Assembly (NCBI GenBank): GCA_018666575.1
Contig: JABIYX010000096.1
Coordinates: forward strand, 1 to 34,193
DNA from: Methanobacteriota archaeon
GTDB lineage: Archaea; Thermoplasmatota; Poseidoniia; Poseidoniales; Poseidoniaceae
Direction: 5' to 3'
DNA: 34,193 nt
Position 1 is the first letter of the stretch; each line of letters begins with the position of its first letter. Shown piece after piece: positions 1 through 34,193 of the stretch. The notes under the pieces are model-generated. The model saw only the letters and a list, made by a program, of their open reading frames with translations. It did no database searches and was not told the DNA's origin. The position numbers were made by a program, and so were the translations under genes.

Positions 1-134
1 GCTTCTTTTACTGTGTTTTGATCTTCGAGAATTGTTGGTTGAGTGTCTGCAGGATTTGAGACAAAACCTGTTAGAGCGCTACCCAAAAAAAGTACCACGA
101 TTGTCAAAGCTATCGCTTGCATTGAGAGTTTCAT
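1..134 (-). CDS. Partial secreted or membrane-anchored protein (N-terminus only)
   Basis: Too short for the ORF track because it leaves the window at base 1. Reading the minus strand from the ATG at 134 gives about 44 residues beginning MKLSMQAIALTIVVLFLG. This is a short positive start, a hydrophobic stretch (about residues 5-22) and then a polar Thr/Asp/Gln-rich segment, which is typical of a signal peptide or N-terminal anchor followed by an extracellular linker. There is no Cys at the end of the hydrophobic stretch, so it is not an obvious lipoprotein. A near-perfect TATA element centred about 26 nt before the ATG strongly supports this start and a leaderless transcript. It is divergent from trmI. 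The function cannot be told from the visible part. Confidence 0.7.
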   Translation of the reverse strand, partial: MKLSMQAIALTIVVLFLGSALTGFVSNPADTQPTILEDQNTVKE

Positions 135-153
135 GTTGTTACGGAGGTACAGA

Positions 154-166
154 CCATATATAATCC
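154..166 (-). promoter_or_regulatory. TATA box for the partial gene at the left edge
   Basis: The minus strand reads GGATTATATATGG. The TTATATAT core is centred about 25-26 nt before the A of the ATG at 134, the distance from an archaeal TATA box to its transcription start. This predicts a leaderless mRNA. No Shine-Dalgarno sequence lies between the element and the ATG. Confidence 0.65.
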
Positions 167-296
167 TATTACTCTCCTGTCACAGTGCACTCTTTTGCAT
201 ATTATTGAAAAATATACATCTAAATGGAAAATACTGTATGCTCTGGATTTGCCATCCATCGAAAAAACTGATGTTCTCCAAGCGCTGGGAATGGTC

Positions 297-1085
297 ATGT
301 CTGACGCCGAATCGGTTGCGCTAATGGAAGAAAATGGCAAGATTCACATTGTGACCATGATCGACAATACCATCAAAATCAAGGGCATCGGAGTCGTCAA
401 TCCACTCAAAGAATTCTCCCAATTAAAGGACGGAGAAGAAACGCATGTTGGATCGAAAATTCTTCTTCGCCTTCCTACCAGATTACCTGAACTTCTTTCA
501 GGAATGAAGCGAAGAGCGCAAACAATCGGTTCGAAAGATGCTGGCGTTCTTATCGCACGCCATGGCATCGGTGCAAATGATGTCGTTCTCGAAGCGGGAT
601 TAGGCTCAGGCGGTCTTTCTATGCATTTGGCCAGAGTCATCGGCCCAAGCGGTCATCTGATCACTGTCGAGCCTCGAGAAGAACACGCTAGCGTAGGATT
701 AGAAAATTTACAGACACTTTCAGAGTGCATGACTGAGTTCCCACACCATAATCACATTCATGGACGTATTGAAGAAGTGGTCGAAGAAATACAAAAACAT
801 TCAGAACAAGTGGATGCTATTCTTCTAGACTTGCCCGAACATCCGCCTGCGATAAAGGCAGTTGCACCGCTGTTGAAGATAGGAGCACGCATCTCTTGTT
901 ACTGCCCAGTAACCAGCCAACTTGAGAAAGCATGGATTGCCTGTGAAGAGGCAGGTCTCCATGTCGAATGGGCTGGAGAAATTATTGAGCGGCAATGGGG
1001 TAAAGCAAGCAGAGGTGGCGTGCGCCCTGTAAATGGTCCCTTCGGCCACACAGCATTTTTGTTGTTAGCTCAACGGCGAAATTGA
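297..1085 (+). CDS. trmI: tRNA (adenine-N1)-methyltransferase, TrmI family
   Basis: S-adenosylmethionine-dependent enzyme expected to methylate N1 of adenine 57/58 in the T-loop of tRNA. The N-terminal small beta domain (ending with THVGSKILLRLPT) leads into the family hallmark MKRRAQTIGSKDAG. The Rossmann SAM site VLEAGLGSGGLS, the acidic VEPREEHA strand and DAILLDLPEHP follow, and the C-terminal RPVNGPFGHTAFLLLA is a TrmI signature. The ORF track starts it at a TTG at 195, but alignment with TrmI places the start at the ATG at 297 (or 291), giving about 262 residues, a normal family length. It is divergent from the left-edge gene. Its stop lies one base from the stop of the converging 1329-residue surface protein. 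No strong SD is visible. Confidence 0.9.
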   Translation: MSDAESVALMEENGKIHIVTMIDNTIKIKGIGVVNPLKEFSQLKDGEETHVGSKILLRLPTRLPELLSGMKRRAQTIGSKDAGVLIARHGIGANDVVLEAGLGSGGLSMHLARVIGPSGHLITVEPREEHASVGLENLQTLSECMTEFPHHNHIHGRIEEVVEEIQKHSEQVDAILLDLPEHPPAIKAVAPLLKIGARISCYCPVTSQLEKAWIACEEAGLHVEWAGEIIERQWGKASRGGVRPVNGPFGHTAFLLLAQRRN

Positions 1086-1086
1086 A

Positions 1087-4000
1087 TCAGAACTTAGGTG
1101 CTGAACCGTATTCTACCACACGAATACTCGACTCACAGGTCGGACAGGTGAATCTGAATGGTGGATCGTTTCCACCAGGGACTGCAAGCCTTGCTTCACA
1201 TGACGGGCAACTGATTCGCCGATTTGTATCCATTCGACATTCATTCGGACCCAAAGCATATTCTTTCTCCTCTTCCTCTTCTTCTTCCTCTTCTTCTTCA
1301 ACAGAAGTTGATCTTGTAGAAGGCGTCCTATACTTAATGAAAAGCAATGCAAGGGCAAACAATACATAGCCTGCAGCCATAATCTTGAATGTTGTATCCC
1401 CACCAATTTCAATTCCAAGGAGAGTCATTCCCTCAGGAGGTTGAGCCTTTCCAGCCAAATCCACATCGATGACTGGAGATTCTGCGTCAACGCTGCTTCC
1501 ATCGACTTGCACCAGGGCTCGAACCTTCAACTCAGCAGATGTTGCCTGTGTTGAAATTGCATTGATGCGTACAACAAAGATTTCAGAAGCACCAGGGCTG
1601 AGTGTGAACAAGTCTGTTTTTTCTCCAGCAGTATTGTTCCATTGAATATCGAACACTCCATCACCTACGCCAAGCAATGTCAAGCGTCCTGTAATGTCGA
1701 TATTTGCGAGATTTGTCACAGTCACTGAAGTAGATGAACCGCCCATGTAAGGGACGTCAAGTGATGTCGCATCAACTGTAATTGAAACGACTGATGCAGA
1801 ATCCCATGAGGCTTCGACAGTGTAGGTTGCCACTTCATTGTACACGTAGTTGGATCGTGCAGAGGATACAACGCGGAAACTAAACGCATTCGTTCCTGCT
1901 AAGGCATCCTCTGATACATCACAAGTCCATGGAAGTGGTGAAGAAGATGAGCCCGGAGAAAGGGTCACAGATTCTGTAAGAGTGCATGATAATCCAACTG
2001 AACTTATTGAAAATTGATCTGCGCTGTTGCCAGTGTTGGTCACTGAGACTGTCCCCTCAATCGTATCACCTGCAACCGAAGAGGCGTCGTTAACGAGAAT
2101 TGTCAAATCCGCACCAGCATCCATTGAAAAGAGCGTGATTATGACGAAATCAGTTGCTTCTGAGTCAAGTGTAGACGTTACTCGTATGTTGATTGGAAGA
2201 CCCGCCTCAGGAGCACCAGTTGAAGATTCACGGACACCGAGAACTACTGTTTGTGATTGGCCCACACCGAGAACAACTGATGTTTGAGATAATGAGAGCT
2301 CGAAGTATGTTGATGATTCGCCGGATTCAAGTGAAAGGAGGAATGTATCTTGCATTGTACCGATGTTCGTTACTTCAATCGTGACGTTTGTAATTGATGA
2401 AGGGCCTGCAATTGCTTGATTTGTGTTTGCGTTAAGTTGAGCGAGACTTCGGTCGATGACTTGTAACTCAAGTGGAAGTAATGAATCAGGTGCATCAGAT
2501 AAAAGTCGTATCACTAAGGAATCTGAACGTGCATCGAGGGCTGCAGAAGCGGTAATGTTCAATTGAGCAACATACAATTCTCCCGAAGCGAGTGTGATGG
2601 AGGATACGTCGCTCAATTCGGCACTCACGCCTCCTGGCAAGCCAGAGATGGTGAAGGTGCTCAATGAAACATTGGAGGTACCGGTATTTTCGATGACAAT
2701 ATCGATGGATGACGATTGCCCAGGTTGAACAACAATTCTACCATCCAGGGTACCTGACAATCCTATTTCTGAAATAGGTTGAACGTCGAAGGGCAAGGTT
2801 GTGTTTACTGATTGAAGTGAATCATGAGTGACTGAGACGACTCGCTCATTGAGTCCGAGAGATCCTGCAGCGGCTATGGCACTCAGAGTCCATGTGGCGG
2901 ATTGGCCTGAAGCAACAGTAACTGACGAAGCGGTGTCCAAAGTTAGAGTGACATGAGATGTAGCATTACTAACGATTTGCAATGAGAAGGTTTCGGTTTC
3001 GCTTCCAGTATTAAAGACTCGAACTTCAAGAGTATCTTCGATTTCAGGAGTGAGGAGAATGTCTCCAGATGGGCCTTGAACGGTGAAGTTGACCTTACGA
3101 TCCACTTCAAAGGAGAAATCACGAACGAACGAGATTGAGGAATCTTCTGAGAGTGTATTGATCATTCTAATCGAACATACATCTCCAACATTGGCTGTGC
3201 TTCCCACATCAACTGCAAATGGTATGGTTGAGATTTCATCAACTGCGAACGTTGTTTCTGCTGCAAGCAATGACACTGTGCAAGGTCCACTGAGTACAGA
3301 TAACGTATGTGCGTATGTTGATTCAGTTGTCCCAAGATTTGTAATTGAGACTTCGGTGTTTGTTTGTTCACCAGGGATAAAATCGTCTGTGCTTTCCAAG
3401 AAATCTACTTGCAATCCATACGTTGCTTGTACATCGATAACAATCAGAGTTGATGTGGAAAGATTACCCATTAACGAACCTGCATGAAGCCGGACACCAG
3501 TCGTGCCTGGTAGTGCATCAGATGGTATTGTGATTCGCAATGTGGCCGATTCTTGATTTTGAGCAGACAAATCCTCAATTTGGTCATCAAGCCATCGAAC
3601 TTCCCAACCAGGTGGGAATGCAGAATGTTGGTTCATTGGTTGGATTGCACCTGATGTTTCCCAAGGATAATCGTACTCAGATGAGCCATTGAACACAACT
3701 TCAGCAGCTGTTTGTTGTAAGGTGAGTCGCAATGCTGCGTCCATTGTCGTGTTATCTGTTAACCCAACTGGAGAATCACCTGTCAGAGCCGAAAACAATA
3801 CACATGCAGCAAGGTATGAACCCGATGTCGAAGGATGGCTTCCATCATTTGAGTACAGGCCATAAAATGTTGAGGTCGGCGACTGTGGATTTCCACCAGA
3901 TGATATAATTGAATCATGAATGTGTTTGAAGGCTAATCCAACTGGTGCGATGTAGACATCAGCAGAGGTTTGAGAAGAGATATTGTCTCTGTAATCGATG

Positions 4001-5076
4001 TACCCTTCTTCAAGTCTGTCTTGCATAACAGTGTAATTTGAGAACAGAGTTGGATTCAATGCATCGCCACTCCTGTAGCCCCAAGTCATCATCAGCATGG
4101 TTGAACCGCCTTCGGTATCCACACGATCTGCCAAAAGGACACTTCCATTTTTACTCGCAATCCAGTTGGAATTTGAACGGTAAAATCCAGGGGTTTGAGA
4201 TTGGTCTTGAAGAACGATTGTATCCCAAACTCCTGATGCGAGAGAAAGGTTCTGAGCACTGCCCGAACTGTTCACGTCTGACCAATGCCCAGCAAGGGTT
4301 TGACCACCTGTAGTGAAGTCGGATGTATTGCTCGGACTACCAGCACTTCTCAGCATTTCTTCAATCATTGAAGATAAACCATTCTGAGATGTATATGAAT
4401 TTCCGAACATCAAAACATCACTGACTGACGTAGACCATGAAGGGATTGAGGATGTTGTATTGGAACCCGAATTATTGGAAGTATAATTTGTCCACCATCC
4501 TGATAAATCAGGCTCATCTTGAACGCTTAGAAGGAACGAATCAGTCAAGGAACCAAGATTTTCGACGGGCAATTGCAAATCGACTGATTGGCCTGGCTGA
4601 AGAGCCAATAAGCCGTTATTGCCAACACCGCTCGTATCAATCGAAGGATGGTAAACAATTGCCACTGAGACATATACGTCAATACTCGATGATGCAACTC
4701 CATCGGATTCGTTAACGAATAGCGTGAACATTCCATTATCGGAAGGTGTTGCCGATTCAGAGAGTTGGACTACAATGGTCGTGGTTGCATTGTACGTGGG
4801 AACAACATTGGAAACGGTTGCAGCGGTTGGAGTTGCAGACCATACATTTGACAGACCCGTTGTCGAGGATTCAACCGAATAGGACTCAATCGATGACCCA
4901 TTATTTTCGATTACAAGAGAGAGATTAGCTGATTCACCTGGAATCATAATCATGTGCGGTGCGTCAACAGAAAGCACGATTGTTGGATCTGCTTTTGCTG
5001 TAAAGGCGAGAGGAGAGGCACTCGCTGCTAACATCAAAAGGACCAAAACTACGGCACGTGAGTGAGTTTTCGACAT
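1087..5076 (-). CDS. Large surface protein: Ig-like (NEW3/CARDB) stalk with embedded SGNH hydrolase and cytosolic zinc ribbon
   Basis: 1329 residues. A signal peptide (about 1-28, VLVLLMLAASA) is followed by beta-rich repeats of the CARDB/NEW3 kind (motifs such as PGESANLSLVIENNGS and PGQSSSIDIVIENTG). Between the second repeat and the rest sits an SGNH/GDSL-like domain (about 220-440): FGNSYTS with Ser227 as the likely nucleophile, TTGGQTLAGHW, VLQDQSQ, and DGSHPSTSGSY with Asp411/His414. This block order resembles DUF4886-type SGNH proteins. About six more Ig-like repeats lead to one TM helix (about 1230-1248), an 11-Glu tract, and a C-terminal CPSC...CPTC zinc ribbon predicted to face the cytosol. 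The architecture suggests a cell-surface esterase or carbohydrate de-acylase; the substrate is unknown. It lies 64 nt downstream of metK on the same strand and may be cotranscribed. Confidence 0.85.
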   Translation of the reverse strand: MSKTHSRAVVLVLLMLAASASPLAFTAKADPTIVLSVDAPHMIMIPGESANLSLVIENNGSSIESYSVESSTTGLSNVWSATPTAATVSNVVPTYNATTTIVVQLSESATPSDNGMFTLFVNESDGVASSSIDVYVSVAIVYHPSIDTSGVGNNGLLALQPGQSVDLQLPVENLGSLTDSFLLSVQDEPDLSGWWTNYTSNNSGSNTTSSIPSWSTSVSDVLMFGNSYTSQNGLSSMIEEMLRSAGSPSNTSDFTTGGQTLAGHWSDVNSSGSAQNLSLASGVWDTIVLQDQSQTPGFYRSNSNWIASKNGSVLLADRVDTEGGSTMLMMTWGYRSGDALNPTLFSNYTVMQDRLEEGYIDYRDNISSQTSADVYIAPVGLAFKHIHDSIISSGGNPQSPTSTFYGLYSNDGSHPSTSGSYLAACVLFSALTGDSPVGLTDNTTMDAALRLTLQQTAAEVVFNGSSEYDYPWETSGAIQPMNQHSAFPPGWEVRWLDDQIEDLSAQNQESATLRITIPSDALPGTTGVRLHAGSLMGNLSTSTLIVIDVQATYGLQVDFLESTDDFIPGEQTNTEVSITNLGTTESTYAHTLSVLSGPCTVSLLAAETTFAVDEISTIPFAVDVGSTANVGDVCSIRMINTLSEDSSISFVRDFSFEVDRKVNFTVQGPSGDILLTPEIEDTLEVRVFNTGSETETFSLQIVSNATSHVTLTLDTASSVTVASGQSATWTLSAIAAAGSLGLNERVVSVTHDSLQSVNTTLPFDVQPISEIGLSGTLDGRIVVQPGQSSSIDIVIENTGTSNVSLSTFTISGLPGGVSAELSDVSSITLASGELYVAQLNITASAALDARSDSLVIRLLSDAPDSLLPLELQVIDRSLAQLNANTNQAIAGPSSITNVTIEVTNIGTMQDTFLLSLESGESSTYFELSLSQTSVVLGVGQSQTVVLGVRESSTGAPEAGLPINIRVTSTLDSEATDFVIITLFSMDAGADLTILVNDASSVAGDTIEGTVSVTNTGNSADQFSISSVGLSCTLTESVTLSPGSSSSPLPWTCDVSEDALAGTNAFSFRVVSSARSNYVYNEVATYTVEASWDSASVVSITVDATSLDVPYMGGSSTSVTVTNLANIDITGRLTLLGVGDGVFDIQWNNTAGEKTDLFTLSPGASEIFVVRINAISTQATSAELKVRALVQVDGSSVDAESPVIDVDLAGKAQPPEGMTLLGIEIGGDTTFKIMAAGYVLFALALLFIKYRTPSTRSTSVEEEEEEEEEEEKEYALGPNECRMDTNRRISCPSCEARLAVPGGNDPPFRFTCPTCESSIRVVEYGSAPKF
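1267..1299 (-). repeat. GAA/GAG triplet tract encoding 11 consecutive Glu
   Basis: A purine-only run of GAA and GAG codons on the coding (minus) strand encodes the juxtamembrane poly-Glu of the 1329-residue surface protein. GAA and GAG are mixed, so this is not a pure trinucleotide microsatellite, but it could still vary in length between strains. The plus-strand ORF of poly-Ser over it is a shadow. Confidence 0.8.
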
Positions 5077-5140
5077 GGGACCGTTTCAAGCGAGGCGCCT
5101 TTAGCACTTGAGCGAATCGGCTACTGGGCGTTAAAAATCC

Positions 5141-6385
5141 TCAGAAATTACCGAGTTTTTCTAATCGGGAAGCATCAAGCCGTTCCCAAGGGAAATGGCC
5201 ATCATCCGTTGCATGGCGGCCAAAGTGGCCGCCTGCAGCAGTTGCTTTGTAAATTGGACGTAGTAAATCCAAATCTTTAGCGATGGCCGCAGGTCTGAAG
5301 TCAAACGTTTGTTGAACTCTGCGTGCTAATTCCGAATCTGAAACAACACCTGTACCGAAGGAATCGACCATAAGGCTCACAGGTTTGGCAACTCCGATAA
5401 CGTAAGCAAGTTGAATCTCAAATCGTGATGCTAGACCTGCTGCAACAACATGTTTTGCAGCCCATCGTGCTGCGTATGCAGCGCTTCGATCAACCTTTGA
5501 AGGGTCTTTACCACTGAATGCTCCTCCACCATGCCGTCCCATTCCACCGTAGGTATCGACAATGATCTTTCTTCCAGTCAATCCTGCATCAGCGTATGGA
5601 CCGCCTGGGTCTGCGAAACGACCAGTTCCGTTGACAATGAGTGTGTATTCAGAAGTAAGAAGTTCGGAAGGAATTGCGTATTCAACGACGTGCTTTTTGA
5701 TTTGTTCACGGACGTGTTCAAGTTCTTGTTCAACTGAACCTTCGAATTGGTCTTTCAGATGCTTGTCGTGTTGAATTGCAACAATGACCGTATCAACTCC
5801 AATAATCTCTCCTTGGTCGTTGTATCCTACTGAAACTTGTGATTTTCCATCAGGTCGAGCCCATGGAAGAATGTTTTCTTCACGTACTGTTGTGAGTCGT
5901 CGAGAAAGTCGTTGTGATAATGCAGCAGAGAGAGGGAAATAGCGTCCTTTCAATTCTTCATATTGCTCAGTTTCGGTACAGGCAAAACCAAACATAAGAC
6001 CTTGATCGCCCGCCCCTTGAGAATCAAGTGTTTGTCGATCAACACCTTGGTTAATGTATGCTGATTGAGTTGTGACATAGACCAAAACATCACACAAATC
6101 GGGATTGGTTGCGTCCATTCCGATGTCATGAGAGTTGTACCCGATGTTCGCCGCTGCTTGTCGAGCTATCGTTTCGTAATTTGGAGCAGGAGCGTCCAAA
6201 GAGACTTCCCCCGCCAGGATAATTACGCTTTTATCGTCCATACCTTTTACACAAGTTTCAACTGCCACACGAGCATTTGAATCCAACGCAAGACAGGCGT
6301 CAACGATGGCGTCGGATATGGCATCGCACAACTTATCTGGGTGACCACTGGTCACAGACTCGGAAGTGAAGATGTCTTGTTGCAT
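5141..6385 (-). CDS. metK: S-adenosylmethionine synthetase, bacterial/eukaryotic MetK type
   Basis: Makes SAM from methionine and ATP. 414 residues, slightly longer than the roughly 384-400 of bacterial enzymes. Diagnostic motifs are SGHPDKLCDAISDA (His15, Asp17, Lys18 for ATP/metal), GAGDQGLMFG (124-132), the signature GGGAFSGKDPSKVDRSAAY, and the C-terminal HFGR region followed by FPWERLD. These identify the bacterial/eukaryotic family; most archaea use the very divergent archaeal MAT, so this gene was probably acquired laterally by the lineage. The start at 6385 (MQQDIFTSESV) fits the family N-terminus exactly. It is divergent from aspS with about 98 nt between, and supplies the methyl donor used by enzymes such as the nearby TrmI. 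Confidence 0.97.
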   Translation of the reverse strand: MQQDIFTSESVTSGHPDKLCDAISDAIVDACLALDSNARVAVETCVKGMDDKSVIILAGEVSLDAPAPNYETIARQAAANIGYNSHDIGMDATNPDLCDVLVYVTTQSAYINQGVDRQTLDSQGAGDQGLMFGFACTETEQYEELKGRYFPLSAALSQRLSRRLTTVREENILPWARPDGKSQVSVGYNDQGEIIGVDTVIVAIQHDKHLKDQFEGSVEQELEHVREQIKKHVVEYAIPSELLTSEYTLIVNGTGRFADPGGPYADAGLTGRKIIVDTYGGMGRHGGGAFSGKDPSKVDRSAAYAARWAAKHVVAAGLASRFEIQLAYVIGVAKPVSLMVDSFGTGVVSDSELARRVQQTFDFRPAAIAKDLDLLRPIYKATAAGGHFGRHATDDGHFPWERLDASRLEKLGNF

Positions 6386-6420
6386 GGTTGTGCGCTTCTG
6401 TACTCATTATCAAAGGTTTG

Positions 6421-6436
6421 CCTATTAAAATAAGCA
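6421..6436 (-). promoter_or_regulatory. TATA-like element for metK
   Basis: The minus strand reads TGCTTATTTTAATAGG, centred about 43 nt before the metK ATG. This predicts a short leader of about 15-17 nt without an SD. A weaker alternative, TTGATAATG, is centred about 25 nt upstream and would give a leaderless message. Confidence 0.45.
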
Positions 6437-6452
6437 TGGATTTACAGCGATT

Positions 6453-6463
6453 CTTATTTGTAC
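6453..6463 (+). promoter_or_regulatory. TATA-like element for aspS
   Basis: CTTATTTGTAC is centred about 26 nt before the ATG at 6484. Its spacing favours that ATG over the upstream starts used by the ORF track and predicts a leaderless transcript. Confidence 0.45.
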
Positions 6464-6483
6464 GGTACCATGTAGGAATTCAC

Positions 6484-7884
6484 ATGGCTGACTGGCACCC
6501 CACCGCATATCGGACACATACACTCTCTGAAATTCAACAAAATGGTGCAGAACTCGTTGGCCAAGAAGTCACAGTCGCAGGATTTATGGAAACGAACAGA
6601 GGCAAAGGAGCCATCTGTTTTGTTGATATGAGAGACGGTACTGGTACATCTCAAGTGTTCCTTAAAGGAGACATTATCGGAGAAGAAAAACTCGATATAG
6701 TCCAGCGTATGACTCGTGAATCAACTCTACAATTTACAGGAACAGTTGCTCAAAAGCGACCGCCAAAGTTGAAGGAAGGAGAAACACCCCCGCCTCCTGC
6801 CTATGAAATTGTAGCATCCGATGTCGTTGTATTGACACGAGCAAACGCTCCACTTCCACTTGGGATCACAGACTCTGTGACAATTGGCCTCGACACACGT
6901 CTCGACAACCGCTTCCTTGATTTGCGCCGTGCCCATGTGAATGCCATGTTTACACTTCGTTCCAAAGTACTGCAATACGGTCGAGAACACCTGATTACTG
7001 AAGGTTTCAAAGAGATCAACACTCCTAAAATCATCGCATCTGCTTCTGAAGGAGGAACCAACTTGTTCCCGATGATGTATTTCGATACTCCTGCTTTCCT
7101 TTCTCAGAGCCCCCAGTTGTACAAGCAACTTACCATCCTTGGAGGAATGGAACGTGTGTTTGAAATTGGACCTGCTTTCCGTGCGGAAAATCACGACACT
7201 TACCGACACTTGAATGAATTCATTTCGTTCGATATCGAAGCAGCTTGGATGAATGATGACGACGTCATGGGCGTTCAAGAACGCATGATCCATCACATTT
7301 GGAAGACTGTAGCAGATAACGATCAAGAGCAAATTGACACCATCAACGCTTTCAGAGAAAGTCAAGGCGATGAGCCAATCACTGTAGACGTACCAACAGT
7401 TCCATTCCCACGTATTGAATACTGTGATGCGATCAAGATGATTCAAGATGCTGGCGAAGACATTACATGGGGAGATGATATTGATTCCTCGCATTGTGAT
7501 ATCATTGCAGCAAAGTATCCAGGATTCCACTTCCTCCCACGATGGCCTATGGAAATGAAACCATTCTACATCCATCACATTCCTGGTGAAGTAGGCGTTA
7601 CTGGCGAACAACTGAGTCGAGGGTTTGACCTAAATTACGGTCGAGATGAGATGACCAGTGGTGGCCAAAGAGAACATAACGTCGAAATTCTAGAAGAGAA
7701 CCTACGTTCCAAGGGACTCAATCCAGAGGACTTTGCATTCTACACAGACGGTTTCAGATTCGGAGCACCGCCACACGCTGGCTGGGGGCTTGGAGTTGCA
7801 CGACTTCTAATGGCATTGACCGGTTCAAGAAACGTTCGAGAAACAGTCTTGTTCCCACGTGACAGGCATCGAGTTACACCCTGA
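6484..7884 (+). CDS. aspS: Aspartyl-tRNA synthetase, archaeal class IIb type
   Basis: Charges tRNA-Asp, possibly also tRNA-Asn. An N-terminal OB-fold anticodon-binding domain (VTVAGFMETNRGKGAICFVDMRDG) precedes the class II catalytic core: LDTRLDNRFLDLRR, SASEGGTNLFPM, FLSQSPQLYKQ (motif 2 region), FRAENHDTYRHLNEF, and motif 3 GLGVARLLMALTGSRNVRETVLFPRDRHRVTP, the archaeal C-terminus. I chose the ATG at 6484 (MADWHPTAYRTHTL) instead of 6388 because homologues start here and a TATA-like element lies 26 nt upstream; the product is 466 residues, somewhat longer than the usual ~430-440. The extra length is partly a Pro-rich insertion (KLKEGETPPPPAYEI) in the OB fold. First gene of a plus-strand operon. 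Confidence 0.95.
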   Translation: MADWHPTAYRTHTLSEIQQNGAELVGQEVTVAGFMETNRGKGAICFVDMRDGTGTSQVFLKGDIIGEEKLDIVQRMTRESTLQFTGTVAQKRPPKLKEGETPPPPAYEIVASDVVVLTRANAPLPLGITDSVTIGLDTRLDNRFLDLRRAHVNAMFTLRSKVLQYGREHLITEGFKEINTPKIIASASEGGTNLFPMMYFDTPAFLSQSPQLYKQLTILGGMERVFEIGPAFRAENHDTYRHLNEFISFDIEAAWMNDDDVMGVQERMIHHIWKTVADNDQEQIDTINAFRESQGDEPITVDVPTVPFPRIEYCDAIKMIQDAGEDITWGDDIDSSHCDIIAAKYPGFHFLPRWPMEMKPFYIHHIPGEVGVTGEQLSRGFDLNYGRDEMTSGGQREHNVEILEENLRSKGLNPEDFAFYTDGFRFGAPPHAGWGLGVARLLMALTGSRNVRETVLFPRDRHRVTP

Positions 7885-7894
7885 GTTGACCAAG

Positions 7895-8641
7895 ATGCCT
7901 GTTGACCGAATGCAATGGGGTGCGGAACCGTGGCAATTTGCTGATTTGCATATGCCCGATGAACCATCACCGTTCCAAAACGATCACGGCGTTCCATGCA
8001 TCATGCTCATTCATGGTGGATTTTGGAAGAAAGAATACACTTTTGAATTAATGCAACCGATTGCTAACGCCCTCAGTGACGCAGGAGTTGCTGCTTGGAA
8101 CATCGAATTCAAACGATGGGAAAATGGAGATGAAGGCGTATGGATGGACACCATTTCCGATGTTCTTCGTGCGTGGGGTCAACTCGCACTCTTACCAGGA
8201 ATCGATATCACACGCAGCATGGTCATGGGCCATTCTGCGGGAGGACACCTTGCGTTGCTAATGGCCAGTAAAGCCGAACGAAAGCCATGGCTTGCTATTG
8301 CTCAAGCACCGATTACTGATCTGTTTGGTGCAGATGACTCGAAACTCAGCGATGATGGTGATGCAATCCGTCGCTGGATTGGTTGTGAACCATACAGCAA
8401 TGAAGAGGTTTGGCGACGTCTTAATCCCGTTGATTTACCTCCAAAATCACCTGTTCTTCTTCTTCATGGAGAGAAGGATGAGGATGTTCCGCTGGAACAA
8501 AGTGAAACCTATGCTCGAATCATGGAAGCAAAAGGATCTCACGTGCAAAAGGTATGGCTTCCCGGCGATCACTACAGTATAATCGATGCTGCAAGTGATG
8601 ATTGGCTCGTACAGCAAGATACAATTCTCGACTGGTTGTAA
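7895..8641 (+). CDS. Alpha/beta hydrolase, arylformamidase (kynurenine formamidase)-like
   Basis: 248 residues from the ATG at 7895, 10 nt after the aspS stop; the track's GTG at 7859 would overlap aspS and adds residues unlike the family. An oxyanion-hole motif HGGFW (40-44) is followed by the nucleophile elbow GHSAGGH (Ser114), acid HGEKDEDVP (Asp195) and GDHYS (His226). The HGGFW plus GHSAGG pair is characteristic of the hormone-sensitive-lipase/kynurenine formamidase branch, which hydrolyses small esters or N-formyl amides. No signal peptide, so cytosolic. Its place after aspS gives no functional hint. A role in tryptophan/kynurenine breakdown is possible given the aminophenol-type genes 4 kb away, but this is only speculation; a generic carboxylesterase is equally likely. 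Confidence 0.8.
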   Translation: MPVDRMQWGAEPWQFADLHMPDEPSPFQNDHGVPCIMLIHGGFWKKEYTFELMQPIANALSDAGVAAWNIEFKRWENGDEGVWMDTISDVLRAWGQLALLPGIDITRSMVMGHSAGGHLALLMASKAERKPWLAIAQAPITDLFGADDSKLSDDGDAIRRWIGCEPYSNEEVWRRLNPVDLPPKSPVLLLHGEKDEDVPLEQSETYARIMEAKGSHVQKVWLPGDHYSIIDAASDDWLVQQDTILDWL

Positions 8642-8680
8642 TTCAAGAACCACTAAGACCAGCAATACCCTCGGCGAGTC

Positions 8681-9493
8681 ATGGACCTCCTCGGTGCTGA
8701 TGCAGTGCTCGCCTCAAACGCTCTTGCTGGGAAAACAGCCTTAATTTGTGGGGCAAGTCGAGGAATTGGTGCTTCAACTGCACGAATTATGGCTGCTGCA
8801 GGCGCAAACGTCATTGCATCTGCACGTAATCAAGATCAACTCAATCACCTTGTTGAAGAACTTCAAACCCTCGGTGGCGGAAACCATCAATCACTTGTAA
8901 TGGACTTAGAAGATACAAATGGAATCTCGAGTAAAATTAATGCAATACTCGAAGGAAATCCAATTCATATTCTTGTTAACAATGCTGCTGGCCCTCCAGG
9001 AGGACCTCTGCTAAACAGCACAGTCGAGGAACTCACCCAACCTTTCGGCAGACACTTGCATGCTGCCCATACGCTTGTTCAACTCCTTGCCCCCACCATG
9101 GAAGCAGAAGGATACGGACGAATCATCCAAATTGTATCGACGAGCGTAAGAGAACCTATTCCTAACCTTGGGGTATCCAATACACTTCGAGGAGCAATGG
9201 CTTCATGGGCAAAATCACTATCAAGAGAACTTGCTCCTTGCATCACAATCAACAATGTTTTACCAGGTTTCACTGATACTGAGCGACTTGGAAGTTTAGC
9301 ACAATCAATCCATGACAGAACTGGAAAATCACTTGACTCTATCCATGAAGGTTGGATGAGCCAAGTACCTATTGAAAGGTTGATCAATCCGCTCGAAACA
9401 GCATCTGTCATCGCTTTCCTTTCAAGCCCAGCTGCTGGAGCAATACGAGGAGTTTCTCTTCCAGTCGATGGAGGCCGCTTGAGAAGTATCTGA
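8681..9493 (+). CDS. SDR-family oxidoreductase-like protein with non-canonical active site
   Basis: 270-residue short-chain dehydrogenase/reductase fold. The cofactor-binding motif GASRGIG (24-30), NNAAG (100-104), the C-terminal PGFTDTERL and the final VDGGR strand are all present. The catalytic YxxxK is replaced: the segment IPNLGVSNTLRGAM has Ser166 where Tyr and Arg170 where Lys would be. This SNxxR pattern occurs in a recognised subgroup of 3-oxoacyl-ACP-reductase-like SDRs, so it is a family trait rather than a local defect, but the reaction is uncertain. It begins 39 nt after the hydrolase and its TGA overlaps the ATG of the next gene (TGATG), indicating translational coupling. Substrate unknown. 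Confidence 0.88.
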   Translation: MDLLGADAVLASNALAGKTALICGASRGIGASTARIMAAAGANVIASARNQDQLNHLVEELQTLGGGNHQSLVMDLEDTNGISSKINAILEGNPIHILVNNAAGPPGGPLLNSTVEELTQPFGRHLHAAHTLVQLLAPTMEAEGYGRIIQIVSTSVREPIPNLGVSNTLRGAMASWAKSLSRELAPCITINNVLPGFTDTERLGSLAQSIHDRTGKSLDSIHEGWMSQVPIERLINPLETASVIAFLSSPAAGAIRGVSLPVDGGRLRSI

Positions 9494-9768
9494 TGCGTCT
9501 GTTGACCAAAATCATCACAAGTTCCGTAATGGCCGTTTTGATGGATAACATCAAATCACGAATACCGATGGAGAGAGTTATGGGACACTTACAAGATGTC
9601 AATATGACCTACCTTTCTCATATGAAAAGGGCTTTCTCGCTCTCGTTTCGATATGGATTAAGCACAGTGCAACTGATCATTCATGGGTTCATCCCTTCTT
9701 TGTTCGTTGATGCTGGAAAAAGGCAGCGGATTCTTACGAACGTGGCTAATCAGCACCCCTTTCAATAA
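9493..9768 (+). CDS. Small membrane-associated protein, DUF6356-like
   Basis: 91 residues. The central part HLQDVNMTYLSHMKRAFSLSFRYGLSTVQLIIHGFIPSLF resembles the DUF6356 family (short proteins with a conserved Y/H-x-x-H segment, one hydrophobic helix and an HAxxPxxF motif); this comes from memory of the family and was not searched. One TM or amphipathic helix at about 53-72. The start codon overlaps the SDR stop (TGATG), so it is translationally coupled. A later ATG at 9541 would give a length closer to family members. Its stop is 14 nt from the stop of the converging permease. Function unknown. Confidence 0.7.
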   Translation: MRLLTKIITSSVMAVLMDNIKSRIPMERVMGHLQDVNMTYLSHMKRAFSLSFRYGLSTVQLIIHGFIPSLFVDAGKRQRILTNVANQHPFQ

Positions 9769-9782
9769 GAGAGAACGATTGT

Positions 9783-11447
9783 TCATTCCTCTTCGACTAC
9801 TTCGAACATGTTGAAGAATTCATCGATATCAATGAATCCATTTTCATCAGCGTCTGCATTGTGGAAAATCGTTCTTGATTCGTCAGAAGTATAGTTGAAT
9901 CCAAGTGCAGCGAGTGCATTTTGGAATTCACGACATGTCAAATGATTCTTACCTCCAAAATCTGCTGCATGGAATACGGAAAGTCTCTTTTCGTGTTCTG
10001 ATTTGGTAGCAAATTTGAATTGATTCTTGAACGTGCTGAGAGGAGTGTCAGAAACTGATGCGTGCTTTATCCCATACAGATAGTACGTCAAAGAACCCAC
10101 AAGAATTGCCACACCGCCTCCAATGAAGGCTTTCTGTCCAATGAATGTTAGAAGGAACGCTCCTGCGACAACACCCCACATTTGCATGTATGGATACAAC
10201 GGACCTTTGTAACTAGGATTCCAATCATGTTCTGTACTGGTTTGACGCAAGATGACAACACAGGTGTTGATCATAATGAAAATCATGATTTTAAAACCTG
10301 ATGCGACCTTTACTACGTCTGCCAGAGGCACAAACAAAATCGCAAGACCCATTGCAACTCCTGTGATGAGAATTGGGAAATGAGGTGTTTCGAATCTCAC
10401 ATTGACTTCTTCGAGGGCTTGAGGCAGTAGATTATCACGGGACATTGCAAAGAGGAAGCGTGATGATGCTAGTATTCCGGCAAGGGCCATTGAAATCATT
10501 GTAAGAACCGATACAATTGCTGCAAAAATACCAAACTTCGTCCCAGCAACTTCTTCTGCGAATATGAAGATTGGATTCTCAACGACCTCTCCGCTCGAGT
10601 CGAGCCACCATTCCCCAGGAATTGCTGCCATCATGAGGAAGGCTATTGCAGAATACAAGACTGTTGCAATCAAAAGAGAAAGCAAGATTCCGGCTGGTAA
10701 ATTCTTTTCTGGATCTTTAACCTCACCTCCAATTGCTGCAACTTTCGTAACGCCAGCATAAGCAACGAAAACAAATGCAGCAGCCTCCGCAAGCGACCAA
10801 ACCGATGCATTGAGCGCTCCATCGATAGGGCGACTTGCATCAAAATCGTCAACAAAGAACGCCCCTGCGCATATGAACAACAGAAGTGCTACAGTTGTAA
10901 TGACGACTGGCGTTTGAATGGCCTTGACTTTTTTTACGCCGAGTATGTTTACAATTGTAATCAAGACTAAGGCACTCATCGACAAAATGAGTATGTCCAT
11001 TTCGATGTCAAAGTATGTCGTTACAACAACAAAATATGCAGAGAATCCAATCAACGCGAAAGCTGATTTTAATAGAAAAGACGTCCAGAGACCAAGACCA
11101 CTAATGGTACCGATAAGCGGCCCATATGTCCGTTCCATGTAGACGTATGAACCTCCGCTTGAGGGCATGCCTGAAGCCAGTTCGGATTTTGAAATCGCAG
11201 CAGGTAAAACCACTGACGCTGCAAGCAGGAAAGCAAGCCAAATACCCGGGCCCATTATTTCTGCCGCAAAGGTAGGTGTGATGAAAATACCAGGAAGCAT
11301 TGCTGACAGGGAGATGATTACGACACCAGATAGACCAATTGTTCTGGCCAGTGTATTTTTGATTCGGTCGGGGACTTTTTCGAGCAACGAATCGACGTGA
11401 GCGCCGATGGATGCAGAGTTGGGACGAGTTGTTGCCACGCTTTCCAT
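9783..11447 (-). CDS. APC-superfamily amino-acid permease with C-terminal EF-hand domain
   Basis: 554 residues. About 12 TM helices occupy residues 30-460, beginning with the APC TM1 pattern IGLSGVVIISLSAMLPGIF, then SELASGMPSSGGSYVYMERTYGP, which is diagnostic of APC amino-acid transporters. After the membrane domain the last ~75 residues (KSEHEKRLSVFHAADFGG...) form an EF-hand pair: a degenerate loop DFGGKNHLTCRE and a perfect 12-residue calcium loop DADENGFIDIDE (about 532-543). The EF module should face the cytosol and suggests control of transport by Ca2+. The transported amino acid cannot be told. The gene is alone on its strand, convergent with the aspS operon, and has TATA elements just upstream. 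Confidence 0.9.
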   Translation of the reverse strand: MESVATTRPNSASIGAHVDSLLEKVPDRIKNTLARTIGLSGVVIISLSAMLPGIFITPTFAAEIMGPGIWLAFLLAASVVLPAAISKSELASGMPSSGGSYVYMERTYGPLIGTISGLGLWTSFLLKSAFALIGFSAYFVVVTTYFDIEMDILILSMSALVLITIVNILGVKKVKAIQTPVVITTVALLLFICAGAFFVDDFDASRPIDGALNASVWSLAEAAAFVFVAYAGVTKVAAIGGEVKDPEKNLPAGILLSLLIATVLYSAIAFLMMAAIPGEWWLDSSGEVVENPIFIFAEEVAGTKFGIFAAIVSVLTMISMALAGILASSRFLFAMSRDNLLPQALEEVNVRFETPHFPILITGVAMGLAILFVPLADVVKVASGFKIMIFIMINTCVVILRQTSTEHDWNPSYKGPLYPYMQMWGVVAGAFLLTFIGQKAFIGGGVAILVGSLTYYLYGIKHASVSDTPLSTFKNQFKFATKSEHEKRLSVFHAADFGGKNHLTCREFQNALAALGFNYTSDESRTIFHNADADENGFIDIDEFFNMFEVVEEE

Positions 11448-11463
11448 CTCCCGAATTCCGACA

Positions 11464-11480
11464 GTATATCGCCGTATATC
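11464..11480 (-). promoter_or_regulatory. Tandem TATA-like elements for the permease gene
   Basis: The minus strand reads GATATACGGCGATATACTG: two copies of GATATAC ten bases apart. The distal copy is centred about 30 nt and the proximal about 20 nt before the ATG at 11447, so the message is leaderless or nearly so. The 10-bp phasing places both copies on the same helix face, so one might instead be an operator. Confidence 0.45.
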
Positions 11481-11548
11481 ATGACTAAGAGCACTTAGGA
11501 TATATTCACTTGCATTAATTGCCGATACAAATTACCGGATTCCAGAAA

Positions 11549-12946
11549 CTATATCTTGGCGATGACTTTCATTTCAACGGCGATTGGAGTGGGCAATGCA
11601 CGGATTGCTAGGGTGGTCCTTGTTGGACCGTAATGACCAAGGGTTTCAGCCCAAACCTCGTTGTAGCCAGCAAAATCTCGATCCATGTCCACTAAAAAGG
11701 AAGTCACATCCACAATTTTATCCATAGAAGAACCTGCTTCCTCAAGAATTCGAGCAATATTTTCGACGACAGCTCGAGTTTGAGCTTTGATATCATATTC
11801 TACTGGATTTCCCTCGCCATCACGAATGGGCCCGCCAGGAATAGTATTCGTTCCTGGTTGACGAGGTCCGACACCCGAGAGATAGAGTAAATCTCCTACT
11901 TGACGAGCATGTGGATACATGCCGACTGGTTTGGGCGCTGCTTTACTATTTACTGCACCTTTACCTTCTGGAGGCTCCCATAATGCAGGACCTGTTGAGG
12001 GTGTAATCGATTCCTCAGAGACTGTTGCATCTTCATCTGCTGAGAGAACATTTCGCTCCCCTTTGTAATATTCAACATCGTCCTCATCGTATTCCTTGTC
12101 GCCCATTCCAGTTGAGGTGGGGTCGAGTTGGACAACAGCACCACCAGCACCATGCAGCGCCTCGTATGCAAGTATGCGACCTGTGAGATTATTTCGATTA
12201 CCGTTCATGGCAGAAAGCCACCACATTGGTTTGAACGTCACAACTTTTTGAACACGGATTTGTTGATGAATGGTTCGAGATAATTGAGCAACATCCTCAA
12301 GCCGTCCCTCTTCAAGGAATTCCAAGACTTTACGATTCCATTCATCATCCTTCAACGAATGGATTCGATCTTCAGAAGGTTCGATGAATTCTGTAAACAT
12401 TCGATTTGACATTGACATTGCGGTGACTGCTACAGCCTTACGTCCTGTCTTCTGGATAACATCCAGACAAGCTTTTGCAAGGACAGTTGTTTCAGAACGG
12501 TTCGCATAAACATTCGATGAGACAATGACTGCAGGGATTGCATTATCTGGATTGAGAAGTTTCAGAGCGACAACCGAACCGACGTCAATTGGGAAGCCAT
12601 GGTACGCTACAGTTCTGCTTTGCAAACCACGGTTATGGTTGGCTTCATTCCATGCTTCAGCGAATTCTGCATCGATGTTGAATGAATAATCCATTGACCC
12701 AAGGTCGTGGAAATCATGATCAACAAGCGTCCATTGAGGATTTGGGTCGGCTTGAATTTGATGACCAATGATGCTTGGCCAAGTTGTTGAGTAGATGATA
12801 AGTAGATCAGCACCGCTTTCTTTTATGGCATTCCTTGCTTCATCGAAGGCTGCTCGAATACGTCCCCATCCCTCGTTCTTTTCAGGAACGAGAAGTGGGT
12901 GAGGATGTACTGGTACAACATAAGAACCAACAATCGAACCGTTCAT
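11549..12946 (-). CDS. 2-aminophenol 1,6-dioxygenase alpha subunit (AmnA-like) fused to a RidA/2-aminomuconate deaminase (AmnD-like) domain
   Basis: 465 residues in two parts. Residues 1-275 match the LigB-superfamily AmnA subunit (GADLLIIYSTTW, GFPIDVGS, WNRKVLEFLEEG, LHGAGGAVVQLDP). The position equivalent to the catalytic His in the beta subunit (SPHW) is Thr here (STTW), and the C-terminal Glu is missing, as expected for the non-catalytic subunit. An acidic linker (about 280-340) leads to a RidA domain (345-465): HARQVGDLLYLSG, DIKAQTRAVVENI, VDVTSFLVDM, and GPTRTTLAIRALP with the family's conserved Arg443. This domain looks like AmnD/NbaF 2-aminomuconate deaminases. The ATG overlaps the amnB stop (ATGA), so subunit production is coupled. 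The substrate specificity is inferred. Confidence 0.88.
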   Translation of the reverse strand: MNGSIVGSYVVPVHPHPLLVPEKNEGWGRIRAAFDEARNAIKESGADLLIIYSTTWPSIIGHQIQADPNPQWTLVDHDFHDLGSMDYSFNIDAEFAEAWNEANHNRGLQSRTVAYHGFPIDVGSVVALKLLNPDNAIPAVIVSSNVYANRSETTVLAKACLDVIQKTGRKAVAVTAMSMSNRMFTEFIEPSEDRIHSLKDDEWNRKVLEFLEEGRLEDVAQLSRTIHQQIRVQKVVTFKPMWWLSAMNGNRNNLTGRILAYEALHGAGGAVVQLDPTSTGMGDKEYDEDDVEYYKGERNVLSADEDATVSEESITPSTGPALWEPPEGKGAVNSKAAPKPVGMYPHARQVGDLLYLSGVGPRQPGTNTIPGGPIRDGEGNPVEYDIKAQTRAVVENIARILEEAGSSMDKIVDVTSFLVDMDRDFAGYNEVWAETLGHYGPTRTTLAIRALPTPIAVEMKVIAKI

Positions 12947-13845
12947 TGTGAGCCCCCCTCATGTGAATGACATGGCCATTCGACAACTGCATTACCCGTT
13001 CCGATAATTGTCCCATAGCCATGCAGAATACCAGGATAGTCCGGGACGGAGAGCGTACTTAGAAGCCATGTCAAGCCACCCCCATCAGATTCAGCAATCG
13101 CTTGCTCAGTAAATTCAGGCATTTCATCAAGAATTCTTTGCGCTTGACCGGTTCGAATATAATCGATTATTCGCATATCCCATAAGTGCATTGCATGACT
13201 TGCAATGTGCTCTTTACTCATGTCCTCAGGAACATCAGTCTCGGTGGTAAAATGGCGATGCGAGAGGGAGTTGGATGCGAGAATTACCGCTTTCTTACCA
13301 CTCTCTTCAATGGCTTCTCGAGTGACACGTCCGAGTTCCATCATCATTTCTTGCATAACCTCGACAGAATAGTAATCCGTCGAACGATTTGATGAGATGA
13401 CCACTAACGGTTTGTCAAAGGCTGGATTGACCATGTGACCGGTTGTAATTGTGCCATAGTCCACACGGAAATCTGGGTTCTTCATCATCTTTACAGCAAG
13501 ACCAGAATTACTGGCTTTGTCATGAATCGCTTGACTCAACTCTACATCGATGTTCAAATTATATTCGTATCTGAACAAATTAGGAAATACTGGATCAACT
13601 GACAATCCTTCAAAGTGAGATAAACCAAGGAAATGAGTGCCAACATAAGTTTGCCAATGAGGAGAGAGAAGGACGAGAACATCATGGTCAACTTTTGAAA
13701 GAGATTCCCTTAGGCGCTCATAACCCCAACGGAGTTGTTCCCAGCCACCCTCAGATGTAGGTTCGTTTTGAGGAGGGTTTTCAGCATACACAAGGTGAGG
13801 TGGGTGAGGGGCAATACAGCCTGCTACAATCGAACCTTTCGCCAT
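12943..13845 (-). CDS. amnB: 2-aminophenol 1,6-dioxygenase beta (catalytic) subunit-like extradiol dioxygenase
   Basis: Class III (LigB-type) extradiol dioxygenase; the family uses Fe(II) and O2 to open the ring of 2-aminophenol to 2-aminomuconate semialdehyde. Very close in pattern to AmnB: GCIAPHPPHLVYAENPPQNEP, GGWEQLRWGYERLRE, LLSPHWQTYVG, PVFPNLFRYEYNLNIDVEL, FRVDYGTITTGH, ASNSLSHRHFTTE, and the end GTIIGTGNAVVEW. The metal ligands His14 (APHPPH), the His of SPHW, and the Glu of AESDGGGLTWL are present. The start at 13845 (MAKGSIVAG) fits homologues; ATGs or GTGs at 13869 and 13926 are in frame and would add 8 or 27 residues. About 300 residues. Divergent from the TM protein at 13927 and coupled to the amnA-amnD fusion. 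Confidence 0.88.
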   Translation of the reverse strand: MAKGSIVAGCIAPHPPHLVYAENPPQNEPTSEGGWEQLRWGYERLRESLSKVDHDVLVLLSPHWQTYVGTHFLGLSHFEGLSVDPVFPNLFRYEYNLNIDVELSQAIHDKASNSGLAVKMMKNPDFRVDYGTITTGHMVNPAFDKPLVVISSNRSTDYYSVEVMQEMMMELGRVTREAIEESGKKAVILASNSLSHRHFTTETDVPEDMSKEHIASHAMHLWDMRIIDYIRTGQAQRILDEMPEFTEQAIAESDGGGLTWLLSTLSVPDYPGILHGYGTIIGTGNAVVEWPCHSHEGGSQ

Positions 13846-13926
13846 GAGGCTCGGTACGAGTTCCGTCATATGGATGCATCGCTGCCGTATGCCAAGACTC
13901 AAACGAGGAAAGTATGAGCAAGACAC

Positions 13927-14451
13927 ATGGGGGAAGAGGCTTCGGGCGAGAACGGGTCAGACTCTGAAGAGATTGAAACAGTTCTTGATTTAGAACAAAC
14001 TCCGACTCCAGTATCAGAAAGTGAGATTTTCAAAGATATGCTTCGCCACATGATGGCTCCGCTCATGCTTGGAATGCTTTTTGGATCGTTTTGGCAAATT
14101 GTGGTAATGCCGAAGATTGATATTTTCCCAAATCCAATCCACGGTTCTTTTATGATTTACCTCGTATTCTCCCCGCTGATTTACAAATTTCTGGTTGGTC
14201 AGGAAATGAATCGTGCCAAGGAATATTCGTTAGGGGTTCTATCTGTAGCGATTGTGCTATCATTTGTTTGGATTTTACCCCAACAATCATCCTTGTATTG
14301 TGGTGTTTTCTTGACTGGAATCTCTTGGTTATGGATGAGCTCATTCTGGTTACAATTTGAATTTCCACCATTCCGATATGGCTTATGGCATGCTATTGCA
14401 GTTAACATAGGAGCCTTTGGAGGAAGTGTGCTCACCTACATCTACATTTGA
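13927..14451 (+). CDS. Unknown five-TM membrane protein
   Basis: 174 residues, not recognised. An acidic N-terminal tail (about 1-38, rich in Glu, Asp and Ser) is followed by about five hydrophobic helices near 41-60, 74-90, 100-118, 124-142 and 150-174. The last helices are rich in Trp and aromatics (SWLWMSSFWLQF). There is no signal peptide and no enzyme motif. It sits as the only plus-strand gene inside the minus-strand catabolic block, divergent from amnB and with its stop directly abutting the panB stop (14451/14452). The location might suggest uptake or sensing of the pathway substrate, but nothing in the sequence shows this. Confidence 0.75.
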   Translation: MGEEASGENGSDSEEIETVLDLEQTPTPVSESEIFKDMLRHMMAPLMLGMLFGSFWQIVVMPKIDIFPNPIHGSFMIYLVFSPLIYKFLVGQEMNRAKEYSLGVLSVAIVLSFVWILPQQSSLYCGVFLTGISWLWMSSFWLQFEFPPFRYGLWHAIAVNIGAFGGSVLTYIYI

Positions 14452-15273
14452 TCAAGATGTGTAGGATTCAGATTCATTCGGGAAGTCGCCTGAACGAACA
14501 TCATCACAATACGAACGAATTGCTGTATCAATATCTTCCGCAAGATTGAGATAACGGCGAAGGAATCGTGGAGAGAAGTCCATGGTGATGCCAAGCAAAT
14601 CATGCAGAACAAGAACTTGCCCATCACAATGAGGACCTGCACCAATTCCAATCACTGGAATTGTTAGTTCCTGTTGAACACGTTGAGCCAGATCCTTCGG
14701 TATTTTTTCCAAAACAATGGCGAAGCAACCTGCTTTTTCCAATAATTTCGCATCTTTGATGAGTTTCTCAGCCTCTTCATCTTCCTTAGCTCGAACTGAA
14801 TACGTTCCAAACTTGTAGATGCTTTGAGGCGTTAATCCGAGATGGCCCATGACTGGAATCCCTGCTGTAAGAATACGTTCAATCGATTCGACAATTTCAG
14901 AACCACCCTCGAGTTTGACTGCATGTCCCTCTGCTTCTTTCATGATACGAACTGCGGAATCAAGAGCAAGTCGAGAGTTTCCTTGATAGGAGCCAAATGG
15001 CATATCCACGACGATAAGGGCTCTATCAACTGCTCGTTGAACACATTGAGCGTGGTAAATCATGTGGTCGAGAGTCATCGGCACTGTTGTGACTTGTCCA
15101 GCCATTACATTCGATGCAGAATCACCGACCAAGATGACGTCTACACCTGCTCCATCAACAAGACGAGCAAGTGAATAATCGTACGCTGTAAGCATTGTAA
15201 TTGGTTCTTTGACTCGCTTCATTTCTTGCAAGGTATGCGTTGTTACCTTGGTTGCTTTTCCATGAATTGACAT
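14452..15273 (-). CDS. panB: 3-methyl-2-oxobutanoate hydroxymethyltransferase (ketopantoate hydroxymethyltransferase)
   Basis: First step of pantothenate/CoA synthesis: adds a hydroxymethyl group to 2-oxoisovalerate. 273 residues, normal length. Motifs: [30 protein letters not shown] (metal Asp), [36 protein letters not shown] (catalytic Glu) and [24 protein letters not shown]. It starts at 15273, with a GAGGGAG Shine-Dalgarno shortly before the ATG, 54 nt downstream of the dehydrogenase gene, so it is the last gene of the LLM-asparaginase-ALDH operon. No pantothenate partner gene (panC/PoK/PPS) is next to it. Its presence in a catabolic operon is unexplained. Confidence 0.95.
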
Positions 15274-15277
15274 AGGT

Positions 15278-15284
15278 CTCCCTC
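15278..15284 (-). promoter_or_regulatory. Shine-Dalgarno site of panB
   Basis: The minus strand reads GAGGGAG, 4 nt before the panB ATG at 15273. It indicates translation from an internal operon position rather than a leaderless message. Confidence 0.5.
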
Positions 15285-15327
15285 ATGTTCCCGATTGCCT
15301 TCTACGTTTCAAAGTCTCGCCACGAAA

Positions 15328-16773
15328 TTAATCGTGTTTGATGCAAACATTGAGCGGTTCTGAGAAGAATCCAAGGCTCCATTGGCCACCTTCACGACCG
15401 ACACCGGAGTGTTTCACGCCACCGAATGGTGTTCGTAAATCTCGGTGCAGCCACGTATTGATCCAAATGATGCCAGTATCAATTTTTTGAGCAATTGAAT
15501 GGCCACGTTCTGTATCGCCTGTCCAAATTGAACCTGCTAAACCATAGTCGGTTGCGTTCGCCATTTCGATTGCTTCTTCATCTGATGAGAAACGATGAAT
15601 GGTCACAACTGGGCCAAAGATCTCTTCTCGAGCAGTTCTTGAAAGATGTGATAGTCCTGATATCAATGTTGGTCGGAGAAAGGCTCCTTCAGGAGTTGGG
15701 CCTGGAGAGCCAGTCATTGCCCTTGTCCCACCAGTAAGGATAGTTCCACCTTCTTGAATTGCCAAGTCGATGTAGGATTCGACCTTCTCCACATGAGGGA
15801 TGCTGATTAATGCGCCAACCTGCGTTTCAGGGTGATTCGGATCACCACATCGCATTGCTGAGACTTGAGCCACAAGGTGTTGTGTAAATTCATCTGCAAT
15901 TGATTCGTGGACGAGAATTCTTGAACCACAAAGGCAGACCTGTCCTGAATTAGTAAAACCTGCGCGAATTGCTCCTTGGACTGCTTGATTCATTTCAGCA
16001 TCATCAAGAATAATCGTTGCGTTTTTCCCACCCAATTCAAGTGATAATTTCTTGAACATTGGCGCCGCAGTCGATGCAACATGCCGTCCAGTAGCAGTTC
16101 CGCCAGTGAATGATATCGCTTTGATTCCTTCATGTTCGAGAATCTCTTGCCCCACTTCGGGACCGTATCCATTGACAATGTTGAGGACACCTTCAGGAAG
16201 GCCGATTTCTTGACAAACCTCTGCAAGAAGATGGGCTGTTAACGGTGTCAATTCACTTGGCTTTGCTATGATGACATTTCCCATGAGAAGAGCAGGCGCT
16301 ACTTTCCAGCTCAAGAGATAGAGAGGGAGATTCCATGGTGTAATCAAACCAACAATACCTACCGGTCGTCGATGGACAATATTTGTTGCATCATCCATCT
16401 CAAACACCATATCTTCTTGCTCTCGAGCAAAATCTGCAAAGAATCGGAAATTCTCCACTGAACGTTTCGCATCTACGCGTTGTGCAAGTGAAAGGGGTTT
16501 CCCTGTATCGAGAGACTCTCTTTTAGCAAGTTCATCACTTCGGTTTTCGAGAGCATCAGCGATAACATCGAGCCAATCTGCTCTGTCTTCAAGGGTAAGA
16601 CCGGCCCATTCATGCTGGGCCACACGTGCTGCTGCGACTGCACGATAGACATCGGATTGTTTGGAACGTGGAATTGTTCCGATCAGTTGACCCGTTGCTG
16701 GAGCAAGATTCTCGAGTGTTGAATTGTCATCAGCATCAACAAATACCCCACCGATGAAATTCTGAACATTCAT
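15328..16773 (-). CDS. amnC: Aldehyde dehydrogenase of the 2-aminomuconate/2-hydroxymuconate semialdehyde type (AmnC/ALDH8A1-like)
   Basis: NAD-dependent ALDH, 481 residues. Catalytic residues: Asn148 (TPWNLPLYLLSWK), Lys171 (IAKPSELT), Glu246 (LSLELGGKN) and nucleophile Cys280 (TNSGQVCLCGSR). Several segments are those of the ALDH8A1/AmnC/DmpC branch rather than general ALDHs: RSVENFRFFADFA, PWNLPLYLLSWKVAP, CLCGSRI, WLHRDLRTPFGGVKHSGVGREGG and the ending FSEPLNVCIKHD. The Arg in NFRFF and the Arg in WLHRDLR match those reported to hold the substrate carboxylate in aminomuconate-semialdehyde dehydrogenase. It would convert the AmnBA product to 2-aminomuconate, which the RidA domain could deaminate. 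Its ATG overlaps the upstream stop (ATGA). Confidence 0.88.
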   Translation of the reverse strand: MNVQNFIGGVFVDADDNSTLENLAPATGQLIGTIPRSKQSDVYRAVAAARVAQHEWAGLTLEDRADWLDVIADALENRSDELAKRESLDTGKPLSLAQRVDAKRSVENFRFFADFAREQEDMVFEMDDATNIVHRRPVGIVGLITPWNLPLYLLSWKVAPALLMGNVIIAKPSELTPLTAHLLAEVCQEIGLPEGVLNIVNGYGPEVGQEILEHEGIKAISFTGGTATGRHVASTAAPMFKKLSLELGGKNATIILDDAEMNQAVQGAIRAGFTNSGQVCLCGSRILVHESIADEFTQHLVAQVSAMRCGDPNHPETQVGALISIPHVEKVESYIDLAIQEGGTILTGGTRAMTGSPGPTPEGAFLRPTLISGLSHLSRTAREEIFGPVVTIHRFSSDEEAIEMANATDYGLAGSIWTGDTERGHSIAQKIDTGIIWINTWLHRDLRTPFGGVKHSGVGREGGQWSLGFFSEPLNVCIKHD

Positions 16774-17897
16774 CCTTTCACCTCTGGGTCGTATATCCAG
16801 CGGTCTTGGTCAGGGTCCCATTCATCCCAAGTCGGGATTGTTTCGAGAACTGAGTGATATTGTTCGGGAACAATCCCTGGAACGATGAATGCTTTTTGAC
16901 GGTGCAATGGGTATGGATTACGCAAATCGATTCCAAGAACTCCAAGAACAGCACGGGCCACATACCATGTTGCTTGAGCATTCCATCCGTGTGCAATCTT
17001 GACAACAATTCCAAGTCCTTTGGGATAATCAGGATGCTCAATAGCAAGACCGAGTAAGCCATCTGCCCCTTCCTTAGCGATCACAGTACCTTCACCAGCT
17101 TTGAGAATGGTTGAATCAAGACGATTGAATCCACCGACAAGATCTGGATGCCGTACCATTGCTTCCCAAATCCAATCTGAATCTTTATCTCGCACAAGAC
17201 CTGCGTAAATTTGGGCTAATTCAGCAACTGTGTTGGATACCGTTGGCAAACCGCAGCCATCTTTTGCAATACGCAATGGCGTCCAATCACTCCCGAGGAA
17301 GCGGCGAATTTGTTCCATGTATGCTTCAAAAACTGGATGATTTGGAAGTGTATATCCAGCACGGTTCCATCCTTTTTCTCGGCAACCTCGAAGAATAGCA
17401 GCATGCTCACCTGAGCAGGTGTGATACCATCGGCGAGGCCGTCGCACTTGACGGCCAAATTGAATCAGAGGGACATCCAAAGGAGTCAGCATGAGTGGCC
17501 ATTCAGATTCCGAAAGGAGAGATTGGGCAGCGGCTACGTGCTCTGTATCACCATTATGGCTGGCAACAGCAATCGCTTTTTGTTCCCAAGTGAAAGGTTT
17601 GAGTTCCTCAACAAAGGCTTTGAGCATGAATGGTTTCATCATTGAACGTCCATAACAAAGGACATTTCCACCGAAAGAATGGATGACTTCATCTCCGTGA
17701 GCCCAAGCTACTGCACCATGAATCGTTGTTTCTGAAACCCCATTGCGCCGATAGTCAACTAATGGTTCCCAATCAACATCCCTTCCAGTTGGGATTCCTT
17801 CAACCTGTTCACCGAGGGGTGAATTAGGAAACAATCCACTGCCTGGTTGCCCTGGTTTTACTGCGGAATGTGAATGATGTTGAATCCCCATATTCAT
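16770..17897 (-). CDS. Asparaginase II family protein (amidohydrolase-like)
   Basis: 375 residues, family PF06089-like. Recognisable segments in family order: a start like RRNGVSETTIHGAVAW, then GRSMMKPFMLKAFVEE, AIAVASHNGDTEHVAAA, YHTCSGEHAAILRGCREKGW, KDGCGLPTVSNTVAELAQ and GLGIVVKIAHGW. Some members hydrolyse asparagine, but most are uncharacterised. The first ~30 residues (MNMGIQHHSHS...) are an extra low-complexity leader. It overlaps by 4 nt both the LLM gene upstream and the ALDH gene downstream (ATGA at each end), so the three proteins are made together. In this context it may cleave an amide or remove ammonia from a pathway intermediate; that is inference. Confidence 0.85.
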   Translation of the reverse strand: MNMGIQHHSHSAVKPGQPGSGLFPNSPLGEQVEGIPTGRDVDWEPLVDYRRNGVSETTIHGAVAWAHGDEVIHSFGGNVLCYGRSMMKPFMLKAFVEELKPFTWEQKAIAVASHNGDTEHVAAAQSLLSESEWPLMLTPLDVPLIQFGRQVRRPRRWYHTCSGEHAAILRGCREKGWNRAGYTLPNHPVFEAYMEQIRRFLGSDWTPLRIAKDGCGLPTVSNTVAELAQIYAGLVRDKDSDWIWEAMVRHPDLVGGFNRLDSTILKAGEGTVIAKEGADGLLGLAIEHPDYPKGLGIVVKIAHGWNAQATWYVARAVLGVLGIDLRNPYPLHRQKAFIVPGIVPEQYHSVLETIPTWDEWDPDQDRWIYDPEVKG

Positions 17898-19123
17898 CCA
17901 TCCATGAGAAGTTCTTCAACTCGGGGCGCCACCTTTTCCATGTATGCACGCATGTTACGGCACACACGATCACTATCGTGATTGAAGAAGTCGAACCATG
18001 CCATGACTCGGTCTTGTGGATGAAAACGTTCGACCAACTGCTGAGCCACATCTTCGACATTTCCGATGAGCGCGTTTTGCGCAGCATTTTGCACCTTAGT
18101 CGGATCAATTGTTCCTTCAAGGGCATTCCAATAAGCGCTGAGAGACATCTCTGCTTCATGTTGTGCCGCCAATCGTTGCTCATCAGAAGTCAATCCTCCC
18201 TCATCATTGAGGAATACAAAACTGGTACGAGGCATATCCGAACGCTTCCATTCACCACCTTCTGCATGGAAGCATTCACGCATGCGATCATGCGTTGCAT
18301 CAATGACCTCAGGTTGGGTGATGGAGAGGTTAAACACACGTACTGGGAGATATTTATTGACAAATACTTGCGCTTTAGGATCATGTGTTCCAGCAACTAA
18401 TACCAATTGTTTACGATCGAATTCGTTGGGAACGATTCGAATATCTTCGAATACATATCTTCGATCGATAGCAATCGAATCATCTGATGAACCATGTGCG
18501 TTTTGCACCTTTTCCCAGTCCTCATCACTACGGAAGTTATCACGAGTAAGAACCGTTGAGCGAATGTCGTTGGAATGAATCACATCGCCTCTGAGTAGTC
18601 TGAGAAAGATTTCACTTGCTTCCAGGAAGATTTGACCACGCAAGGCTGGCCAAGCTGCTTCTTCGGTTGGAGTTCGTGGAACAATTCCATATGGCCGAGC
18701 CATGAACTCAAATCGGCCTGCTGAAAACCCAACATGAAGTTTTCTCGTATCGCCTTTAGCACCAAGGATTGTCAACGTATTGGCAATACGTTCGGCTTGG
18801 GCAATAGGCCCACCCGAAGCAAGAATTGAAACAACTGCACTACCGATCTCGATTGAACTGGTCTGTCCAAACGATTCCAATGCCAGTTGTGGGAAGTCCG
18901 TACAGAGTCCAACCTCGCCTTTCCAATGTGGAACAACAGGTTTGCTGTTTGATTTCTGGGTCTCAGTAGAGAGGTGAGCTTGCGCAATCCAGCCCACACC
19001 AAAGCCAAGTTCATCAGCGAGTTTGAGTTGTTGAAAGTAGTTTTTCAGCATCGTCTGCTCAGAAGGAATGTGCCCCTCATGGTCAGGAGTTTGACTTATG
19101 GAGAAGAAAATATCATGTTCCAT
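17894..19123 (-). CDS. LLM-class (bacterial luciferase-like) flavin-dependent monooxygenase
   Basis: 409 residues. Luciferase-like TIM barrel with LKLADELGFGVGWIAQAHLS near the N-terminus, IEIGSAVVSILASGGPIAQAERIANTLTIL, and LHVGFSAGRFEFMARPYG, all typical of the family that uses FMNH2 or F420H2. The length exceeds the usual 330-370, with an insertion at about 180-240. The track starts at a TTG at 19153; the ATG at 19123 (MEHDIFFSIS) matches the family N-terminus and is preceded by an AGGTGAG Shine-Dalgarno. First gene of the operon leading into the asparaginase-II, ALDH and PanB genes. It may introduce the hydroxyl that precedes ring opening, or act on another carbon-nitrogen or sulfur substrate; specificity cannot be read from sequence. 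Confidence 0.9.
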   Translation of the reverse strand: MEHDIFFSISQTPDHEGHIPSEQTMLKNYFQQLKLADELGFGVGWIAQAHLSTETQKSNSKPVVPHWKGEVGLCTDFPQLALESFGQTSSIEIGSAVVSILASGGPIAQAERIANTLTILGAKGDTRKLHVGFSAGRFEFMARPYGIVPRTPTEEAAWPALRGQIFLEASEIFLRLLRGDVIHSNDIRSTVLTRDNFRSDEDWEKVQNAHGSSDDSIAIDRRYVFEDIRIVPNEFDRKQLVLVAGTHDPKAQVFVNKYLPVRVFNLSITQPEVIDATHDRMRECFHAEGGEWKRSDMPRTSFVFLNDEGGLTSDEQRLAAQHEAEMSLSAYWNALEGTIDPTKVQNAAQNALIGNVEDVAQQLVERFHPQDRVMAWFDFFNHDSDRVCRNMRAYMEKVAPRVEELLMDG

Positions 19124-19127
19124 ACGT

Positions 19128-19134
19128 CTCACCT
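19128..19134 (-). promoter_or_regulatory. Shine-Dalgarno site of the LLM monooxygenase gene
   Basis: The minus strand reads AGGTGAG, ending 4 nt before the ATG at 19123. It matches the 16S anti-SD (ATCACCT) and decides the start in favour of 19123 over the upstream TTG. It implies that the message has a leader. Confidence 0.6.
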
Positions 19135-19183
19135 GTTCTTGCCACTGAATCAAAGGACATAACCCGTTCGACGCTCATCTGAC

Positions 19184-20005
19184 CTATTTCTCAATGTTCG
19201 TAAGAGCGTGTAACCGCTTCTTCAAGAGAGCAGGAGTTTCGATTCCAAGTTGCATAAACAAATGCATTGTATCTGAAAGAAGAAGAAGTGCATCATCAAA
19301 GCGAGTCTCTATTTCTGCAAGGTCAGCCAATCCCCAACTCGCAACAAGATGGCCTGCAGGATGTTCCATCGATTTGGCGATATCAAGACTCTCTTGATAC
19401 ATTTCAGAAGCGGTTGCAAGTTCGCCGAGGCTGGCTTGAGCATGCGCTACATCCGCCATTGCTTCCATCTGAAGAACATCATTTTGGTTGTTTACAGCAA
19501 GTTCTAGCCTTCGAGTATCATGAATAATAGCAGTCTCCCAATCCTCATTTGCTCGTGAGCAGCGAGAGAGTACGGCCAATCCGAAGATGATTCCTTCCTT
19601 ATCGTCTAATTTCTCTCTCAAGGTAAGTGAGCGGCGTACAGAGGTCTGTGCGCCATCAATGTCATCAATTGAAAGAAGCATGAGTGCGTGATGATGAAGA
19701 ACTCCAGCAGCAAGAGCATCACCGTTTTCAATTGATTCTGATTTGAACGCAAGTTCAGCCACATCATCGATTGAGCCTTGATTTCGCTTCAACATTTCAA
19801 AGCGTGCCCATCCTTTCTCGACATCGTCTTTCGCAACAACACCTGCATGTTCGACTAATCTCTCGAGGAGATCATAATCTCCTATGGATTCAACAAGCGG
19901 AAGAATTCCAAGTGCAAGGGAGGTGTTGATGGATTCCATGGCCCCTCCTTGGGTAAGCATTGAAACAATTTCTTGTGCTTGTTCGGGAGTGATCTCTTCT
20001 GCCAT
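19184..20005 (-). CDS. Tetratricopeptide-repeat (TPR) protein
   Basis: 273 residues, all helical, soluble, with no signal peptide. About four TPR-like helical pairs between residues 95 and 260, e.g. AAGVLHHHALMLLSIDDIDGAQTSVRRSLTL, AVLSRCSRANEDWETAIIHDTRRLEL, ADVAHAQASLGELATASEMYQESLDIAK and WGLADLAEIETRFDDALLLLSDTM. The acidic N-terminal part (MAEEITPEQAQEIVSML) is unrelated to known domains. Probably a scaffold for protein-protein contacts; partner unknown. It begins divergently from the DNase gene and ends 60 nt before the LLM gene on the same strand. Confidence 0.8.
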   Translation of the reverse strand: MAEEITPEQAQEIVSMLTQGGAMESINTSLALGILPLVESIGDYDLLERLVEHAGVVAKDDVEKGWARFEMLKRNQGSIDDVAELAFKSESIENGDALAAGVLHHHALMLLSIDDIDGAQTSVRRSLTLREKLDDKEGIIFGLAVLSRCSRANEDWETAIIHDTRRLELAVNNQNDVLQMEAMADVAHAQASLGELATASEMYQESLDIAKSMEHPAGHLVASWGLADLAEIETRFDDALLLLSDTMHLFMQLGIETPALLKKRLHALTNIEK

Positions 20006-20057
20006 GGTGTCGCCAGAATCATCCGCGTCAAGAACCTATGGATTCTGCTGATGAAGG

Positions 20058-20071
20058 GCTGTATATTGATA
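20058..20071 (+). promoter_or_regulatory. TATA-like element of the DNase I-like gene
   Basis: GCTGTATATTGATA is centred about 30 nt before the ATG at 20095, predicting a message with only a few leader bases. This supports 20095 over the ORF-track start at 20038, which lies upstream of the element. It may also serve the divergent TPR gene, since TATCAATATACAG on the minus strand is TATA-like. Confidence 0.45.
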
Positions 20072-20094
20072 ATGTAGAATTGTTTCCTCTTATT

Positions 20095-21057
20095 ATGGGT
20101 CGTTTCGATGGAGCACTTCAGGGGGTTATGTTAGTCACCCTATTGCTGCTGTTTCCAATCACAATCCAACTCTTGGTTCAACAAGATGAGAGCCCATTAT
20201 GGCGAACAGTCATCGTCGAAATCGAATCCGAACAAGAAGACAATGGAACAGACGCGCGTACTGAATCATTGTCCCGAGAAGATGTCGCCCGTATTGCAAC
20301 GTTCAACATCAAAGTATTCGGAGAAACAAAGATGGGGAAGGCAGAGGTTGTCGCAGAATTAGTCGAAATAGTTCATCGTTTCGACATGGTTGTTGTACAA
20401 GAAATCAAGGACATTGATTCAACTGTACCGTATGACTTTTTGGATGCCATCAACCAATACGGAAACGAAACCTACGCAATGGTTCTGAGTGAACGTTCTG
20501 GACTTCAAGAAGACGATAGTGGAAGTCAGGAACAATATGCATTTTATTATCGTGAGTCTGTCTTTGTTCCAATCGAATCATGGCTACACAATGATTCAGC
20601 GGATGATTCCTTCCAGCGTGAACCCTTCATTGCAAACTTTGGAATGATGAATCTCAACAACACCATCACTGAAAATATGACTTTTATCACAGTCCATACC
20701 AAGCCTGCTGAAGCAGTGAATGAAACCTCAGCGTTGCATGATGTTGTTGAAACATATTTGGAGAACCGTACGCAAGAGCACATTATTTTACTTGGAGATT
20801 TCAATGCAGACTGTAGTTATGCATCAACATATGAATTGAATCAACTTTCCCTACGCCAACCACAATACTTGTGGGTCGTACCAGATTCTGCAGACACTGC
20901 GTATTCCTCAAGCAGCCACTGTGCATATGATCGAGTTGTCATGACCGGGGATATCGATGGACGATTCTTTGGCCGCTGGGGTGTTGATAGGGATATGTCA
21001 GGTTCGAACGTTTCAGACCATTACCCCGTTTGGTTCGATTTAGACCGCATCGATTAA
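20095..21057 (+). CDS. Membrane-anchored DNase I-like endonuclease
   Basis: 320 residues from the ATG at 20095. One N-terminal TM anchor (VMLVTLLLLFPITIQLLV) is followed by an acidic linker and a domain strikingly like animal DNase I. Shared blocks are RIATFNIKVFGETKM, MVVVQEIKD, FQREPFIANF, GDFNADCSY, VPDSADT, HCAYDRVV and SDHYPV. In ORF numbering from 20038, the counterparts of bovine Asn7, Glu39, Glu78, His134, Asp168, Asn170, Asp212 and His252 are N90, E122, E152, H220, D254, N256, D298 and H328. The structural disulfide pair is kept (C259/C295); the second DNase I disulfide is absent. It should degrade extracellular DNA at the cell surface. galK follows after 12 nt. Confidence 0.9.
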   Translation: MGRFDGALQGVMLVTLLLLFPITIQLLVQQDESPLWRTVIVEIESEQEDNGTDARTESLSREDVARIATFNIKVFGETKMGKAEVVAELVEIVHRFDMVVVQEIKDIDSTVPYDFLDAINQYGNETYAMVLSERSGLQEDDSGSQEQYAFYYRESVFVPIESWLHNDSADDSFQREPFIANFGMMNLNNTITENMTFITVHTKPAEAVNETSALHDVVETYLENRTQEHIILLGDFNADCSYASTYELNQLSLRQPQYLWVVPDSADTAYSSSSHCAYDRVVMTGDIDGRFFGRWGVDRDMSGSNVSDHYPVWFDLDRID

Positions 21058-21069
21058 GGCGGTAGGAAA

Positions 21070-21900
21070 ATGCATCGAATTGCTTCAATTCCTGCACGTA
21101 TCAACATCATTGGTGAACATACAGATTACGCAGGAGGGCTCTCTTTTGCATTTGCAGCACCTCAACGCCTTACGTTGAAAGCAACAGCGATAAAAGAAGG
21201 ATTTGAAGGTGAAAGTACGGTTATTACTCTTTGGAAAGAGGCTAATGGATGGCCGGCTCAACTAACCGTAACAAGCGAGATTCCCATCGGAGCTGGAATG
21301 TCTTCTTCTGCTGCCCTGTGTTTGGCAATCGTTCTGTGCGTTAACAAAGACATTGATGCGTTCCAAGCATGTCGTGAAGCACAACGAATCGAACATGTCG
21401 TGCTCGGGACGAAGTGCGGCTTGCTCGACCAAATGGCAATGATGTATTCCAAACCAAACCATGCAGTCTTGATCGATTTCACAAACCATACAACCAACCT
21501 TTACCCTTTATCTGAATCACATGTGTTCAAACTTATTGATTCTGGAATTCATAGAAGATTGGGAGAAGTTGACTATCGGACATCTGCTGATGAACAGACC
21601 AAGAACATACATGTCGGTGAGGAGAATGAACGCGTTATGAATGCAATTGAAGCCTCTTCCGTTGAATTGGGATTGCTTCTCAATGCATCTCACGAATCAT
21701 TACGTACCATTGGAGTGAGTTTGGAAGAAGTAGATCAACAAGTTACGGCACTTCAGAACACGCCTGGAGTTCTCGGAGCACGGATGATGGGCGGTGGATT
21801 TGGAGGGATGATTCTCGTGCTTGTAGAACATGAGGAAATCTTACCGGAAGCAGCCCATGTGCAAGCATCAGAGGCTGGTTTTGTTCAGGAATTCTTCTAA
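21070..21900 (+). CDS. galK: Galactokinase-like GHMP sugar kinase (short form)
   Basis: 276 residues, against ~350-390 for typical GalK. All three GHMP motifs are intact: PARINIIGEHTDYAGG (sugar-binding N-terminus), PIGAGMSSSAAL (ATP P-loop) and GARMMGGGFGG. GLLDQMAMMYSKPNHAVLIDF carries the catalytic Asp of GalK. The missing length is mainly in the N-terminal and middle loops, so it may be a minimal galactokinase or a related C1-sugar kinase. The product would be galactose 1-phosphate. It follows the DNase gene by 12 nt with a GGCGGTAGG Shine-Dalgarno-like stretch. Its 3' end overlaps the 3' end of the opposing GH1-nucleotidyltransferase gene by 33 nt. Confidence 0.85.
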   Translation: MHRIASIPARINIIGEHTDYAGGLSFAFAAPQRLTLKATAIKEGFEGESTVITLWKEANGWPAQLTVTSEIPIGAGMSSSAALCLAIVLCVNKDIDAFQACREAQRIEHVVLGTKCGLLDQMAMMYSKPNHAVLIDFTNHTTNLYPLSESHVFKLIDSGIHRRLGEVDYRTSADEQTKNIHVGEENERVMNAIEASSVELGLLLNASHESLRTIGVSLEEVDQQVTALQNTPGVLGARMMGGGFGGMILVLVEHEEILPEAAHVQASEAGFVQEFF

Positions 21901-23844
21901 TCGTTCCAGACGCTCAGGTGTACCCATGTCCCAGAACTTGGTATTGTCAATATACGCATTGGCTTTCATTGACATTCGGGGATAGACTGTTTCTTCCCAA
22001 CTCCATTTTCCCTCTTTCCCATGTTCGAGAAGAACGGATTTCTCTACGACACTGGTCCCTGATTCATATCCATTGAATTCTGAAGGAGGAGTTCCGCTTT
22101 TATCGTATTGTGAAATTCTCCCATCTACATGGAGAAGATTCATCTCACTGTGTTCAGTTGTCACTGTAAGTGTCAATGGAGAGGATGTCCGTTCGTGGTG
22201 AGCAACGATTGCAGCATAATCGATTGGATGGAAATCATCACCCCAGAGTAAGATAAACTTGTCCTGAAGAAGATGTCGAGCATTCCACAGCGCACCACCA
22301 GTTCCGAGAGGTTCTGGTTCCTGATAGAATGTTAGAGCCATTCCTTCGTGTCGAAATCCATTGAATTGTTCACCTAAGTGTCCTGTTAGAATCAATGCTT
22401 CCATGCAACCTTGCCGTCCAGCCCAGTCAAGAATATGAGAAAGAATAGGTTTTCCAGACACCTCGATCAATGATTTGGGCATTTGTTCTGTCAGTTCTCC
22501 AAGCCGAGTGCCTAAACCACCTGCTAAGATGACAACTTGGGGCATACGATGCTTTTTAACAATCTTTGAGTATAACGCACCACTCTCTTTTAGCGTCCGT
22601 TGTTTCGTTTCAAAATCGACATGATAAAGTCCGAATCGTTGGTCATATCCTTCAGCCCATTCGAAGTTATCCATAAGACTCCAATGATAGAATCCACGAA
22701 TGTCCATACCATCAGCAATCGCTTCTCCAGTAATCTGTAAATGACGTCTGATGTGTTCTGGGCGCATATCATCATCATCATCAGCAACTCCATTTTCAGT
22801 CACAATAATTGGAAGATTCAGGCATGAGACCATGTCAAAAGCTCGCCGTAAGCCCTCCGCATACATTGGATACCTGAAATCAGTACGTTCTTCCCATGGA
22901 CGAATCAAGGGGTCAATATCCACCTTTGTTGGCATGAATGGAGTAGCAAGAAGATGCGTGTAGTAATTGACACCAATGAAATCACTGCTCCCTTTCAGAC
23001 CAGGAATCTTCTTTGATCGAATGGCTGAAGGAGCCTTGAATCGTCCTGTCATCAAACCTTTTATCCAACATAGGTTGAACATTCCATCCAGTAAACGTGC
23101 TTGGAATCGATGCAACGGATTCCAGCGTCGGTATGGGTCGAAGAGATTGATGTTCTTTACCAGTCCAATTTGGGCACGTGCCCCATGCTCCATGGATTTC
23201 AGTGCATGATAACAACGTGCGTGAGCAATCATGAGATTCGTTGAGACAATTCTCGTCTTCTTGAAGGAACGTTCGCCTGGAGGAAACTCACCGAGAACAT
23301 ATCCCATCGATGCAAACACAGCGGGTTCGTTGATGGTGCACCACCAATCCACTCGGTCACTCAAGACGCCAAACATTTTCTTCGAGAAACGAATCCAATC
23401 TTCGACATTGTTTTCTTGTTCAAAACCGCCTTTATCATCCCACCAAAGAGGGTGAGTGAAATGATGGAGCGTGGCCATAGGCTGAATGCCTTTTGCTAGA
23501 AGTTGGTCAACAAGGTCAGAGTACCACCGAATTGCATCTTCATCCCAAACCCCCTGTTGAGGCTCAATACGGCTCCATTCTATTGAGAACCTGTAGTGTG
23601 AAACATTCAAGTCTTTAATCAATTGAATGTCTTCTTGTTTTCGATTCCAATGATCGCATGCATCACCGCTAAGTTGACCACTCTTTGAGCGGGATTCAAA
23701 TGCAGACCAATTGTTGGTATTTCCACCTTCGATTTGATGAGAAGCAGTAGCAACACCCCACATGAAATCTGGTGGGAAAAGTCCCCCATTTAGAAGAGAA
23801 GTATAGTCGACTGAGTCCCAATCACGATGTTCTTCAATCCCCAT
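21868..23844 (-). CDS. Bifunctional fusion: GH1 beta-glycosidase plus sugar-1-phosphate nucleotidyltransferase
   Basis: 658 residues. Residues 20-432 are a glycoside hydrolase family 1 barrel: PDFMWGVATASHQIEGG, HYRFSIEWSRIEPQQG, acid/base Glu173 in TINEP, nucleophile Glu350 in VTENG, and YHWSLMDNFEWAEGYDQRFGLYHVDF. From Met434 the frame continues without a stop into a nucleotidyltransferase (VVILAGGLGTRLGELTEQMPKSLIEV; GDDFHPIDY metal site; ending KFWDMGTPERLERLEEFL) of the mannose-1-phosphate guanylyltransferase/HddC-like group. No signal peptide, so cytosolic. With GalK opposite, it suggests salvage of an imported beta-glycoside: cleave, phosphorylate at C1, activate to NDP-sugar. It lies 26 nt after the Ig-like protein gene. 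Confidence 0.9.
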   Translation of the reverse strand: MGIEEHRDWDSVDYTSLLNGGLFPPDFMWGVATASHQIEGGNTNNWSAFESRSKSGQLSGDACDHWNRKQEDIQLIKDLNVSHYRFSIEWSRIEPQQGVWDEDAIRWYSDLVDQLLAKGIQPMATLHHFTHPLWWDDKGGFEQENNVEDWIRFSKKMFGVLSDRVDWWCTINEPAVFASMGYVLGEFPPGERSFKKTRIVSTNLMIAHARCYHALKSMEHGARAQIGLVKNINLFDPYRRWNPLHRFQARLLDGMFNLCWIKGLMTGRFKAPSAIRSKKIPGLKGSSDFIGVNYYTHLLATPFMPTKVDIDPLIRPWEERTDFRYPMYAEGLRRAFDMVSCLNLPIIVTENGVADDDDDMRPEHIRRHLQITGEAIADGMDIRGFYHWSLMDNFEWAEGYDQRFGLYHVDFETKQRTLKESGALYSKIVKKHRMPQVVILAGGLGTRLGELTEQMPKSLIEVSGKPILSHILDWAGRQGCMEALILTGHLGEQFNGFRHEGMALTFYQEPEPLGTGGALWNARHLLQDKFILLWGDDFHPIDYAAIVAHHERTSSPLTLTVTTEHSEMNLLHVDGRISQYDKSGTPPSEFNGYESGTSVVEKSVLLEHGKEGKWSWEETVYPRMSMKANAYIDNTKFWDMGTPERLERLEEFLNKTSL

Positions 23845-23861
23845 AAAAGCACCACAAAAGC

Positions 23862-23873
23862 GATATTAATTCA
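23862..23873 (-). promoter_or_regulatory. Possible own TATA element of the GH1-nucleotidyltransferase gene
   Basis: The minus strand reads TGAATTAATATCG across the stop codon of the upstream gene, centred about 23 nt before the ATG at 23844. The spacing is slightly short, but it could drive a separate leaderless transcript. No Shine-Dalgarno is visible before this ATG. Confidence 0.35.
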
Positions 23874-26462
23874 CTGGAGGCGTGACCAAGAACCATCGGA
23901 ACCAACGTCCCATTGTTGCAATTCAGTGCTCGCATCCACATACCATCCTGTTTCTCCTTGATTGGTCCCCGGTGCTGCTTGCATAACGCCAATTTGTGTC
24001 GCCTTGACTGCAAGTTCTTCTCTCAGAGAATCCTCAATTTCTGGGGCTGCGTCTGTGGAGACCTTGGGTTGAGGCGTCTTTGATTCAGTTTCTGCTGAGA
24101 CATTCGATTCAGGAGCAGTAGCAGCATCTTCTTCATCATCCTCATACTCGAATTCGTCATCGTATCCATCCCACTCTTCTTCCTTGGAATGACCTCGACG
24201 AATCAAAACGATGAGTACTGCAAAAATCATCAATAAGAAGACAAGACCAATGGACATCGCCGTATTTGTTGATCCAAGAGCACCACCCAAAAGCACAGAT
24301 TCCACATCGAAAAATTGCTGAGAGATTAGACCGCTCCATGCGACAGTACAGGAACGATCAGTACCTGCTTCTTCAAGTTCAATTTCCCATGTATCTGATT
24401 TCACGTGACTGGATTTTCCAGATGAACATGTAATGCTGGTTTGCTCTGGAACAACTTCGACTCGATTTCCTTGGCTGTCCTCTGCCCAAACCATGAGCAA
24501 CGTGACTTCGCCCTGGCTCAATGATTCGTTACTTACGGATGTGAGAACACGAACTGGGTCGCCGGGGAGAATTGACAGTGGAAGAACAATCGAAGCATTT
24601 CCCTGTTGGAGTTCAATCTCATACATTCCAGAAGTCACTCCATCGATTTGCCAATAACCACGTCCTGTGGCAGAAGGTTCGATTGAAACAAATCCAGATT
24701 CCATAAGCTGAACCGATTCTGCTGGAGCTACGTTTCCGTGTACGTCAACAATCTCTACGTATAGATCACTTGGAACGCCAACTTTGATCGTCATAGATTC
24801 TCCAGCATCTGTTGCCAGTGTATTCTCAGAACCTGTCACGACATTGATGCGAACAGCAGCAAATACGCCATCAGCATTTGCTCGGATTTCATGTTCACCA
24901 ACCTGAGTAGGATACCATTTACCATTTGACATGAGTAAATCGAGTGTTGCATCAACGCCATCGATGGTCCAATTGACAGCAACAAATGAGATTGTGTTAC
25001 CATATGAATCAGTAAATACGGGATTAAATTGTAGATAGGAATCAGCAGGAATTTCGGTTCCTGATTCTGGTAGAAGGATAAATGCCAATCGACCTGGTTC
25101 AACCATTTCTTGATAATCACATTGATGTAAAACACCTGTTGAATTATCGAAATATGTCGCTGAAAAGCGAATAGTTTCCGTCAATTTAGGAGTAAATGTA
25201 GCGTAAGAAGAGAAAATTTCCGCAGTTGATTGATCATTACTCGTCTTGTTGAGCGTCCCATTCACCTGCCATACATTTCCAAATGCATCAGTTGCTTCAT
25301 GGACTAAGGCCACTTGAGACCCAGCAGATAATCGAGGTAAACTTGCCACAAGTTGTGTGGATACTGCAGCACCATGATTGACCGTTACTTCCTTTGAAGC
25401 AGCGACATCTGAATCAACAACTTCCATTGTAAACGATCCGACCTTTCCAGGAGTCCAGTGCACTTCATCACCAACCTGGGCTACGGCTCCGTTACCGACG
25501 CTCCAGTTTCCAATTGGAACAGGAACTGGAGAAGTATAACCCGATGAATCGGTACGAACTGCATCTAAACGATACACTTCTCCAGATTGATATGATTCTT
25601 GATCAGGTACAATTTGAATGGATACAATTGCAGCATCTGCAGGAATGACACGAATGGTTTCGTTACCAAATACAGACCCTGCACGGACGCTAATGTTCCA
25701 AATTCCTGGGGCAGTTGCGAAGAAGAAGCCTTCAGTTGTAATGCTGCCATTCTCTGCAGTCCAAGCTTTCATTCCTGCAAGAGTATCATTCATCTCTTGA
25801 CCAAATGAGTCAACCAATGATGGGCTGAGTAGAACGCCGAATCCACTTCGAATCACAAGATTCTCTTCAAAAATAAATTCGTATGGATCTCCTGCAATGG
25901 CTTCCATTGTCACCTGCTGTTCCATTTGATCGAAACGAGCAACTACTTCGTAGAGCCCGAGTGTTGGAGGGGTCCATAGGGGCTGTCCTTGACCAACATA
26001 TTCCCCATCAACGCTCCATACAACACCTTGTCCTGTTCGAGGATTCCCATGGGAATCCAGTAGGTTTGCTTGGAGTTGATATGGCTGTTTAGCTTGTGGC
26101 GAATTTGCCGTATTGATTTCAATTGACTGTCCCCAACCAGCTTCAACGGTCACAACAACAGTATCGTTGAATCCGGCATGTTCTGCACGAAGAGTTACTT
26201 GACCTGCTGACCATGGGAAAAAGAGGCCACCTGCTTCAACAGTACCATTTGTCGATGACCACATAATCTCGCCTTCAACAACGTTGTTCAATGCATCATA
26301 GATGGTGGCATCCAATTGTAGAACACCATCCGAAGATATGGAAGTTGAAGGCGTTGTGATAACAACTTGTGCGGCAGGACCTGCTGCTGCAACAGGAAGA
26401 CTCGCAAATGGAACGAACATCAACAGAATGCACAAAAGCAATGCAGACTGTTTTGAACTCAT
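23871..26462 (-). CDS. Large type I membrane protein with Ig-like (Big-type) repeats and acidic cytosolic tail
   Basis: 863 residues from the ATG at 26462 (MSSKQSALLLCILLMFVPFASL, a clear signal peptide); the track's start at 26522 lies inside the upstream gene. Extracellular repeats follow the pattern 'x-L-x-A-x-x-x-D-x-x-G-N' (e.g. LDATIYDALNNVV, LQANLLDSHGNPRTG, LVHEATDAFGNVW), resembling bacterial Ig-like/invasin-type domains; about eight are present. One TM helix (IGLVFLLMIFAVLIVLI) near 735-755 is followed by a strongly acidic stretch (EEEWDGYDDEFEYEDDEEDA) and a tail ending in a Trp-containing module (GWYVDASTELQQWDVGSDGSW). Likely an adhesin or surface-layer component, cotranslated with the giant protein upstream. 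Confidence 0.85.
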   Translation of the reverse strand: MSSKQSALLLCILLMFVPFASLPVAAAGPAAQVVITTPSTSISSDGVLQLDATIYDALNNVVEGEIMWSSTNGTVEAGGLFFPWSAGQVTLRAEHAGFNDTVVVTVEAGWGQSIEINTANSPQAKQPYQLQANLLDSHGNPRTGQGVVWSVDGEYVGQGQPLWTPPTLGLYEVVARFDQMEQQVTMEAIAGDPYEFIFEENLVIRSGFGVLLSPSLVDSFGQEMNDTLAGMKAWTAENGSITTEGFFFATAPGIWNISVRAGSVFGNETIRVIPADAAIVSIQIVPDQESYQSGEVYRLDAVRTDSSGYTSPVPVPIGNWSVGNGAVAQVGDEVHWTPGKVGSFTMEVVDSDVAASKEVTVNHGAAVSTQLVASLPRLSAGSQVALVHEATDAFGNVWQVNGTLNKTSNDQSTAEIFSSYATFTPKLTETIRFSATYFDNSTGVLHQCDYQEMVEPGRLAFILLPESGTEIPADSYLQFNPVFTDSYGNTISFVAVNWTIDGVDATLDLLMSNGKWYPTQVGEHEIRANADGVFAAVRINVVTGSENTLATDAGESMTIKVGVPSDLYVEIVDVHGNVAPAESVQLMESGFVSIEPSATGRGYWQIDGVTSGMYEIELQQGNASIVLPLSILPGDPVRVLTSVSNESLSQGEVTLLMVWAEDSQGNRVEVVPEQTSITCSSGKSSHVKSDTWEIELEEAGTDRSCTVAWSGLISQQFFDVESVLLGGALGSTNTAMSIGLVFLLMIFAVLIVLIRRGHSKEEEWDGYDDEFEYEDDEEDAATAPESNVSAETESKTPQPKVSTDAAPEIEDSLREELAVKATQIGVMQAAPGTNQGETGWYVDASTELQQWDVGSDGSWSRLQ

Positions 26463-26465
26463 CGA

Positions 26466-26472
26466 ATCACCT
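26466..26472 (-). promoter_or_regulatory. Shine-Dalgarno site of the Ig-like protein gene
   Basis: The minus strand reads AGGTGAT, ending 3 nt before the ATG at 26462 and overlapping the TAG stop of the giant gene. It is fully complementary to the 16S tail. It fixes the start at 26462 and indicates cotranscription with the giant gene. Confidence 0.65.
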
Positions 26473-29400
26473 AATCTTCCCAAACAACCCAATCGGTTTG
26501 ACCGGGTTCTCGATAATACCATGTCTCATCTTCATTTTGAGCCCACTCGGTTCCGTCGTCATCAACTCGATGTTCAACCATCCAACTTGTATCTTCTTTT
26601 TCTTCAGCTTCTTGCGGAGGATTTGATGGAGCTGGGCCACTCGGACCAGTTCCAGGAGCAGGCCCACTCGGACCAGTTCCAGGTGCAGGACCGCTCGGGC
26701 CTTTTCCAGGAGCAGGGCCACTCGGACCACGTGCTGTTGGGGTGGAGTCTTCTTCGTCTTCGTCATAATCATCATCCCAATCACCATCACCTCTTCCAGA
26801 ACGGAGAGCCATGACTAAAAGAACAAGTAGAACAACGGCGATCAAACCAATCAGAACGGCTCCTACATAGTACAAAGCGCCACCTGCTGCAAAGAATCCA
26901 CCTAAGGTTCCAGTAACCTCGATTTCAACATCTTCACTGACTTGTCCTGCTGTAACTGTGATTGTTTGAGGGCCACTATCAAGTGTTGTGACTCTCCATT
27001 GACCAGGTCCAAGTTCTTTGACAGTTCCACGGCCAGTTGAATCAACACGTGCGCTGCTTGGCACAGGGATAGGATTGTAGAACATGTCCTTTGCTTCAAC
27101 TGTTACATCAATCGATGCTTGCTGGTCTACAGTTGTCGCAGATAAGACAACGTCAAGATAGGCAACGACCATTTGCGGTTGTATTAAAAGTTCAAACGTG
27201 TTTGTTGCAGTCGGTGTTGAATACACCATAACATGTTCACCAGCAACGGATGCTTGGTAAGTGTAGGCACCAATATCAGCACGAGGGACAATTCGAGAAG
27301 AAGTTGTTCCATCTTCAGTCCATTCAACGTCCTGTGCGAAGGTGTTACCATCATCATCGGTACCAGTAATCACAATGTCAATCGATTCCCCAGCGTCTTC
27401 GCTCAGAGTATCAAGAGCGTGATCAAGGGAGACGGCAATACCATGATACACTGAAATGTCAACTTGCTTTGAGTAATTGAATCCATCTGCATTAACAACG
27501 TATCCAGTAATTCTGTAGGATCCCACAGTGGTTGCTTCCCAATGATAAGCATCAGCTTCGAACGTTGAAGTCATGTCGATAACAGAACCGGAATTCAAAT
27601 CTTCGAATAACCAAGTAAGTCTTGAAGAGTCAAGAGCATTCAAATCCCCATCGCTTAGACTTACAGAGAAATCCACGTAATGATCAGCACTGATATTGTA
27701 TGATGTTCCCGAATCACCCGTAGATGTAATCGAATTCATGGTAAATATCTGCAAGATACCCTCTGTGACAGTTGCAGATACTGATTCACTAAACACAACG
27801 CCTTCAAAGGTGTATTCCGCATAGATCATGTATGGTATTTCAGAGGCCAATTGAGGCATGAATTCGGTCTCATCAGACAGCGTGTACAACAAAACAGATT
27901 GGTCAGTCCAACTCGGATGAGCGATGCTCCAATTTACATCGATGGTCCATCGATTACCTTTCGCATCTGTTGCCTTTGCTTTCACTTGTAGAGTTTCATC
28001 AGCGGTTAAACTGTAGGATTGATCATTCGCATCAGTTGATTCAACAATTAGTGCCATACCAGTCATTGCACCCTTTGTGACATTGACTGTAATTGACGCA
28101 GATATGGATTCATACTGAGCAGTAATCACTCGACCGCCGAGACCAGTTGGAATCCATTGTACTGGGTGATTGAATGTGACGTTTACAGCGCCATCACTCA
28201 CAAAGGTCCAATTTGCTAACGGTAAGGAAACAGGTAGTCTGTTTCCTTGAATGTCGATTCTTGTGGTGTTCATGAAGATGATTTCATCAGCGGTTAGGTC
28301 CCATGCAGATGGAATGATTTCAAGCGAATCCATGGCTCCATGCCCTGTTGTAATGGTGAGTGAATCCGACAACCCAATTCCAGAAGTTAGAGAGAATTGC
28401 CACGTACCTACGTTATCGGCAAAGTACATGCTCGTTGCTTCACTGAAAAGTCCATCAGTTACTGAATAGGTTAGTGCGCCTGCTTGAGCCAATGGAATAG
28501 TGTTTCCAAATTGGTCGTACAAAGTGGTTGTGATCTCACATTCAGTTCCTGCAGGAGTAACTCCCTCACAGCCTGTCAAAACAATGCTTGAAGGAGCACC
28601 AAGTTCAACTTGAACGTTAACAATCACAGTGATTGTTGTCCATGTGATGGAAACGGTTTGACCGCCAACTGAGTACGGTTGGAATTCATCGCCAAAGGTA
28701 CCTGTCATGGATCCGTTACTCGGTGTAAAGGAGATGCTTTCACCTGGAACAACATTGCCGAATTGGTCAACAACATCTGCAGTTAGTTGAAGTGTCTCAT
28801 CCGCAGTAATGGTCGCAGTCAGAGGAGTTACCACCAAGTTAACTGGAGCACCTGGCGTTACCGTAACTGTTTCATCAGCACAGATGACGCCAAAGCAAGC
28901 GGTGATGGTATGAACTCCGGATGTAGAGGGCGTATATACTCCTGTAGAGGTATCAATTTGACCGCTGGAAGCAGACCAAACAATCGGTACAGTTGCAACA
29001 AGTGAGTTGTAATCAAATGTCGAAGCACTGAATGTTACGGATGTATCTGCATCTGTGGTTGTTGCAGTTGGAGAAATTGTTACCGAATCAATGTCGGTGT
29101 AATTCATTTGCATAAGCGGTCTTGTACTGCTGGTTGAATCGCTGTTATCTGCAAATTCAACTGTCATCCATCCCTGATTGACGGTTGCAATGATGACCCA
29201 TCCATGCGTACCATCAATGAAGAGAGAGCGATGCCCTAGACTCATCTGCAGCCATTGGTTGGTCGCTTGAGAATTACTGACATAGAATGTATCCAGTGGT
29301 GTTGAATCATAATCCACACCCGGTTGGAGACCAGGGGCACCCCAGTTTGCAGAACCTGTTCCGTTCCATGTCACTGAAGTTTCACCCCAGCCTGATGTTA

Positions 29401-32400
29401 GGACTTTGTGAACAGAGAGGGTCATACCAGTTGCACCTGCACCGAAATCAAGATCAGTAAGATACAAACTCAAATCTACAGAATGAACATTCATGTTAGG
29501 ATTGAACGGTATTTGACCGAAATCTGTGGAGACAAGCATTCGATATTCATCTTGACCTGAATCGATACCAATGATACTTGAATCACCATCTAAGTTAGCA
29601 TCTGCAGTTCCACTGTAGACGGAAGCATCTTCCACATTTGTGTGAGCCATTTCTTGAATTTCATTTCCAGTTTGGAATTCATAGGTCCATGTGTGATCAA
29701 AATTATCTTGTGTTGTTGGATCACCGATACCTACGATCCATCTGGAAGAAGAGGGGCCTGGGATTGAACCATTGACTGCCTGAACCCACCATTCAAAGGT
29801 TGATCCTGGAGAGAGAGAACTGCCGAAAACAAAGTTCGTTCCTGTGATTTGACTTGATATTCCAGACTTGAAATTGTATTGTCCAGAAGAATTACGGATG
29901 GTAACGATGTACCCTGTCGCTCCAGTCACTGCATTCCAAGAAAGGGTTGGCTTGTCCAAGGATTCGAGCAAAGTTGTTGTCGTGTTGTACAACACAGTAC
30001 CGTCTGCAGGAGAGAGAAGGACTGGTTGCGCAGGTGGAATTACACCTGCCACGTTATCAACATAATCGACGCGAAGAACAGGTCGCAATGTTGTAGAAGA
30101 AGACTCACCTGAATGGAACGAATGTAAACTGCTTGCAGTACCAGCAGCTGCTAGTTTAATTGTCATTGAAAGATTTCCATTAGCGATGTTGGATTGAGCC
30201 AATGAAGTAATATCCCATTCCAACCAACCATTTGGTGGTGTTACTGGCAGGGTAGAACGGGTTATTTCTGTAGCATTACATGTGGGTGTTTGCAATGCTG
30301 TGACAAAACCTTCGTTGAATGTTGAACAAGCATGAGCACTCACAGTCAATGGCGAGACACCAGTTACTTGTGTCCGATACATTCGCAGCATCACAGAGGT
30401 TGGAGTAATTGCACTTGGCCAAGGCATCTGTGACAAATCATATTCAATGTACACTTCATGATCACCAGAAGTACCAGAACCAAGCAGTAGAGAAGCACTT
30501 GAGCCATAGTTCGTGTTAAATGATGAGGATGAAGTATAGGCGTCAGGAGCGGCAGGAAGGAGACCTGTGCTTGTAAAAATCGACCCACTTGATAGGATTA
30601 CAGTATGGTTTCCTAAGCCATCATCGTAACCTTGTGCATCAGGAATACGGTATTTGTTGACTTGAGAATATTCTCCAATTCTGTAGTAATCTTCAATCAA
30701 TTGGTAGGACAAAACTCGCCAATATTGCCATTCGTCGCCAGATGTAGCATTTGTATTCGTAAGTGTGGTAGTCGATGGATCCCAAGTGAGATTTGACTCG
30801 CTGAGAGAAGTAGCGTCCGTTGACAATACACAAGCAAGATCGTAAATCATTCGAGCATCAGAGGCAGAACAAATCTGGAAACCTGTTTCGTTAGACGACG
30901 GTGGTGTCCATGAATGGTTCACATGATCAACTCCAGTTGGGCGAGGGGCAGACATGTTCCATAGAGTCGAACTGTCGACAGGAAGAAGGTTTGTTGGAGT
31001 TGAAGCGACGTATGGGTTCGTTGATCGATACGTGAGGTTCAGACTTGGACGCAAACTTGTGGAAGCTTCATCACTCGAGAAGAAATCAATTCTACCATCA
31101 ACACTACTGAAATTCTCTTCAGGTTGAACGAGAATGTGAATCGTGTTCACTCCTTGAGCAAGGGCTTGTTGAATGACTTCCGTGATATTTCCAAAGACCG
31201 ATGAATCATCTGAATCGATTAGACCTGCTCCGTTCATTGGAACTGAAGTATCAGATGAATGATAGGCACCTGGTGCATTCCAAGTGGTTGAACTTGTCGC
31301 GTTATTCCAGTTTGCATTTCCATCGAATGACGTGAGAACCTTGGATTGGCTAGCCCAAACTTCTCCATACGAACCAGATTCTGTGGTGAGGTAAAGTTCG
31401 GCAGACATAACTTCAACCGAATTCCCAAGCGGTAGTTTCGAGATATCTATTGAAAAGAGGACCGAAGAACGAGCGGATGTACTGGTTGTGAAGGAGGAAC
31501 GGCCGATACTTAGGACGCTATCACCTGAAAGATCATAATTCGGAGAGCCAGAATCGAGTCCAATGTCTTGTATGAAACCAGATGGTTCGTTGAGAGATGG
31601 CAAGAAACCTCCTTCAGAAATGTTGAGGTATCCCCATGTACTGTTAATCTCTTGACCGATATCATGAGGAATGTGGAACACTGAACTTGTGGAACGTGGA
31701 CCTAGCATACTGTTGTTTACAGGTTGAACAAACCATCGAATGCTTTGATTTGTATCGAGATCATTCGACGGTTGGAATGTTAGACTTTGCAAATCAAACA
31801 TTGAACTGTCAACACGTGAATCATACGTGGTGAAACCTTCCATGATGTCAGAAGCATCATTTTGGAGGAAAACCTTCCAATCATCAATGTTCGCAGAATT
31901 AGAATGTGTCCAACTCAAAACTGGACGTGTTTCTGGTTCTGCTACGTGTGTTGAGAAATTCCAAGCCATATCCCCATCTGTAGGCAATGCGTTTGCACCA
32001 GCAACAGTAGGAATTGACGAAGTCCCTGCACTCCAAGTGAGGTTTAGCCATGGCCGTTGTGTGGCAAGGCCTTCTGTGCTTGCGAATGTAATCAGAGAAT
32101 CAGATGAGTCACTGGTCATGAGAGCAATTGAAAGGTACGAATCTCCGTTTGCGAGTGCTGCTTGTACAAGTTCAGTAACATCCCAATCCATCCAGTCAGC
32201 ACTTGCAGAGGTACTCAAATCACTAAGTTGGCCTACGTCGTTTCCAATAGAACGGCCTCCGTCTAAAGTCCATGAATTCGTGCCATCATACGTAGAATTG
32301 TTGAGATCGGTAGTCCATGATTGCAATACTGGTCGAACTGCAATTTCAGTATTCGTATCCGAACCGACGAGGGCCCACAAGTTCAATTCTGCGTTTGTAA

Positions 32401-34193
32401 CACGAGCATTGGAAGGCGATGGTACTTGATCGAGTGGTATCTTTAGAAGCGCAGTCGATTGATAACCGCTGCCGAGTTCTCCTACCTTCATTGAAGTGGA
32501 TGTCGAGTGGTTTTGTTGCCCTTCTATGCCGCCTTCAGCCAACCATGTGTCAATGAAATGTGGAAGGCCTAAATCTGGCATTGCTTCCTCATGTCGAATC
32601 TCAACTGCTGCACTGGTCGATGAAAGGTTCCATGTTGTAATCGACGGGATGTTGAAATGGAAGGTTTGTGACCAATTTCCAAGTTGATTTGTTGTAGAAA
32701 TTGTTCGTACACGCCAGTACCATGTTTCGCCAACTGTCAAATCGTTTTGAGGAGTAAATGTCTTAGCACTCATATCGAAACCAGAATTCGACCATGAGGT
32801 CTCTATGCTCATTTCGTTGCTGTCAAAGGTTTCTGTTGTATCGGTCTGGACCGCATATCCGCCAACGCTAATTCCGCTGGAATGTGTCCAAGAGAGCATT
32901 GGTTGAAGCACTGGTTCAGGGTTGATTCCGGGTTGAATACTCCAAGAACCATTCAATGGAGTTACTGGAACTGGTTCAATTGGTATTGCGTTCGAACCAG
33001 GAACATAGACGAAACTAAGTTCTGGACGTTTTGCATCAACTGCACTTCCAGTGTGGAAAAGAGCATCTCGAATTTGACCAGAACCAGCTCCAAGAATACC
33101 GAGAATAAAGTCTGCAGAGTGGTTGTTTCTCATGGCATTTTGCATTGCAAGTGTAACGTTCCAATTAACAGATGAACTGGAGGTGTACCCGCTGCCAATT
33201 GTTACTGAATCGAGCAATGAGGTCCGCTCAGAGCCCTTTGCCCCAACCATGCCCCATGCGTTTGTTCCGTCATATGTTGCCCATGTAGCGTCGTCTTCAG
33301 TCCAATTGTGTTGGTTGCTTTCCCAAGCACCGACAACAGGGGAGCCAGATGGGGAGTCGCTGAGATGGACTTCTAGACTCGCAGATTCTACAGCGTAGCC
33401 GGTTGGTAGGAAAGTGCTTGAAAGATCACATCCGAACAAAATTGTTGTTTCGGAAGGAATCGTATTGTACGAAACTTGGAGTTCAGATTCCTGCCCATAG
33501 TTTGATGTTGGCATACCAGAATCAATGTATGTATCAGAACAAGCAGGGTGGAGCCCATCGGAACTTGCATTGCCTTGTTTGAGTCTGAACTCATACCGAT
33601 CGCCACCAAGCCATGTCGAATTCATGTTACTGATCAGGAATGTCGAATACGACCAATCACCATGTCTTCCGTCAGAATCAATGTGAAGCATTCTCCAATT
33701 GTACATGTGCCCTTCTTCAAGGCTGTCAGATCCTGTAAAAGAGAAGTCTCCATCACTTGGCAAGAAATCCGAATCGACACGAGTGTCTACGTATACCACT
33801 CGATCATGGAATTGACCGTCTGTTGACAATTCAAAAATCATATCATATGAACTGGATGTAGTAGCCGACCACGTTAATGAAGGAGTCGTATTTCCTGTAA
33901 AGTTGTGACCTGTTTGATTCCACAGGGTTTCTCCATCGTATGGAGAAGTTAGAGAAGGTGCAACGGTGACTGGTGTACCCCATTCATATTTGATGTACAG
34001 ATATGGTTTTTCTGATTCAGTTGTTGCATCGGAAGAATGGAAAGTTACGGAATCAATTCCTGCATTTGCAGAGTAATCTCCATTTTCTGAGCGTGTTGTT
34101 ATTGCAAAGTCGATTACACCCGTGTTTCCATCGTCCAGGTGTTGTTGTAGTTCAGAAGTTAAATCAAACGAAAAATCATCACTGATCTGAGAA
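26471..34193 (-). CDS. Giant adhesin-like membrane protein with DNRLRE-like, FN3-like and Ig-like repeats (5'-partial)
   Basis: The track stops at 33841, but the frame is open to the window edge, giving at least 2573 residues; signal peptide and start lie outside. The N-terminal two thirds alternate FN3-like modules (pattern P-x-L-S-W...WYWRVR) with about six DNRLRE/CBM96-like domains, each ending in RPxLxLxY-like strands (RPELSFVYV, RPWLNLTW, RPSLNLTY, RPVLRVDY, RPLMQMNY). The C-terminal third has Big-type Ig repeats (ADETLQLTADVVDQFGNVV, LTADETLQVKAKATDAKGN). One TM helix (VGAVLIGLIAVVLLVLLVMAL), an acidic DDDYDEDEED stretch, four GPSGPAPG repeats and a Trp-rich C-terminal module (GTEWAQNEDETWYYREPGQTDWVVWED) follow. 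Probably binds polysaccharide or particles. Head of an operon with the Ig-like protein. Confidence 0.88.
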   Translation of the reverse strand, partial: SQISDDFSFDLTSELQQHLDDGNTGVIDFAITTRSENGDYSANAGIDSVTFHSSDATTESEKPYLYIKYEWGTPVTVAPSLTSPYDGETLWNQTGHNFTGNTTPSLTWSATTSSSYDMIFELSTDGQFHDRVVYVDTRVDSDFLPSDGDFSFTGSDSLEEGHMYNWRMLHIDSDGRHGDWSYSTFLISNMNSTWLGGDRYEFRLKQGNASSDGLHPACSDTYIDSGMPTSNYGQESELQVSYNTIPSETTILFGCDLSSTFLPTGYAVESASLEVHLSDSPSGSPVVGAWESNQHNWTEDDATWATYDGTNAWGMVGAKGSERTSLLDSVTIGSGYTSSSSVNWNVTLAMQNAMRNNHSADFILGILGAGSGQIRDALFHTGSAVDAKRPELSFVYVPGSNAIPIEPVPVTPLNGSWSIQPGINPEPVLQPMLSWTHSSGISVGGYAVQTDTTETFDSNEMSIETSWSNSGFDMSAKTFTPQNDLTVGETWYWRVRTISTTNQLGNWSQTFHFNIPSITTWNLSSTSAAVEIRHEEAMPDLGLPHFIDTWLAEGGIEGQQNHSTSTSMKVGELGSGYQSTALLKIPLDQVPSPSNARVTNAELNLWALVGSDTNTEIAVRPVLQSWTTDLNNSTYDGTNSWTLDGGRSIGNDVGQLSDLSTSASADWMDWDVTELVQAALANGDSYLSIALMTSDSSDSLITFASTEGLATQRPWLNLTWSAGTSSIPTVAGANALPTDGDMAWNFSTHVAEPETRPVLSWTHSNSANIDDWKVFLQNDASDIMEGFTTYDSRVDSSMFDLQSLTFQPSNDLDTNQSIRWFVQPVNNSMLGPRSTSSVFHIPHDIGQEINSTWGYLNISEGGFLPSLNEPSGFIQDIGLDSGSPNYDLSGDSVLSIGRSSFTTSTSARSSVLFSIDISKLPLGNSVEVMSAELYLTTESGSYGEVWASQSKVLTSFDGNANWNNATSSTTWNAPGAYHSSDTSVPMNGAGLIDSDDSSVFGNITEVIQQALAQGVNTIHILVQPEENFSSVDGRIDFFSSDEASTSLRPSLNLTYRSTNPYVASTPTNLLPVDSSTLWNMSAPRPTGVDHVNHSWTPPSSNETGFQICSASDARMIYDLACVLSTDATSLSESNLTWDPSTTTLTNTNATSGDEWQYWRVLSYQLIEDYYRIGEYSQVNKYRIPDAQGYDDGLGNHTVILSSGSIFTSTGLLPAAPDAYTSSSSFNTNYGSSASLLLGSGTSGDHEVYIEYDLSQMPWPSAITPTSVMLRMYRTQVTGVSPLTVSAHACSTFNEGFVTALQTPTCNATEITRSTLPVTPPNGWLEWDITSLAQSNIANGNLSMTIKLAAAGTASSLHSFHSGESSSTTLRPVLRVDYVDNVAGVIPPAQPVLLSPADGTVLYNTTTTLLESLDKPTLSWNAVTGATGYIVTIRNSSGQYNFKSGISSQITGTNFVFGSSLSPGSTFEWWVQAVNGSIPGPSSSRWIVGIGDPTTQDNFDHTWTYEFQTGNEIQEMAHTNVEDASVYSGTADANLDGDSSIIGIDSGQDEYRMLVSTDFGQIPFNPNMNVHSVDLSLYLTDLDFGAGATGMTLSVHKVLTSGWGETSVTWNGTGSANWGAPGLQPGVDYDSTPLDTFYVSNSQATNQWLQMSLGHRSLFIDGTHGWVIIATVNQGWMTVEFADNSDSTSSTRPLMQMNYTDIDSVTISPTATTTDADTSVTFSASTFDYNSLVATVPIVWSASSGQIDTSTGVYTPSTSGVHTITACFGVICADETVTVTPGAPVNLVVTPLTATITADETLQLTADVVDQFGNVVPGESISFTPSNGSMTGTFGDEFQPYSVGGQTVSITWTTITVIVNVQVELGAPSSIVLTGCEGVTPAGTECEITTTLYDQFGNTIPLAQAGALTYSVTDGLFSEATSMYFADNVGTWQFSLTSGIGLSDSLTITTGHGAMDSLEIIPSAWDLTADEIIFMNTTRIDIQGNRLPVSLPLANWTFVSDGAVNVTFNHPVQWIPTGLGGRVITAQYESISASITVNVTKGAMTGMALIVESTDANDQSYSLTADETLQVKAKATDAKGNRWTIDVNWSIAHPSWTDQSVLLYTLSDETEFMPQLASEIPYMIYAEYTFEGVVFSESVSATVTEGILQIFTMNSITSTGDSGTSYNISADHYVDFSVSLSDGDLNALDSSRLTWLFEDLNSGSVIDMTSTFEADAYHWEATTVGSYRITGYVVNADGFNYSKQVDISVYHGIAVSLDHALDTLSEDAGESIDIVITGTDDDGNTFAQDVEWTEDGTTSSRIVPRADIGAYTYQASVAGEHVMVYSTPTATNTFELLIQPQMVVAYLDVVLSATTVDQQASIDVTVEAKDMFYNPIPVPSSARVDSTGRGTVKELGPGQWRVTTLDSGPQTITVTAGQVSEDVEIEVTGTLGGFFAAGGALYYVGAVLIGLIAVVLLVLLVMALRSGRGDGDWDDDYDEDEEDSTPTARGPSGPAPGKGPSGPAPGTGPSGPAPGTGPSGPAPSNPPQEAEEKEDTSWMVEHRVDDDGTEWAQNEDETWYYREPGQTDWVVWED
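26631..26733 (-). repeat. Four 27-bp tandem repeats encoding GPSGPAPG(T/K)
   Basis: Four imperfect 27-bp units lie inside the giant membrane protein gene, encoding a Gly/Pro-rich collagen-like spacer between the acidic juxtamembrane stretch and the C-terminal Trp-rich module. Units differ at third codon positions and at one Thr/Lys codon, so they are old enough to have diverged but could still change copy number. Confidence 0.8.

Follow-up and report, generated by a model that had tools for sequence, protein, structure and literature searches.

The closest known enzymes to the protein reported here include vertebrate DNase I (DNASE1, EC 3.1.21.1) and DNASE1L3 (DNase gamma). Among archaea, the surface thermonuclease Hvo_1477 is required for growth of Haloferax on DNA (PMC3929857). 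In surface waters, no archaea are more abundant than Marine Group II (MGII). MGII live by the degradation of large organic molecules (PMC6336850). The full texts of two MGII genome papers mention no nuclease for this group (PMC6461757, PMC6336850), and no paper describing DNase I in MGII was found in a literature search that fell short of most subscription journals. The window analysed here, the whole 34,193-nt stretch of contig JABIYX010000096.1 (assembly GCA_018666575.1), lies in an MGII (Poseidoniaceae) genome, and its nuclease belongs to a clade of membrane-anchored proteins within an enzyme family already known.

A DNase I-family gene in Marine Group II

The longest open reading frame (ORF) spans 20038–21057 on the forward strand and encodes 339 aa. 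MGII orthologues share the start motif M-[GA]-x-x-[DG]-x-x-L-Q, located at the Met of 20095, and because they begin at this motif, a start at 20095 (Met20 of the 339-aa ORF) is better than one at 20038. The gene therefore most likely occupies 20095–21057 (+) and encodes 320 aa, and the coordinates of the original prediction are retained on the evidence of orthologue start positions. The features of the locus are as follows.

19184–20005 (−), TPR-repeat gene (TPR_12, 1.7e-7), constant neighbour, divergently transcribed
20095–21057 (+), predicted signal-anchored DNase I-family nuclease gene, 320 aa (Pfam and PDB matches, orthologue start)
20122–20181 (+), single N-terminal transmembrane helix, about residues 10–29 of 320, putative N-in/C-out signal anchor (Kyte-Doolittle; AlphaFold)
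20185–20268 (+), acidic low-confidence linker from anchor to catalytic domain (pLDDT <50 at residues 31–38 and 43–56)
20284–21045 (+), DNase I catalytic domain, EEP fold (phmmer against PDB; Foldseek)
20401–20403 (+), Glu equivalent to bovine E39, Mg ligand (alignment)
20695–20697 (+), catalytic His equivalent to bovine H134 (alignment)
20797–20805 (+), D168/N170 equivalents inside GDFNADC (alignment)
20812–20814 (+), Cys equivalent to bovine C173, one of just two Cys in the protein
20920–20922 (+), Cys equivalent to bovine C209, predicted disulfide partner (alignment)
20929–20931 (+), Asp equivalent to bovine D212 (alignment)
21016–21021 (+), D251/H252 equivalents, SDHYP motif (alignment)

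Catalytic residues and fold

The window ORF matches Pfam PF03372 (Exo_endo_phos; 2.2e-14) and, in searches of solved structures, human and bovine DNase I at 6e-41 over residues 85–332 (phmmer against the PDB) and DNASE1L3 at 1e-33; its domain is ~38% identical to human DNase1. A profile was built from 12 prokaryotic sequences, the window protein and eleven others. It separates two score groups, with DNase I-type copies covering most of the domain at 183–350 bits and generic EEP proteins at ≤93 bits. Animal DNase I and DNASE1L3 score 244–253 bits (E 1e-71 to 2e-74), and the window copy, itself included in building the profile, scores 311 bits. These bimodal scores rule out convergent motifs on a generic EEP nuclease. 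The sequence blocks first noted in the protein (FNIKVFGETKM, GDFNADCSY, PDSADT, HCAYDR and SDHYP) are all present, and the claim that its similarity extends beyond the generic EEP level holds, the match being well above chance.

The catalytic and Mg-binding set, which we take to be N7, E39, E78, H134, D168, N170, D212, D251 and H252 in bovine numbering, is identical at all nine positions in the window protein and in its MGII orthologues. The only two cysteines, C259 and C295 of the 339-aa ORF, match the bovine C173–C209 pair and are predicted to form the equivalent disulfide bond, so that the catalytic set and essential Cys pair are conserved as originally described. The C101–C104 pair is absent from the window protein, from DNASE1L3 and from all prokaryotic copies aligned. 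Residues of Ca site II are kept, as is D201 of site I, but site I also carries T203A, T205S and T207S. In the DNA-contact loop, Y76 is replaced by Ser and N74 aligns with Gln; specificity or rate may therefore differ from bovine DNase I, and these two replacements together with the Ca site I changes might affect the rate or the cofactor requirement. Four of the six actin contacts are replaced (H44D, Y65M, V67L and A114F), leaving only D53 and E69, and inhibition by actin is not expected from this alignment. DNASE1L2 and DNASE1L3 are not inhibited by actin either (PMC8323900).

An AlphaFold model made with 36 related rows (pLDDT 86) was compared with known structures. Foldseek matches to 4awn, 2dnj and 1atn reach E values of ~1e-25 (best 8e-26) with TM-target 0.86–0.88, and the top ten places in the PDB go to chains of DNase I or DNASE1L3 or to DNase I-containing complexes (TM-target 0.84–0.88, rmsd 2.2–2.7), followed by EEPD1 at 9e-14. 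The structure prediction proposed earlier thus leads back to DNase I, and the window ORF is confirmed as a true member of the DNase I family. From its residues, the enzyme is predicted to be a divalent-cation-dependent DNA endonuclease.

Membrane anchor and predicted surface location

Hydropathy analysis places an N-terminal Kyte-Doolittle peak of 2.42 at residue 10 of the window protein (1.9–2.7 in MGII orthologues), and a hydrophobic N-terminal helix was present in every MGII orthologue scanned. AlphaFold models a helix over residues 4–32, followed by an acidic disordered linker. The peak and the modelled helix bear out the proposed N-terminal transmembrane anchor. The protein contains eight N-glycosylation sequons versus 1.9 expected, a count reached in none of 500 shuffles, and sequons occur at chance level in ten further proteins of the window that are presumably cytoplasmic. 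The charge bias ahead of the helix is modest. Some homologues in DPANN and bacteria have a lipobox, and some in other Thermoplasmatota carry PKD domains. On the strength of the anchor helix, the sequon excess and the lipobox homologues, we infer with good support that the catalytic domain lies outside, at the cell surface, in the predicted C-out orientation; the surface placement first suggested for this protein is accordingly probable.

Genomic locus, distribution and selection

The gene is present in 23 of 24 genomes of the same genus and in 13 of 13 sampled genomes of genus g10 of the same family, is patchy in genera g11 and g12, and was detected in 1 of the 16 sister-family genomes. In ~60 MGII loci it occupies the same location, divergent from the TPR gene, with an unassigned gene and an asparaginase gene farther on. 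These loci come from metagenome-assembled genomes of many studies and include a 2.06 Mb MG-II chromosome record (L064). Such conservation among relatives rules out a chimeric contig, a concern raised alongside the original prediction. Between close species, dN/dS is approximately 0.03–0.04, at dS of 0.6–1.5. It is a native gene of long standing in the family, kept under strong constraint.

No DNA-metabolism genes were recognized among its neighbours in the window, and no promoter pattern was found in a sigma-70 scan, a method unsuited to archaea. A candidate decayed copy in genome G137, a weak match, did not gain confirmation from the profile.

Directly after the DNase gene, 21070–21900 (+) encodes a short galactokinase-like GHMP kinase (276 aa) scoring below the curated cut-offs for known galactokinases. 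A 658-aa fusion of a family 1 glycoside hydrolase and a sugar nucleotidyltransferase at 21868–23844 (−) is matched in related MGII loci. An amino acid permease at 9783–11447 (−) carries a C-terminal EF-hand pair that suggests Ca2+ control, and a giant 2456-aa protein at 26471–33841 (−), with three CBM96-type carbohydrate-binding stretches, is a probable surface protein.

Predicted function

The family, catalytic residues, fold, anchor helix, locus conservation, purifying selection and tree position are computed results. Taken jointly, they are probably best explained by a surface-anchored DNase I-family endonuclease with which MGII cells cut external DNA, most likely for nutrients. The single N-terminal helix would anchor the enzyme in the membrane so that its catalytic domain faces outward. 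At the cell surface the enzyme would nick or cut DNA, whether dissolved or bound to particles, and the fragments would then most likely be used for phosphorus, nitrogen or nucleobases. The enzyme itself is one member of a widespread prokaryotic DNase I family, its closest sampled relatives outside MGII being bacterial. DNA feeding is a plausible hypothesis because of the surface location, the MGII lifestyle and the Haloferax precedent. Neither a CNT nucleoside transporter nor a UshA-type 5′-nucleotidase (present in 2 of 30 genomes) was found in the window genome, and no ComEC was found in 30 genomes including this one (the control was found in 10 of 14 genomes); no salvage route emerged from these searches.

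The same surface DNase might instead serve mainly in remodelling the DNA-containing matrix of particles or aggregates, for attachment or release, which we consider unlikely as its main job. MGIIa has been proposed to be particle-associated and to carry adhesion genes (PMC6461757), ExeM, Dns and similar surface nucleases have a part in regulating biofilms, as discussed in PMC3929857, and a cell-bound enzyme reaches only DNA that touches the cell. However, neither the window nor the ~60 MGII loci show an operon for adhesion or matrix linked with the gene, and matrix remodelling would not exclude feeding.

A barrier against foreign or viral DNA, or a counter-measure to DNA traps, would fit the predicted cell-surface position and the near-universal presence of the gene in some genera. 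This role is improbable: no PADLOC defence model was matched, no defence genes were recognized around the gene in the window and, to our knowledge, free DNA is not the usual form in which viruses enter cells. Very improbable, too, is a role in transformation as the nuclease at the entrance of a DNA uptake machine, which membrane-anchored nucleases such as EndA fill in bacteria (as mentioned in PMC3929857); the absence of ComEC described above led to rejection of this competence role.

A conserved DNase on the cell surface would add DNA to the proteins and lipids that MGII are thought to degrade, and it makes the use of dissolved DNA as a phosphorus source a testable claim.

Prokaryotic relatives and the animal enzyme

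DNase I-type relatives occur well beyond MGII, in Woesearchaeota, Micrarchaeota, Diapherotrites, Nanoarchaeota and other Thermoplasmatota among archaea, and in Desulfobacteraceae, Vibrio plasmids and a bacterial phylum with 4–11 Mb genomes (possibly Myxococcota). Some of these proteins, from DPANN, Thermoplasmatota and bacteria including Vibrio, score as high as animal ones. Human DNase1 shares 43% identity with one of the bacterial proteins, L145, versus 38% with the window protein, and bacterial L147 and L149 are 44.5% and 41.7% identical to the window protein. Given a family this widespread, the special "animal-like" relationship originally proposed is not supported.

Several relatives have distinctive features. 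One Thermoplasmatota protein (L129:1847-3379) combines its DNase I domain with a PKD domain and a nuclease of the staphylococcal type in a single chain. In the copies examined from its clade (L129–L138), the Cys pair is replaced (GDLNADG...N[TA]YDR), and some IMG/VR copies show a similar change. A divergent 387-aa DNase I-type membrane protein in Poseidoniaceae genome G108 (L128:2468-3628) is possible contamination. A DNase I whose Por secretion tail is of a kind typical for Bacteroidota is encoded at L097:1329-2492, on a contig that is titled Bacteriovoracaceae and may be mis-binned.

Phages yielded no match to the window DNase and PHROGs only a weak, superfamily-level one, so a phage origin was rejected. 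Eleven putatively viral IMG/VR contigs carry related proteins, with no closeness to MGII implied.

Phylogenies were compared with and without long branches, with eukaryotes represented by vertebrate sequences only. The MGII clade joins bacterial L147/L149 in both trees. In the full tree, L128, the second and divergent copy from Poseidoniaceae, sits on a long branch with L147/L149, and the grouping of MGII, L147 and L149 without L128 is not the best one but is not rejected (AU p 0.127); in the tree without long branches, MGII+L147+L149 is supported at 100/99. The position of animals is unstable between the two trees, and L097, with its Bacteroidota-type sorting domain, joins them in one. A grouping of all archaeal copies is rejected (p 0.023), and transfer between bacteria and archaea is therefore likely. 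The original reading thus gains partial support: the protein is of the DNase I type rather than a generic EEP nuclease with convergent motifs, and the nearest neighbours of MGII are bacterial.

Transfer of the gene from animals, or of animal DNase I from this archaeal lineage, is highly improbable despite the 38% identity to human DNase1 and the strings FGETKM and PDSADT, which are shared with animals and do not occur together in the other prokaryotic sequences compared, since neither tree allows MGII and animals to form a clade (AU p 7e-5 and 0.003), MGII joins bacteria and some other bacteria are closer to human DNase1; the direct animal–archaeon exchange first suggested is thus not supported. 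The gene is better regarded as a good candidate for feeding on DNA from the environment than as a product of exchange with animals. That true DNase I is widely distributed among prokaryotes is also relevant to the origin of the animal enzyme. As a tentative scenario, bacteria may have drawn on a prokaryotic extracellular DNase I family to supply Poseidoniaceae with the surface-anchored form and, separately, animals with theirs, surface-ocean archaea perhaps drawing phosphorus and nucleobases from dissolved DNA.

Comparison with known systems

The window protein shares with vertebrate DNase I the fold, the catalytic and Mg residues checked, the Cys pair and the residues of Ca site II, at 35–38% identity over the domain. 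It differs in its transmembrane anchor, whereas the vertebrate enzyme is secreted, in lacking the C101–C104 disulfide, in Y76S and N74Q, at actin contacts H44, Y65, V67 and A114, and in forming a separate clade. With DNASE1L3 it has in common the fold, the catalytic set, the EIKD and EQYAF motif forms and the lack of C101–C104, but identity is 33%, and the full tree places DNASE1L3 beside DNASE1 and apart from MGII.

Prokaryotic DNase I-like proteins (DPANN, Thermoplasmatota, Vibrio, Desulfobacteraceae and large-genome bacteria) fall in the same profile score range, and several have a lipobox or other extracellular features. Unlike the window protein, they carry a lipobox anchor, or PKD or other N-terminal parts ahead of the domain, and in one clade, from other Thermoplasmatota, the copies examined no longer have the Cys pair. 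The mycoplasma membrane nuclease MnuA is likewise a DNase I-related surface nuclease, tied to nucleotide salvage according to PMC11729948; with a partial match of 47.6 bits against the NCBIfam NF045851 cut-off of 185, the window protein falls outside the MnuA subfamily. Haloferax Hvo_1477, a lipoprotein with a thermonuclease (SNase) domain rather than a DNase I domain, offers a functional parallel, as a nuclease on the surface of an archaeal cell that growth on DNA requires (PMC3929857).
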